DNA from: Alphaproteobacteria bacterium
Lineage (GTDB): Bacteria; Pseudomonadota; Alphaproteobacteria; Sphingomonadales; Sphingomonadaceae
Length of the DNA stretch: 64,000 nt
Direction of reading: 5' to 3'
Assembly: GCA_019232625.1 (NCBI GenBank)
Contig: JAFANP010000052.1
Location: 1-64,000 of the forward strand
The notes under the pieces are model-generated. The model had not been told where the DNA came from, made no database searches, and worked only from the letters and a program-made list of their open reading frames with translations. Made by a program: the position numbers and the translations under genes. Shown piece by piece: positions 1 to 64,000 of this stretch (positions within the stretch are counted from its first letter, which is position 1; each line of letters starts with the position of its first letter).

Positions 1-2196
1 GGGCAATCGGCGCCCTCCAGATCACTCGGCAGCGGCATTTCCAAGGTCGCGCTCGCGGTGCTCCCGCTCGGCCACGGCTTCACCAGCGGCGACATCGCGC
101 TGCTCACCGAGCAGGACATGCTCGGCGACCGGCTCGTCCGCCGCCGCAAGCGCCGCAAGAGCACCGACATCTTCCTCTCCGAGCTGGCGACGCTCTCGCC
201 GGGCGACCTCGTCGTCCATGCCGATCACGGCATCGGCCGCTACGAGGGCCTGACCCAGATCCCGGTGCAGAAGGCGCCGCACGATTGCGTCGCGCTCACT
301 TATGCGGGCGGCGACAAGCTCTACGTCCCGGTCGAGAATATCGACATCCTGTCCCGCTACGGCAGCGAGAGCGACGGAGTCGCGCTCGACAGGCTCGGCG
401 GCGAGGCCTGGCAGCGCCGCAAGTCGCGGATGAAGGAGCGGATCCGCGAGATCGCCGGCGAGCTGATCAAGGTCGCGGCCGAGCGGGCCCTGCGCGCCGG
501 CGCGGTGGTGGAGCCGGACACCAGCTACGCCGCCTTCGCCGACCGCTTTCCCTACGAGGAGACCGAGGACCAGGACCGCGCCATCGCCGACGTCTTCGCC
601 GATCTGGAAGCCGGCCGGCCGATGGACCGGCTGGTCTGCGGCGACGTCGGCTTCGGCAAGACCGAGGTGGCGCTGCGCGCCGCCTTCGCGGCGGCCATGG
701 CCGGCCTGCAGGTCGCCCTGGTCTGCCCGACCACCCTTCTCGCCCGCCAGCATTACAACACCTTCTGCGAGCGCTTCCGCGGCTTCCCGATCGAGATAGG
801 CCGCCTCTCCCGCCTCGTGCCGCCCAAGGAGGCGAAGAAGACCAAGGAAGGGGTCAAGGCCGGCAAGATCGACATCGTCATCGGCACCCACGCCATCCTC
901 GCCAAGGGCGTCGAGTTCAAGAATCTTGGCCTCGTCATCGTCGACGAGGAGCAGCGCTTCGGCGTCACCCACAAGGAGCGGCTGAAGGCGTTGCGCTCCG
1001 ACGTCCACGTCCTCACCCTCACCGCGACTCCGATCCCGCGCACCCTTCAGATGGCGATGTCGGGCCTGCGGGAGCTTTCCGTGATCCAGACCCCGCCGGT
1101 CGACCGCCTCGCCGTGCGCACCTACGTCATGCCGTGGGACCCGGTGGTGATCCGCGAGGCTTTGCTCAGGGAGCATTATCGCGGCGGCCAGACCTATTTC
1201 GTCGCCCCGCGCGTCGCCGATCTGCCGGACCTCGAGCAGTTCCTGCGCGACGAGGTGCCGGAAGTGAAGTTCGTCACCGCCCACGGCCAGATGCCGCCGA
1301 CCGAGGTCGAGGAGAAGATGTCGGCCTTCTACGACCGCAAGTACGATGTCCTCCTGTCGACGACGATCGTCGAGAGCGGCCTCGACATTCCCTCGGCCAA
1401 CACGCTCATCATCCATCGCGCCGACCGCTTCGGCCTCGCCCAGCTCTACCAGCTGCGCGGCCGCGTCGGCCGGGCCAAGACCCGCGCCTACGCCTATTTC
1501 ACGACCCCGGAGAGCCGCACCGTCACGGAGGCGGCCGACAAGCGACTTCAGGTCCTCGCCAATCTCGAGAGCCTCGGCGCCGGCTTCCAGCTCGCCAGCC
1601 ACGACCTCGACATACGCGGCGCCGGCAACCTGCTCGGCGACGAGCAATCGGGGCATATCAAGGAGGTCGGCTTCGAGCTCTACCAGTCGATGCTGGAGGA
1701 CGCGATCCTCGAGGCCAAGTCGGGCGGTAGCATCAAGGCGGCCGAGGATTTCTCGCCGCAGATCACCGTCGACGCGCCGATCATGATCCCGGACGACTAC
1801 GTCCCCGACCTCGACCTCAGGATGGGCCTCTACCGGCGGATGAACGAGTTCGAGACCGCCGACGAGATCGAGCCCTTCGCGGCCGAGATGATCGACCGCT
1901 TCGGCAAGCTGCCGGAGGAGACCGACAACCTCCTCAAGGTGATCGAGGTGAAGCTCAATTGCCGCAAGGCCTGCGTGGTGAAGCTCGACGTCGGTCCAAA
2001 GGGCGCGCTCGTGCACTTCCACAACGACGAGTTCCCGGACCTCGAGGGCCTCATCGCCTACGTCCAGCGCCTCAAGGGCACGGCCAAGCTTCGTCCCGAT
2101 TCGAAGCTCGTCATCACCCGCAACTGGCCCGACGCGGCGAGCCGGATCAACGGCGCGGTGCAGCTCTCGCGCGGCCTGGCGCGGATCCTGGGCTGA
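1..2196 (+). CDS. mfd: Transcription-repair coupling factor Mfd, C-terminal part (5' end outside window)
   Basis: Open frame from position 1; LVVHADHGIGRYEGL, VCGDVGFGKTEVALRAAF, DEEQRFGVTHKERLK, LTATPIPRTLQMAMSG, QLRGRVGR helicase motifs. Confidence 0.97.
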   Translation, partial: GQSAPSRSLGSGISKVALAVLPLGHGFTSGDIALLTEQDMLGDRLVRRRKRRKSTDIFLSELATLSPGDLVVHADHGIGRYEGLTQIPVQKAPHDCVALTYAGGDKLYVPVENIDILSRYGSESDGVALDRLGGEAWQRRKSRMKERIREIAGELIKVAAERALRAGAVVEPDTSYAAFADRFPYEETEDQDRAIADVFADLEAGRPMDRLVCGDVGFGKTEVALRAAFAAAMAGLQVALVCPTTLLARQHYNTFCERFRGFPIEIGRLSRLVPPKEAKKTKEGVKAGKIDIVIGTHAILAKGVEFKNLGLVIVDEEQRFGVTHKERLKALRSDVHVLTLTATPIPRTLQMAMSGLRELSVIQTPPVDRLAVRTYVMPWDPVVIREALLREHYRGGQTYFVAPRVADLPDLEQFLRDEVPEVKFVTAHGQMPPTEVEEKMSAFYDRKYDVLLSTTIVESGLDIPSANTLIIHRADRFGLAQLYQLRGRVGRAKTRAYAYFTTPESRTVTEAADKRLQVLANLESLGAGFQLASHDLDIRGAGNLLGDEQSGHIKEVGFELYQSMLEDAILEAKSGGSIKAAEDFSPQITVDAPIMIPDDYVPDLDLRMGLYRRMNEFETADEIEPFAAEMIDRFGKLPEETDNLLKVIEVKLNCRKACVVKLDVGPKGALVHFHNDEFPDLEGLIAYVQRLKGTAKLRPDSKLVITRNWPDAASRINGAVQLSRGLARILG

Positions 2197-2218
2197 CGGC
2201 CGCGGCCGCCGGCGCCGT

Positions 2219-2482
2219 TCAGGCGGCGCCGTGGAGGTAGGGCTTGGGGACGGTGGAGACGGTGGCGACGACCAGCTGCCACTGGATCGGGCCCTGGGCG
2301 TGGCTGTGCTTGTGGTGGCTGCGGTCGGGAAAGACGCCGATTCCCTCCAGCGCGATCTCGGTGCCGCAGCCGGTGCAGCGGAAGATGCCGCCGCACGGCA
2401 CGAAGGCGTTGGGCTGCAGCGGCAAGTCGAACGACGCATGCTTGGTCTGCGCGAGATAGTTGCGGTATTTGTAGATCGCCAT
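2219..2482 (-). CDS. Small hypothetical protein with zinc-ribbon-like cysteines (CGGIFRCTGC)
   Basis: 87-aa ORF between mfd and an EAL protein; Cys-rich motif. Confidence 0.7.
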   Translation of the reverse strand: MAIYKYRNYLAQTKHASFDLPLQPNAFVPCGGIFRCTGCGTEIALEGIGVFPDRSHHKHSHAQGPIQWQLVVATVSTVPKPYLHGAA

Positions 2483-2530
2483 GCCGGGGAGCTAAGCGGG
2501 AAGTGGTTAACGAGTGGTTGAGAAGGCCGG

Positions 2531-4563
2531 CTAAGCCTGATCGAGCATCGCCGCCAGCCGACGCGAATCGACCGGCGGGGCGCAGAGGAAGCCCTGGTAG
2601 AGGGTGCAGCCCTCGCGGGCGAGAAGGGCGAGCTGGTCCTCGGTCTCCACGCCCTCGGCGATCACCTCGAGGCCGAGGGAGCGGGCCATGTCGATGACGC
2701 TGCGCACCACCACCTGGTCGCGCGGCGAGCCGCTTATGTCCTCGACGAGCCGCTTGTCGATCTTGAGATAGTCGAGCGGCAGCGCCTTCAGATAGGCGAG
2801 GCTCGAATAGCCGGTGCCGAAATCGTCTATCGCCACCCTGAGGCCGCTCTGCCTCAGCCCGGCGAGGAGGTTGGCGGCGGCGGCGAGATCCTCGATCAGG
2901 CCCCCTTCCGTCACCTCGACGGTGAGGCGCGCCGGATCGAAGCCGCTCGAGCGCACCATCTCGACGAACTGAGCGGCGAATCCGGGCCGGACGATGTCGG
3001 CGGCGGTGATGTTGACCGACAGGCGCAGCCCCGCCAGCGGCTCCGGCCAGGCCGCCGCGGCGGCGAGCGCCTTCCTCTGCACATGGTCGGAAAGCTGGAC
3101 GAGATAGTCGGACCGCTCGGCCACGCCGAACAGAGTGATCGCCCCCAGCTCGCCGAATTGCGGGTGCCGCCAGCGCGCCAGCGCCTCCGCACCGACGATT
3201 CGACGGCTCGCGATGGCGACCTGCGGCTGGAAGAGTATCTCTATCTCCTCCTGGTCGAGCGCCCGCCTGAGGTCGATCTCCAGCCGGTCGCCGAGCGCCG
3301 TCTCGCCCGCCTCCCCGGCTTCCTGGACCTTGACCGGCCCGGCCTCGCCGGCCTTCGCCTCGGCCAGCGCCGCGCTCGCCCGGCGCAGCAGGGCGGCGGG
3401 GTCGTCCCCCGGCTCGGCCGCGACCACGCCGACCCGGCTGCCCAGCGTGATGACATGGTCGCCGGACATGAAGGGCCGGCCGATCGTCTCGACCAGCTGG
3501 CCGGCGAGGAACCGGCCCTCGGCGAGGCTGGTCGGCGCCGCGAGCAGCACCGCGAACTCGGCGCCGGCGATCCGCGCGACCAGCCGGCGGCGGCCGTCGG
3601 CGTCGACGCAGCGCTCGATGCGCCGCGCCGCCGCCTGAAGCACCGAATCGCCGGTGGCGCGGCCGAAAGCCGCGTTGATCGCGTCGAAACGGCTGACCGC
3701 GAGCAGCAGGAGCACCAGGGCCGGCTCGCCGGGCGCGCGCTGCAGCTGCCGGGCCAGCCAGGCCCTGGCGGCGCGGGCGTCGCGCACGCCGGTCATCGCG
3801 TCGCGGCTCTGCCACGCCGCGCCTTCGAGCGGCACGATCGCCTCGGTTCGGCCGACCACCGCCTCGCCGTCGCCCTCGACGCGCAGATGGTGGGCGAGCC
3901 GCGCGCCCGCCCCCTCCCCGTCGGCATGGGCGAAGGCGGTGGAGCGGCCGGTCGACAGCAGCCGGTCGACGGCGCCGCGCGCCGCCTTGCGGCCGTCGGA
4001 ATCGAGCTTGCGGAACAGCTCCATCAGGCTGATCCGCCGCCCCGCCTCCTCGCCGAGGCCGGCGCGGCGCGCCAGGGCCGGGCTGAGCTCCACGGTCGGC
4101 GAGCCTTTCTCCCAACGCCATGACGCCTCCGGCTCGCGGCCCTCGCCGTCGCTCTTTCGCCAGGGCCGCCCCCCGCCGACCCGCTCGGCGTGGCGGTGGG
4201 CGAAGCGCAGCGTCTGGAGCAATTGCTGCTCGGAGAAGGGGCTGACCAGGAAATGGGTGGCGCCGGCGGCGTGGAGGCCGTCCAGCGCCGCCTCGTCGGT
4301 GCGCGAGAGGAGGACGAGCAGGGCCGCCGCATTGACCTGGCAGGGATCGGCGAGCGTGCGAACCCCTTCCTGCCCCTCCGCGAGCGCGCCGCGGGCGTCG
4401 ACGACGGCGACGCTGGCGCCCGACGCGACGAACCGGCTTTCGGCAAGCTCGCTGCGCCGGGCGGCGATCGGCTGCCAGCCCGCCCGCTCGGCAAGGCCGG
4501 TCAGCTCGTCGCGATGGCGGAACGAGAGGATGAAGAGCGGCGGCGCACCGCTCCGAGCGGCCA
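2531..4563 (-). CDS. Degenerate GGDEF / EAL-domain protein with N-terminal receiver-like region (c-di-GMP phosphodiesterase candidate)
   Basis: EAL motifs AEALARWRHP, LSVNITAAD, IDDFGTGYSSLAYL, LKIDKRLV, EGVET, YQGFLCAPP; GGDEF position reads AGAEF. Start chosen at MAARSGAPPLF. Confidence 0.88.
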
Positions 4564-4710
4564 TGGCTTTCCTGCCTCCCCTGTGCGGCGCCTCGTTGCC
4601 CATCAACCTAGTCTGGCGCACCGCCCTCAACAATCGGTTTAGATGAGCGAGCCCGTCCCGTTCCGGCCCGGCCTTGCCGCCTCCCGCCGCGGGCCCTACC
4701 AACGGGCGCG

Positions 4711-5493
4711 ATGACGGCGAATGCGGACAAGGCCACGGCGCTCCTCGCCTCCCCGGCGGAGGCCGCCCAGGCGGCCGAGGGGATGCTCCGCGAGGCCTAT
4801 GACTTCGTCCCCCCCGAGGAGGCGGAGCAGATCGTCGCGCTGGGCGGCGACGGTTTCCTCCTCCAGACGCTGCACGAGATGCTCGCCCGCGGCCGCGTCT
4901 GCCCGGTCTTCGGCATGAACCGCGGCACGGTCGGCTTCCTGATGAACGAATGGCGCATCGACGGCCTTCGCGAGCGGCTCAACCGCGCCCGCGCCTTCAC
5001 CGTCGCGCCGCTCAGGATGGAGGCGGAGACGGTGGCGGGAGAGCTTATTTCCCACCCCGCGATCAACGAGGTCTCGCTGCTGCGCGAAACCCGGCAAACC
5101 GCCTGGATCGAGATTTCGGTGAGCGGCCGGGTCGTCCTGCCGGAGCTGATCTGCGACGGCGTCCTCGTCGCGACTCCGGCCGGGTCCACCGCCTACAACC
5201 TCTCCGCCCAGGGCCCGATCCTGCCGCTCGGCTCGAACCTCGTCGCCCTGACGCCGATCAGCCCGTTCCGGCCGCGGCGCTGGCGCGGCGCGCTGATCCC
5301 GGACGAGCTGACCATCCTGCTGCGCGTCCTCGATCCGGAGAAGAGGCCGGTCTCGGCGGTCGCCGACCAGCTCGAGGTCCGAGACGTCGCCTCGGTCAGG
5401 GTGTGCGTGGAACGGGCGCTCGCCCTCACCCTCCTGTTCGATGCCGAGCACGCGCTCGACGAGCGGATCACCATGGAGCAGTTCGCCGTCTGA
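4711..5493 (+). CDS. nadK: NAD kinase
   Basis: VALGGDGFLLQTLHEM, FGMNRGTVGFLMNE, TPAGSTAYNLSAQGPILPL. Confidence 0.95.
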   Translation: MTANADKATALLASPAEAAQAAEGMLREAYDFVPPEEAEQIVALGGDGFLLQTLHEMLARGRVCPVFGMNRGTVGFLMNEWRIDGLRERLNRARAFTVAPLRMEAETVAGELISHPAINEVSLLRETRQTAWIEISVSGRVVLPELICDGVLVATPAGSTAYNLSAQGPILPLGSNLVALTPISPFRPRRWRGALIPDELTILLRVLDPEKRPVSAVADQLEVRDVASVRVCVERALALTLLFDAEHALDERITMEQFAV

Positions 5494-5563
5494 CCAAGCC
5501 GCATCAGGGCCTTGCGGGATCGGAAAGTCGGCTGCTATAGGCCCGCCTCGCCCGAGAGGCTGC

Positions 5564-5638
5564 TCCCCGGTAGCTCAGCGGTAGAGCATCCGACTGTTAA
5601 TCGGATGGCCGATGGTTCGAATCCGTCCCGGGGAGCCA
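5564..5638 (+). tRNA. tRNA-Asn (anticodon GTT), CCA encoded
   Basis: TCCCCGG...CCGGGGA acceptor stem, ACTGTTAATC anticodon loop, GGTTCGAATCC T-arm, 3' GCCA. Confidence 0.97.
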
Positions 5639-5694
5639 CTCGCCTCTTGCGCGACACCGGCACGGCGGGTCCGCGCCGGGGCCGCGGCGCGTTC

Positions 5695-6339
5695 CTACCA
5701 GACGAACGGGATCAGGCGGTAGCGGACGGCCTGCTGATATTCGGCGTAGGAGGGATCGAGCCCCAGCATCTCCTCCTCGGCGCGGATGCGCAGCACCATC
5801 GCCAGCCAGCAGGCGGCATAGACGACGGCGTTGATCACCGAGACGTTGACGCAGAAGAAGCCGATCTGGGCGAGCAGGTAGCCGAAATAGATGGGATGGC
5901 GGACGACCCGATAGGGGCCTTCGCGCTGCACGCCGCGATTGGCGGGGACGATGCCGAAGCTGCGGCGCAGGAAGATCTTCGCCGAGATGCTGCACAAGAG
6001 GCCGAACGACATCAGGCCGATGGCGGTGGCCGGCGAGATCCATTCGGGGCCCTCGGGCACGACGAGGAGCGGCGCGCAGGTGCCGATGATCGCGATCGCC
6101 CAGCCGTAGCCGGTGTTCATCGCCGGCCCTGGACGGCGGATCAGGATCATCAGCGCGGTCAGCCCCTCCGAGACCATGATGAGGAGGTTGGTCGGCGAAT
6201 CCGACACGCCGGGGACGAGGCGGTAGAGGAAGGTCGAGACGAGAACGAGCACGAAGGCCCGCTCCGCGAGGTCGAGCAGCAGCGCCTGCCGGGAACCGGC
6301 GCCGAGATGCGAAAGCGGCGCGGCCGCGTCGTTGAGCAT
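5695..6339 (-). CDS. Isoprenylcysteine carboxyl methyltransferase-like membrane methyltransferase
   Basis: GPYRVVRHPIYFGYLLAQIGFF, RIRAEEEML motif, multiple TM segments. Confidence 0.8.
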   Translation of the reverse strand: MLNDAAAPLSHLGAGSRQALLLDLAERAFVLVLVSTFLYRLVPGVSDSPTNLLIMVSEGLTALMILIRRPGPAMNTGYGWAIAIIGTCAPLLVVPEGPEWISPATAIGLMSFGLLCSISAKIFLRRSFGIVPANRGVQREGPYRVVRHPIYFGYLLAQIGFFCVNVSVINAVVYAACWLAMVLRIRAEEEMLGLDPSYAEYQQAVRYRLIPFVW

Positions 6340-6458
6340 TGCGATCCCCTTTTCCAGCCGCCTTCCTATCGCCGTGCTGGTAAACAAACCGGTAATGCGG
6401 GGACGGGGACGGGCGGCGCGGCCTTGCCCGGGGCCTTCGAGCCTGAGACAGGGCGGGG

Positions 6459-6926
6459 ATGAGCTTCGAATCCGTCCGCACCTGGATCGCGCAGCATGCG
6501 CCCGACCTGCCGATCATCGAGGTCGAGGCGAGCACCGCAACGGTCGCGGAGGCGGCCGAGGCGCTCGGCGTCGCTCCGGCGCGCATCGCCAAGACCCTCG
6601 CGGTCAGGGTGGGCGCCGACGCCTTCCTGCTCGTGACGCGCGGCGACGCCCGGCTCGACAACGTCAAGACCAAGGCGCGCTTCGGCGGTCGGCCGCGCAT
6701 GCTGGGGGCTGAGGAGACGCTGGCGCTGACCGGCCATCCGGTCGGCGGCGTCTGCCCATTCGGCCTCGCCACGCCGCTGCCCGTCTATTGCGACGTGTCG
6801 CTCCGCCCGTTCGACACGATCTATCCGGCCGCCGGCTCCCTCACCAGCTCGGTCGAGACCAGCCCCGAGCGGCTGGCCGGCCTCGTCTCGAGCGGCTGGG
6901 TGGACATCTGCCGCGTGCCGGACTGA
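6459..6926 (+). CDS. YbaK/EbsC (prolyl-tRNA deacylase-like) family protein
   Basis: AARIAKTLAVRVG, VGGVCPFGLATPLPVYCDVSL, AAGSLTSSVETSPERL. Confidence 0.88.
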   Translation: MSFESVRTWIAQHAPDLPIIEVEASTATVAEAAEALGVAPARIAKTLAVRVGADAFLLVTRGDARLDNVKTKARFGGRPRMLGAEETLALTGHPVGGVCPFGLATPLPVYCDVSLRPFDTIYPAAGSLTSSVETSPERLAGLVSSGWVDICRVPD

Positions 6927-6942
6927 TCGCGCCGTCGCGGGC

Positions 6943-7506
6943 TCAGGCGGGTTCGAGCGCCTCCTCGCGCCGCTCCGCCGTCGCCGTCACCTGGAAGTCG
7001 ACCGGCACGGCCTGCTGCCCGGCCAGGCCGCGGGCCTGCTCAACGCCGCGCGGAAAGCCGCTGCGGTCGCTATAGTCGCGGCCGGTGTCGCCGCGGCGCT
7101 CGCTCTGCTCGGCGGTGAGGCTGAGCGCGGTGAGCAGGTCGACCAGGGTGATCCCGCCGACCGCGGCGAGGGCGACGAGGTTGTTGCGCTTCTGCTCGTC
7201 GTCCGCGCCGCGCAGCCCGGCGGCGAGGGTGGCGAGGTCGACAAGGTCGCCGGCGACGCGCGCCCAGATGGCCGGGGCCGGCGTATCGGAGAGCGCCCAG
7301 ACGCCGGCGCCTATCTCGCGGCCGCCATAGGCCTGGAGCAGGCGCTCCTTGCCCTCGAGGCCGAGGGCGCGGCCGAGCCTGCCGGGCGCGAGGATCTCGG
7401 CGGCGCCGAGCGCCAGGCTGAACCAGCCGAGGCCGCGCGCGACCCGGTCGGTGACGGTGAGGCTGCGGTCGGGGCGGCTGGTCACCAAAGTCGACGATGC
7501 GTTCAT
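6943..7506 (-). CDS. Hypothetical membrane protein (cyclase/dehydrase- or DUF4267-like)
   Basis: 187-aa ORF with hydrophobic segments, LGLGAAEILAPG-like region; same strand and 12 bp downstream of the ADH gene. Confidence 0.65.
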   Translation of the reverse strand: MNASSTLVTSRPDRSLTVTDRVARGLGWFSLALGAAEILAPGRLGRALGLEGKERLLQAYGGREIGAGVWALSDTPAPAIWARVAGDLVDLATLAAGLRGADDEQKRNNLVALAAVGGITLVDLLTALSLTAEQSERRGDTGRDYSDRSGFPRGVEQARGLAGQQAVPVDFQVTATAERREEALEPA

Positions 7507-7518
7507 GTCCCTGTCTCC

Positions 7519-8691
7519 TCAATTCGGTTTCAGCACGACCTTGATGCAGCTGTCCTGCTTCTGCTCGAAGACGCGGTACATGCCGGGCCCCTCCTCGAGC
7601 TTCGCCGTGTGGGTGATGACGAAGGAGGGGTCGATCTGCCCCTCCGCGATGCGGCGGGTGAGATCGGCGGTCCAGCGGCGGACGTGGGTCTGGCCCATGC
7701 GGAAGGTGAGGCCCTTGTTCATCGCCATGCCGAACGGGATCTTGTCGACGAGCCCGCCATAGACGCCGGGGATGGAGAGGACGCCGCCGCCGCGGCAGAC
7801 GTAGATCATCTCCCTCAGGACGTGCGGCCGGTCGCTTTCCATCAGGGTCGCCTGCTTCACCCGGTCGATCATCGAATCGATGTGCTGGCTGGCATGGGCC
7901 TCGAGGCCGACGCAGTCGATGCACTTGTCCGGGCCCCTGTTGTCGGTGAGCTCGTTCAGCCGCTCGAGCACGCTTTCGTCCTCGAAGTTGATCGGCACGG
8001 CGCCGCCCGCCTCGGCCATGCTCAGCCGCTCGGGGAGGCGGTCGATGCAGATCACCTGCTTCGCACCGAGCAGGATCGCGCTCCGGATCGCCATCTGGCC
8101 GACGGGCCCGGCGCCCCAGATGGCAACGGTGTCGGTCGGCTGGATGTCGGCCTGGATCGCCGCCTGCCAGCCGGTCGGGAAAATGTCGCCGAGGAACAGG
8201 GCCTGCTCGTCGGTCATGCCGTCGGGGACCTTGATGTGCGTCGAATCCGCGAAGGGGACGCGCAGATATTCGGCTTGGCCGCCGGCATAGCCGCCGGTGA
8301 GGTGGGTGTAGCCGAACAGGCCGGCGGTGCGGTGGCCGAACACCTTGTCGGCCAGCTCGCCGTTGCGGTTCGAGCGCTCGCACAGCGAATAATTGCCGCG
8401 CCGGCACTGGTCGCATTCGTCGCAGTTGATCGTGAACGGGATGACGACCCGCTCGCCCTTGCGCAGGTTGGTGACCGCGGAGCCGGTCTCCACCACCTCG
8501 CCCATCATCTCGTGGCCGACGATGTCGCCCGGCTTCATCGCCGGGATGCAATTGTGGAAGAGGTGGAGGTCGGAGCCGCATATGGCGCAGCTCGTCACCT
8601 TGATGATCGCATCCCGCGGCGCCTCGATCGCCGGATCGGGAACGGTTTCGTGCCGTATGTCCTGCTTGCCGTGCCAGACGAGCGCTTTCAT
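7519..8691 (-). CDS. Zinc-dependent alcohol dehydrogenase (formaldehyde dehydrogenase-like)
   Basis: CAICGSDLHLFHNCIPAMKPGDIVGHEMMGEV, CDECDQCRRGNYSLC, WGAGPVGQMAI. Confidence 0.93.
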   Translation of the reverse strand: MKALVWHGKQDIRHETVPDPAIEAPRDAIIKVTSCAICGSDLHLFHNCIPAMKPGDIVGHEMMGEVVETGSAVTNLRKGERVVIPFTINCDECDQCRRGNYSLCERSNRNGELADKVFGHRTAGLFGYTHLTGGYAGGQAEYLRVPFADSTHIKVPDGMTDEQALFLGDIFPTGWQAAIQADIQPTDTVAIWGAGPVGQMAIRSAILLGAKQVICIDRLPERLSMAEAGGAVPINFEDESVLERLNELTDNRGPDKCIDCVGLEAHASQHIDSMIDRVKQATLMESDRPHVLREMIYVCRGGGVLSIPGVYGGLVDKIPFGMAMNKGLTFRMGQTHVRRWTADLTRRIAEGQIDPSFVITHTAKLEEGPGMYRVFEQKQDSCIKVVLKPN

Positions 8692-8851
8692 CTCAGTCTC
8701 CCTTGTTCGCCTGGCCTAGCAACGAAGCGGCCGCGTCCGGGTCCCATCGGGCGGACGCTCGGCAAGGGCCTTCCGTCGCAACCGGCGCCCGGCGCCGGCC
8801 GCAGCCGGCTGAAACGGCTGGCTTTTCCTAAACGAGATCAGGTTCGGAACC

Positions 8852-8877
8852 GGAACCATGCCCCTCCCCCGGCGGTT
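8852..8877 (+). promoter_or_regulatory. Candidate EcfG (general stress response sigma) promoter GGAAC-N17-GGTT
   Basis: GGAAC at 8852-8856, GGTT at 8874-8877, 29 nt before the hemerythrin ATG. Confidence 0.55.
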
Positions 8878-8905
8878 CCTGAGCCGACTTCCACAGGAGG
8901 GCCAG

Positions 8906-9535
8906 ATGGCAACCAAAACCCAGTCAAACCCGCGCAGCAACAAGTCGCGCTCCGGCGCTTCCTCTAGCGACGAGGGCGCCTTTTCCTGGGGCGGCGGAAG
9001 CGCCGGAGTCCTTGCCGGCGCCGCGCTCGCCGGCGCCGCCATGGGCATCGCCGCCAATGTCGGCCGCAAGCTGTTCGTCCAGTTCTCGACCGGCGCCACC
9101 GGCGACTGGCTCGACGCGCTGAAGACGGAGCATGCGCTGACGCTCGCCCTCTTCGACAAGATCGAGGCGACCGACGACACGCAGGCGATGATGCGCTCCC
9201 ATCTGCTGATGAAGCTCAAATATGCGCTCACCAAGCATGCCAGCGAGGAGGAGAACGTCATCTATCCGGCGCTGCGCCAGGCCAACCTCGCCCACGACGC
9301 CGACGCGCTCAATTCCGAGCACGGCTACGTCAAGACCTATCTCTACGAGCTGGAGACCCTCCCCAACACCAGCCCCGAATGGCTCGCCAGGGTCCGCGAC
9401 TTCCGCGCGATGATCCAGGAGCATATCCGGATGGAGGAGGAGGAGGTCTTCCCCACCTTCCGCAAGGCGCTGAGCGAGGCCCAGAACGCCAAGCTCACCT
9501 CGCTGATGAACAAGGAAGGCTTCAAGATGGCGTGA
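8906..9535 (+). CDS. Hemerythrin HHE-domain protein
   Basis: KTEHALTLALFDKIEA, HLLMKLKYALTKHASEEENVIYPAL, EHIRMEEEEVFPTF; RBS aggaggg. Confidence 0.9.
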   Translation: MATKTQSNPRSNKSRSGASSSDEGAFSWGGGSAGVLAGAALAGAAMGIAANVGRKLFVQFSTGATGDWLDALKTEHALTLALFDKIEATDDTQAMMRSHLLMKLKYALTKHASEEENVIYPALRQANLAHDADALNSEHGYVKTYLYELETLPNTSPEWLARVRDFRAMIQEHIRMEEEEVFPTFRKALSEAQNAKLTSLMNKEGFKMA

Positions 9536-9540
9536 CCCGC

Positions 9541-9680
9541 CGATCCTCCCGTCGAGGGGAGGCGGCAGTACGAAGAGACGACGGAGGGGTGTCGGAGCTC
9601 GGGAAGCAATTCCGAGCCGAGACACCCCTCCATTATGCTGCGCAGGGTCCTCCCCTCGAAGGGGGGAGGATTTTCGATCC
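9541..9680. repeat. Nested palindromic repeat, family R1 copy 1
   Basis: GGAGGGGTGTCGGAGCTCGG...TCCGAGCCGAGACACCCCTCC inside CGATCCTCCC...GGGAGGATTTTCGATC; shares CCCCTCCAnnATGCTGCGCAnGGTCCnCC with 61.7 kb copy. Confidence 0.75.
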
Positions 9681-12437
<2,757 letters not shown>

Positions 12438-12544
12438 GGGAGAATCCTGTCGTGTCGTAGAGGAAGGAAGCGCGCCTCCCCGGCGCCGCTTCTAGGGTTC
12501 ACGCGAAGATACGGATCCGCGACGAGGCGGTTCCGCCGGGGCCG

Positions 12545-12856
12545 CTATTCCAGCCGCCGCTCGTCGACCGGGGTCCTGCCCCGCAGGCCGGTCCGATCCG
12601 CCGGCCGGCCGTAGGGCGCCGCCACGCGTGCCGCCCACGCCGGGCGGACGGCGACCCGGCGCACCGCCTCGGCCGGAGCCGCCGCCTGCTCCGCCACCGC
12701 GGCGATCGTCACGGCGGCCCGCTCCACCTGGCGCGCGTCCACCGCCCGGTCGCCGGAAATGAACCCGGTGAGGCCGGCCAGCATGGCGGAAAGGAAGAGC
12801 AGCAGTTCCAAGCGTGAAGGTCCCTCGGGCGCGGCGCGCGGGTCGAGCGCCGACAT
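12545..12856 (-). CDS. Hypothetical protein
   Basis: 103-aa ORF with one hydrophobic segment ([18 protein letters not shown]). Confidence 0.45.
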
Positions 12857-12920
12857 AGTGGCTGCGGGCGGCCGCGTCCATGGCTTGACGCACCGCGCCG
12901 CCGCGGCCTAGCCCGCGCCT

Positions 12921-13364
12921 ATGGACAAGCCCCTCACCGGCGGCTGCGCCTGCGGCGCCGTCCGCTACGAACTAAAGAGCCCACCGTTCGACGCGGGCTG
13001 GTGCCACTGCCGCACCTGCCAGCGCAATTCGGGCGCGCCCGCCATGGTGTTCGCGAGCGTTCCCGCCGGCCATCTCGTCTGGACGAGAGGCGCCGACCTC
13101 ATCCGCGCCTTCGCCTCGTCGGGCTTCGGCCACCGCAGCTTCTGCGGCGCCTGCGGGACGCCCTTCCTGATGGAGGTGGACCACCAGCCCGAGACCGTCG
13201 ACTTCTCGGTGGCGACCCTCGACGATCCGGCCGCGGCGGCGCCCGGCTTCCACATCTTCTGGGGAAGCCGCATCCCCTGGTTCGAGCCGAAGGACGACCT
13301 CCCCCGGCACGAGAAGTTCCGGCCCGACACGCGGGGCCTCGCCGGCACCGAGCCGCCGGAATAG
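12921..13364 (+). CDS. GFA family (glutathione-dependent formaldehyde-activating-like) protein
   Basis: GGCACGAVRYE, WCHCRTCQRNSGAPAMVFASV, FCGACGTPFLM. Confidence 0.92.
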   Translation: MDKPLTGGCACGAVRYELKSPPFDAGWCHCRTCQRNSGAPAMVFASVPAGHLVWTRGADLIRAFASSGFGHRSFCGACGTPFLMEVDHQPETVDFSVATLDDPAAAAPGFHIFWGSRIPWFEPKDDLPRHEKFRPDTRGLAGTEPPE

Positions 13365-13433
13365 CGCTCGCCCGGTCCCGACGGGCGCACGGGGAGACGA
13401 GAGGGCTCCCCCGCGGCCCGGATGTCGCCCGGC

Positions 13434-13793
13434 TTAGAGCGCGCCGCTCCCGGCGGGCGACGACCGATCCGCCAGAAGGCTCTGCTCCAGCCAGCCCTGG
13501 ATCTGGGTCTTGGGCGCCGCGCCGACCTTGGTCGCGGCCGGCTTGCCGTCCTTGAACAGGATCATCGTCGGGATGCCGCGGACGCCGTAGCGCGACGGTG
13601 CATCCGGATTCTCGTCGATGTTGAGCTTCACCACGGTCACCTTCTCGCCCAGCTCCTGGCTGATCTCCTCGAGCGCCGGCGCGATCATCCGGCACGGCCC
13701 GCACCATTCCGCCCAGAAGTCGACGAGCACCGGCTTGGAGGAGCCGATCACGTCCTGTTCGAAGCTGTCGTCGGTGACTTTCTTGGTGCTCAT
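13434..13793 (-). CDS. trxA: Thioredoxin
   Basis: VLVDFWAEWCGPCRMIAPALEEIS, YGVRGIPTMILFKDGK. Confidence 0.95.
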   Translation of the reverse strand: MSTKKVTDDSFEQDVIGSSKPVLVDFWAEWCGPCRMIAPALEEISQELGEKVTVVKLNIDENPDAPSRYGVRGIPTMILFKDGKPAATKVGAAPKTQIQGWLEQSLLADRSSPAGSGAL

Positions 13794-13822
13794 CTCGATC
13801 TCCTGGAGGAACGGCTCTTCAT

Positions 13823-16800
13823 TTAGGAAGGCTCGGCCTCCCGCTCAACCTCCGCGCCGGCCGGAGCGTGCAGATCGAGCAGGTCGCCCGGAAGCGCGAA
13901 CAGGCGCGGGCCGGACGTGTAGAGCAGCTTCGCCTCGACCGGCCGGCCCGGGAAGATGACGCGCAGCGCCGCGCGGTAGGCGGCGACCTGGCGCAGATGC
14001 GCGGCCGGTATGTCCGAAAGGCCCGCCGGCACGGCGCGGCCGGTCTTGAACTCGGCGAGCAGGACGCGGTCCGGCGCGACGAGCAGCCGGTCGACCGTCC
14101 CCGAGACGACGAGCCCGTCGCCCACCACCGCCGCGACCGGCGCCTCGGCGAGCGCGCCCGGGCCGAACAGGTCGGCGTGGCGGGGGTCGTCGAGCACGGC
14201 GCAGGCGTCGGCGGCGATCGCCCGGCGGAGCGCCGCGTCCTCCACCCCCGCCGCGCCGGCGAGCCACCGCTCCGCCGTCTCCAGCCGGGCCCCCGGCGGC
14301 ACGTCGGGCAGGCGCTCGAACAATTGGTGGAGCCACCGCCCGCGCTGCGCCGCGTCGCGCTGGCGGGGGGACGGGGGCGGGTCGGCCACCTCGTCGGCCA
14401 TCGCCGAGGGCGCGAGCGGCCTTGGCGGGCGGCTCTCCGCCGGCGCCGGACGCGCCAGCCAGGCGGGCGGCGCGAGGGAGGGCGGCGCCCGGCGCGGAGC
14501 CGCCTTGGCGGAGGTTTCCGGATCTCCGTGTCGAAGCTCCCGCGACCAGGGGCCGCCCGGCTGCCACGTCGCCCCGGCCGCGCCGAGCGCCGCCGCCACC
14601 GCCGCGTGCCAGCTCCGCTCCGACGCCAGCCCGCGGTCCGCCGGGCCGAGCGCGCCGCCGATGTAGAGCCGTTCCTCGGCCCGGGTCATCGCCACGTAGA
14701 GCAGCCGCCAATGCTCCTCCCTCTCTCGCACATCCTGCATTTCGAGCTCGGCGGCGAGCGGCTCGGCCAGCTCGTCGCGCCGCGGCCGGAACAGGGGCAC
14801 GGCGGGCCCTTCCGTCCCGAGCGCGAACGAGACGAGGCGGTTCCCCGCCCGCCCCCGCTCCGGATCGGCGCAGGCGTCGGCGAGGATCACGACGGGCGCC
14901 TGCAACCCCTTGGAGCCGTGGACCGTCATCACCCGCACCGCGTCGAGCGGCGCGGACGGATCGCGGACGATCTCGACGTCGCCGCGCGAGAACCAGTCGA
15001 GGAAGCGCTGCAGCGACGGGGCTGAGGCCGCCTCGAACTCGAGCGCCGCCGAGAGCAGCTCCTCGATCGGGTCACGAGCCTCCGGGCCGAGCCGTTCGAG
15101 CAGCCTGCGCCGTCCTTGAATCGGCCCGGAGAGGATCGTCTCCAGGAACTGGTGGGGCGTCGCATAGTCCGCCATCGCCAGCAGCGATTGCAGCCCGAGC
15201 GCGCTGTCCGCCTGGCCGGGAAGGTCGCGCACCCGCGGCCAGAGCGCCCCCTCCCGCCCGTGCGCCGCCTCGAACAAGGTTTCCTGGCTCCACCCGAAAA
15301 GCGGCGAGACGAGCAAGGCGGCGAGGTTGAGATCGTCGAGCGGCTGCACCGCGAAGCGCGCCGCCGCGAGCAGGTCGCGGACCGCCAGCGGCGCGGTCAG
15401 CAGCAGCCGGTCCATGCCGGCCACCGGCACCCCTTCGGCATGGAGCCGGGCGACGAGCAGGGCGGCAAGGTCGCCCCGCCGCCGAACCAGGATCATTATG
15501 TCCTCCGGGCGCAGGGGCCGGCCCGTCGCCTCGACGAGGAACGGACGGTCGAGCCAGTGGCGGATCTGCCGGGCGAGGCGCGCCGCGTAGAGCCGCAGCG
15601 TGTCGCTGACCCACCCCTCCTCGCCGGCCTCGTCCTCCACGTCGGCGTCGCCGTTGAACGGCGCCCACAAGGTGACGCTGCCGCCGCGCCGCTTGTGCTC
15701 GGAGACGTGGCGGCCCGGCGGGCGCGGCAGACCGAAGGCGCCGTGGCCGAGATGGTCGAGGACCGCGTCCACCGCCTCCAGCACGGGCGGGGAGGAGCGG
15801 AAGCTGAGGTCCATCGACAGGTCGTGGAAGGGGGGCGGCAGCGGCCGGATCTCGAGCTGCTCCGCCGCTTCGCGAACCGCCCGCGCCTTCGCCTCGAAAT
15901 AGGCGCGGGCCTCCTCGAACTCGGACGGGTCGGTGCCCTGGAAGCCGAAGATCGCCTGCTTGTAGTCGCCGACGGTGAACAAGGTGCGGTGCCGCCCGGC
16001 CGCCGCTCCGGCGCCCGAGAAATATTCCTCGCTGAGCGCGCCGACGATGCGCCATTGCGCGGCGTTGGTGTCCTGCGCCTCGTCGACCAGGATGTGATCG
16101 GTGCGCTGGTCGAGCTTGTAGCGCACCCAGTCGCCCATTCCCGGCTCCGCCAGCAGCTTCTCGGCCCAGCGGATGAGGTCGTCGAAATCGACCAGCCCGG
16201 CCGCCCGCTTGGCGGCCGCATAGGCCTCCGCGAAGCGCTGCCCGGCGCGCAGGCCCGAGGCGTAGCAGCCGATCAGCTGGGCGAGCTTGCGCATCCGGAT
16301 GAGGCGGGCGCAGCATTCGAAGGCGGCGGCGGCGAGCCCGGCATAATCCTCGTCCTGCGGCGCGTGGCCCTTGGCGAAGCTCCTCATCTCGCCGTCCGCC
16401 TTGGCCCAGACGGCGTGGAGCGCGCCGAGCAGCCGCGCCCGCCCCGCCGGGTCCGCTTCCGCCCATTGCTCGCACAAGGAGGCCCGCTCGAGTCCGCTCT
16501 TCGTCCCCCAGCCGCGGTTGAGCAGGCCGAGGCGCCGCAGCGCCGCGACGTCGAATATCCCGTCGCAGCACTGGCCGGCGATCGCCTCGTCTATCTCGCC
16601 GGGCGGCACGCCGAAGGCGCGGCGGAGGCGGTCCTCGATCAGCTCCGGCGCGCCGAGCGCCGCCATCCCGTCCGGCGCCCGCGCGCAGCCCCTGAGGAAG
16701 GCCTCGGCACCCCCCTCGCCGAGCCGGTGGCTCAAGGCCTGGACGTCGGCGATCATCCGCTCGTCGCGCCGTTCCTCGGCCTCGACCAGCAGCTCGGCCA

Positions 16801-17290
16801 GGGTCTCGCGGGCCAGCCCCTGCTCCTCCCGCCCCTCGAGCGGCCGGAAGCCGGGCGCCAGCCCCGCCTCGGCCGGAAAGGCGGCGAGCAAGCCCTGGGC
16901 GAAGGCGTGGATGGTCTGGATCCTCAACCCGCCGCCGGGCGCGTCCAGAACCCGGGCGAACAGGGTCCTCGCCCGCGCGAGGCTGGGATCGTCGTTCGCC
17001 TCGCCGAGCGAGAACAGCTCCTTCCTCAGCGCCGCCGGCTTCAGCCTCACCCATGAGGCGAGCCGAGTATGGATTCGCTCCGCCATCTCGGCCGCCCCGG
17101 CCTTGGTGAAGGTGAGGCAGAGGATCGAGGCGGGGTCGACCCCGCTCAGCAGCAGGCGCAGAACCCGGGCGGTGAGGACGTGCGTCTTGCCGGTTCCCGC
17201 CGAGGCGGAGAGCGCGGCGTGGACGGCGGGCGAGGAGGCGGCGAGCTGCTCGTCCTCGAGCCGGTTCAACGGCTTGAAGCGCGCGCTCAT
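13823..17290 (-). CDS. addA: Double-strand break repair helicase AddA
   Basis: ALSASAGTGKTHVLTARVLRLLL, ILVDEAQDTNAAQW, DYKQAIFGFQGTDP, VMTVHGSKGLQAPVVILAD. Confidence 0.95.
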   Translation of the reverse strand: MSARFKPLNRLEDEQLAASSPAVHAALSASAGTGKTHVLTARVLRLLLSGVDPASILCLTFTKAGAAEMAERIHTRLASWVRLKPAALRKELFSLGEANDDPSLARARTLFARVLDAPGGGLRIQTIHAFAQGLLAAFPAEAGLAPGFRPLEGREEQGLARETLAELLVEAEERRDERMIADVQALSHRLGEGGAEAFLRGCARAPDGMAALGAPELIEDRLRRAFGVPPGEIDEAIAGQCCDGIFDVAALRRLGLLNRGWGTKSGLERASLCEQWAEADPAGRARLLGALHAVWAKADGEMRSFAKGHAPQDEDYAGLAAAAFECCARLIRMRKLAQLIGCYASGLRAGQRFAEAYAAAKRAAGLVDFDDLIRWAEKLLAEPGMGDWVRYKLDQRTDHILVDEAQDTNAAQWRIVGALSEEYFSGAGAAAGRHRTLFTVGDYKQAIFGFQGTDPSEFEEARAYFEAKARAVREAAEQLEIRPLPPPFHDLSMDLSFRSSPPVLEAVDAVLDHLGHGAFGLPRPPGRHVSEHKRRGGSVTLWAPFNGDADVEDEAGEEGWVSDTLRLYAARLARQIRHWLDRPFLVEATGRPLRPEDIMILVRRRGDLAALLVARLHAEGVPVAGMDRLLLTAPLAVRDLLAAARFAVQPLDDLNLAALLVSPLFGWSQETLFEAAHGREGALWPRVRDLPGQADSALGLQSLLAMADYATPHQFLETILSGPIQGRRRLLERLGPEARDPIEELLSAALEFEAASAPSLQRFLDWFSRGDVEIVRDPSAPLDAVRVMTVHGSKGLQAPVVILADACADPERGRAGNRLVSFALGTEGPAVPLFRPRRDELAEPLAAELEMQDVREREEHWRLLYVAMTRAEERLYIGGALGPADRGLASERSWHAAVAAALGAAGATWQPGGPWSRELRHGDPETSAKAAPRRAPPSLAPPAWLARPAPAESRPPRPLAPSAMADEVADPPPSPRQRDAAQRGRWLHQLFERLPDVPPGARLETAERWLAGAAGVEDAALRRAIAADACAVLDDPRHADLFGPGALAEAPVAAVVGDGLVVSGTVDRLLVAPDRVLLAEFKTGRAVPAGLSDIPAAHLRQVAAYRAALRVIFPGRPVEAKLLYTSGPRLFALPGDLLDLHAPAGAEVEREAEPS

Positions 17291-17342
17291 CCCGGCCGTC
17301 CGTCCCGCATCCTCCTTCTATAGGAAGGCGTGCGCGCCGCCG

Positions 17343-17675
17343 CTACCGGCCGGACGCCTCGACGGCGGCCCGCTCCGCCTCCGCGGCGAGCAGCCCGGGG
17401 CTTTGCTCCGGGACCATCCAGCGGCTCTCGTAGATCTCGACGGACGAGAAGATCGGGGTCGTGAAATAGGGATCCTCGGCCAGATAGGCGTCGAGCGCGG
17501 CGCGGTCGGGGAGGTCGAAGACGAACAGGCTGCCGATCATCTCGCCCTCCTCGATCAGCGGCCCGGCATAGACGATCCCCGCCTGCCGGCCCGCGACGAA
17601 CGCGAGATGCGCCGCCCGGCACCGCCGCCGCGCCGCGCCGCCGGGCACGTCGCGGCCGATCACCACGAACGTCAT
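17343..17675 (-). CDS. YciI family protein
   Basis: VAGRQAGIVYAGPLIEEGEMIGSLFVFDLPDRAALDAYLAEDPYF. Confidence 0.85.
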   Translation of the reverse strand: MTFVVIGRDVPGGAARRRCRAAHLAFVAGRQAGIVYAGPLIEEGEMIGSLFVFDLPDRAALDAYLAEDPYFTTPIFSSVEIYESRWMVPEQSPGLLAAEAERAAVEASGR

Positions 17676-17677
17676 GC

Positions 17678-17869
17678 CTAGCTGGCCCGGTCGTGCGCCG
17701 TGTCGAGGTCGATCGCGGGGCCGGGCTCCGCGTCCGTGTCGACGCCCGCGCCCGACGGGCCGGACGAGGGCTCCTGGCCCTCGACGCGGTCGCCGGCCGG
17801 ACCGTTCCGGTCCTTCACAGGCTCCGAGGCGCCGTTCCGGTTGCTGGCGCCGCCGCTGTCATTGGTCAT
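17678..17869 (-). CDS. Small hydrophilic hypothetical protein
   Basis: MTNDSGGASNRNGASEPV...; RBS aggagcggcac upstream; possible GGGAC-N17-CGTT promoter at 17892-17917 (minus strand). Confidence 0.55.
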   Translation of the reverse strand: MTNDSGGASNRNGASEPVKDRNGPAGDRVEGQEPSSGPSGAGVDTDAEPGPAIDLDTAHDRAS

Positions 17870-18032
17870 GTGCCGCTCCTTTCCGGGCGGCAACGCGCGG
17901 CAAGGCCGGCGTGTCCCTCGCGGGCGGTGGGCGCAGTGGCATCATCACCTCACCGTTCGCCGGATGCCCCCTCTCCCCGGGGGGTGAGGGAGTTTGGGGC
18001 CGAGTATCGATCCGCCTAAGCGGACCCACGCC

Positions 18033-18113
18033 TTAGAAGATGATCGCGCCGGCGACGAAGGCGATGAGGGCGATGGTCCAGTCGCGGGGCTGGAGGCGGC
18101 GGATGAGGTCCAT
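18033..18113 (-). CDS. 26-aa putative single-pass membrane microprotein MDLIRRLQPRDWTIALIAFVAGAIIF (not in ORF track)
   Basis: Manual translation; RBS-like GGGAGA 8 nt before ATG; TTGCGC-N17-TATATC promoter upstream. Confidence 0.55.
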   Translation of the reverse strand: MDLIRRLQPRDWTIALIAFVAGAIIF

Positions 18114-18129
18114 GGCGTGTCTCCCAGTG

Positions 18130-18151
18130 GTGTATTGTTGATATAATACAC
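18130..18151 (-). promoter_or_regulatory. 22-bp inverted repeat GTGTATT-N8-AATACAC overlapping a sigma70-like -10 box
   Basis: Perfect 7-bp arms at 18130-18136 and 18145-18151. Confidence 0.55.
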
Positions 18152-18176
18152 TACGGGAGGGTGCGCAAGCGGCGCT

Positions 18177-20096
18177 TCAGATCTTCACCTGGCTGCCCAT
18201 CTCCACCACCCGGTTGGGCGGCAGGCCGAAAAACTCCATCGGGCTCTCGGCGTTGCGCATCATCCAGGCGAACAGCTTCTCCCGCCAGATCGCCATGCCG
18301 CGCACCTTCGAGGCGAGCGGCGTCTGCCGCGAGAGGAAGAAGCTCGTCTCCATCATCTTGAACGGGAAGCCGCAGCGGTCGATCTTCGCCAGCGCCTCGG
18401 GGACGTTCATGTCCTCCATGAAGCCGAAATGGAGGACGATGCGATAGAAGCCCTCGCCCAGGTCCTCGACCTCGATCTGGCGGGTGCCGTCGACATAGGG
18501 CACGTCCTCGATCGCCACCTTGAGGAAGATCGAGCGCTGGTGGAGCACCTTGTTGTGCTTGAGGTTGTGGAGGAGGGCATGGGGCACGCCGTCCGCCTGG
18601 CTGGTCATGAACACGGCGGTGCCGGGCACCCGGGCGGCGCTGCTGGCGGCGGACTTGATGAACAGGGCCGGCGGGATCTCGCCCTGTCGCAGCTGCCGGG
18701 CGAGAAGCTGGCGCCCCTTCGCCCAGGTGGTGAGGAAGGTGAAGGCGATGAAGCCGATCATCAGCGGGAACCAGCCGCCGCTCGGCACCTTGAGGAGATT
18801 GGCCGAGAAATAGGCCGCGTCGACGACGAAGAACAGCGCCAGCAGGGCCGCGGCCGCGATCCTGTTCCAGTTCCACAGCGTGAAGAGGACGACGGCGAGG
18901 AGGCAGGTGTCGATGAACATCGCGCCGGTCACGGCGATCCCGTACGCGGCGGTGAGGTTGGACGAGTTGCGGAAGACGAGGACGAGGATGATGACCATGA
19001 TCATCAGCGCCCAGTTGATCGCGGGGATGTAGATCTGCGCCGCGGTCGCCTCGCTGGTATGCTCGATGCGCAGGCGCGGGACGAAGCCGAGGTGGATCGC
19101 CTGCTGGGTCACCGAGAAGGCGCCGGAGATCACCGCCTGGCTGGCGATGACGGTGGCGGCGGTGGCGATGAGGACGAGCGGAAGGCGGAACCATTCGGGC
19201 GCGAGCAGGAAGAAGGGGTTCTCGATCGCGCCGGGGTGCCCGATCAGAAGCGCCCCCTGCCCCAGGTAGTTCACCATCAGCGCCGGCAGGACGATGTAGA
19301 TCCAGGCCGCCTTGATCGGCCGGCGGCCGAAATGGCCCATGTCGGCATAGAGCGCCTCGGCCCCCGTCACCGCGAGCACGACCGAGCCGAGGGCGACGAA
19401 GGCGTGGAACCCTTCGGTGAGGAAGAATCGGATCGCCCAGAGCGGATTGAGCGCCATCATCACGCCCGGCGCCTGAGCGATGCTGAGCGCGCCCAGGGTG
19501 GCGAGGGTCGCGAAATAGACGCTCACCACCGGCCCGAACAACGTCCCCACCGCGGCGGTGCCGTGGCGCTGGATCATGAACAGGGCGATGAGGATGCCGA
19601 TGGCGATCGGCAGCACGAAGGCCTGGAGGCCCGCCTGCACGACGACCAGGCCCTCCACCGCCGACAGCACCGACACGGCCGGCGTGATCATCGAGTCGCC
19701 GTAGAAGAGCGCGCAGGCGAAGACTCCGAGCAGGACGATCCCCTTCCCCCAGCGCGCCCCTTCCGTCTTGCGCGAGATGAGGGCGAGCAGGGCCAGGCTT
19801 CCGCCCTCGCCCTTGTTGTCGGCCCGCATCAGGATGACGACATATTTCAGCGTCACCACGATCATCATCGACCAGAAGATGAGGCTGAGCACGCCGAAGA
19901 TGTGGAGCTTGTCGACCGGCAGGCGGTGATGGCCGGCGAAGGTCTCGCGGAAGGCGTAGAGCGGGCTCGTGCCGATATCGCCGAAGACGATCCCGATGGC
20001 GCCGAGGGTCAGCTTCCAGAGGCTGCCGTGCGGCGCGTGGCCGGGCGGCGGATCCCTGACGTCGGGCGTCGCAGCGGCAGCCGTCGCTTCGCTCAT
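18177..20096 (-). CDS. kup: Potassium uptake protein Kup (copy 1)
   Basis: [73 protein letters not shown]. Confidence 0.96.
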
Positions 20097-20286
20097 CCTC
20101 TTCCTTCCGCTCCCGACGGAGCATCGTGACAAAGCCGGGTCGCGCCGACGGTTCCCGCTACGACGGGCCGCGGCGCCCTACGCCCTCCGCGCGGCGGCGG
20201 CAAGCCGGCGGCCGCTCGCGCGGGAGGCGGGCGCAGGCGCGCGCCTTGCGCTTTCGCGCGAGGCGATTTTGGGGTATAGGAGTCGC

Positions 20287-20363
20287 GGGGACGGGAGATA
20301 GTCGCCTTCCAGGGCAGCTGTCGCGAAACGCTCCGGAAAAAAATCCGGGGCGTTTCGTTTTTT
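20287..20363 (+). ncRNA. Candidate small RNA 1 ending in an intrinsic terminator
   Basis: Terminator with no upstream plus-strand gene; weak TTTCGC-N17-TATAGG promoter at 20252-20280. 5' end is inferred. Confidence 0.45.
20324..20363 (+). terminator. Rho-independent terminator, 14-bp stem, A6 loop, T6 tract
   Basis: CGAAACGCTCCGGA-AAAAAA-TCCGGGGCGTTTCG-TTTTTT. Confidence 0.85.
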
Positions 20364-20365
20364 CG

Positions 20366-20390
20366 GGAACCCCGCCGGGGGGTCGGCGTT
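20366..20390 (+). promoter_or_regulatory. EcfG-type general stress promoter GGAAC-N16-CGTT
   Basis: GGAAC 20366-20370, CGTT 20387-20390. Confidence 0.7.
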
Positions 20391-20395
20391 CTGCC

Positions 20396-20479
20396 TGTAC
20401 CCCACAGCGACCGTCAGCTCCCCCCTCCCCCCTCCCCGCTGACGGACGCAGAGCCCCGGCCTTAGTGCCGGGGCTTTTT
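20396..20479 (+). ncRNA. Candidate stress-regulated sRNA with C-rich loop hairpin (GsrN-like architecture)
   Basis: CCGTCAGC-[TCCCCCCTCCCCCCTCCCC]-GCTGACGG hairpin (20411-20445), then terminator hairpin, preceded by an EcfG-type promoter. 5' end is inferred. Confidence 0.7.
20453..20479 (+). terminator. Rho-independent terminator
   Basis: GCCCCGGC-CTTAGT-GCCGGGGC-TTTTT. Confidence 0.92.
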
Positions 20480-20566
20480 CTTTGTGGCCGGGTCTTTGAT
20501 CGCCCGCTTCCCTGGCGCGTGCGGGGCGCATAAGAGCGCTTCGACAGTCCCTGGTTGGAGCGACCC

Positions 20567-20767
20567 ATGTCCCGCGAGCCGACTTACCCCGAAGATGCCA
20601 AGGTCGGGCCACCGTCGCCCGAGCCCGCCGCCCCGGCCGCGGCGGCGCCCGCCAAGGCGGCCGATCCTCGCCGCAGCAAGTATCTCGCGACGGGCGCCGC
20701 GATCGGCATCGGCTCGGCCGCGATCGTTGCCGCCTTGCTCTACGCCAACCGCAACCGTCGCGGCTGA
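20567..20767 (+). CDS. Small single-TM hypothetical protein
   Basis: MSREPTYPEDAK...YLATGAAIGIGSAAIVAALLYANRNRRG. Confidence 0.65.
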   Translation: MSREPTYPEDAKVGPPSPEPAAPAAAAPAKAADPRRSKYLATGAAIGIGSAAIVAALLYANRNRRG

Positions 20768-20867
20768 ACGCCGCCGAACGGGCCTGAACCTCGCCTGTCG
20801 GCCGGGTTCAGGCGGCGCTCAAGCGGGGAATCCTAGCTTTCCTTCACGAGTATGAAGGAGAGTGAAC

Positions 20868-21176
20868 ATGCGTAAGTTGATCCTCGCTTTGTCCGCGGCG
20901 AGCCTCACCGTTCCCGCGGTCGCCCTGCCGAGCGCCGCCGAGGCGCGCGGCGTCGGCACCTATCACGGCAAGGTGTGGCGCGGGTCGAACGGCCGGACCT
21001 ACTGCCGCAAGCCGAGCGGCACGACGGGGCTGGTCGTAGGCGGCGCAGCCGGCGTCCTCGCCGGCCGCCAGATCGACAAGCATGGCGACCGCACCACCGG
21101 CACCGTCCTCGGGGCGGCGATCGGCGCCCTGCTCGGCCGAACGATCGAGCGCGACGTCGTCAGCCGCTGCCGCTGA
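20868..21176 (+). CDS. Glycine-zipper 2TM domain protein, secreted
   Basis: Signal peptide MRKLILALSAASLTVPAVALPSAAEA; GLVVGGAAGVLAGRQIDKHGDRTTGTVLGAAIGALLGRTIE. Confidence 0.88.
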   Translation: MRKLILALSAASLTVPAVALPSAAEARGVGTYHGKVWRGSNGRTYCRKPSGTTGLVVGGAAGVLAGRQIDKHGDRTTGTVLGAAIGALLGRTIERDVVSRCR

Positions 21177-21285
21177 TCGCGCCCCGAAGCCGGCGCCGCC
21201 GTCTCCGTTCCGACGGGGCGGCGGTTTGCCGCCGCGGCCCCCCTCTGGTAGAATGGCGCGACCGACCTCTGGAGGAGGACGTGCG

Positions 21286-22212
21286 ATGGGGAAGCGTGGC
21301 AAGCTGATCGTGGCCGCGGCCTTGGCGGGGCTGCTCGCCGTTCCGGCCCTGGCGGACCCGCCCGGCGGCGGCGGCGGCGGCGCGGCGCCCAGCATGAGCG
21401 CGCCGCAATACGATCCGGCCGCCGAATATCGCAAGGGCATAGAGGCGCTGCAGGCCCAGCGCTTCAAGGAGGCCAAGGCGGCGTTCGAGCATGTCCTCGC
21501 CGTCGCCCCGCGGGACGCCAACACCAATCTTCTCGCCGGCATGTCCTGCGCCGGCCTCGACGACCTCAAGAATGCGCGCAAATATTACGAGCGGGCGGTG
21601 AAGGCCGACAAGGACCTGGTCGGCGCCCGCCGCGAGCTCGCCCTCACCTATCTCAGGCTCGGCGACCGGCCGAAGGCGGAAGCGGAGCTTGCCGCGCTGA
21701 AGGCGCTGCAGGCGGCGTGCGGCGGCGCCTGCGCCAAGGCGGCGGAGCTCGGCAAGGCGGTCGACATGGTCGCCGCCGCGCTCGCCGCGCCCACCCAGGC
21801 GCGGCTCGACACCCAGCCGAGCCTCCTCTTCGCCAGCGCGGCGGGAGGCGACCGCGCCTATTTCGAGGCCGTGTCGCTGATCAACGAACGCCGCTACGAA
21901 GAGGCGATCGGCGCCCTGGAGGCGGCGCGGGCGACGTTCGGGCCGCATCCAGACATCCTCACCTATCTCGGCTTCGCCAACCGCAAGCTCGGGCGCTACG
22001 AGACGGCCGAGCGTTACTACCGGGCGGCGCTCGCGGCCGCGCCGGGCCACCGCGCCGCGACCGAATATTATGGCGAGCTGATGGTCGAGCGCGGCGACAG
22101 GGCCGGCGCCGAGCGGATGCTGGCGAAGCTCGACGAGGGCTGCACCTTCGGCTGCGCGGAGGCGGAGGAGCTGAGGCGTTGGATCGCGGCGGGCGGCTCG
22201 CCGGCGCGCTGA
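21286..22212 (+). CDS. Secreted tetratricopeptide repeat protein
   Basis: Signal peptide MGKRGKLIVAAALAGLLAVPALA; TPR-like AKAAFEHVLAVAPRDANTNLL, KLGRYETAERYYRAALAAAPGH. Confidence 0.85.
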   Translation: MGKRGKLIVAAALAGLLAVPALADPPGGGGGGAAPSMSAPQYDPAAEYRKGIEALQAQRFKEAKAAFEHVLAVAPRDANTNLLAGMSCAGLDDLKNARKYYERAVKADKDLVGARRELALTYLRLGDRPKAEAELAALKALQAACGGACAKAAELGKAVDMVAAALAAPTQARLDTQPSLLFASAAGGDRAYFEAVSLINERRYEEAIGALEAARATFGPHPDILTYLGFANRKLGRYETAERYYRAALAAAPGHRAATEYYGELMVERGDRAGAERMLAKLDEGCTFGCAEAEELRRWIAAGGSPAR

Positions 22213-23108
22213 GCGCCGCGAGCGCGGCCCTGCTTCTCCTCGCCGCCGCGGATTCGCCGCGCGTGCCGATCCGCGAGGCCCGATGGGCCGCGCCCGACCG
22301 TTTGTTCGAGACGCTGAGCCGCGAGCCGGCCGAGTGCCTCGCGCGCCCGGTCGGCGCGGCGGCGCGGCGCTCCGTCGAGATCGGCCGGATCGCCTTCCGG
22401 GCGCCGCTTCTCCTCGGCGGCCAGGCGGCCCGGGCGGGAATCAGCTGCGCCACCTGCCACCGCAGCGGCCGCGACAATCCCGCCTTCCTCTTCCCCGGCG
22501 TCTCGGGCGATCCCGGCACCGCCGACGTGACCTCGTCGCTGATGAGCAGCCATCGCGGCGACCGGACGGACAATCCCCGGCCGATCCCGGACCTGGCGGG
22601 CCCGCCGGAGCGGCTCAAGGTCTCCCGCACCGGGCCGGGCGCGCTGGAGGCGTTCATCCACGGCCTCGTCGTCGAGGAGTTCGACGGCGCCGAGCCCCCG
22701 CCGGCGGTGATGGCCGGCCTCGCCGCCTACGTCCGCGCGCTTCGGCCCGAGGCGTGCCGGGGCGGGAGCCGCCGCGTGTCGCTCGAGGGCCGGCTCGACG
22801 CCGTCGCGGCCGCGGTGCGGCTGGCGGCGGGCTCCGACCGCGACACCGGCCGCTTCCTGATTACCGCCGCCCGGTCGCTGCTCGGCGCCGTCGACGAGCG
22901 CTTCCGGCTTCCCGGCCTCGAACGCGACCGCGCCCTGCTCGCCGAGGCGGACGCGGAGCTGCGCGCCTTGCGCGAGGATCCGCGCCGCGGCGCCCCGTCC
23001 CTGGAGCGTTGGCTGGAGCGCTGGCCGGAGCGGCGGCGGCGCCTGATGCGCGACGAGCGGCGCTCGCTCTTCTCCCCCGCCATCCTTCGGGCGCAGCTTC
23101 GCGCTTAA
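22179..23108 (+). CDS. Putative c-type cytochrome-like periplasmic protein (one CXXCH)
   Basis: CATCH motif after signal peptide; TTG start overlapping TPR gene 3' end with ggaggag RBS. Confidence 0.65.
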   Translation: MDRGGRLAGALSAASAALLLLAAADSPRVPIREARWAAPDRLFETLSREPAECLARPVGAAARRSVEIGRIAFRAPLLLGGQAARAGISCATCHRSGRDNPAFLFPGVSGDPGTADVTSSLMSSHRGDRTDNPRPIPDLAGPPERLKVSRTGPGALEAFIHGLVVEEFDGAEPPPAVMAGLAAYVRALRPEACRGGSRRVSLEGRLDAVAAAVRLAAGSDRDTGRFLITAARSLLGAVDERFRLPGLERDRALLAEADAELRALREDPRRGAPSLERWLERWPERRRRLMRDERRSLFSPAILRAQLRA

Positions 23109-23159
23109 CCCTTTCCTAAGGCGCCTTGGCCATGCTCCGCCTCACCAAGGAGGCCGGCC

Positions 23160-23327
23160 ATGTCTTTCCTGCGAAGCCTGCTGCGCGACCGTCGAGGAGC
23201 GACCGCGATCGAATATGCGCTGATTGCGAGCCTGATCGCGGTCGCGGCGATCACCGCGTTCGTCAATCTCGGCACGGGACTCAACACCACCTTCACCAAC
23301 GTCAACGGCGCCGTCTCCGGCAGCTGA
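23160..23327 (+). CDS. Flp family type IVb pilin (below the ORF-track size cutoff)
   Basis: MSFLRSLLRDRRGATAIEYALIASLIAVAAITAFVNLGTGLNTTFTNVNGAVSGS; classic G-ATAIEYALIA prepilin motif; RBS aagga. Confidence 0.93.
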   Translation: MSFLRSLLRDRRGATAIEYALIASLIAVAAITAFVNLGTGLNTTFTNVNGAVSGS

Positions 23328-23330
23328 CGC

Positions 23331-26315
23331 TCATCCCTCGCGGCCGTACCATTCGTCGAGCCGCATCAGCTGGTCATATTCGCCATAGGGGGCGTGCTCG
23401 GGGTGCAGCTTGGCGGTGAATGGCGCGTCGCCGGTCAGCCACGCCTCCGCGGCGGCGATGAAGTTGCGGGCGGCGCGGGCGGTGAAGTCGGTGGCGTCGA
23501 GCCCGCTCCGCCCACCGACCGGGCTCGCGACATGGCCGAGCTTCCCCGCTTTCTTCGCGAGCGACCAATATTCGAAAAGCTCGGGCAGACCCTCGATCCC
23601 CTCGAACCCGCCGCGCTCGGCGATCAGGCCGAGCAGGCCGAGCTGCATCGAATAGCCCTCGGCGACCGCCTTGGGTCCCGGCGGCATCCCGGTCTTGTAG
23701 TCGACGATGGCGAGGCCGCCGCCCGGCAGGCGATCGATCCGGTCCGCCTCGCCGTAGAGGCTGACGCCGGCGAGCTCGCAGGCGCCCTTCGCCTCCGCGG
23801 CGAGCGGCCGCCGGCCCGCTTCGGCATTCCTCGCCACCTCCGCGGCGATCCAGTCGATCGCCTCCAGGAGGCGCGGCTGCCAGAGCGCGCGCATCAGCGG
23901 ATGGGCCGAGGCCTCGCGCAGCAGCGCCTCCGCCCGGCCGCGCAGCCTCGACGGCTCGCAATCGTCCTCCTTCATCCACGCCTCGAGCGTGCGGTGGACG
24001 GCGCTGCCCCGCCACGCCGCGGTCGGGTCGGCGTCGACCGGGTCGAGCGACGGCAAGGCGAGCAGCTTGCGCGCGTAGAAGGCGAAGGGGTCGGCCTTCA
24101 GCCGGTCGACCTCGGTCACCGAGATGCGGCGGGGCCGGGCCTCCAGCGGCGGCCGCGGCGCGGGGCGCTCCGCCGGCCGCAGCGCTGCCGGCCGGTCCAC
24201 CGCCCGCGCCCAGCCGATATGGACGGGGGAACGGGTGAGGCCGCCGGTCATCGCTTCGAGCCGCAGCCAGAAGCGCGACGGGATGGCCGGCGCGCGGGCG
24301 TCGCGGCGGGCGCGGGTGACGAGCACGGCGGGCGCTCCGAGGCCGCTCGCGAAATCGTGCGCCGAAACCCCGATCCGGCGCTCCAGCCCGGGCAGGCCCA
24401 GCTCGTGGCGGAGGCGCGGGGCGAGCCAGGGATCGGGCGCCGGCAGCTGCGGCCACACCCCTTCGTTGAGGCCGGCGAGGATGACGAGGTCGGCGCGCTG
24501 CAGCCGCGCCTCTATCTGGCCCCAGATGAACAGGCGCGGATGCTGGCCGTAGGGCGGCCGCACGTCCCGCGAGCGAAGCAGCTGCTCGAGCATCGCGGCG
24601 AAGGCGCGCGGCGCGACCCGGCCGGCGGCCGCCGCGGCCGCCTCGGCCTCCAGAAGCAGGTCCGCCGCCTCGCGTCCCGCGGGGCCCGCCCAGACCTCGT
24701 CGCCGGTGAGGTCCGAGGCGGGGACCCGCAAGGCCTCGAGCAGGCGCGCGAAGCCGGAGCGCCCGTCGCGAAACGCCCGCTCGAGGGGCTTCAGCCGCGG
24801 CGCCACGCCCCGCCACCACGCCTCGGCGCGGCCGCGCAGCTCGCGCTCGCCGCGGCGGCCGCTCCGGTCGGCGAGGAGCGCGCTTATGCCGTCGAGCCCG
24901 GCCGGCGGGCGCGGCCCCCGCAGCGCCAGGTCGAGGAGCCGCGCGCCTTCGAGCCAGGCGAGCCGCCCCTCCCCCTTGGCGACCAGCGGATGCTTCAGCA
25001 GGGCGAGCAGCGGCACCGGCGCGAACTGCTCCGCGGCCGCGCCGGCGAGCGCGAGCAGCAGCGTTCCCGGCGCAAGCTCCGACAAGGGCCGTCCGGCGCT
25101 GTCGTCCGCGGCGACGCCCCAGCGCCGGAGATGGGCCGCGACCCGCCGGGCGAGCGCCCGGTCGGGAGTGACCAGCGCCGCCGTTCGCGCCGGCGTCTCC
25201 AGCGCCTCGCGCAGGGCGACGGCGACCGCCTGCGCTTCCTCGGCCGGATCGGCGGCCTCGATCGCACGCACGCCGGGCAGCCGCCGGTCGGCGGGACTGA
25301 GAGTCGCCCAGGCGGCGGTCGAGGCGGCGGGCAGCATGGCATTGGCGACGGCGCGCCCGCGCGAGGCGGGCGCCGCCGGGCCGCCGCTCCAGCGCCATCG
25401 CCTCACCTCGGCCCGCCCTACCCCCATCCGCTCGAGCAGCAGCTTGAGGTGGAATTGCGGGTGGGTCTCGATCGACCGGCGGCGCTGGCCGGTGGCCGGA
25501 TCCGGCTCGTGCGGGCCGAGCGCGGCCCACTCGCTCTCCGCAAGGCCGGTGTCGAGGCCCGGGAGCACGACGAGCCCCTCGGGGAGCCGCGACACGACGC
25601 GCAGCAGCCGCGCCACGGCGGGCGCGGCCGTGGTGATCCCGGCGGCGGCGACGAAGCCGGCCGGCGGCGCGGCGCTCCACCGCGCGGCCAGCCGGCCGAG
25701 CAGGCGCCGGCGGCGCTCGGCAAGGTCTATCCGGCCGCGCTCTGCGAGCCGTCTCGGCCAATGGTCCATGATCACCGCCAGCCGCTCGAGCGACGCCTGC
25801 CAGTGCAGCGAGAGATCGGGAAGGTCGGCGGCGAACCCGCGCAGCCGCGACGGCGCGATCTCCTCCACCAGCAGCTGGTCGAGCGTCTGGGCGAGGTTCT
25901 CGGCGAGGCGCAGGGCCTCCGCCCCCTCCACCCCGGGCAGGTGGCGCTCGACGAGGGCTGCAAGCTGGAACAGCCGGTCGAGCGGCTCGATCGCGGGCGG
26001 TATCGCCTCCTCCTCGTCCGCCGGGTCGAGGAGGCCGCCGACCCGCTCCTCTATGTCCGCATCGCCGATCGGGACGAGGCGGGGGAGCAGCAGGCCGCCG
26101 GCCGAGCGGCGCACGAAGGCTTCGGTGATGGCCCGGGCCGCGCGGTTGTTGGGGACCAGAACGACGCCCCGGGCAAGGCCGAGCGTCTCGCCGCCGTGCC
26201 GCGCGAGGAGGCCCGCGGCGAAGGCGTCGGCGAACGGTCGGTGCGCAGGGATGGTGTAGACGCGCGGGTGGGCCGGGCGCTGGGCCGCGTGCGCCGTGGC
26301 GTCAGGCGGTGCCAA
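23331..26315 (-). CDS. addB: Double-strand break repair protein AddB
   Basis: VYTIPAHRPFADAFAAGLL, VVLVPNNRAARAITEAF, VILAGLNEGVWPQLPAPDPWLAPRLR, AIVDYKTGMPPG. Confidence 0.94.
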   Translation of the reverse strand: MAPPDATAHAAQRPAHPRVYTIPAHRPFADAFAAGLLARHGGETLGLARGVVLVPNNRAARAITEAFVRRSAGGLLLPRLVPIGDADIEERVGGLLDPADEEEAIPPAIEPLDRLFQLAALVERHLPGVEGAEALRLAENLAQTLDQLLVEEIAPSRLRGFAADLPDLSLHWQASLERLAVIMDHWPRRLAERGRIDLAERRRRLLGRLAARWSAAPPAGFVAAAGITTAAPAVARLLRVVSRLPEGLVVLPGLDTGLAESEWAALGPHEPDPATGQRRRSIETHPQFHLKLLLERMGVGRAEVRRWRWSGGPAAPASRGRAVANAMLPAASTAAWATLSPADRRLPGVRAIEAADPAEEAQAVAVALREALETPARTAALVTPDRALARRVAAHLRRWGVAADDSAGRPLSELAPGTLLLALAGAAAEQFAPVPLLALLKHPLVAKGEGRLAWLEGARLLDLALRGPRPPAGLDGISALLADRSGRRGERELRGRAEAWWRGVAPRLKPLERAFRDGRSGFARLLEALRVPASDLTGDEVWAGPAGREAADLLLEAEAAAAAAGRVAPRAFAAMLEQLLRSRDVRPPYGQHPRLFIWGQIEARLQRADLVILAGLNEGVWPQLPAPDPWLAPRLRHELGLPGLERRIGVSAHDFASGLGAPAVLVTRARRDARAPAIPSRFWLRLEAMTGGLTRSPVHIGWARAVDRPAALRPAERPAPRPPLEARPRRISVTEVDRLKADPFAFYARKLLALPSLDPVDADPTAAWRGSAVHRTLEAWMKEDDCEPSRLRGRAEALLREASAHPLMRALWQPRLLEAIDWIAAEVARNAEAGRRPLAAEAKGACELAGVSLYGEADRIDRLPGGGLAIVDYKTGMPPGPKAVAEGYSMQLGLLGLIAERGGFEGIEGLPELFEYWSLAKKAGKLGHVASPVGGRSGLDATDFTARAARNFIAAAEAWLTGDAPFTAKLHPEHAPYGEYDQLMRLDEWYGREG

Positions 26316-27000
26316 GTATCTCTTCCGCCGCGCGGATGTTGGGGGGCGCGCCGACGTCGAACCACAGGCCCTGGTGCACGGCCCCGAACAGGCGCCCCGC
26401 CTCGATCGCCCTGTCCCACAGGAGGTTGGTCGAGAAGGGTCCCGCCGGCACTTCGCCCGCGAGCAGCCGCTTCGACACGATCTGGACCCCGGTATAGACG
26501 AACGGCGCCATCCCGCCGGGCTTGCGGCGGCGCAGCGCGCCGGCGGCGTTCATGTGGAAATCGCCCTGCCCGGCATGGCAATGCGCCCGCGCCAGCGGCA
26601 CGAGCAGGAGCAGGGCGTCCATCCGCGCCTCGTCCCAGGCCGAGGCGAGCAGGCGCAGGGCGTCGACCGGCCCGTCGATCCAGAGGTTGTCGGAATTGAC
26701 CACGAGGAACGGGTCTGCATCGATCAGCGGCAAAGCGTGGACCAGGCCCCCGCCCGTCTCCAGCAGCCGCTCGCGCTCGTCGGAGATCGCGATCTCGATG
26801 TCCTGGACGCGGTTCCTGAGATGGGCCTCCAGGGCGTCCGCGAGATAGTGGACGTTGACCACCGCCTTCTTCACCCCCGCCGCGCGCAACCGGTCCATGC
26901 AATGGTCGATCAGCGGCTTGCCGGCCACCTCGACGAGCGGCTTTGGGCGGGTCGCCGTAAGCGGGCGCATCCGCTTGCCGAGCCCCGCCGCCAGCACCAT
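26302..27000 (-). CDS. murU: Nucleotidyltransferase, MurU-like (N-acetylmuramate-1-P uridylyltransferase)
   Basis: MVLAAGLGKRMRPLTATRPKPLVEVAGKPLIDH; downstream of amgK-like gene. Upstream GTG start at 27065 possible. Confidence 0.85.
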   Translation of the reverse strand: MVLAAGLGKRMRPLTATRPKPLVEVAGKPLIDHCMDRLRAAGVKKAVVNVHYLADALEAHLRNRVQDIEIAISDERERLLETGGGLVHALPLIDADPFLVVNSDNLWIDGPVDALRLLASAWDEARMDALLLLVPLARAHCHAGQGDFHMNAAGALRRRKPGGMAPFVYTGVQIVSKRLLAGEVPAGPFSTNLLWDRAIEAGRLFGAVHQGLWFDVGAPPNIRAAEEILGTA

Positions 27001-27062
27001 CGCGGTCTGCGGCACCTGCCCCGCCGGAGCGGGGCGAAGGGAGAGCGGCCTGCGGTAACGGC

Positions 27063-28067
27063 TCACCCGGTCATCGCCCTCAGGCAGGCGTCGCCGCGAT
27101 AGCGGGCCGGGACGTTGGCGTCGAACCACGCCCGCACCGGTGCAGTCGCAGGGTGGGCGAAGTTGCGCTCTACATAACCCCAGAGACGGGGGTGCATCGT
27201 CGGGTAGAATGGCTTGCCGTCGCGCTTCCACAAGCGGGTGAAGATGCCGAGTATCTTCACGTTGCGCTGGGCGCCGAGCACTTCGTAGTGGGCGCGGAAG
27301 CGGGCGCGGTCGGGCACGCCGGCGGCATCCATGTAGCGCTCGAGCATCGCCGCCTCCAGCGCCGGCGAGACGTCGCGGCGGGCGTCCTGGAGCAGCGAGA
27401 CGAGATCGTAGGCGGCATGGCCGGCCAGCGCGTCCTGAAAGTCGAGCAGGCCGAGCTCGGCGCGGCCGGGAAGCACCATGAGATTGTCGGCATGATAGTC
27501 GCGCAGCACCATCACCGGCGAGCGCTGGGCGCTCTCGAGAAGGTCCGCCCAGGCCGCCCGCCACGCCGGCAGATAGGATTCGCGGTCCACCTCGAGGCCG
27601 ACGGCGGGGACGTACCAGTCCGGGAACAGCATCACCTCTCGGACCTTGGCGGCGTCGTCATAGGCCGGGAGGTCCGAGGGCGCCCTCTCCCGGGCGAGCC
27701 GGGCGAGGATGTCGACCGCCGATTCGTATATCTCCCGCTCCCGCTCCGGCTCGCGGGCGAGCAGCGGCCCGACCCGGTCGTCGCCGAAATCCTCGAGCAG
27801 CAGCAGCCCCCGCTCCCGGTCGACGGCGAGGGGGCGGGGCGGCGCGAAGCCGCGGTCGAGCAGGTGCCGCGCGACGGCGAGGAACGGCCCGACGTCCTCA
27901 TGCTCGGGCGGGGCGTCCATCAGCACGGCGGTGCGGCCGTCCTTCACCACTCGGAAATAGCGGCGGAAGCTTGCGTCCCCGGCGAGCGGCAATATCTCGG
28001 CGCCGTCCCAGCCGTGGCGGCTCAGGAAGTCGGGCGCCGTCTCCGGCGGAATCATCGGGGCGGCCAT
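27063..28067 (-). CDS. amgK: Aminoglycoside phosphotransferase-family sugar kinase, AmgK-like
   Basis: LPLAGDASFRRYFRV, VLRDYHADNLMVLPGRAELGLLDFQDALAGHAAYDLVSLLQDAR. Confidence 0.87.
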   Translation of the reverse strand: MAAPMIPPETAPDFLSRHGWDGAEILPLAGDASFRRYFRVVKDGRTAVLMDAPPEHEDVGPFLAVARHLLDRGFAPPRPLAVDRERGLLLLEDFGDDRVGPLLAREPEREREIYESAVDILARLARERAPSDLPAYDDAAKVREVMLFPDWYVPAVGLEVDRESYLPAWRAAWADLLESAQRSPVMVLRDYHADNLMVLPGRAELGLLDFQDALAGHAAYDLVSLLQDARRDVSPALEAAMLERYMDAAGVPDRARFRAHYEVLGAQRNVKILGIFTRLWKRDGKPFYPTMHPRLWGYVERNFAHPATAPVRAWFDANVPARYRGDACLRAMTG

Positions 28068-28492
28068 CGCGCTTCCCAAGCGGCGGGCACCCCCGCTGTC
28101 AAGGCGCGGCCGCCCGCGGCCCGCGGCACGAGCGTCAGGCGGAGCGCCTGGCGCCACAGCCGGTCGCCGAGCCGCTCCGGCCACTCGACGAGCAGCGCCC
28201 CATCCTCCAGAGCCTCGTCCAGCGCCAGCGCCTCCACCTCGTCCGGCTCCTCGATCCGGTAGAGGTCGACGTGCCATACCGGCGGCGACAGCCCCTCGTA
28301 GGGCAGGACCAGCGGGAAGGTCGGGCTGGCGACGTCGCCGCCGAAGCCGAGGCCGCGCAGGATGCCGCGCGCCAGCGTCGTCTTGCCTGCGCCGAGATCG
28401 CCGAACAGCGCGACGACGTCGCCGCCTCGGAGCAGTCCCGCCAGCGAGCGCCCCAAGGCCTCGGTAGCCTCGGCGTCGGCGAGGATCATCAC
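28052..28492 (-). CDS. tsaE: tRNA threonylcarbamoyladenosine biosynthesis ATPase TsaE
   Basis: VVALFGDLGAGKTTLARGILRGLG, SPTFPLVLPYE, WHVDLYRIEEPDE. Confidence 0.94.
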   Translation of the reverse strand: MMILADAEATEALGRSLAGLLRGGDVVALFGDLGAGKTTLARGILRGLGFGGDVASPTFPLVLPYEGLSPPVWHVDLYRIEEPDEVEALALDEALEDGALLVEWPERLGDRLWRQALRLTLVPRAAGGRALTAGVPAAWEARWPPR

Positions 28493-30825
28493 CCCTTCTT
28501 CCTGGGGAGCCGCACCGTGACGGTCGTGCCCTGGCCGGGCTCGGAGACCAGCTCGACCGTGCCGCCATGCGCCTCCACGAACTGGCGGGCGAGCGGCAGG
28601 CCGAGGCCGAGCGCCGCGTCGCCGCCTTCCCGGCTGCGGTGGAAGCGGTCGAACACACGCGCCTGCTCGGCGGGCGCGATGCCGTGGCCGTTGTCGGAGA
28701 CGATGATCTCCGCCGCGGCGCGGGTGCCAGCGGCGTGGAGGAGGATGCGCCCGCCCGGGTCGGTGAAGGTGACGGCGTTCTTCAGGATGTTGTCGAGGGA
28801 CTGGCGCAATCGCCGGCGGTCGCCGGTGATCGAACCAAGGCCGCTCCCCGTCTCGACCACGAAGGCGATCCCCTTCGCCTCCGCCTGCGCTTGGAACGCC
28901 GCCGCGGCTTCGCGGCAGAAGGGCTCGAGGGCGATCTTCTCCTCAGCGAGGAGAAGGCTGCCGCTGTCGCTCTGGGTGAGATCGAGGACGTCGTCGATCA
29001 GCGCTCCGAGCCGCGCCACCGACTGGAGGATGGCGGACACATAGTCGGTCGCCGGCGGGGGCAGCTCCCCCGCATAGCCCGCCTCGAGCATCTCGGCGAA
29101 GCCGGCGATGGAGGTGAGCGGCGTGCGCAGCTCGTAGCTCATGTTGGAGACGAAGGCCGTCTTCAGCCGGTCCGCCTCCTCGAGCGCGGCGGTGCGCTCG
29201 CGCAGCGCCGCCTCCACGGTGCGGGAGGCGGTGACATCGAGCATTGTGAAGAGGGCGTTGCCGTCCGGCAGCGGCACAGCGGCGAACTCGAACTCGCGTC
29301 CGTCGACGAAGGCGACCCGGCCGCCCCGCTGCTTGCGCTCGACGGTGGCGCTCCTCACCAGCTCGCGCACCAGGCCGGCATGCTGGGGGTTCCTCAGCTT
29401 GCGGCCGATATGCGGGGTCAGCGTGTCGATGCGCGGATTGCCGGTCAGCTGCTCCTCCTCGAACTCCCAGAGCTGGCGGAAGCGGTTGTTCCAGAGGTGG
29501 AGCCGCCCGTCCGAGGCGAACACCCCCACCGCCTCGAACAGGTTGTCGAACGTCGCGGTGCGCACCCTCAGCAGCGTGTCGCGGGCGGAGGCGAGGCGGA
29601 GCTGCTCGGTGCGGTCCTCGAAGATGAGCAGAAGGCCACCGTCCGGAAGCGGCTGGGCGACGACGCGCAAGTGGCGGCCGCCCGGCAGCAGCCAGTCCTC
29701 CTCCTCCGCCGCCAGCCCGCCGGTGAACCAGCGCCCGTGGTCGCGCTTCCAGTCCGGATAGTCGCGGACCTCCGGCATGTGGCCGGCGTCGCGCATCGCG
29801 TCGAGCAGCCGGTTGAACTCCGGCCGGTCGGCGAGGAAGTCGCTCTTGAGGGAGAAGATTCGGGCGAAGGGCTGGTTGAAGAAGATGAGGCTGCGGTCGC
29901 GGCCGAACTGGGCGACGCCGGCGGAAAGCCGGTCGAGCATGTCGCGCTGGGCGCGGACGAAGCGCTCGAGATCGGCGCGCGCCTGCTCCCGGTCCTCGAC
30001 GTCGACGGCGTAGCCCGCGACCCCGGCGCTGCCGATTGGGACTTCCACGACCTGCATCGTCCGCCGTTCTCCGGCGACCGTGGCCGGGACGGTGCGGAAC
30101 TGCGGCGCGCCGCTGTCGCGGGCCGCCGCGGCATGGGCGGCGGCGGCCTCCGGCTCGTCGATCAGCTCGATGCCGTCGGCGACGACGGCTCCGGCATCGT
30201 CGGCCTCAACCGCCTCCACATAGGCGCTGTTGACCATGGCGAGCCGCAGGTCGGGGCCGCGATGCCACATCGGGAAGGGCGCGGCCTCGATCAGTCCGGA
30301 AAGGGAATCGAGCGCGCCGGAGAGGCGCTGGGCGCGCTGCTCGCTGGCGGCGAGCCGATCGGCCGTATCGGTCGCGTCCTGCAGCCAGGCGAGGACGTCG
30401 CCCTCAGCCCAGGGGTGCGGCGCGGCGCCGCCGCGCAGCTCGACGACCCGCACCGACCGCATCGGCCGAAGCTCGAGAGTGAAGGGCGCGCCAGAGGCGG
30501 CGCACGCCGCCACTGCCGAGGAGAGCGCGTCCAGCTCCGCCTCCGGAAGGGAGGCGGTGAGCCCCTGCAGCGTCGCCGGCAGCGCCTCCAGCCCAAGCAT
30601 CTGAGCCGTCGCGGAGGGGCCCTGCAGGGAGCCGTCGCGCCGGGCGATGAGCGGCAGCGCCGGAGAGGCGGCGAGCAAGGCCTCGAGCCGCGCCACCTCA
30701 CGGGTCTGCGCCACCGCCGCGCGGCTGCGCGCGACGCCGCGCAGCGTCGCCCACAAGGCCGCCGCCAGCCAGCCGCCGCAGAACAGCGCGACAAGCGCGA
30801 GGGCGGCAGGGGTCAGGCTGGGCAT
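28489..30825 (-). CDS. divL: PAS-domain pseudo-histidine kinase DivL-like (Tyr in place of phospho-acceptor His)
   Basis: FVSNMSYELRTPLTSIAGFAEML; DNGHGIAPAEQARVFDRFHR; GLGLPLARQFVEAHGG; adjacent to tsaE. Confidence 0.85.
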   Translation of the reverse strand: MPSLTPAALALVALFCGGWLAAALWATLRGVARSRAAVAQTREVARLEALLAASPALPLIARRDGSLQGPSATAQMLGLEALPATLQGLTASLPEAELDALSSAVAACAASGAPFTLELRPMRSVRVVELRGGAAPHPWAEGDVLAWLQDATDTADRLAASEQRAQRLSGALDSLSGLIEAAPFPMWHRGPDLRLAMVNSAYVEAVEADDAGAVVADGIELIDEPEAAAAHAAAARDSGAPQFRTVPATVAGERRTMQVVEVPIGSAGVAGYAVDVEDREQARADLERFVRAQRDMLDRLSAGVAQFGRDRSLIFFNQPFARIFSLKSDFLADRPEFNRLLDAMRDAGHMPEVRDYPDWKRDHGRWFTGGLAAEEEDWLLPGGRHLRVVAQPLPDGGLLLIFEDRTEQLRLASARDTLLRVRTATFDNLFEAVGVFASDGRLHLWNNRFRQLWEFEEEQLTGNPRIDTLTPHIGRKLRNPQHAGLVRELVRSATVERKQRGGRVAFVDGREFEFAAVPLPDGNALFTMLDVTASRTVEAALRERTAALEEADRLKTAFVSNMSYELRTPLTSIAGFAEMLEAGYAGELPPPATDYVSAILQSVARLGALIDDVLDLTQSDSGSLLLAEEKIALEPFCREAAAAFQAQAEAKGIAFVVETGSGLGSITGDRRRLRQSLDNILKNAVTFTDPGGRILLHAAGTRAAAEIIVSDNGHGIAPAEQARVFDRFHRSREGGDAALGLGLPLARQFVEAHGGTVELVSEPGQGTTVTVRLPRKKG

Positions 30826-30914
30826 CGGCTCCTCTTAAGGACGCCTTGGGGGGAGGAAAAGGGCAGGCTCCGCCAAACCCTGCGCGAACCGGCAGGGCCC
30901 GCGCGCCGCGAGGC

Positions 30915-31442
30915 TCAGGCGGCGAGCTTGCGCGCCTTGGCGAGCTTCTTGAGTATCATGTCCCGCTTGAGGCGCGAGAGATGGTCGATGAACAAGATAC
31001 CCTCGAGATGGTCCATCTCGTGCTGCAGGCAGATGGCGAGCAGTCCGTCCAGCTCCTCCTCGCGCGAGCTGCCGTCCCGGTCCAGCCAGCGGGCGCGGAT
31101 GCGATCCGGCCGCTCCACCTCGGCATACATTTCCGGCACCGAGAGGCAGCCTTCGTTGTAGACCTGGAGGTGGTCGGACGTCTCGACGATCTCGGGATTG
31201 ATGAAGACCAGCGGGCGCCGGACGGGCTCGCCGCCCTCTTCCTCCGGCTCCTGAAGGTCGATGACGAGGAGACGCTTGGGAACGCCTACCTGGATCGCGG
31301 CGAGGCCGATGCCGGGCGCCGCGTACATCGTCTCGAACATGTCGTCGATCAGCGTCTGAAGCTCGGGCGTAACCTCCTCCACCGGCGAGGAAATGCGCCG
31401 AAGCAGCGGGTCGGGAGTCTCGAGGATCGGGAGGACGGCCAT
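30915..31442 (-). CDS. def: Peptide deformylase
   Basis: [50 protein letters not shown]. Confidence 0.96.
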
Positions 31443-31525
31443 GGTCGAAAAGTAGGTCCGGAAGGGGCGAAAATCAAGGTCGCGAGGGCGTCCGGGCGCC
31501 GTCCCGGCGCGGGTCCCCCCGCGGC

Positions 31526-32122
31526 CTACCCAACCGGCCGGCGCGCGCGGAGCGCCTGCGCCAGCGTCCCCTCGTCGAGATAGTCGAGCTCGCCGCCGAC
31601 CGGGAGGCCGTGGGCGAGGCGGGTCAGCCGGACCGGGAAGCCCTCGAGACGCTCGGCCAGATAATGGGCGGTGGTCTGGCCCTCGAGCGTGGCGTTGGTT
31701 GCCAGCACCACCTCGTCGAAACCGCCGGCCGAGACACGGCCGATCAGCCTGTCGATGCTGAGATCCTCCGGACGCACGCCTTCGAGAGCCGAAAGGCGGC
31801 CGCCGAGCACGTGGAAGCGGCCCGGGAAAAGGCGCGAGCGATCGAGCGCCCAGAGGTCCGACACTTCCTCCACGACACAGAGCAACCGGTCGTCGCGCCG
31901 CGGATCGGCGCAGACGCTGCAGGGGTCGGCCGTGTCGACGTTGCCGCAGGTCGAGCAGACCGAAAGCGCCTCGCTGACCCGCTCCAGCGCCCTCAGCAGC
32001 GGCGTCAGAGCGGCCTCGCGCTTCTTCAGGAGGTGGAGCACCGCCCGGCGCGCGGAGCGGGGTCCGAGTCCCGGCAGCCGCGCCAGCGCCTGGGTGAGCG
32101 CGTCGATCTCGGGGGAAGCCAT
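31526..32122 (-). CDS. recR: Recombination protein RecR
   Basis: [55 protein letters not shown]. Confidence 0.96.
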
Positions 32123-32202
32123 GGATCTTAGGTAGGAGGTGGGTGGCGGGAGGTAAATCCTTCCCCTCCCCTTCAAGAAGAGGATTGGCTACAGCGCGCG
32201 TC

Positions 32203-33105
32203 ATGCGCATCGCCTTCATGGGAACTCCCGATTTCGCCGTGCCGACGCTGGAGGCGCTGGTCGCCGCCGGGCACGAGATCGCCTGCGTCTATTCGCAGCC
32301 GCCCCGCCCCGCCGGAAGGGGCAAGGCGCCGCGTGTATCGCCGGTGCAGCAGCGGGCGCAGGCCATGGGGATCGAGGTGCGCACGCCCGTTTCGCTACGC
32401 TCTGAAGAGGCGCAGGCGGCGTTCCGCGCGCTCGGGCTGGAGGCGGCGGTGGTCGCCGCCTACGGGCTGATCCTCCCGGCGCCCATCCTCGAGGCGCCGC
32501 GGCTCGGCTGCCTCAACGTCCACGCCTCGCTGCTGCCGCGCTGGCGGGGGGCGGCGCCGGTGCAGCGGGCGATCCTCGCCGGCGACAGGCGCACCGGGGT
32601 CACCATCATGCAGATGGAGCGCGGGCTCGACACCGGGCCGATGCTCGCCCAGCTGCCCGCCGAGATCGCCCGCAAGAGCGCGGGCGAGCTCACCGCGGAG
32701 CTCGCACGCCTGGGTGCCGAACTGATGGTCGACGTGCTCGCCTCGATCCACCGCGTCGGCCCGCGCCCCCAGGACGACCGCTGGGCCACCTACGCCCCGA
32801 AGATCGCCAAGGAGGAAGCCAGGCTCGACTTCAGCCGCAGCGCCGAGGAGGTGGAGCGGCAGGTGCGGGCCTTCGATCCGGTGCCGGGCGCCTTCTTCGA
32901 ATATGCGGGCGAGCGCATAAAGATACATTCTGCCGAGCTGGTCGACGACAGCGGGCCTGCGGGGACGGTGCTGGATCGGAGCCTGACCATCGCCTGCGGC
33001 ACCGGCGCCCTCGCTCCCACCTCCGTCCAGCGCGCGGGGCGGGCCGTCATGACCCCGGCGGAATTGCTGCGCGGCTTCCCGATCCCGCCCGGAACCCGGC
33101 TTTGA
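32203..33105 (+). CDS. fmt: Methionyl-tRNA formyltransferase
   Basis: [54 protein letters not shown]. Confidence 0.96.
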
Positions 33106-33872
33106 CCCGTTTCCGGCTGACGATCGAATATGACGGCCGCCCCTTCATGGGTTGGCAGCGCCAGGCCCACGGCCCCTCCGTCCAGCAGGCGATCGAGGAG
33201 GCGGCCGAAGCGATCAGCGGGGAGCAGGTCACCGTCCACGCCGCCGGCCGCACCGACGCCGGCGTCCATGCCGTGGCGATGGCGGCGCACCTCGATATGG
33301 CGAGGCCGATCACGCCCTTCCGCCTCGCCGAGGGCCTGAACGCCCGGCTGAGGCCGCAGCCGGTGGCGATCCTGGGAGCGGAGGCGGTCGGACCGGACTG
33401 GCACGCCCGCTTCAGCTGCACCGGCCGCCGCTACGTCTACCGAATCGTCAACCGCCGCGCCCCGCTGGCGCTCGAGGCGGGACGGGCCTGGCAGGTGCGG
33501 GTTCCGCTCGACGCCGAGGCCATGCAAGAAGCGGCGCAGGCGCTGGTCGGCCGCCACGATTTCACCACCTTCCGTTCCGCCCATTGCCAGTCGGACAGCC
33601 CGGTGAAGACGCTCGACCGGCTCGTCGTCAGCCGGTCGGGCGACGTCATCCTCGTCGAGGCGGCGGCGCGGTCCTTCCTCCACCACCAGGTCCGATCGAT
33701 GGTGGGGTGCCTGCAGCTCGTGGGGCGGGGCCGTTGGTCGGCGGCCGACCTCGCGGGGGCGCTTGCGGCGAGGGACCGGGCGGCGCTCGGCCTCAACGCT
33801 CCGCCCGACGGCCTCTATTTCACGGCGGCCGAATATCCGGGCGAAGCGGCGCCGAAGCCGAACAGGCGCTGA
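33102..33872 (+). CDS. truA: tRNA pseudouridine synthase A
   Basis: [54 protein letters not shown]; 4-nt overlap with fmt. Confidence 0.96.
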
Positions 33873-35743
33873 AGCGAGCGGTCCAGCATCAGCAGCTGCC
33901 AGAGCAGGCGGCCGTGGTCGGAGCGGCCGGCGCGATGATCGGTGGCGACTCGCGCGACGGCGGCGCCGTCGAGCCAGCCCAGCTCGGCCAGCGCCGGGCT
34001 GCGGGCGAGCGCCGCCGCCTCCGCCGCCAGCGGGCCGCGGAACCATGCACCGACCGGCGTCACGAAGCCCATCTTGCGGCGGTGGAGTATCTCGCCGGGA
34101 AGATAGCGGCCGAGGGCCTTCTTCATCAGCCACTTGCCGGATCCGCCGCGCAGCCGCAGCGTCGCCGGCAGGCGCGCCGCAAACTCGACCAGGCGGTGGT
34201 CGAGCAGCGGCTCGCGCGCCTCGAGGCTGACCGCCATGCTGGCGCGGTCCACCTTGGTGAGGATGTCGCCCGGCAGCCAGATCTTGAGGTCGGCATATTG
34301 GGCACGCGACAAGGCGTCGTCGGCCGGCGCCTGGCGCATCGTCCCGACATAGAGCTGCTCCGCTCGGTGGCCCTGCAGCAGCTGCCGGAAGGCCGGCGTG
34401 TAGAGCCTCGCGCGGACCGGGAAGGAGGTCGCAGTGACGGCGTCGGCATAAGCCTCCTCGGCGCTCCGGCCGAGGGCGGTGAGCGTCGTCTTGGCGCGAA
34501 GGAATTGCGGCGCCCAGTCCATCTTGGGGTAGAGCGCGCCGGCGGCTCCGAGCGCGCTCCGCGCGCCCGGCGGAAGCAGGCGGCGGACCCGCTCCTCGGC
34601 GCTGAACAGCCGGTAGCGGCGATAGCCGGCAAAGGCCTCGTCGGCGCCGTCGCCGGAGAGGGCGACGGTCACCTTCTCCCGGGCGAGCTCCGAGACGCGG
34701 TAGGTGCCGAGCGCGGAGGCGTCGGCGAAGGGTTCGTCGAAGCTGGCCACGAGCGTGTCGATCAGCGCGAAATCGGCGGAGGCGACGGTGCGGGTGCGGT
34801 GGGAGGTGGCGAAGCGTGCCGCGACCTGCGCCGCCCAGCGGCTCTCGTCGTGATCGGCCTCGTCGAAGCCGATCGAGCAGGTCTCGACCGCCTTGCGGCT
34901 CGCCTCCGCCATGAAGGCGACGACGGCGGAGCTGTCGACTCCGCCCGAGAGAAAGGCGCCGAGCGGTACGTCGGCGACCATGCGGGAGCGCACCGCCTCC
35001 CGCAGCCGCTCGACCAGCTCCTCCTCCAGGGCGGCGGCGGACGCCCGGGAGGGGCTGGAGAAATCGACGTCCCACCAGCGCACCGGCGCCGGTACCGGCC
35101 GGCCGCGTCGGACGAGGAGATAATGGCCGGCGGGAAGCTTCGATACGCCCGCCATGATGCTCAGCGCATCTGGTATGTAGCCGTAGGCGAGATAGTCCTC
35201 GACGGCGCGCGGATCGATCTCGCGGCGGAACCGAGGATGCGCCATCAACCCCTTGAGCTCCGAGGCGAATATCAGCGCGCCATCGGGCAAAGCGGCGAGG
35301 AAGAGGGGCTTCACGCCGAGCCGGTCGCGGGCGAGGAACAGGGCGTCCTCGGCGCCGTCGTAGAGCGCGAAGGCGAACATGCCGTTGAACCGGGCGAGGC
35401 AGGACGGGCCCCATTGCCGCCACGAGGCCAGAACCACCTCGGTGTCGCTGTGAGTCGCGAAACGGTGGCCGAGCGCCTCAAGCTCCGCCCGCAACTCCTT
35501 GAAATTATAAATTTCCCCATTGTAGCTGAGGACCAGGTCGCCATCCGCCGAGCGCATCGGCTGGTCGCCGGTCTCGAGATCGATGATCGAGAGGCGGCGG
35601 TGGCCGAGCCCGACTCCGCGCCCGGTCCACACACCGCTGCCGTCCGGCCCGCGATGGGCGAGGCTGTCGGCCATGGCGCGGATCCGCGCCGCGTCGACCG
35701 GCTTGGGGACGTCGGGATGGAACAGGCCTGCAATGCCGCACAT
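33815..35743 (-). CDS. Asparagine synthetase-like amidotransferase, XrtA/PEP-CTERM system-associated
   Basis: [61 protein letters not shown]; abuts xrtA. Confidence 0.9.
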
Positions 35744-37278
35744 CAGCGAGCCCCTGGCAGCCCCGCGGCCCGGTCGGCAAGCCCTTCGACCGGCCCGAGG
35801 GCGCGGAGGAACGCCGCGAGCACCGGCCGAGCGCCCGGCTCCGCCGACGAGGCGACCAGGGCGACGGCCCGCTGCGGACCGCCGACCAGGTGCACCTTCA
35901 CCGTCTCTACCTTCACCGCCGCCGGGCTGCCGGTAAGGATGCCGCCGACGCGGTAGAAGCTCCACACCTCGCGCAGGTCGCCGTGGGAGAAGATCCGCTC
36001 GGCGCGTCCGGACGGCGGCGGCGCGGCGTCGGCGGTCCAGGCCCAGCTGCCGTCCGCAGGCACCGCGCCCTGGCCGAAGCCGACCAGCTCGCGCCCCTCC
36101 CCCTGCCGGGCGAAGACGGCGAGGGCGAGGTCCACTTCATGCCCGGCGGAGTCGCGGTAGCGGCCGATGCGCAGGCGGTCGGCGCCCGCATAGGTCGGCT
36201 GCCAGGGCCGCCCCGCAACGGCCACCCGACGCCAGCCAGGTACCTCCGGCAAGGCGAAGTCGGGCGCCTCGACGGTGCCGGAGGAGGCGACCGCCGCCGA
36301 CCAGAGGAGCGGCGCGGCCGCAAGCGTCGCGGCGGCGGCGGCGACTCGGACCAGGCGCGGCCCCGGCCCCGCGGCCGCCCCCGGAGGCTGGAGCGCGGCC
36401 GGGTCGAACCAGGGGTCGTCGACCTTGCGGTCGAAGAACGGCCAGGCGGCGGCCATGATGAGGGCGATGACGATGGCGAAGAACACCCAGCCGTAGACGA
36501 CATGGTCGAAGCTCTCGGCGAAGCTGTTGTCGCTGGTCAGATAGGCGACGTAGATGGTCCCCCAGGCCCTGACGCCGTTGGCGAGGACGGGGACGACGAT
36601 CGCCGCGGCGAGGAAGGCGGCGCGGCGGCCCCAGGCGCGGAAGCAGACGTTGGCGGCGAGCGCCCCGTAGGCCAGCATGGCGATGAGGAACTTCACCCCC
36701 GAACAGGCCTCCGCCACCTCGAAATAGCCGGTCGAGGTGGAGATGAAGACGCCGTCGATATGGGCCGGCACCTGCGCCAGGCGCAGCAGGGCCATGGCGA
36801 TCTGCGCCGTCACCGTCTGCATCGGCGGCACCAGCTCCTCGCCGAGCGGGATCAGGAACAGGGCGTAGAAGATCGGGAAGGCGAGGCCGCGCGACACCGC
36901 CTTGCCGAGGCAGGCGACGACCGCCCCCTGCAGCATCAGCACGAGCCCGGCATGGCGGGCGAGGGCAAGGCTGCCGGCCTCGCCGAGCAGCCACGCCGCA
37001 GCCCCCGCCGCGACCGGCAGCAGCCCCGGAGCCCAGGCGGCGGGCGCGAGCCGCCGCAGCTCGGGGCGCCGCTGCCAGACCAGCCAGAAGATCAGCGGCG
37101 GTATGAGCAGGCAGTGATTGAAGGTCGAGCTCTCCCACCAGACCGCCGCCATGGCGGCGGCGTCGCGCCGGAAGAGGAGCAGGAGCGCGGCCCAAAGGAC
37201 GCCGAGGACGGCGAGATGGTCGCGCCAGCCGGGCGCGGCCGATTCGCGCGCCGGCACGATGGGGAGGATCGCGGTCAT
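35743..37278 (-). CDS. xrtA: Exosortase A with C-terminal EpsI domain
   Basis: AEACSGVKFLIAMLAYGALAAN catalytic region, VPVLANGVRAWGTIYVAYL, multiple TMs. Confidence 0.92.
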   Translation of the reverse strand: MTAILPIVPARESAAPGWRDHLAVLGVLWAALLLLFRRDAAAMAAVWWESSTFNHCLLIPPLIFWLVWQRRPELRRLAPAAWAPGLLPVAAGAAAWLLGEAGSLALARHAGLVLMLQGAVVACLGKAVSRGLAFPIFYALFLIPLGEELVPPMQTVTAQIAMALLRLAQVPAHIDGVFISTSTGYFEVAEACSGVKFLIAMLAYGALAANVCFRAWGRRAAFLAAAIVVPVLANGVRAWGTIYVAYLTSDNSFAESFDHVVYGWVFFAIVIALIMAAAWPFFDRKVDDPWFDPAALQPPGAAAGPGPRLVRVAAAAATLAAAPLLWSAAVASSGTVEAPDFALPEVPGWRRVAVAGRPWQPTYAGADRLRIGRYRDSAGHEVDLALAVFARQGEGRELVGFGQGAVPADGSWAWTADAAPPPSGRAERIFSHGDLREVWSFYRVGGILTGSPAAVKVETVKVHLVGGPQRAVALVASSAEPGARPVLAAFLRALGPVEGLADRAAGLPGAR

Positions 37279-38609
37279 GACATGGCCCCTATCCTCCCTG
37301 TCGCCGAAGGCGATGGGGAGGGGGACCGCGCAAAGCGCGGTGGAGGGGCTTCGCCCGCGCCATAGGCCCCTCCACCAGGCTTCGCCTGGTCCCCCTCCCC
37401 CTGCGCTTCGCGCACGGGGAGGACGAGCTCCGCCAGCGGCGCCAGGCGCGCGTCCCAGCGATAGGCCTCTTCCATGCGGCGGCGGGCGGCGGCGGCGAGG
37501 GCGGCGGCGCGGGCGGGATCGGCGAGGAGCGCGGCGATCGCCTCGGCCTGCGCCGGGGCGCCGTCGGCGACGATCAGGTCGCGTCCGGGCTCCGCCTCTA
37601 TGCCTTCGAACGCCGCGGGGCTGGCGACGACGGGGCGCCCCATCGCCATCGCTTCGAGCACCTTGTTCTGGACGCCGCGGGCGATGCGCAGCGGCGCCGC
37701 CACGACGTCGGCGGCGGCGAGCCAGGCGCGCACGTCCGGCACGGCGCCGGTGACGATCACCCGATCGGAGGCGAGGCGGCGCACCGCCCGGACGGGGTTC
37801 CGCCCCACTATGGCGAAGCCGGCGCCCGGCAGGCGGGGCAGCACCTCGGCGGCGAACCAGGCCACCGCGTCGACGTTGGGCGCATAGTCCATCTGCCCGG
37901 TGAAGACGATCAGCGGGCGCGACGGGGGCAGGGACTTCTCCGCGGAAAAGTACGTGTCCCCTTTCCGGGGGTCGTAGAAATCGAGGTCGACGCCGTTCTG
38001 GAGGGCGGCGACGTTGGGAAGGCCGGTGCGCGCCCGGAACAGGGCGGCCTCGGCGTCGCTGACGAACAGGCTGGCGTCGGCGCGGGCCGCCGTCTCCCGC
38101 TCGAAGGCGAAGAGCTTCGCCGCCTCGCGCCGATAGAGCCAGGCGAGCGGCCCGCTTTTGGCGGCGTAGGCGGCGAACTTGGCCGAATCCATGTCGACGA
38201 AGTCCATGACGAGGCGCTGGCGGAGCCGCGCCGGCGCGAATTGCGCCATCTGTCCCGAAAAGACGAAGAGCGCTTCCACCTTCGGGTCGGCGAGCCGCTG
38301 GTCGACGAAGGCCCGAAGCGTCGGGCTGTCGAACAGGGTGAGGGAGAGAGGCTTGCCGGCGAGCAGCGCCCGGGCCGCGGCCGAGGCGCGTCCAGTGCGG
38401 CGGACCTCGACATGCGCCGCCCCGAGCCGGCCGCCCAGCGCCTCCCGCAGGGCCGGCAGGTGGGCGGCGTCCGCCTCGTCGTCGGCGAAGCAGGCGAGGT
38501 GGACGGGGCCGAGCCCGGCGAGGTGCCTCAGCAGGTGCCAGGAGCGTATCTTGTCCCCCCGATCGGGCGGATAGGGGATGCGGTGGGCGAGGAAGAGCGT
38601 CTCCGTCAT
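37275..38609 (-). CDS. TIGR03087-type PEP-CTERM/XrtA system glycosyltransferase
   Basis: FLAHRIPYPPDRGDKIRSWHLLRHLA, VFTGQMDYAPNVDAVAWFAAEVLPRLP; C-terminal tail encoded by a repeat. Confidence 0.9.
   Translation of the reverse strand: MTETLFLAHRIPYPPDRGDKIRSWHLLRHLAGLGPVHLACFADDEADAAHLPALREALGGRLGAAHVEVRRTGRASAAARALLAGKPLSLTLFDSPTLRAFVDQRLADPKVEALFVFSGQMAQFAPARLRQRLVMDFVDMDSAKFAAYAAKSGPLAWLYRREAAKLFAFERETAARADASLFVSDAEAALFRARTGLPNVAALQNGVDLDFYDPRKGDTYFSAEKSLPPSRPLIVFTGQMDYAPNVDAVAWFAAEVLPRLPGAGFAIVGRNPVRAVRRLASDRVIVTGAVPDVRAWLAAADVVAAPLRIARGVQNKVLEAMAMGRPVVASPAAFEGIEAEPGRDLIVADGAPAQAEAIAALLADPARAAALAAAARRRMEEAYRWDARLAPLAELVLPVREAQGEGDQAKPGGGAYGAGEAPPPRFARSPSPSPSATGRIGAMS
37291..37422. repeat. 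Palindromic repeat, family R1 copy 2, inside the glycosyltransferase ORF
   Basis: GGGGAGGGGGACCGCGCAAAGCGCGGTGGAGGGGC...GGCCCCTCCACCAGGCTTCGCCTGGTCCCCCTCCCC. Confidence 0.8.
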
Positions 38610-39637
38610 CCCAGCCCCCGCGCCAGGGGCGGGCCGAGGCGATTGGCGAGCCAGAGCGGGAGCTTCTTCCAGGCCGCGACCTGGAGGCGGTAGCGGGGGC
38701 TCAGCGGATTGGTTTCCCGTGCCTCCCCTTTCACCGCGTAGACAAGGGGTTGCGGCTCGAAGCCCCAATTCTTTTTGAAGGCGAACGCGCCCGTGCCGAG
38801 CTTCGAGCGGCCGAAGTCGAAGCGGGTGCAGCCGCGCCTCACGGCGTGGCGCATGAGCGCGTAATACATCAGTTCGTTGGCGCGGGCGGGACGCGCCTCC
38901 CGGGTGCCGCCCCCCCAATAAGGGTAGACCGTGCCCCGGAAATAGAGGCTGAGGACGCTCGCCAGCACCTCCCCGCCGCGGCTGACGGTGAGGATGTCCG
39001 CATCCTCTCCGAAGGCTTCGAGCATCGCGGCGAAGAGCGCGCGCGGGAAAACCGGCGTGCCGAGGTTGCGGACGCTCTCGGAATAAGCGCGGTAATGGGC
39101 CTCGAGATCGCGGCCGACGGCGACGTCGAGCCCGAAGCCGAGGGCGCGGCGCACCTCGGCGCGCTGCTTGCGGGGGATGGCGGCGAGCACCGCCTCCTCG
39201 TCCGCGGGAAGAGCGCGCGCGAAGCCTGCATAGACGCCCTCGTTCCGCTGCCAGCGCATCGGCGCAGGGCCGCCGCGCAGCTCCACCGACGCGCAATTTC
39301 GGCGCCGGGCGAGCGACCAGGCGGCCTCGCCGAGCGCGTCGGCGCCGAGGCCGAGCACTCCGCCGCCTACGCCGAAGCCGGCCGACACCATCGCCGAGCC
39401 GAACAGAGGCGAGCGCACCTCGGTCAAGGGGAGGATCCCGACGATCCGCGCCCGACTATCCTCGGCGAGGAGGCAATGCCCGCGCGCGCCGCAGCCGCGC
39501 TCGACGCCGGCGCTCCATTCCGGCAGGTGGAAGGGAGTCGCCTCGGGATGCGCGACGATGAAGGCGCGGATCGCCTGGCCGTCCCGCGGCACCGCGGCGC
39601 GCACGGCGAGCCGGCGGTGGGGGCTGAGCGCGTTCAT
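38606..39637 (-). CDS. FemAB family XrtA/PEP-CTERM system-associated protein
   Basis: ATPFHLPEWSAGVERGCG, KQRAEVRRALGFGLDV, YYALMRHAVRRGCTRFDFGRSKLGTGAFAFKKNWGFEP. Confidence 0.88.
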   Translation of the reverse strand: MNALSPHRRLAVRAAVPRDGQAIRAFIVAHPEATPFHLPEWSAGVERGCGARGHCLLAEDSRARIVGILPLTEVRSPLFGSAMVSAGFGVGGGVLGLGADALGEAAWSLARRRNCASVELRGGPAPMRWQRNEGVYAGFARALPADEEAVLAAIPRKQRAEVRRALGFGLDVAVGRDLEAHYRAYSESVRNLGTPVFPRALFAAMLEAFGEDADILTVSRGGEVLASVLSLYFRGTVYPYWGGGTREARPARANELMYYALMRHAVRRGCTRFDFGRSKLGTGAFAFKKNWGFEPQPLVYAVKGEARETNPLSPRYRLQVAAWKKLPLWLANRLGPPLARGLG

Positions 39638-40479
39638 GACAGCCGCGCCTTCTCTGCCTCTACCACCCGGTCGGTACGCGTCCACGCGTGCGCCTTGAGC
39701 AGTTTCAACAATTTGGGCCGCATGGCCGAGAGGCGGCTGTAATGACGCAGGCGCGACTTGAGCGGCGCCGCGGCGAGCCGAGGCTGGCCCGGATCGATTT
39801 CCCAGGGGTGGAAATAGAAGACGGCGGGCCGCCCGTCCGCCGCATTGACCCGGCGGATCGCCCAGTCGGAGAAAAAATAGGGGAACAGGCGGAAGAAGCC
39901 CCCTCCCCCCGCGGCGAGGCGCCGCCCGGCGACGTCGACGGTGGTGACGGGCAGCTCGATCAGGTCGGCTCCCGGAAGCGGCCGGTACGCGAAGCGCGGC
40001 GCTTCGGGCCAGCCGTAATGATCGTGGGCGAGAGGCGCGACGCTGGAGGAATAGGCATAGCCCTCCTCGGCGAGGATGGCGTGGGCCCACGGGGTGCGGG
40101 CGTCGATCGAGAAGCTCGGCGCGCGATAGCCGCGAGGCGGCGCGCCGGCGGCATCGGCGATTGCGGCGTGGGCGCGGCGCAGGTCGGCCCGGAACTGCTC
40201 GGGCGTGAGGGTGAAGACGCGGTCATGGTCCCAGCCGTGGCTGGCGATCTCGTGGCCGGCGGCGGCAACGCGGCGAAGCAAGGCGGGGTAGCGGTCCGCG
40301 ACCCAGCCCAGGGTGAAGAAGGTCGCCTTCACCCCCGCCTCGTCGAACAGGCGCAGGACCGCATCGGCGTTGCGCTCGACGCGCTGGGGTAAGCCGTCCC
40401 AGTCGGCCTTGGCGATGACGCTCTCGAAGGCGCCGACCTGGAACCAGTCCTCCACGTCGACGGAAAGGGCGTTCAGCAT
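39634..40479 (-). CDS. XrtA system polysaccharide deacetylase
   Basis: MLNALSVDVEDWFQV, KATFFTLGWVADRYP, HEIASHGWDHDRV, GYRAPSFSI. Confidence 0.92.
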   Translation of the reverse strand: MLNALSVDVEDWFQVGAFESVIAKADWDGLPQRVERNADAVLRLFDEAGVKATFFTLGWVADRYPALLRRVAAAGHEIASHGWDHDRVFTLTPEQFRADLRRAHAAIADAAGAPPRGYRAPSFSIDARTPWAHAILAEEGYAYSSSVAPLAHDHYGWPEAPRFAYRPLPGADLIELPVTTVDVAGRRLAAGGGGFFRLFPYFFSDWAIRRVNAADGRPAVFYFHPWEIDPGQPRLAAAPLKSRLRHYSRLSAMRPKLLKLLKAHAWTRTDRVVEAEKARLS

Positions 40480-40496
40480 TGGCTTTACGCCTTTGT

Positions 40497-41516
40497 CTAG
40501 GCCGCGTTGGTGTAGCCGGGCGCCTGCTGGCCGTTCTCCACCCACTCGACGAGCAGGGTCAAGACTCGCCGGACGATCTTCTCCTGCTCGTCGAGCCGCG
40601 CCTCGAGCGAGGCGACGCGGCGTTCGAGGGCGAGGTCGCGGACCGGCTCCTGGGGCTGCGCGCCGCGCAGCGGCAGGGGCCGCTCGGGCGCGGCGGACTG
40701 CGGGCGATCGGCGCCGAGATCGGCGACCACCGCCTCGACGTCCTCGGCGCCGAGCGATTCGAGCTGCTCGACCGCGGCGTAGAGGAGCACGCGCCCGGCG
40801 AGCTGGTTGAGCCGCCTCAATATCCCGCCGGAGTGGCGGTAGAGCGCCTGGAAGGCGTCGGGACGGAAGGCGGGACGGCCGCTCCAGCCGGCGACGGCGA
40901 GCCGGTGGACGACATAGCCCTCCACCTCCGCCGCCTCGATCGGCTCGAGATGATGGGTGGCGATGATCCGCTGGCGCAGTTGCTCGAGCGCCGGCTCGGC
41001 GGCGATGCGATCGCGAAACTCCGGCTGGCCGAGCAGGAATATCTGGATGAGCGCGCGGCCCTGGCTGGTGAAGTTCGAGAGCATCCTCAGCTCTTCCAGC
41101 GCCGAATGGGCGAGGGTCTGCGCCTCGTCGACGACCAGCAGGGTACGGCGGCCGCGGCGCGCCTCCTCGATAAGGGCGCGCTCGACCCGGTCGAGCAGCT
41201 CGGCCTTGGGCGCGCCGGCGACGTCGAGGCCGAGGCCCTGCGCGACGAGGCGGAGCATGTCCTCCCCCTCGACCTGGGTCGAGACCAGGCTGACGGCGTT
41301 GAGCCGCTCTCGGTCGATGGTGGCGAGGAGGTGGGCGGCGAGGGTCGACTTGCCGGCGCCGATCTCTCCGGTGACGAGGATGAACCCTTCCCCCTGGGCG
41401 AGGCCGTAGCCGAGATAGGCCATCGCCTTCTTGTGGGTGCGGCTGTCGAACCAGTAGCGGGCGTCGGGCGTCAGCTGGAACGGGCGTTCGGTGAGGCCGT
41501 AATGTTCGGTGTACAT
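40497..41516 (-). CDS. XrtA-associated ATPase (ExeA-like AAA)
   Basis: MYTEHYGLTERPFQLTPDARYWFDSRTHKKAMAYLGYGL, FILVTGEIGAGKSTLAAHLL, LLVVDEAQTL. Confidence 0.92.
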   Translation of the reverse strand: MYTEHYGLTERPFQLTPDARYWFDSRTHKKAMAYLGYGLAQGEGFILVTGEIGAGKSTLAAHLLATIDRERLNAVSLVSTQVEGEDMLRLVAQGLGLDVAGAPKAELLDRVERALIEEARRGRRTLLVVDEAQTLAHSALEELRMLSNFTSQGRALIQIFLLGQPEFRDRIAAEPALEQLRQRIIATHHLEPIEAAEVEGYVVHRLAVAGWSGRPAFRPDAFQALYRHSGGILRRLNQLAGRVLLYAAVEQLESLGAEDVEAVVADLGADRPQSAAPERPLPLRGAQPQEPVRDLALERRVASLEARLDEQEKIVRRVLTLLVEWVENGQQAPGYTNAA

Positions 41517-41530
41517 GCGTGTCTCCGCCC

Positions 41531-43180
41531 TCAGAAGCTGTACCTGAGCCCGACCAGGATCGAGGCGGCGGTGCTGTCGAAATCGCCCGCCTGGGTGGTG
41601 TAGACCCCCGCCGAGACGGTGCCCTGCAGGCGGTCGCGGTAGAGGCTGCGATAGTAGGTGCCGGTGACTCCGGTGGTGAAGCTGCCGTCGCTGCCCGCGA
41701 CGCCGCTGTCGTACCAGGCGGCATAAGCGTCGAAGTCGACGCCGGAGGTCCGCGTCAGGCGCCGCGACAGGGTGGCGTTGAGGTCGAAGCTCTGGTCGGT
41801 GACGCCGTGGAGGACGAAGTCGGCTCCCGGAGGCGCGAAGTAGCGGCGGTTGGCATAGCCGGCGCCGATGCCGTAGCTCCACACCCCGCGCCCGCCGGAG
41901 AGGCGGATTTCCGCCCCGCGGTTGCGGAAGTTGAAATTGTCGACCGACTGGAGGGCGTCGTCGAAGCAGGCGCCGGCGCCGGCCTCGGCGCCGAAGATGC
42001 AGCCGCCGCCCGGGCCGCCGATGCCGCCTATCCCGCCGATGCCGCCGCGCGGAATGCGGAAGCTGCGCGGCACGCCGGCGAGATCCGCCGTCATCAGCCG
42101 GCCGAAGCTCGACACGTTGTCGTAGACGAGCGCGGAGAGGGCGTAGCTCTCGTTGATCTTGTGTTCGAGGGAACCGGTGTAAGTGGTTCCGCCGTAACGG
42201 TGTCCGACCCGCGCCTGAAGCTCGGTGCGGGGGCTCGGCCGCCAGATCACGCCGGCATCCCAGATGAGGCCGCTCTCGTCGTAGGTGAGGAGGCGGGGCT
42301 TGGACGGATCGGAGACGACGCGGCCGTCGGGGGTGGTGACGGGGAGGCCGGCGGAGTCGCGCAGGATGTCGCGCTGCGACCCCCTGCCCTTCTCGTAGCC
42401 GGCGCCGGCGGTGAGGGCGAGGGTCGAGCCGACCGGCAGGACCACGTCGCCGCGGACATATTTGGCGTCGTAGCGGGAATCGAGCCGGTCCATGTCCTCG
42501 TGCACCCAGCCGCCGCCGACGGTCCAGCCGAAGGGCAGCTCGCCCGGCTCCATGCCGATGCTGGCGGTGGCGTTGTGGACGGTCGAGCTCTTGTAGCGCT
42601 CGGCCCGCGGCGCGCCGGCCGGAGGCGGGCCGCCGGCGAGGCTGTGGTCGTCGACATAGACGTAGCCGAGGCGATAGGCGGCGCCGATCGCGACCGGGCC
42701 GGCATGGGTGTTGAGCGTCGGCCCGGCATAGGCGCTGTAGACCTCGGCGACGTTGGGATCGTCGCCGGTCCTGAGGCCCGGCACCGGCCGGCCGATGTCG
42801 GCATGGGTGCGGGTGGCGACCGCGGCGGCGTCGAGCGCCAGCAGCCCGGGCACGGCGTCGATGTGCACCGCGGCGAGGCCGGTATGGACGTCGTCGTCGG
42901 CGAGGTCGCGGTTCCAGGCGATGCGATGCTGGTAATCGTAGGCGATGGTGGCGGTGACCCGCCGCGACTGGATGGTCGCGTCGATGCCGCCGCCGATCCC
43001 GGTATAGGTGAGCACGTCGCCGCCGTTGAAGTCGGCGGTCGCGACCTGCTGGATCTCGAGATAGGGATGGACGCTGCTGCGGGTCTGCGAGTCGCCGTCG
43101 GCGGCGAGCAGGGTCATCGCCCCGGCGAGGGCGGCGGCGCCGAGGGCGCGGCGCGGCAGGCGCTTCAGGAAGCTTTTCAT
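41531..43180 (-). CDS. TIGR03016-like PEP-CTERM system-associated outer-membrane beta-barrel protein
   Basis: Signal sequence, alternating beta-barrel pattern, C-terminal LVGLRYSF; position in XrtA locus. Confidence 0.82.
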   Translation of the reverse strand: MKSFLKRLPRRALGAAALAGAMTLLAADGDSQTRSSVHPYLEIQQVATADFNGGDVLTYTGIGGGIDATIQSRRVTATIAYDYQHRIAWNRDLADDDVHTGLAAVHIDAVPGLLALDAAAVATRTHADIGRPVPGLRTGDDPNVAEVYSAYAGPTLNTHAGPVAIGAAYRLGYVYVDDHSLAGGPPPAGAPRAERYKSSTVHNATASIGMEPGELPFGWTVGGGWVHEDMDRLDSRYDAKYVRGDVVLPVGSTLALTAGAGYEKGRGSQRDILRDSAGLPVTTPDGRVVSDPSKPRLLTYDESGLIWDAGVIWRPSPRTELQARVGHRYGGTTYTGSLEHKINESYALSALVYDNVSSFGRLMTADLAGVPRSFRIPRGGIGGIGGIGGPGGGCIFGAEAGAGACFDDALQSVDNFNFRNRGAEIRLSGGRGVWSYGIGAGYANRRYFAPPGADFVLHGVTDQSFDLNATLSRRLTRTSGVDFDAYAAWYDSGVAGSDGSFTTGVTGTYYRSLYRDRLQGTVSAGVYTTQAGDFDSTAASILVGLRYSF

Positions 43181-44145
43181 GTGCCGTATCCGTAATAGGC
43201 GCCGAAGCGGCGTCCCCCGGCGGCGAGGCCGGTGCCGTTCAGCACGAGGCTGACACGCTCACAGCCGGAGAGCAGGTCGAGCGCTTCGCGCAGCTCACCC
43301 TCCGTCGTCTTGTCCGCCCGCACCACCATCAGGAGCTGGCCGGCATGGCCGGCGAGCGCGGTGGCGGGCGAGGCCATCAGGGCCGGAGGCGAATCGAACA
43401 GGATGATGCGCCGCGGGTTCGCCTCGGCGAGGCGGGCGAGGACGCGCTGCGTCCGCTCCGAGGCGAGCAATTCGGTGACGTTGTCGACCGGGCGGCCGGC
43501 CGGCAGCAGCGACAGGCCCTTGACGTCGGTCGCGAGGACCAGGTCCTCCGGGTCGCGCGACGGGTCGGCGAGGGCGTCGACGAGCCCGCCAGCCGACTCG
43601 ACGCCGAGCGTCGAGAGTATCTCCGGCTTGGGGAAGTCGGCGTCGACGAGCAGCACCTCGAGGTCCTTCTCGCCGGCCAGCGAGAGCGCCAGGTTGAGCG
43701 CGCAGAAGGTCTTGCCGTCGTCGGGCTGGGCCGAGCAGACGAGGATGGAGCGGCGCTTCGCCTCGGGCAGCTCGGTGGCGGCGCGCAGGTTGAGGAGGAG
43801 CTGGCGCTTGACGATGCGGAACTCCTCGGCAAGCGCTCCGACCGGGGCCTCGGGCTCGATCAGCGCCGCGGCGCGCAACCGCGCCCGTTCGATGCGGACC
43901 GTTCGGGCGGCCGGCGCGGCGGCGCGGACCGCGAGCGGGCGGGGCGCGCGGGCCGGCTCGGCATCGGGTTTGCGCGCCGCCTCGGCCTGGGGCCGGGGCT
44001 GCGGCTGAGGCGCGCGGACGACTTCCGGCTGGGGCTGAACCTTGGGTTCCGGCTTGGCCGGCGGCGCGGCGGCGGGGGCGAAGCCGTAAAGCTCCGCCGC
44101 GCGCTCGATCAGGGATGCGGTCCGCAAGGGGCTGTGCTGGTTCAT
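43177..44145 (-). CDS. XrtA-associated tyrosine autokinase
   Basis: ILVCSAQPDDGKTFCALNLALSLA, VLLVDADFPKPEI, Tyr-rich C-terminus FGAYYGYGT. Confidence 0.9.
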   Translation of the reverse strand: MNQHSPLRTASLIERAAELYGFAPAAAPPAKPEPKVQPQPEVVRAPQPQPRPQAEAARKPDAEPARAPRPLAVRAAAPAARTVRIERARLRAAALIEPEAPVGALAEEFRIVKRQLLLNLRAATELPEAKRRSILVCSAQPDDGKTFCALNLALSLAGEKDLEVLLVDADFPKPEILSTLGVESAGGLVDALADPSRDPEDLVLATDVKGLSLLPAGRPVDNVTELLASERTQRVLARLAEANPRRIILFDSPPALMASPATALAGHAGQLLMVVRADKTTEGELREALDLLSGCERVSLVLNGTGLAAGGRRFGAYYGYGT

Positions 44146-44155
44146 GCTTCGTCCC

Positions 44156-45685
44156 TCACGCGACCGTGCTGCGCTGCCAGAATTCGACCGCCATCAGGAT
44201 CGCCCAGGCCGCCGCCAGGGCTCCCGTCCCGCCGGCCAGCCAGACGAGCCGCTGCCGCGCCGCCAGCCGCCGCACCGGCGTCGCCACCTCGCCGATCGCG
44301 CCGAGCACCGGGAGGCCGGTGGCGTCGGCAAGCCGGGCCTGGGTGGGGAAGGTCTTCTGGAACTGGGCGAGGACGAAGGCGGCACCCACGCCGGCCGCGA
44401 GTGCCAGAGCGAGGATTGCGCTGAGCAGCAGCGGCCGGTTCGGCGATTCGGGGACGGTGGGCTGGCTCGGCGGGTCGATCACCTTGAACTTGACCGGCTG
44501 GGTCTTGCTGTCGATGTCGGTCCTCAGGCGCACCTGCTCGCGGTCCTCGAGCAACTTGTCGTACTGGCGCTTCAGCACGTCATAGTCGCGGTTGAGCTTT
44601 GCGAGCTCGGCGGCGACGCCCGGCTCGGAGGCCTGGCGCGACACCATCTCGTTCATCTCCGCCTGCAGCTGCGCCTTGCGCGACGAGGCGGCCTGCACCT
44701 GCCCTTCCTTCTCGGCGATCAGGCTCTTCAACGACACCCAGGACGGGTTGGCCATGCCGCCCGCATTGGGGCTTTCGCGCGCCGCCAGCGGCCGCAGCCG
44801 CTCGATCTGGTTGCGCAGGGCGATGACGTCGGGATGACTGTCGGTCCAGCCGTTGGCGCGGGCGGTGGCGAGCTGGCCCTGGAGCGAGGAGAGCTGGCCG
44901 GAGATTGAACCCGCCCCCGGCCCGCCGACCCCCGGTATGGTCGGCGGGGTGCTGCCGAGCTGGCCGCGCAGGCCGGTGAGCGAGCTCTGCGCCTGGATCA
45001 GCTGCTGGTCGAGGCTCGCCATCTCGGAGCGGCCGGCGGCGAGGCGCTGCTCGATCGACCCCTCGCCGGGCAGCAGGCCCATGTAGCGCTGCTCGAACTC
45101 GACGCGGCGCTGCTCGGCGGCCTGGAGGTCGCCCTCGCGCCGCTTGAGCTCGCCGTCGAGGAAGGCGAGGCTCTGGGTCGCCTCCTCGCGGTCGCCGGTG
45201 ACGTTGCCGGCCTGGAACAGGTCGAGCAAATTCTGGACCACCGCCGCCGCGAGCTTGGCGTTCTGGGCGTTGGAGAAGCCCGATTCGCTCGCCGTCGCCT
45301 TGATCTCGAACAGATTGTCCTGCTGCTGGGTGACGGTGATCGCCTCCCTCAGCTTGGTCACCTGCGCGGCGAGATCGCGGTCGCTCGCGACGAGGCCGTT
45401 GAGGTCGGTGGCGCGGACGACCTTCTCGAGGTTGGCGGTGGAGGTCAGGGTCTGGCGGACCCGCATCAGATCGTCCTGCCGCTGCTGCGCGCCGATGCCG
45501 ACCTGGGTGGGCAGGATGGACTGCAGCTCGACCACCACCCGCGCCTTCGACTCGTACTTGTTGGGAATGAGCGCGACGGCGAGCCAGCCGGCGAGGCAGA
45601 CGCCCCAGGCGACGGCGAGCGCCAGCCAGCGGCGCCGCCACACCTGGTGGAGCGCGATCCTCAGCTGCTCGTAAAGTCCGTCCAT
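44156..45685 (-). CDS. XrtA system polysaccharide chain-length determinant (Wzz-like)
   Basis: Two terminal TM segments, coiled-coil middle, VIDPPSQPTVPESPNRPLLL. Confidence 0.9.
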   Translation of the reverse strand: MDGLYEQLRIALHQVWRRRWLALAVAWGVCLAGWLAVALIPNKYESKARVVVELQSILPTQVGIGAQQRQDDLMRVRQTLTSTANLEKVVRATDLNGLVASDRDLAAQVTKLREAITVTQQQDNLFEIKATASESGFSNAQNAKLAAAVVQNLLDLFQAGNVTGDREEATQSLAFLDGELKRREGDLQAAEQRRVEFEQRYMGLLPGEGSIEQRLAAGRSEMASLDQQLIQAQSSLTGLRGQLGSTPPTIPGVGGPGAGSISGQLSSLQGQLATARANGWTDSHPDVIALRNQIERLRPLAARESPNAGGMANPSWVSLKSLIAEKEGQVQAASSRKAQLQAEMNEMVSRQASEPGVAAELAKLNRDYDVLKRQYDKLLEDREQVRLRTDIDSKTQPVKFKVIDPPSQPTVPESPNRPLLLSAILALALAAGVGAAFVLAQFQKTFPTQARLADATGLPVLGAIGEVATPVRRLAARQRLVWLAGGTGALAAAWAILMAVEFWQRSTVA

Positions 45686-45735
45686 CGGCGACGACTATCC
45701 TTATCGGGGGGAGAGGCGGCTCGTGCCCGCGCGGC

Positions 45736-46383
45736 TCAGAACATGCTCTCCGGGATGATGATGACGTCGCCCGGCTCGAGGCGAACGTTGGCCCGCGTGT
45801 CGCCCTTCTTGAGAAGGCTGGCGATCTTCAGGTCATATTCCTTCTGCGTGCCCGTCTCCCGGTCGTGGCGGACGAGGCGCGCGCGGTTGCCCGCGGCATA
45901 TTGGGAGAGGCCGCCCACCTCGATCATCGCGTCGAGCAGAGTCATGTTGGCGCGATACGGCAAGGAGGCCGGCTTCTCGGTCGCGCCGACGATTCGGACC
46001 TGCTGGGCGAAGGTCCCCTGGAAGCCGTCGACCATCACCGACACCTGCGGGTTGTCGATATATTTGGTGAGGGCGACCTTGATGTCGTCGGCGAGCTGCG
46101 CCGGGGTCTTGCCGGCGGCCGGCATGTCGGTGATCAAGGGCGTGGTGATCATCCCGTCGGGACGCACCTGGACCTTGCCGCCAAGCTCGTTGTTGCGCCA
46201 CACGAAGATGTTGAGCTGATCGAGCGGGCCGATGATGTACTTCTCGGCGGCGACGTCGTCGCTGCTGACGAAGCTGGCGGGAGGAAGAACGTGCCCCGCG
46301 GGCCGGGCGCCGGCGCAGGCCGACAGGGCGGCGGCGCTGACGCCGAGGGCGAGGCTGAACTTGGTCTGGCTAAAAGCGCGCAT
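45736..46383 (-). CDS. XrtA/PEP-CTERM system exopolysaccharide export protein (Wza-like)
   Basis: Lipobox-like LSACAGA; YIIGPLDQLNIFVWRNNELGGKVQVRPDGMITTPLITDMPA. Confidence 0.92.
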   Translation of the reverse strand: MRAFSQTKFSLALGVSAAALSACAGARPAGHVLPPASFVSSDDVAAEKYIIGPLDQLNIFVWRNNELGGKVQVRPDGMITTPLITDMPAAGKTPAQLADDIKVALTKYIDNPQVSVMVDGFQGTFAQQVRIVGATEKPASLPYRANMTLLDAMIEVGGLSQYAAGNRARLVRHDRETGTQKEYDLKIASLLKKGDTRANVRLEPGDVIIIPESMF

Positions 46384-46560
46384 CGAGGGATCCTCTTCCA
46401 GTCGGCCAACCTCCCGCCCCAGCCCCGTCGGGCGCAATGAGGGCGGGATTTGGCTCCGCTATGCTGGGAAGAGGTAAAATTACCGTTAGGAACAACGCCC
46501 TTTCGGAGCGCGTCCCGATCCGGGACCGGCGGGATTAGAGGGGTTAACGCACCCCCACCG

Positions 46561-46629
46561 CCCCCTCCCTGCACGCGGGAGGGGGGTTAGGTCAGGCGCT
46601 CCTCCCCTCTACTCAGGGAGGGGAGTTGG
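46561..46629. repeat. Palindromic repeat, family R2, short/degenerate copy
   Basis: CCCCCTCCCTGCACGCGGGAGGGGGG...TCCCCTCTACTCAGGGAGGGGAG. Confidence 0.65.
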
Positions 46630-47860
46630 GGGCGCCGACGAGCATCTCGCGGGCCGGAGGGTGGGCGAGGAAGGCCTGGGGGCTGGCGGAGAGGCCGTAG
46701 GCGCCGGCCAGGAAGACCGCGACGAGGTCGCCGGCCTCGGCGCGCGGCGTCATGACGTCATCGGCGAGCCGGTCGAGCGGCGTGCAGAGGCAGCCGACGA
46801 GGCTCGCCTCCTCCTCGGCGGGAGCGCCGAAGCGGGTGGCGATGGCCACCGGATAGTTGCGGCGGACGACCTGGCCGAAATTGCCCGAGGCGGCGAGCTG
46901 GTGGTGCATGCCGCCGTCGGTGATGAAGAAGGTCCGGCCGCGGCTCTCCTTCCGCTCCACGATCCGCGTGAGGTAGACGCCCGCCTCGCCGACCAGCCAG
47001 CGGCCGAGCTCGATCGCGAAACGGGTCGGCCGCAGGATGAGAGGGCGCGCCGCCAGCGCCTCGCCAAGGGCGGCGCCGACCCGCTCCACGTCGAGCGGCT
47101 GCTGGCCGTGGAAATAAGGAAGGCCGAAGCCGCCGCCCAGGTTGACGAGCGGCGGCGGCGCCCCGGCTTCCCGGGCGAGCGAGGCGGCGAGCGCCACCGT
47201 CGCCCGCTGAGTCTCGACCAGCGCCTCCGCCTCGAGCGCCTGCGAGCCCGCATAGATGTGGAAGCCGCGCCAGTCGGCGCCGGCGGCGACCAGGCTGCGC
47301 ACCAAAGCGGGCACCCGCTCGGCATCCACGCCGAACGGCGTCGCCGAGCCGCCCATCCGCATGCCCGAGCCGCGTATCTCGAAATCCGGATTGACGCGCA
47401 CGGCAAGGCGCGGCCGCATCCCGATGCGCGCCGCCAGGGCGAGCGCCCGCTGCGCCTCCCCCTCGCCTTCCAGGTTGAGCGTCACCCCAGCGGCGATCGC
47501 CGCCGCCAATTCCTCGTCGCGCTTGCCCGGGCCGGCGAAGGAGACGTGCTCCGCCGCCGCTCCGGACCCGAGCGCGGCGCGCATCTCGCCTTCCGAAGCC
47601 ACGTCTAGACCATCGACCCGGCTCGCGATCCACCGCAGCAGAGGCTCATAAGGGTTTGCCTTTACGGCATAATGAAGCTGCACATCGTCGAAGGCGCGGC
47701 GGAACCGGTCGATCTGGCGGGCGACGATGCCGGGATCGTAGACGAACAAGGGCGTGCCGCCCGCTTCCTCGACCAGGGCGTCGGCGCGGCGTCCTCCGAG
47801 GAGGAGCACGCCGTCCTGCGCCGCGAAACCGTCGGGGATGGGGCCGCTCGGCTTGCTCAT
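46613..47860 (-). CDS. Pyridoxal-dependent decarboxylase, exosortase A system-associated
   Basis: GGTPLFVYDPGIVARQIDRFRRAFDDVQLHYAVKANPYEPLL, LAVRVNPDFEIRGSGMRMGG, NLGGGFGLPYF. Confidence 0.92.
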   Translation of the reverse strand: MSKPSGPIPDGFAAQDGVLLLGGRRADALVEEAGGTPLFVYDPGIVARQIDRFRRAFDDVQLHYAVKANPYEPLLRWIASRVDGLDVASEGEMRAALGSGAAAEHVSFAGPGKRDEELAAAIAAGVTLNLEGEGEAQRALALAARIGMRPRLAVRVNPDFEIRGSGMRMGGSATPFGVDAERVPALVRSLVAAGADWRGFHIYAGSQALEAEALVETQRATVALAASLAREAGAPPPLVNLGGGFGLPYFHGQQPLDVERVGAALGEALAARPLILRPTRFAIELGRWLVGEAGVYLTRIVERKESRGRTFFITDGGMHHQLAASGNFGQVVRRNYPVAIATRFGAPAEEEASLVGCLCTPLDRLADDVMTPRAEAGDLVAVFLAGAYGLSASPQAFLAHPPAREMLVGAPNSPP

Positions 47861-49377
47861 CCCATCAGCTCCCGCTTCAGCCGCTCGCGGTCGATCTTCC
47901 CGTTCGGCCCGCGCGGCAGGCTGTCGCGCCACAATATCGCCGAGGGCTGCATGAAATTGGGGAGCTCGCGCTTGAGGAAGCTCCGCAGCGCCGCTTCCTC
48001 GCCGCCGCCCCGGACGACGAGGGCGATCGCCTCTCCCAGGCGCGCGTCCGCATAGCCGAGCGCCACCGCTTCCGCCACCGTGCCGCTCGCCATCGCCGCG
48101 TCCTCGACCTCGGTGGGGCTGACTCGGTTGCCGCTGGTCTTGATCATCGCATCGTCGCGGCCGACGAAGTAGAAGAGCCCGTCCGCGTCCCGCCGCACCC
48201 GGTCGCCGGACCAGACGGCGACGCCGCCGTGACGCGATCCCGGGGGTGCGGCACGGAAGCGTTCGGCGGTGCGGGCCGGATCCTTCCAATAGCCTTGCGA
48301 GACGAGCGGGCCGGCATGGACCAGCTCGCCCTCCTCGTCCGGGCCGGTCGGCCGGCCGTCGGCGGCGACGCTCATCACCTCGGCGAAGGGAATGGCCGCG
48401 CCCATCGAATCGGGGTGGCTCTCGAGCAAAGCGGGATCGAGGGAGGTGGAGCGGAACGCCTCGGTGAGGCCGTACATCAGATGGATCTCGGCGGCCGGGA
48501 ACAGCCCGCGCATCCGCCGCACGATGGAAACCGGCAGTCGCCCGCCCGAATTGGTGAGGCGACGGAGCGAGAGGGCCGCCTTGGCCGGCCAGGGCGCCTC
48601 GATGAGCTGCACCCACAAGGGCGGCACTCCGGCAAGGGTGGTGATGCCCTGCATCTCGACGGCGCGGACGACGTCGCGCGGCGCCAGATAATCGAGCGGC
48701 ACGGCGCACGCGCCCGCCGCCCAGGTCGAGAGGAGCTGGCTCTGCCCGTAGTCGAAGCTGAGCGGCAGCACGCCGAGGACGCGGTCGGCCGGCGCGAGCC
48801 GAAGATAGGCCGCGACGCTGACCGCGCCGAGCCACAGGTTGGCGTGGCTGAGCATCACGCCCTTGGGCCGGCCGGTCGAGCCCGACGTGTAGAGCAGGGC
48901 CGCGAGCCGGTCCGGCGGCGCGGCGGATGGCGTCATGGCGTCACCCTCCTCGGCGAGAGCGGCGGCCTTGGCCTCGCCGAGCAGGGCGCAGGACCGGTCG
49001 TCCGGACGCAGCGTCGCAAGCCGCGCCTCGCCGGCGATCAGCAGCGACGCGCCGCTGTCGGCGAGGATATGCGCGACCTGGGCGCGCTTCAGCACCGGGT
49101 TGATCGGCACATGGACCAGACCCGCCCGCGCGCAGGCCAGCGGCAGGAGGCTCGCGAGGCGGGTCTTGGCGAGCCAGCTCGCCACCCGGTCGCCGGCGGC
49201 GAGGCCGCGCCCGGCGAGTCCCGCCGCGAGCCTCCCCACCGCCTGCTCCAACCCCGAATAGTCGAGCAGTCCCTCGCGGGTGAGGAGCGCCGGCGCGGCG
49301 GCCCGCCCGCGAAGGGGAAGGTGGTCGAGCGGCCTCGGCGTCGGGTCGGGTTCCTCCACGCCGGCTTCCTGCCGCAA
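47857..49377 (-). CDS. Acyl-CoA ligase (AMP-forming), exosortase A system-associated
   Basis: LLYTSGSTGRPKGVMLSHANL, HLMYGLTEAFRSTSLDP, LPRGPNGKIDRERLKREL. Confidence 0.92.
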   Translation of the reverse strand: MRQEAGVEEPDPTPRPLDHLPLRGRAAAPALLTREGLLDYSGLEQAVGRLAAGLAGRGLAAGDRVASWLAKTRLASLLPLACARAGLVHVPINPVLKRAQVAHILADSGASLLIAGEARLATLRPDDRSCALLGEAKAAALAEEGDAMTPSAAPPDRLAALLYTSGSTGRPKGVMLSHANLWLGAVSVAAYLRLAPADRVLGVLPLSFDYGQSQLLSTWAAGACAVPLDYLAPRDVVRAVEMQGITTLAGVPPLWVQLIEAPWPAKAALSLRRLTNSGGRLPVSIVRRMRGLFPAAEIHLMYGLTEAFRSTSLDPALLESHPDSMGAAIPFAEVMSVAADGRPTGPDEEGELVHAGPLVSQGYWKDPARTAERFRAAPPGSRHGGVAVWSGDRVRRDADGLFYFVGRDDAMIKTSGNRVSPTEVEDAAMASGTVAEAVALGYADARLGEAIALVVRGGGEEAALRSFLKRELPNFMQPSAILWRDSLPRGPNGKIDRERLKRELMG

Positions 49378-49455
49378 GGGCGCGGCGGAGGGAAGCGCGC
49401 TTGTCGCGCCCGCCGCCAGAGGCTAGGCGCGGCTTCAGGGCCTGGAGGGAGACGA

Positions 49456-49734
49456 ATGACCGTCGCGCTCGACGATGCGGGGGACGTGGAGCGCACGCTG
49501 CGGGCGGTGCTCGCCGACGTGCTGGGTCTCGATCCGGAGCGCGTCGCCGCGTTCGAGGCGGCGACGCCCCTGTTCGGCGCCCTTCCCGAATTCGACTCGA
49601 TGGCGGTCGCCGGGCTTCTGACCGAGCTCGAGGAGCGGCTCGGAATCCTGATCGAGGATCATGAGGTGGACGCCGACATGATGGAGACGTTCGGCGCGCT
49701 GCTCGGCTTCGCGAAGGCCAAGGTGCTGAGGTGA
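49456..49734 (+). CDS. Acyl carrier protein, exosortase A system-associated
   Basis: LFGALPEFDSMAVAGLLTELEERLGILIEDHEVDADMMETFGALL (DSM phosphopantetheine site); GGAGGGAG RBS. Confidence 0.9.
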   Translation: MTVALDDAGDVERTLRAVLADVLGLDPERVAAFEAATPLFGALPEFDSMAVAGLLTELEERLGILIEDHEVDADMMETFGALLGFAKAKVLR

Positions 49735-50840
49735 ACGCCGCCGGCGCGGTTTCCTTCGCCCTGGAGCGGCCGGACGCCGCCGCCCTCGAAGCCTGGTGGC
49801 GCGACCTCGAGGCGCGCGCCGACATCAGTTTCTATCTCTCCTGGGCGTGGATCGGGTGCTGGATCGCCGAGGCCGGCCCGCCCGACTTCGTCCTCACCGG
49901 ACGGGCGGGGGACGAGATCGTCTGCCTCGGCCTTTTGCGGAAGGGCCGCCAGGCCCGGCACGGCTTCGTCCGAAGCCGGACGCTCTGCCTGCATGAGACT
50001 GGACGTGAAGAACAGGACGTCATCTACATAGAATATAACGCTTTCCTGGCCGACCGCCGTTTCGACCCGCTGGACGCGGAGGCGATCGCCTTCCTCCGTT
50101 CGGAGGCGGCCGCGCTCGGCGGCTTCGACGAGATCCAGCTCGGCGGCTTCGCCGAGCATCGCTATGCGGCGGTCGCAGCGGCAGGGCACAGGACCCACGT
50201 CTTCGCGCTCAAGACGAGCGCGCAGGTCGACCTCGCCGCGGTGCGCGCGGCGGGCGGCGACTATCTGGCGACGCTCAGCGCCAACAGCCGCCAGCAGATC
50301 CGCCGGGCGGTCCGGTTCTACGAGGCCCGCGGTCCGCTCGCGCTCGAGGCCGCCGCGTCGGTCGGGGAGGCCAAGGCCTGGTTCGAGGCGATGGGCCTCC
50401 TCCACGAGAGGGCCTGGCGCGCGAAGGGCGAGGGCGGCGCCTGGCGCTTCCCCTTCCTCCTCGCCTTCCACCGCCGCCTGATCGACACCGCCTTTCCCGC
50501 CGGCGGGGTGGAGATCGTCCGGATCTCCTGCGGCGGCACGCCGATCGGCTACATCCACTGCCTGGTGCGTGGCGGCTGGATCGGCTCCTATCTGAGCGGC
50601 TTCGCCTACGAGGCGGACAACAAGGCGCGGCCGGGGCTCGTCAGCTTCGCCCTCTACATCCAGCACAAGCTGAAGAGCAATGCACAAGTCTTTGACTTTC
50701 TTGCCGGCGATCATCGCTACAAGACGAGCCTGGGGACGCCGGGGCCCAGGATGTACTGGTTCAGCGTCCAGGAGGATCGCTGGCAGCTGAAAGTCGAGGA
50801 TGCGCTGCGCCAGGTGAAGCGCAGGCTGCTCGGCGGCTAG
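49731..50840 (+). CDS. GNAT/BioF2-like (FemAB superfamily) acyltransferase
   Basis: LSANSRQQIRRAVRFYEARG, LHERAWRAKGEGGAW, YLSGFAYEADNKARPGLVSF; 4-nt overlap with ACP. Confidence 0.8.
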   Translation: MNAAGAVSFALERPDAAALEAWWRDLEARADISFYLSWAWIGCWIAEAGPPDFVLTGRAGDEIVCLGLLRKGRQARHGFVRSRTLCLHETGREEQDVIYIEYNAFLADRRFDPLDAEAIAFLRSEAAALGGFDEIQLGGFAEHRYAAVAAAGHRTHVFALKTSAQVDLAAVRAAGGDYLATLSANSRQQIRRAVRFYEARGPLALEAAASVGEAKAWFEAMGLLHERAWRAKGEGGAWRFPFLLAFHRRLIDTAFPAGGVEIVRISCGGTPIGYIHCLVRGGWIGSYLSGFAYEADNKARPGLVSFALYIQHKLKSNAQVFDFLAGDHRYKTSLGTPGPRMYWFSVQEDRWQLKVEDALRQVKRRLLGG

Positions 50841-50873
50841 CATCTTCCCGCGTCGAGGCGAGCCGCCGGCCGC

Positions 50874-51017
50874 CCCCCTCCCTGCACGCAGGGAGGGGTT
50901 GGGGGTGGGTGCGTATCCGGAAACGCATTGCGGGCGGAGGCCGACCCACCCCCGGCCCCTCCTGTATTCAGGGAGGGGGGTGAGGCTCGGCGCGCCCCCC
51001 CCTCCCTGCACGCAGGG
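50874..51017. repeat. Palindromic repeat, family R2, full copy plus an extra left half-unit
   Basis: CCCCCCTCCCTGCACGCAGGGAGGGG...CCCCTCCTGTATTCAGGGAGGGGGG followed by CCCCCCCTCCCTGCACGCAGGG. Confidence 0.85.
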
Positions 51018-51983
51018 TCACGCTGCGGCGCTGGCCTCGAACTCCATTTCGGCGAGGAAGCGCTCGGCATCGAGGGCGGCCATGCAGCCGGTGCCGGCGG
51101 CGGTCACCGCCTGGCGGTAGACCTTGTCCATGACGTCGCCGCAGGCGAAGACGCCGGCGACGCTGGTGCGGGTGGTGCCCGTCTCGACCTCGATATAGCC
51201 GTCCGCGTCGAGCGCGAGCTTGCCCTTGAACAATTCGGTCGCCGGCGAGTGGCCGATGGCGACGAAGCCGCCCTCCACCTCGAGCCGGTCGATCTCCCCC
51301 GTTTTGGTGTCGCGAAGATCGAGGCCGACCAGCCCCTCCGGGTCGCCGCCCGCCACGAACCGATCGACCGCCTTGTTCCACAGCACGCGGATGTTGGGAT
51401 GGGCGAAGAGCCGGTCCTGGAGGATCTTCTCGGCCCGCAGCGAATCGCGGCGGTGGATCAGCGTCACCTCGTGGCTGTGGTTGGTCATGTAGAGCGCTTC
51501 CTCGACGGCGGTGTTGCCGCCGCCGATCACCGCCACCTTCTTGCCGCGGTAGAAGAAGCCGTCGCAGGTGGCGCAGGCGCTGACACCCCTGCCCTTCAGA
51601 TGCTCCTCGCTCGGCAGGTTCAGCCACTTGGCCTGGGCGCCGGTGGCGATGACCAACACGTCACCCGAATAGACCGTGCCGCCGTCGCCGATCAGCCGGA
51701 ACGGCCGGCGCGACAAATCCGCCTCGACGATATGGTCCCATACCATTCGGGCGCCGACATGCTCGGCCTGGGCCTGCATCTCCTCCATCAGCCACGGGCC
51801 CTGGATGACGTCGCGAAAGCCGGGATAATTCTCGACGTCGGTCGTGGTGGTGAGCTGGCCGCCCGGCTGGATCCCCTGGACGACGATCGGCGCCATTCCC
51901 GCGCGCGCGCCGTAGATGGCGGCGCTGAGCCCCGCCGGCCCCGAGCCGAGGATGAGCATGCGGGTGGAGTGGGTGGCGGGCAT
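51018..51983 (-). CDS. trxB: Thioredoxin-disulfide reductase
   Basis: LILGSGPAGLSAAIYGARAGM, CATCDGFFYRGKKVAVIGGGNTAVEEALYM, GVFACGDVMD. Confidence 0.96.
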   Translation of the reverse strand: MPATHSTRMLILGSGPAGLSAAIYGARAGMAPIVVQGIQPGGQLTTTTDVENYPGFRDVIQGPWLMEEMQAQAEHVGARMVWDHIVEADLSRRPFRLIGDGGTVYSGDVLVIATGAQAKWLNLPSEEHLKGRGVSACATCDGFFYRGKKVAVIGGGNTAVEEALYMTNHSHEVTLIHRRDSLRAEKILQDRLFAHPNIRVLWNKAVDRFVAGGDPEGLVGLDLRDTKTGEIDRLEVEGGFVAIGHSPATELFKGKLALDADGYIEVETGTTRTSVAGVFACGDVMDKVYRQAVTAAGTGCMAALDAERFLAEMEFEASAAA

Positions 51984-52114
51984 CGTCGCGTCTTTCGGAG
52001 GAGGGATTTGCGGCAGCCGAGATAGGGGCTCCGCCTCCCCCGGCGCAACCCATTTGCCGCTCCCCGGAGCCGCTGGTAGAGAGCCCGGCGCGACCCGCTG
52101 CCAGGAGAGTGAAC

Positions 52115-53185
52115 ATGCCCCACGACAATCCGCTCGGCCTCGACGGCTTCGAGTTCGTGGAGTTCACCGGGCCGGATCCGGAGGCGCTCGCCGGCCTCTT
52201 CACGGCGATGGGCTTCACCCACCTCGCCAACCACAAGTCGAAGAACGTCCGCCATTACGGCCAGGGCGACATCAACTTCATCCTCAACATGGAGCCTTCG
52301 GGCCAGGCCGCGGACTTCCGGCAGGCCCACGGGCCGTCGGCGAACGGCATGGCGTTTCGAGTCAAGGACGCCAGGAAGGCCTTCGAGATGGCGGCCGAAC
52401 GCGGCGCCGCTCCGGTGGAGACCGAGCGCGGGCCGGGGGAGCTCGACATACCGGCGATCGAAGGGATAGGCGGCTCCTACCTCTATCTCGTCGACCGCTA
52501 CGGCGCCGAGCAGATCTACGACGTCGATTTCGAGCCGGTGCCGGGCGCCACCCGCGACCAGCGCTCCACCGGCCTCCACACGCTCGACCACCTCACCCAC
52601 AACGTCAACCGCGGCCGGATGAACCACTGGGCGCAATTCTACGAGCGGATCTTCAACTTCCGCGAGATACGCTATTTCGACATCGAGGGGCAGCAGACCG
52701 CCCTCGTCTCGCGGGCGATGACGGCCCCCGACGACAAGATCCGCATCCCGTTGAACGAAAGCCAGGACGAGCACAGCCAGATCGAGGAGTTCCTGCGGGA
52801 ATATAGAGGCGAGGGCATCCAGCACCTCGCCCTCGCCACCGACGACATCTTCGCGACCGTCGACGCGCTTCGCGCCAACGGCATCAAGTTCCAGGACAGC
52901 CCCGAAACCTATTACGACATGATCGACCGGCGGCTGCCCGGCCACGGCCATTCGATCGAGGAGATGAGGAAGCGGCGCATCCTGATCGACGGCTCGCCGG
53001 AGACGGGCGAGGGCCTGCTCCTCCAGATCTTCACCGAGAACATGATCGGCCCGATCTTCTTCGAGATCATCCAGCGCAAGGGCAATCAGGGCTTCGGCGA
53101 AGGCAATTTCAAGGCGCTGTTCGAATCGATCGAGCTCGACCAGATCCGCCGCGGCGTCTTGCCCGCCGCCAGCGAGCCGGCCTGA
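52115..53185 (+). CDS. hppD: 4-hydroxyphenylpyruvate dioxygenase
   Basis: FVEFTGPDPEALAGLFTAMGF, IQHLALATDDIFATVDALRANGI, LLLQIFTENMIGPIFFEIIQRKGNQGFGEGNFKALFESIE. Confidence 0.96.
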   Translation: MPHDNPLGLDGFEFVEFTGPDPEALAGLFTAMGFTHLANHKSKNVRHYGQGDINFILNMEPSGQAADFRQAHGPSANGMAFRVKDARKAFEMAAERGAAPVETERGPGELDIPAIEGIGGSYLYLVDRYGAEQIYDVDFEPVPGATRDQRSTGLHTLDHLTHNVNRGRMNHWAQFYERIFNFREIRYFDIEGQQTALVSRAMTAPDDKIRIPLNESQDEHSQIEEFLREYRGEGIQHLALATDDIFATVDALRANGIKFQDSPETYYDMIDRRLPGHGHSIEEMRKRRILIDGSPETGEGLLLQIFTENMIGPIFFEIIQRKGNQGFGEGNFKALFESIELDQIRRGVLPAASEPA

Positions 53186-53239
53186 GCGGCGCGGAATGGG
53201 AGGGTCGCCCGCGACCGTCCCCCTCCCGCGGCGAATCGT

Positions 53240-53617
53240 TCAGCGGGCGCCTTCGCTCCGATAGGCGATCGGCGGCTCGTGCACGGTGCGCGGGCTCGCC
53301 TGGCCGACATGGGCCTTCATCTGCCCGGCGAGGGTGAGCAGCGCCTTCTGGAGGTCGGGCGGCAAAGCGAGATAGGTGGAGAGCAGGTCGGTCGCGTCCT
53401 CGGGCAGCCACTCCCCTTCCATGCGGCGGGCGGTGAGCACGTAGACGACGTCCACCTTGTTGGCGGCGAGCCGCGCCAGATAGTCGGCACGAAGCTCGCG
53501 CCGGTCGTTCTCGTAGAGGCTCTGCTTCGGGACGTCCGTTCCGACGAGCGCGGCGAATTCCGCCTGCTTCAGCCCCAGCCGCTTCCTCTCCTCGGCAAGC
53601 CTCGTACCAAAACTCAT
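53240..53617 (-). CDS. Helix-turn-helix (Xre-type) transcriptional regulator
   Basis: FGTRLAEERKRLGLKQAEFAALVGTDVPKQSLYENDRREL. Confidence 0.85.
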   Translation of the reverse strand: MSFGTRLAEERKRLGLKQAEFAALVGTDVPKQSLYENDRRELRADYLARLAANKVDVVYVLTARRMEGEWLPEDATDLLSTYLALPPDLQKALLTLAGQMKAHVGQASPRTVHEPPIAYRSEGAR

Positions 53618-53833
53618 CGATTCCGCCAATTCCTAGTCTAGATTTGCACGCCAACCGATGGCACCGGGGTCATCGACCTCGATTTACTTCGTTTCACATG
53701 CATTCCGGCTGTTGCCTCGAAATGCAAGTGGCTGACGCGCACAAACGTCGCCGCCCCGGACGATCTGCCGCGCCGCCGGGCCGGCGCGCCCGGCGGATGG
53801 CCTCCCCGCCCCCGCCTGTGCCATAGCGGCGCG

Positions 53834-55567
53834 ATGAGCGCCTTTCGGCTGATGTTCGCGCTGATGAGCCGGCGCCGGCGGGTGCAGCTGGCGCTGACCC
53901 TGCTGCTGATGCTGCTCGCCGCGGCGGCGGAGCTTCTGGCGATCGGCGCGACCATGCCCTTCCTCGCCCTGCTCACCGGCCAGGAACCGGCGCGGATCGG
54001 CCGCCTGCCCGGCTTGCTCGCCTTCCACGGCCGGCCCTTCCTGTTCGCGGTGCTGCTGCTGGTCGGAGCGGCGGTCTCGACGGCGGCGATAAGGCTGCTG
54101 CTGCTGTGGACCGGCCAGCGATTCGTCACCGGCCTCGGCCACGACGTCGCCACCGCGATCTTCGCCCGGACGCTCCGCCAGCCTTATGCCGAGTTCGTCC
54201 GCCGCAATTCGAGCGAGGTGCTCGCCGGCATGGAGAAGGTGCGCGACATGGTCGGCAGCGTCTTCCAGCCGGCGATGCAGGGGGTGACCGGCACCGTCCT
54301 CGCCCTGTGCATCGGCGCGCTGCTGTTCGCCATCGACCCCTTCGCCGCCTCGATCGCCGCGGCCTCGGTCGCCGCCGTCTACGTCGCCATCAGCCTCGCG
54401 ACCCGGGCGCGGCTGCAGCGCAACTCGCGCGCCATCGCCGAGACCGCCGTGTCGCGGACCAAGATCCTCCAGGAGGGGATGGGCGGAATACGCGACATCA
54501 TCCTCGAGGGGAGCCAGCCGGTCTTCGAGGCGAAGTTCCGCCGCATCGACCTGAGGTTCCGCCGAGCGATCGCCGGAAACGCGCTGATCTCGCAGGGGCC
54601 CCGTTTCCTCATCGAGGCGGCGGGCATGGTCGCGATCGCGCTGATCGCGGTCGGCATGAGCCTTCAGCCCGGCGGCCTCGTCAAGGCGATCCCGGTGCTC
54701 GGCGCGCTCGCGCTCGGCGCGCAGCGGCTGCTGCCGCTCCTCCAGCAGATGTACAACGGCTGGAGCCTGGTGCTCGGCAACCTCCAGTCGGTGCGCGACG
54801 TCGCCGCGCTGGTCCGGTCGCCGCTTGTCGAACGCCGAACCGGGAGCGCCGCGCCGCTGCCTTTCGAGCGCGACATCGTCTTCGACCGCGTCGGCTTCCG
54901 CTATGCCGGCGGGGGCTTTGCCCTAGGCGACGTGTCGCTCGCGGTTCGGCGCGGCGAGAAGATCGGAATCGTCGGGCCGACCGGGGGGGGCAAGAGCAGC
55001 CTTCTCGACCTGTTGATGGGCCTGATCGACCCCGACGAGGGAGAGATACGGATAGACGGCCGCCGCCTCGACGCCGCGACGCGCGGCGGCTGGCAGGCGC
55101 AGCTCGCCCACGTCCCGCAGTCCATCTATCTCGCCGACGACAGCATCGCCGCCAACATCGCCTTCGGCCTGCCGCCCGAACGGATCGACCGCGACCTCAT
55201 CGCCTGGGCGGGGCGGGCGGCGCGCCTCGACGGCTTCGTCGCCTCGCTCGAGCGGGGCTACGAGACCTTGGTCGGGGAACGCGGCATCCGCCTGTCGGGA
55301 GGCCAGCGCCAGCGCATCGGCATCGCCCGCGCGCTCTACCGAAAGGCGCGGGTGCTGATCCTCGACGAGGCGACAAGCGCGCTCGACGACGAGACGGAGG
55401 CGCAGGTCATCGAATCGATCATGGGCCTGGAGGGCGGCGTCACCCTGATCATGATCGCCCACCGCCGCTCGACCCTGGCCGGCTGCGATCGCCTGTTCCG
55501 GGTGGAGAAAGGACGCGTCGTCGAGCTGTCCCCTCCCCGGCCGCAGGCGCGCGAGGCCGGCGCCTGA
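53834..55567 (+). CDS. ABC transporter, fused permease/ATPase
   Basis: GIVGPTGGGKSSLLDLLMGLI, LSGGQRQRIGIARALYRKARVLILDEATSALDDETE. Confidence 0.94.
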   Translation: MSAFRLMFALMSRRRRVQLALTLLLMLLAAAAELLAIGATMPFLALLTGQEPARIGRLPGLLAFHGRPFLFAVLLLVGAAVSTAAIRLLLLWTGQRFVTGLGHDVATAIFARTLRQPYAEFVRRNSSEVLAGMEKVRDMVGSVFQPAMQGVTGTVLALCIGALLFAIDPFAASIAAASVAAVYVAISLATRARLQRNSRAIAETAVSRTKILQEGMGGIRDIILEGSQPVFEAKFRRIDLRFRRAIAGNALISQGPRFLIEAAGMVAIALIAVGMSLQPGGLVKAIPVLGALALGAQRLLPLLQQMYNGWSLVLGNLQSVRDVAALVRSPLVERRTGSAAPLPFERDIVFDRVGFRYAGGGFALGDVSLAVRRGEKIGIVGPTGGGKSSLLDLLMGLIDPDEGEIRIDGRRLDAATRGGWQAQLAHVPQSIYLADDSIAANIAFGLPPERIDRDLIAWAGRAARLDGFVASLERGYETLVGERGIRLSGGQRQRIGIARALYRKARVLILDEATSALDDETEAQVIESIMGLEGGVTLIMIAHRRSTLAGCDRLFRVEKGRVVELSPPRPQAREAGA

Positions 55568-55584
55568 CGGGGCGCGCGGAACGA

Positions 55585-55695
55585 CCCCCCTCCCTGCACG
55601 CAGGGAGGGGTTGGGGGGTGGGTGCGTTTTCGGAAAAGGCATTGCCGGTGGAGGCCGAGCCAACCCTGGCCCCTCCCTGTATTCAGGGAGAGGGT
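55585..55695. repeat. Palindromic repeat, family R2, full copy
   Basis: CCCCCCTCCCTGCACGCAGGGAGGGGTTGGGGGGTGGGTGCG...GGCCCCTCCCTGTATTCAGGGAGAGGG. Confidence 0.85.
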
Positions 55696-55718
55696 AAGGC
55701 GGGCGGGGAACGCGGATG

Positions 55719-55795
55719 TGGTAGCGGAGGAGGGACTTGAACCCCCGACACGCGGATTATGATTCCGCTGCTCTAACCAGCTGAGCTACTCCGCC
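55719..55795 (-). tRNA. tRNA-Met (anticodon CAT), CCA encoded
   Basis: Reverse complement GGCGGAGTAGCTCAGCTGGTTAGAGCAGCGGAATCATAATCCGCGTGTCGGGGGTTCAAGTCCCTCCTCCGCTACCA. Confidence 0.95.
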
Positions 55796-55894
55796 CCATC
55801 GGCGTGGCGGGCCTATAGGCAGCGGCGCCGCACCGGTCAACAGGAGCGGCGGCGGCGTTCCGCCCGTACGGCGTTGCCTCTCCGTTCCGGCGCG

Positions 55895-55920
55895 GGAACT
55901 CCCCTGCCCCTCCTGTCGTT
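55895..55920 (+). promoter_or_regulatory. EcfG-type promoter GGAAC-N17-CGTT
   Basis: GGAAC 55895-55899, CGTT 55917-55920, 23 nt before the ATG of the DUF3775 gene. Confidence 0.7.
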
Positions 55921-55943
55921 AGCGGGCCCGACGGAGAGAGACG

Positions 55944-56369
55944 ATGGACCTTTTGACCCCGCTCGAAACGCTTTGCCGGATCATCATCCGCGCCCGGGAG
56001 AACGAGGCGCAGGTGCCTGCCCAGGATCCGGACGAGGACCCCGACAATGTCGACGATTTCGACGACGAGGGCGGCGAGGGCGCCCTTTCGACGCTCGAGG
56101 ACGAGCTCAACACCGGCGTCGAGGAGGAGCTTCGCGCCACCCTCGACGACCTTGCCGACGACCAGCTCGCGGAGACGCTGGCCCTCGCCTGGGTCGGCCG
56201 CGGCACCTACGACGTCAGCGAATGGGACGACGCCTGCGCCGAAGCCAACGACGTCGATCCCGAAAGCGCGATCGACGAGCTGATGGACATGCCGCTCCTC
56301 GCCTCGCACCTCGAGGCCGGCCTCGCCGCCTTCGACTATAGCTGCGACGGGGTGGGCCAGCTGGATTAG
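55944..56369 (+). CDS. Acidic DUF3775-like protein
   Basis: DLLTPLETLCRIIIRARENEAQ, ALAWVGRGTYDVSEWDDA, MPLLASHLEAGLAAF. Confidence 0.8.
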   Translation: MDLLTPLETLCRIIIRARENEAQVPAQDPDEDPDNVDDFDDEGGEGALSTLEDELNTGVEEELRATLDDLADDQLAETLALAWVGRGTYDVSEWDDACAEANDVDPESAIDELMDMPLLASHLEAGLAAFDYSCDGVGQLD

Positions 56370-56484
56370 CCGGGTCCTTCGATACGCCGGCTCGACAAGC
56401 TCACCGGCTGGTCAGGATGAGCGAAGCGCGTTCCGCTCATGCTGAGGAGGGACCGAGCGCAGGCGAGGGCCCGTATCGAAGGGC
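56370..56484. repeat. Sphingomonad-type palindromic repeat R3 (CTTCGATACG...CGTATCGAAG)
   Basis: GGTCCTTCGATACGCC...GATGAGCGAAGCGCGTTCCGCTCATGCTGAG...CGTATCGAAGGGCC; exactly fills the gap between two convergent stop codons. Confidence 0.8.
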
Positions 56485-56991
56485 CTAGCCCCTGAACGTC
56501 CAGTGCTTCGCCTGTTCCCACGGGCCGTCGAGATAGCGCCAGGTGGCGAGCCCTCGGAGGGTCAGGGGGCGGCCTTCGAAGCGGCCGCGGAGCATCTGCT
56601 GGAGGCGCCTCGCCTCCTTCGGCTCGACCTTGTTCTGGATGGTGACGTGCGGCGTCCAGGGCGCGCGGTCCTGCGGCGTCAGCAGCCCGGAGAGGCCGAG
56701 GGCGAGTTCGTAGCGCATGTCGGCGAGCTCCTCGCTCGCGATGCGCAGCGCCGTTCCCCCGCCAAGGTCCATGAGGCCGGCGATCGCCGCGCGCGGCGGC
56801 GGGGCGGCGGCATAGGCCGCGAGGCGGCGGTGGAGCTCGCCCTCCGCGCTCGGCGGGAGCTGGTGGAACAGGGTGAGGTGCGCGGGCACCCGGTTGCGGT
56901 CGGGCGGGTAATGGACCCGCCGCAGCTCCTGCAGCCAGCCATTGTCGCCGTCTCCGAACAGGGCGGTGACGATGAGCGGCGCCGCGGCCAT
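56485..56991 (-). CDS. 2'-5' RNA ligase family protein / RNA 2',3'-cyclic phosphodiesterase
   Basis: HLTLFHQLP and PHVTIQNK HxTx motifs. Confidence 0.88.
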   Translation of the reverse strand: MAAAPLIVTALFGDGDNGWLQELRRVHYPPDRNRVPAHLTLFHQLPPSAEGELHRRLAAYAAAPPPRAAIAGLMDLGGGTALRIASEELADMRYELALGLSGLLTPQDRAPWTPHVTIQNKVEPKEARRLQQMLRGRFEGRPLTLRGLATWRYLDGPWEQAKHWTFRG

Positions 56992-56993
56992 CC

Positions 56994-58898
56994 TCAGATC
57001 TCGACCTGGCTGCCGAGCTCGACGACGCGGTTGGGCGGCAGGCGGAAGAATTCCATCGCGCTCTCGGCGTTGCGCAGCATCCAGGCGAACAGCTTCTCGC
57101 GCCAGATCGCCATGCCCGGCTTGGGCGAGGCGATGAGCGTCTGGCGGGCGAGGAAGAAGCTGGTCTCCATCATCCTGACGTTGGGGCCGCAGCGCACGGT
57201 CCGCAGCGCCTCTGGAATGTCGCTGTCATCCATGAAGCCGAAGCGCAGGATGAGGCGGTAGAAGCCGCTGCCGAGATCGTGCAGCTCGCAGCGCCTTTCC
57301 TCCTCGACGTGCGGCACGTCCTCCGTCTCGACGGTGAGCAGCATCACGCGCTCGTGAAGGCAGCGATTGTGCTTGAGGTTGTGGAGCAGCGACGGCGGCA
57401 CCCCCTCCGGCGAGGCGGTCATGAAGACGGCGGTGCCGGCGACTCGGGTGGCGCTGTTGGCGGCCGAGCGGATGAATATCTCGACCGGCATGGCCGAGTC
57501 GCGCATCCGCGCGCGCATCAGCTGTCGCCCGCGCGACCAGGTGGTGAGCAGGGTGAAGACGACGATCCCGACCAGCAGCGGGAACCAGCCGCCGTCGGGA
57601 AACTTGGTGAGCGTCGCGGCGAAGAAGGCCGCGTCGACGATCAGGAACAGGCCGAGCAGGGGCAGAGTGAGCCAGCGCTTCCACTTCCACAAGGTGAGGA
57701 GGAGGACGCCGAGCAGGCAGGTGTCGATCAGCATCGCGCCGGTGACGGCGATGCCGTAGGCGGAAGCGAGGTCGCTGGAGCTGCGGAAGCTGGCGACCAG
57801 CGCGATCACCGCCACCATCAGCACCCAGTTGACCACCGGTATGTAGATCGTCGCCTGGCGCGCGCCGGTGTAGAGGATGCGAAGGCGCGGCACGAAGCCG
57901 AGCTGGATCGCCTGGTGCGTCACCGAAAAGGCGCCGGAGATCACCGCCTGAGTCGCGATCAGGGCGGCGAGCGTGGTGATCACGACCAGAGGAAGCGCGA
58001 AGCCGGCGGGGGCGAGGCTGTAGAAGGGGCTGGCGATGGTCGCCGGATTCTCGAGCAGCAAGGCGCCCTGGCCGAAATAATTGAGGGCGAGCGCCGGCAG
58101 CACGCCGAACGCCCAGCCGGCAGCGATCGGGCGGCGGCCGAACTGGCCCATCTCGGCGTAGAGCGCCTCGGCGCCGGTGACCGCCAGCACGACCGACCCC
58201 AAGGCAAGGAACGCGCGCAGCGGGTCGGCCGCGACGAAGGCCCAGGCATAAGCCGGGTCGAGCGCGGCGAGGATCGAGGGATGGCGGGCCACCGCCATGC
58301 CGCCGAGGACCGCGAGGGTCAGGAAGTAGACGAGGAGGATCGGCCCGAAGGCCGCCGACAGGCGAGGCGCGCCCGCGCGACGGCCGAGGAAGAGGAAGCC
58401 GAGCAGCAAGACCGCGATCGGCACCACCGCCGGCTCGAGGCTGGGGTGGACGATGGCAAGCCCCTCGACCGCGGCCAGGACGGAGATGGCGGGGGTGATC
58501 ATCGAATCGCCGTAGAAGAGGGCGCAGGCGAAGACGCCGAGCAGCACGATCGAACGGGTGCGCCCGGCGCCGCCGGCGCTGCGCGAGATCAGCGCCAGCA
58601 AGGCGAGGCTCCCCCCCTCCCCCTTGTTGTCGGCGCGGGTGAGGACGGTGATGTACTTGAGAGTCACCACCAGCATCATCGACCAGAAGATGAGGCTGAG
58701 GATGCCCAGCACCGTGGCGGGAGCGATGGCCAGACCGTGGTGGCCGGCGAAGGCCTCGCGCAAAGCGTAGAGCGGGCTGGTGCCGATGTCGCCGAAGACG
58801 ACGCCGACGGCGCCGAGCGTCAGCGCCGTGAAGCCCGGCCGCAGCCGCGGGGCGCCCGTGCCTTCGGCGGGCGGAGAGGGAGCGGCGATGTCGGCCAT
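56994..58898 (-). CDS. kup: Potassium uptake protein Kup (copy 2)
   Basis: [68 protein letters not shown]. Confidence 0.96.
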
Positions 58899-59049
58899 GT
58901 CAAAGGAGGGCTGGAGTGCCTCGCGCGAAGCCCGGGATCCGCCGGGCCGGCGGCGCTTAGCACCGCCACCGCCGCTTCGCAACGGCGACAAAGGCGAATC
59001 CCGCCGCTATAGGCGCGCCGAAACCGGTAGAGAGACGAGGAGCCTTAAG

Positions 59050-60150
59050 ATGCGCGTCGGCGTGCCCAAGGAAATCAAAGTTCACGAATATCGCGTCGGC
59101 CTGACTCCGGCTTCGGTCGCGGAGCTGACCGGCGCGGGCCACGAAGTGGTGGTCGAGACCAAGGCCGGACAGGGCATCGACTTCTCCGACCGCGACTATG
59201 TCGAGGCCGGCGCGCGCATCGTCGGGACTCCGCAGGAGGTCTTCGCCTCGTCGGACATGATCGTGAAGGTGAAGGAGCCCCAGCCCTCCGAGGTGGCGAT
59301 GCTGGAATCGCGCCACACGCTCTTCACCTATCTCCACCTCGCCGCCGACAAGCCGCAGGCGGAGGGGCTGATGAAGTCCGGCGCGACCTGCATCGCCTAC
59401 GAGACGGTGACGGCGGACGACCGCTCGCTGCCGCTCCTGAAGCCGATGTCCGAGGTGGCCGGGCGCATGTCGGTCCAGGTCGGCGCCCATTATCTGGAGA
59501 AGGAGCAGGGCGGCCGCGGCGTGCTGCTCGGCGGCGTCCCCGGCGTCGCGCCGGCGACGGTGGCGATCCTCGGCGGCGGCGTCTCGGGCGTCAACGCGGC
59601 GCAGATGGCGGTCGGCATGCGCGCCGACGTCACCATCTACGACATCTCCAACGCGCGCCTTGCCGAGCTCGACATGTTCTTCGGCAGCCAGATCAAGACC
59701 GCCTACGCCTCCCGCGCCGCGATCGCCGCCGCCGTCGCCAAGTCTGAGCTCGTGATCGGAGCGGTGCTCGTCCCCGGCGCCGCCGCGCCCAAGCTCGTCA
59801 CCCGCGACATGCTGAAGACGATGAAGCGCGGCTCGGTGCTGGTCGACATCGCGATCGACCAGGGCGGCTGCTTCGAGACCTCGCGCGCGACGACCCACGA
59901 GGACCCTGTCTACGAGGTGGACGGGATCATCCATTATTGCGTCGCCAACATGCCCGGCGCGGTCGCCCGGACCTCCGCCTTCGCGCTGAACAACGCCACC
60001 CTGCCCTTCGTGCTTCGAATCGCCAACGAGGGCGCCGACGCGGCGATGGCCGCCGACCCGCACCTCGCCGCCGGCCTCAACGTCTCGGGCGGCAAGATCC
60101 GCCACCAGGCGGTGGCGGAGGCGCTCGACCTGCCGTTCGAGGCCGCCTGA
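59050..60150 (+). CDS. ald: Alanine dehydrogenase
   Basis: [93 protein letters not shown]. Confidence 0.97.
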
Positions 60151-60152
60151 GC

Positions 60153-60178
60153 GGAACAGAGTCGGAACGCTTGGCGTT
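60153..60178 (+). promoter_or_regulatory. EcfG-type promoter GGAAC-N17-CGTT
   Basis: GGAAC 60153-60157, CGTT 60175-60178. Confidence 0.68.
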
Positions 60179-60211
60179 GGTGGGAGACATATCCATCGAC
60201 AGGAGCGAGAC

Positions 60212-60430
60212 GTGGCCGACGACGTGAAGAGCCAGCCGCAGGGCAATGCGGCCAAGGATCCGGACGACTGGGTGACCGGCGACGAGACGATGACCGGCGC
60301 CCAGGCGTCCTACCTGAAGACCCTGGCCGAGGAGGCCGGCGAGCCGTTCGACGAGACGCTGACGAAGGCGGAAGCCTCGAAGCGGATCGACGCGCTGCAG
60401 GAGCAGACCGGGCGCGGCGTGGACCATTGA
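60212..60430 (+). CDS. DUF3072-like small protein (GTG start)
   Basis: [54 protein letters not shown]. Confidence 0.85.
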
Positions 60431-60498
60431 GGCGTCGCGGATCGGGTCCGAAAGCCCGTGCCCCTGAGCTGAACGGGTAGGATCGCGGGAGTCGCGGG

Positions 60499-60588
60499 TC
60501 GTCATCCCGGACCTGATCCCGGATCTCTCTCTTTCTTCGGCGGGAGCCGAAAGGCAGGGAGATGCCGGATCAGGTCCGGCATGACGAG
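60499..60588. repeat. Palindromic repeat R4 (GTCATCCCGGACCTGATCC...GGATCAGGTCCGGCATGAC)
   Basis: Long imperfect inverted repeat between DUF3072 and ccmI stop codons. Confidence 0.8.
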
Positions 60589-60606
60589 CGCGACCGGTTG
60601 GCGGCC

Positions 60607-61260
60607 TCAGCGCGCCTGCGCTTGCGCCCTTTGCTGGGCGACGATCGCCCTCGCCCGCTCCAGGAGCATGAGCTGCTCCTCGACCTGACCACGCCAGCGG
60701 GCGCCGGGCGGCGCGGTGGCGAGGAGGCGGCGCCAGATCGCCTCGGCCTCGTCGAGGCGACCGCCCTGCGCGAGCGAGAGGCCGTAGAAGAAGCTCGGTG
60801 CCGGGTGCCGCGGCGCGAGTGCGGCGGCGCGGCGGAAGGCGAGCTCCGCGGCCGGCGTCATCAGCCCTCCGGCGTGGAGGACGAGGGCGTTGCCGTAGCC
60901 GATCCACAAGGTCGCGTTGTCCGGGTGCGCCTTGAGCGCGGCGCCGATCAGCTGCGCCGCGCCCTCGGTGTCGCCGGCGCGCAGATAGGTGTCGGCCATG
61001 GTCAGCCAGGCGTCGGCATTGTCGAAGCGGCCCAGCATGTCGTGGCGCATCGCCGAAAAGGCGTTTTCCGGCACCTCCCGCTGCTCCGCGGCGCGGGTGG
61101 GGCTGCCGGCGAGGTTGGGGCGGCCCTGCCAGGCATAGCCCGCCAGCGCGATCAGCATCGCCGCGCCGACGAGCTGAAGTCCGGCGCCTTCGAGCCGGGC
61201 GAACCGCCACAAGGCGGCGAAGACGATCAGCGCCAAGGCGAGGAGGAAGATCCAGCCCAT
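60607..61260 (-). CDS. ccmI: Cytochrome c biogenesis TPR protein CcmI/CycH-like
   Basis: MGWIFLLALALIVFAALW, AEQREVPENAFSAMRHDMLGRFDNADAWLTMADTYLRAGDTEGAAQLI; position after ccmH. Confidence 0.82.
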   Translation of the reverse strand: MGWIFLLALALIVFAALWRFARLEGAGLQLVGAAMLIALAGYAWQGRPNLAGSPTRAAEQREVPENAFSAMRHDMLGRFDNADAWLTMADTYLRAGDTEGAAQLIGAALKAHPDNATLWIGYGNALVLHAGGLMTPAAELAFRRAAALAPRHPAPSFFYGLSLAQGGRLDEAEAIWRRLLATAPPGARWRGQVEEQLMLLERARAIVAQQRAQAQAR

Positions 61261-61685
61261 CAGCGCCGCCGCCGCCGGAAGCGGCCCCGCGCCAGCCAGG
61301 CGCCGAGCAGGAGGAGGAGGACGGGCGCGGCCCAGAGCGGCCAGGTGAGCGGCTCGACCGGCGGCCTGTAGCTCACCCATTCGCCGTAGCGCTCGACCAG
61401 CCAGCGGCGGATCGCCTCGGGCTTTTCCCCGGCCTTGATGCGCTCGCGCACCAGGCCCCGCATGTCGCCGGCCATGTCGGCATCGCTGTCGGCGATCGAC
61501 TGGCCCTGGCAGACGAGGCAGCGCAGCGTCTCCATCAGCGCCTTGGCCTCGGCCTCCTGCCTGGGGTCCGGAAGCTGGGTGTAGGCGTAGGGCGAGGGCG
61601 GCAGGGCGGATTGGGCGAGCGCCGGGACGGCGAGGACGAAGGCGAGCGCCGCGACGATCCTCCCCGGAACCGGCAGGGGGACCAT
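61260..61685 (-). CDS. ccmH: Cytochrome c-type biogenesis protein CcmH (CycL)
   Basis: LMETLRCLVCQGQSIADSDADMAGDMRGLVRERIKAGEKPEAIRRWLVERYGEWVSYRPP; start at 61685 or 61694. Confidence 0.93.
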   Translation of the reverse strand: MVPLPVPGRIVAALAFVLAVPALAQSALPPSPYAYTQLPDPRQEAEAKALMETLRCLVCQGQSIADSDADMAGDMRGLVRERIKAGEKPEAIRRWLVERYGEWVSYRPPVEPLTWPLWAAPVLLLLLGAWLARGRFRRRRR

Positions 61686-61772
61686 GCGCAGCATGGTGGA
61701 GGGGCTGCTGCGGAGTCCGTGCAAGCCCCTCCACCCCGCTCCGCGCGGTCCCCCTCCCCGTCCCGGGGAGTA
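61655..61772. repeat. Palindromic repeat, family R1 copy 3, overlapping the ccmH start
   Basis: GGGGGACCATGCGCAGCATGGTGGAGGGGC...GCCCCTCCACCCCGCTCCGCGCGGTCCCCCTCCCC. Confidence 0.8.
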
Positions 61773-61789
61773 TTTGGAACGCACCCCGC

Positions 61790-62317
61790 TCACTTCGCTC
61801 GCTCCCAGGCGGCATGGATGGCGTCGACCTCCTCGGGGCGGATGTCGCCGATATGCTGGAGGCGGATGATTCCGCGGCCGTCGACGAGGAAGGTCTCGGG
61901 AACGCCCGAGGAGCCGAGCGCGAACTGGACCTGGCTGCGCGGATCGGCGCCGACCCGCTCGAACGGGTCGCCATAATCGCGGAGGAAGGCGGCGACGTCC
62001 TCGCCGCGGTCGCGGATGGCGACGGCGTCGATGGGAATTCCTCGCCGCTTGAGCGCCATCAGCTGCGGCGCCTCGGCGCGGCAGGGCAGGCACCAGCTGG
62101 CGAAGACGTTGACGAGGCGCGGGCCGCCGCGGGCGAGGTCGGCCGCGGCGAGGCCGGGATGTCCGGGGACCGCCGGCGCCAGCGCGAAGGCGGGGACCGG
62201 CTTGCCGATCATCTGCGAGCGGATCGCGGGATCGTCGCGCTTGCCGAGCCCGAGCAGGAAGACGAGCAGGAAGGCCGCGAAGACCGCGAGCGGCAGCCAG
62301 ATGAGCGCCCGCCTCAT
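61790..62317 (-). CDS. dsbE: DsbE/CcmG thiol:disulfide interchange protein
   Basis: LVNVFASWCLPCRAEAPQLMAL, GSSGVPETFLVDGRGIIRLQHIGDI. Confidence 0.94.
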   Translation of the reverse strand: MRRALIWLPLAVFAAFLLVFLLGLGKRDDPAIRSQMIGKPVPAFALAPAVPGHPGLAAADLARGGPRLVNVFASWCLPCRAEAPQLMALKRRGIPIDAVAIRDRGEDVAAFLRDYGDPFERVGADPRSQVQFALGSSGVPETFLVDGRGIIRLQHIGDIRPEEVDAIHAAWERAK

Positions 62318-64000
62318 GCCCAGGCCTCCTCGTCTCCGCGGCGGCGGGCGCGGCGCGCGCGGCGGACTCGGCCGACGAGGGCGAGGAAGCCGCCGAGCGC
62401 GACCATGAAGCCGCCGAGCCAGATGAGGGTGACGAACGGCTTCCACCACAAGCGCAGCTGCCAGCGCCCCGACTCGTCGGTCCGGCCGATGACGGTGTAG
62501 AGCTGGCCGTCGAGGCGGGTGGCGATCGCCGCCTCGCTCGTCTCGGTCGGCGGCGCGAAGAAAGCGCGCGCCTGCGGCCTGAGGAGGAACGGGCGGCCGC
62601 CGCCGCGGCGGGCGGTGAGCCTCGCCTCGATCGCCGTCCAATTGGGCCCGGCGACCGGCTGTACGGCGTCGAAGCGGACCGCATAGGGGCCGACCGAGAC
62701 CGTCTCGCCGGGCCGGGCCGCCACCAGCCTCTCCTCGGTGAAGGCGGCGTTGGACGCCATTCCGGCGAGGCTGACGGCGATGCCGAGGTGGGAAACGACC
62801 ATCCCCCAGATGAAGAGCGGCGTGCGCCTGAGGTTGCGCCCCCAGAGCGGCGCCAGGCTCGCCGTGCCGACTCCGAGCGCCAGGACGAGGCCGAGCAGCG
62901 GCAGCAGCCCCATGCCCGGCAGCAGCAGCATCGCCGCGAGCAAGGCGAGGGCGGTCGCGGCGAGCGGGACTCGCAGGCGGCGCCCGGCATCCTTCAACCG
63001 GTCGCGCCTCCAGCGCAGCGCGGGGCCGAGCGCCATCGCCAGCACCAGCGCGAGGGCGATCGGCCCTGCGGCGCTGTTGAAGTAAGGCGGGCCGACCGAG
63101 ACCTTGACCCCCATCGCCTCGGTCGCGAGCGGGTAGAGCGTGCCGACCAGGACGAGGCCGAGGATGACGGTGAGCAGCAGGTTGTTGAGCACCAGCGCGC
63201 CCTCGCGGCTGACCGGCTCGAACGTCGTCCCCTCCTTCACCGTGCCGACCCGCGCGCCGAACAAGGCGAGCGCACCGCCGATGTACAGAGCGAGCAGGAG
63301 GAGGATGAAGGCGCCGCGGCGCGGATCGACGGCGAAGGCGTGGACGCTGGTGAGGATTCCGGAGCGGACGAGGAAGGTGCCGACCATCGACATGGAGAAG
63401 GCGACGACCGCCAGCATCACCGTCCAGGCGCGCAGCGAATCCCGGGTGGCGAGGACGGTCACGGAGTGGAGCAAGGCGGTCGCCGCCAGCCACGGCATGA
63501 GCGAGGCGTTCTCCACCGGATCCCAGAACCACCAGCCGCCCCAGCCCAGCTCGTAATAGGCCCAGTAGGAGCCGGCGGTGATGCCGAGGGTGAGGAAGAT
63601 CCAGGCGATCAGCACCCAGGGGCGCATCGCTCGGGCGAAGGCGGGGCCGACGTCGCGGGTGACGAGCGCGCCAACCGCGAAGCTGAAGGCGATCGAGATG
63701 CCGACATAGCCGAAATAGAGGGTGGGCGGATGGAAGGCGAGACCCGGGTCCTGGAGCAGGGGATTGAGGCCGTTGCCTTCGAGCGGCGGTGGATCGAGGC
63801 GGCGGAACGGGTTCGAAGCGAAGAGCAGGAAGGCATAGAAGCCGAGGCCGATCGCCGCCTGCGCCGCCAGCGTGGCGAGCAAGGTGCGCTCGGGAAGGCT
63901 GCGCTCGAACAGGGCGACGGCGGCGCCGGCGACGGCGAGCACCGTCACCCAGAGCAGCATCGAGCCTTCGTGATTCCCCCAGGCGCCGGCGAACTTGTAG
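62314..64000 (-). CDS. ccmF: Heme lyase CcmF/NrfE (N-terminus beyond window)
   Basis: YKFAGAWGNHEGSMLLWVTVL, LLQDPGLAFHPPTLYFGYVG, YYELGWGGWWFWDPVENASLMPWLAATALLHS. Confidence 0.96.
   Translation of the reverse strand, partial: YKFAGAWGNHEGSMLLWVTVLAVAGAAVALFERSLPERTLLATLAAQAAIGLGFYAFLLFASNPFRRLDPPPLEGNGLNPLLQDPGLAFHPPTLYFGYVGISIAFSFAVGALVTRDVGPAFARAMRPWVLIAWIFLTLGITAGSYWAYYELGWGGWWFWDPVENASLMPWLAATALLHSVTVLATRDSLRAWTVMLAVVAFSMSMVGTFLVRSGILTSVHAFAVDPRRGAFILLLLALYIGGALALFGARVGTVKEGTTFEPVSREGALVLNNLLLTVILGLVLVGTLYPLATEAMGVKVSVGPPYFNSAAGPIALALVLAMALGPALRWRRDRLKDAGRRLRVPLAATALALLAAMLLLPGMGLLPLLGLVLALGVGTASLAPLWGRNLRRTPLFIWGMVVSHLGIAVSLAGMASNAAFTEERLVAARPGETVSVGPYAVRFDAVQPVAGPNWTAIEARLTARRGGGRPFLLRPQARAFFAPPTETSEAAIATRLDGQLYTVIGRTDESGRWQLRLWWKPFVTLIWLGGFMVALGGFLALVGRVRRARRARRRGDEEAWA

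Follow-up and report, generated by a model that had tools for sequence, protein, structure and literature searches.

Does the short element between the genes at 20366-20479 of the window (the whole stretch of 64,000 nucleotides that was analysed) encode a small RNA of the general stress response, and, if so, is this RNA the counterpart of GsrN? GsrN of Caulobacter depends on EcfG, binds G-rich RNA via six loop cytosines, is processed to a stable 5' isoform and protects from peroxide; katG is its proven target (PMC5869019). The PhyR-NepR switch sets EcfG free; the consensus for EcfG in sphingomonads is GGAAC-N16-CGTT, and TGTT also occurs in functional sphingomonad EcfG promoters (PMC7083833, PMC6599016). 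From a promoter of this kind, a hairpin with a C-rich loop and a terminator, the earlier note had proposed a functional analogue or ortholog of GsrN. The element, designated RNA 'B' here, was compared among 26 genomes of the genus of the window (presumably Allosphingosinicella in the GTDB sense), including the genome of the window itself (G000).

Anatomy and conservation of RNA 'B'

The promoter, stem, loop and terminator described in the earlier note were all found again to the base. The EcfG-type promoter GGAAC-N16-CGTT (20366..20390, + strand) fits the published sphingomonad consensus. The predicted transcript of about 86 nt (20397..20482, +) would start a few nucleotides after CGTT and end at the T-run. 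It contains a stem-loop, GCG.CCGTCAGC / GCTGACGG.CGC (20407..20449, +), which is supported by folding and by pair changes. Its arms CCGTCAGC (20411-20418, +) and GCTGACGG (20438-20445, +) are prolonged by GCG/CGC past one A-A mismatch and enclose the 19-nt C-rich loop TCCCCCCTCCCCCCTCCCC (20419..20437, +), the predicted pairing region. The intrinsic terminator (20450..20482, +) was recognized by sequence, folding and covariation, and has a T-run on the + strand only; direct reading of 20453-20479 gives GCCCCGGC-CTTAGT-GCCGGGGC-TTTTT. Folding of this strand yielded two adjoining hairpins, the second of which is the terminator, at -40.5 kcal/mol versus a mean of -22.3 kcal/mol for shuffled sequences (z -6.2). 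Neighbouring genes encode Kup (PF02705), a 67-aa protein without Pfam match and a glycine-zipper protein. None of the 4227 families of Rfam 15 matched the locus at its gathering threshold, and relaxed matches were far below threshold.

To follow RNA 'B' in the relatives, a DNA search of the 26 genomes was combined with a covariance model, R1, that was built from 10 seed sequences of the transcript with the promoter left out (R1 and the model R2 used below are home-made and their E-values are rough). With R1, ten genomes of the genus yielded 20 matches that exceeded 47 bits, and G005 a single one of 38.8 bits; above 38 bits RNA 'B' was present in 11 of the 26 genomes. No match above 38 bits was obtained in the remaining 15, among which fragmented MAGs may miss copies. 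RNA 'B' is thus a lineage-specific element. Copy number varied, with four matches above 47 bits in G014, three each in G020 and G023, two each in G001, G006 and G008, and one in the genome of the window.

Eighteen copies from the 11 genomes were aligned, 8 of them from outside the R1 seed. Upstream of all 18, no more than 3 nt from one offset, stands GGAACC-N15-NGTT, also in the 8 copies that R1 had not seen; its NGTT part reads CGTT in 14 copies, TGTT in three and AGTT in one. Standard pairing was kept in 97.2% of the pair cells (22-49% in slid controls) and 16 of 20 pairs, in both hairpins, had changed on both sides, against 4.7 in shuffles; this alignment was fitted to R1, its copies are related and belong to one genus, and the shuffles ignore kinship. 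A MAFFT alignment of the 10 seed sequences agrees, with 94.4% paired and 8 pairs showing double changes. The loop varies in length (about 8-20 nt) but remains nearly pure C, being C-rich in all 18 copies. Reading frames that cross RNA 'B' do exist; because the loop length differs between copies they are unlikely to be genes. Promoter, loop and terminator, whose conservation in related genomes the earlier note asked for, are kept within the 11 genomes that carry RNA 'B'. Such a pattern marks out an RNA whose stem and C-rich loop are both under constraint, and not a coding sequence; the window does contain a genuine gene for a small regulatory RNA that has been conserved in evolution.

Two explanations would deny a role to the transcript. 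The element might have been assembled by chance from a promoter-like motif and terminators between genes. The motif by itself is indeed near chance frequency in this GC-rich genome, where GGAAC-N16-CGTT was found 34 times and the reversed pattern 28 times. It is therefore uninformative by itself and conservation is the decisive evidence: every part is kept in register in the 18 copies. Moreover, the composite of promoter and C-rich run occurred once in the window and in 0 of 60 first-order shuffles. A chance origin is thus the least credible of all explanations weighed here. Alternatively, the element could act chiefly as DNA, its G-rich template strand, which reads GGGGAGGGGGGAGGGGGG, forming a quadruplex. 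Such a structure does not require a conserved stem, a terminator or an EcfG promoter with compensatory changes, and several copies have a loop that consists of C without interruption. A DNA quadruplex is consequently very improbable, if marginally less so than chance.

In a wider survey of 251 genomes of the family, R1 matched 186, but this tally was discarded: only two of 30 fetched loci (that of the window and L033) had the promoter in register, nearly all matches being ordinary GC-rich terminators. A separate observation is L217 3770-3855 (-) in G155, a C-loop hairpin with terminator about 1.2 kb from NepR that scored 38.8 bits with R1 and has an EcfG-like promoter farther upstream and an additional 5' hairpin.

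C-loop sRNAs of the general-stress locus

Tien et al. reported that BLASTn matches of GsrN were limited to Caulobacteraceae, and proposed homologues elsewhere from an EcfG site together with proximity to the GSR locus (ecfG/nepR/phyR) (PMC5869019). NepR was found in 25 of the 26 genomes of the genus, that of the window included; there it lies on contig C28 and RNA 'B' on contig C15. A survey was centred on NepR in 84 regions; 12 of them came from the genus of the window, and the others were mostly single representatives of their genera. In 31 of these regions a C-loop hairpin came after an EcfG promoter, as against 2 with the promoter reversed; a few of the 31 (e.g. L160) resemble chance. This indicates that the EcfG regulon of the family repeatedly includes C-loop RNAs. 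Several such hairpins are located within a few kb of NepR, beside genes that encode a HisKA_2 kinase, PhyR and a sigma factor according to Pfam.

The commonest type, referred to as the GSR-locus sRNA, combines the core GGATAGYGACCTTTTGCCCCCC...GCTCTCGCTRTCC with a terminator hairpin whose loop is the second C-rich one. The 22-nt core was detected in 25 of the 26 genomes of the genus, essentially in single copy (G015 has one further core match with 3 mismatches), the exception being an incomplete genome. In its alignment 14 of 22 pairs showed compensatory changes, and no Rfam family matches this RNA. In the majority of the genomes sampled from the genus it lies close to the genes for the HisKA_2 kinase, PhyR, NepR and EcfG. 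In the genome of the window it was not found at the NepR locus and is located on C66, at C66:4347-4455 (L244 = C66:4322-4455), with its own EcfG promoter at C66:4322 and the core at C66:4356-4377. Model R2 of this RNA matched 25 of the NepR-centred regions with rough E-values below 1e-9, including 15 genera besides that of the window. Over 396 genomes of the class it matched only sphingomonads, apart from one weak match without EcfG promoter, a negative result that is weak because only nine candidates per genome were scored. Applied to the RNA 'B' loci, R2 gave 22.7 bits for the window, 21.7 bits for L113 and no match for four others, as against about 70-115 bits for clear members.

These results bear on the orthology of RNA 'B' and GsrN. 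An EcfG promoter, a C-rich 5' loop, a terminator and a similar size would fit a true ortholog, and in C. crescentus, too, gsrN lies away from the GSR locus (PMC5869019). Against this, a different EcfG C-loop sRNA is nearly universal in the genus, is present in the same genome, and occupies the GSR locus in the majority of the genomes sampled from the genus as well as in 15 other genera; RNA 'B' scores far below clear members with R2, lies off the GSR locus, is missing from over half of the genus and is duplicated in other members. That RNA 'B' is the GsrN ortholog of the lineage is therefore very unlikely, though slightly less so than a DNA quadruplex. By the locus criterion of Tien et al. (PMC5869019), the sphingomonad counterpart of GsrN would be the GSR-locus RNA and not RNA 'B'; to judge from its sequence and position, this RNA is probably the better counterpart and a new RNA family. 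Of the two alternatives in the earlier note, the analogue is the most likely, in view of the conserved EcfG promoter, C-loop hairpin and terminator, whereas the ortholog is unsupported.

Other C-loop elements were noticed as well. A third EcfG-promoter type, TGTCACCGCCGAGACCCCCCTCCCGTCC, adjoins phyR (PhyR by Pfam) in L091 (4857, +) and was also seen in L171 (9733), L181 (1941), L051 and L056. This type occurs in five other sphingomonad genera. In L090 (4370-4466, -; G057:C12) an EcfG-promoter RNA with two C-rich hairpin loops is situated away from the GSR locus and matches the GSR-locus model weakly (34 bits). L258 (1501-1602, +), from another alphaproteobacterial family (G394), is RNA-like and has two C-rich loops without an EcfG promoter. 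A family survey for promoter plus C-run was mildly enriched, with 14 genomes versus about 6 in the control, and served as a source of leads only.

The upstream tandem RNA 'A'

A second small RNA, RNA 'A' (20287..20361, +), which is absent from the account of the locus in the earlier note, is arranged in tandem upstream of RNA 'B' and conserved in 9 genomes. It begins with GGGGACGGGAGA..., continues into a hairpin (about 20297-20322, +) and an intrinsic terminator hairpin (about 20323-20358, +), and then a T-run, the terminator ending in TTCGTTTT. Its unpaired G-rich 5' end GGGGACGGGA (20287-20296, +) is nearly invariant. The aligned upstream sequences point to a candidate -10 element, TATAGG (20275..20280, +); most of the nine copies have a sequence resembling TATA or TAAAAG there, with no clear -35. 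RNA 'A' has no Rfam match and outside the genus its core was no commoner than the control.

In the nine genomes RNA 'A' is found 78-199 bp upstream of RNA 'B'. Kup flanks the pair in G000 and G018 only; G001, G006 and G008 share other flanks, as do G014 and G020, and within the stretches compared the flanks in G015 and those in G023 have no equivalent in any other genome. This implies that the pair has remained linked in a minimum of three and a maximum of five different gene contexts. Diverged copies of RNA 'A' also precede RNA 'B' paralogues in G020 and G023.

An arrangement of this kind could be a two-RNA cassette in which RNA 'A', from a housekeeping-type promoter, would be a sponge that titrates the C-loop of RNA 'B' or of the GSR-locus RNA and so sets a threshold for the stress sRNA. 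The linkage in nine genomes, the paralogous pairs and the nearly invariant G-rich end speak for it, as does a predicted A:B duplex of -14 to -19.5 kcal/mol. However, 7-29% of shuffled RNA 'A' 5' ends do as well, so that G-richness by itself explains most of the pairing; several RNA 'B' copies have no recognizable RNA 'A', and near neighbours can remain linked without function. RNAalifold, moreover, favours an alternative 5' hairpin in RNA 'A' that would hide the G-rich end. The cassette, which would add to the stand-alone reading of RNA 'B' and not replace it, is a possibility to which we give odds of somewhat better than one in four, and RNA 'A' may plausibly, if tentatively, be regarded as a sponge or antagonist. 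Within 20287-20322 two mutually exclusive 5' hairpins can be drawn, pairing positions 1-6 with 15-20 or 11-17 with 30-36; they might act as a switch between a hidden and an accessible G-rich end.

Proposed role and relation to known systems

Taken together, RNA 'B' is best explained as a stand-alone, trans-acting general-stress sRNA that would be transcribed by EcfG and pair through its C-loop with G-rich mRNA sites by a GsrN-like mechanism. It would be one more RNA, specific to its lineage, in a group of sphingomonad EcfG-promoter C-loop sRNAs. A probability of about 0.75 is assigned to this reading. From what can be read in the sequences (the gene architecture, its conservation, the covarying fold and the presence of NepR in the genome) we infer the following for transcription, EcfG dependence, base pairing and targets. 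Once let go by the anti-sigma factor NepR, EcfG would transcribe RNA 'B' from GGAAC-N16-CGTT; the transcript would begin a few bases ahead of TACCCC and stop at the intrinsic terminator after about 86 nt. The first hairpin would display the C-rich loop, which could pair in several mRNAs with G-rich stretches of the ribosome-binding site or the 5' leader. As with GsrN, pairing would alter the translation or stability of the targets, in a direction that is not predictable.

By their sequences, sphingomonads do carry EcfG-promoter C-loop sRNAs, one type of which is positioned at the general-stress locus in many genera, in contrast to the Erythrobacter litoralis outgroup of the GsrN survey, which was without an apparent gsrN-like gene (PMC5869019). 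These genes are likely a post-transcriptional arm of the sphingomonad stress response; the main texts of two papers on the sphingomonad EcfG regulon (PMC7083833, PMC6599016) do not mention sRNAs. It is conceivable, at about one chance in four, that they form an unrecognized network of EcfG-controlled C-loop sRNAs, composed of the core GSR-locus RNA and lineage-specific extras. The Allosphingosinicella extra would then come with the G-rich sponge RNA 'A' as an sRNA/anti-sRNA cassette that duplicates as a unit. The tandem arrangement of RNA 'A' and RNA 'B' offers a specific sponge hypothesis.

The cuckoo RNAs CcsR1-4 are characterized by a CCUCCUCCC loop motif. Like RNA 'B' they are stress sRNAs in several homologous copies; in Rhodobacter sphaeroides they are processed by RNase E from the ccaF1 (DUF1127) operon, which has an RpoHI/RpoHII promoter (PMC10253847). 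RNA 'B', unlike these, is equipped with an EcfG promoter and a terminator of its own, and no DUF1127 gene with which it could be co-transcribed was present among its scanned neighbours. SuhB/mmgR (Rfam RF00519), represented by SuhB of Sphingopyxis granuli, is likewise a short sphingomonad sRNA with a terminator; its expression follows the growth rate (PMC6563040), and RF00519 scored 13.2 bits at the window locus against a threshold of 41. The GSR-locus sRNA shares with RNA 'B' the EcfG promoter, C-rich hairpin loops, an intrinsic terminator and the genomes in which it occurs. It differs in its sequence, its two C-rich loops, its near-universal presence in the genus and its frequent position at the GSR locus, and the cross-match between the models is weak.

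The comparison with GsrN of Caulobacter crescentus (PMC5869019) relies on its described features. Both RNAs have an EcfG (SigT)-type promoter directly upstream and a general stress context, and RNA 'B' resembles GsrN, which is about 100 nt long with an unpaired C-rich loop in a hairpin near the 5' end, in size and layout. They differ in the loop, which has six tandem C in GsrN and is longer and variable in RNA 'B', and in the position off the GSR locus, the paralogues in some genomes and the tandem RNA 'A' upstream. In addition, the katG leaders of 11 genomes contained no G-run of at least five near the katG starts that could match the loop, so that katG, the proven target of GsrN, is probably not a target of RNA 'B' as well. 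As far as these features allow a judgement, RNA 'B' is probably GsrN-like in mechanism yet a separate, lineage-specific gene.
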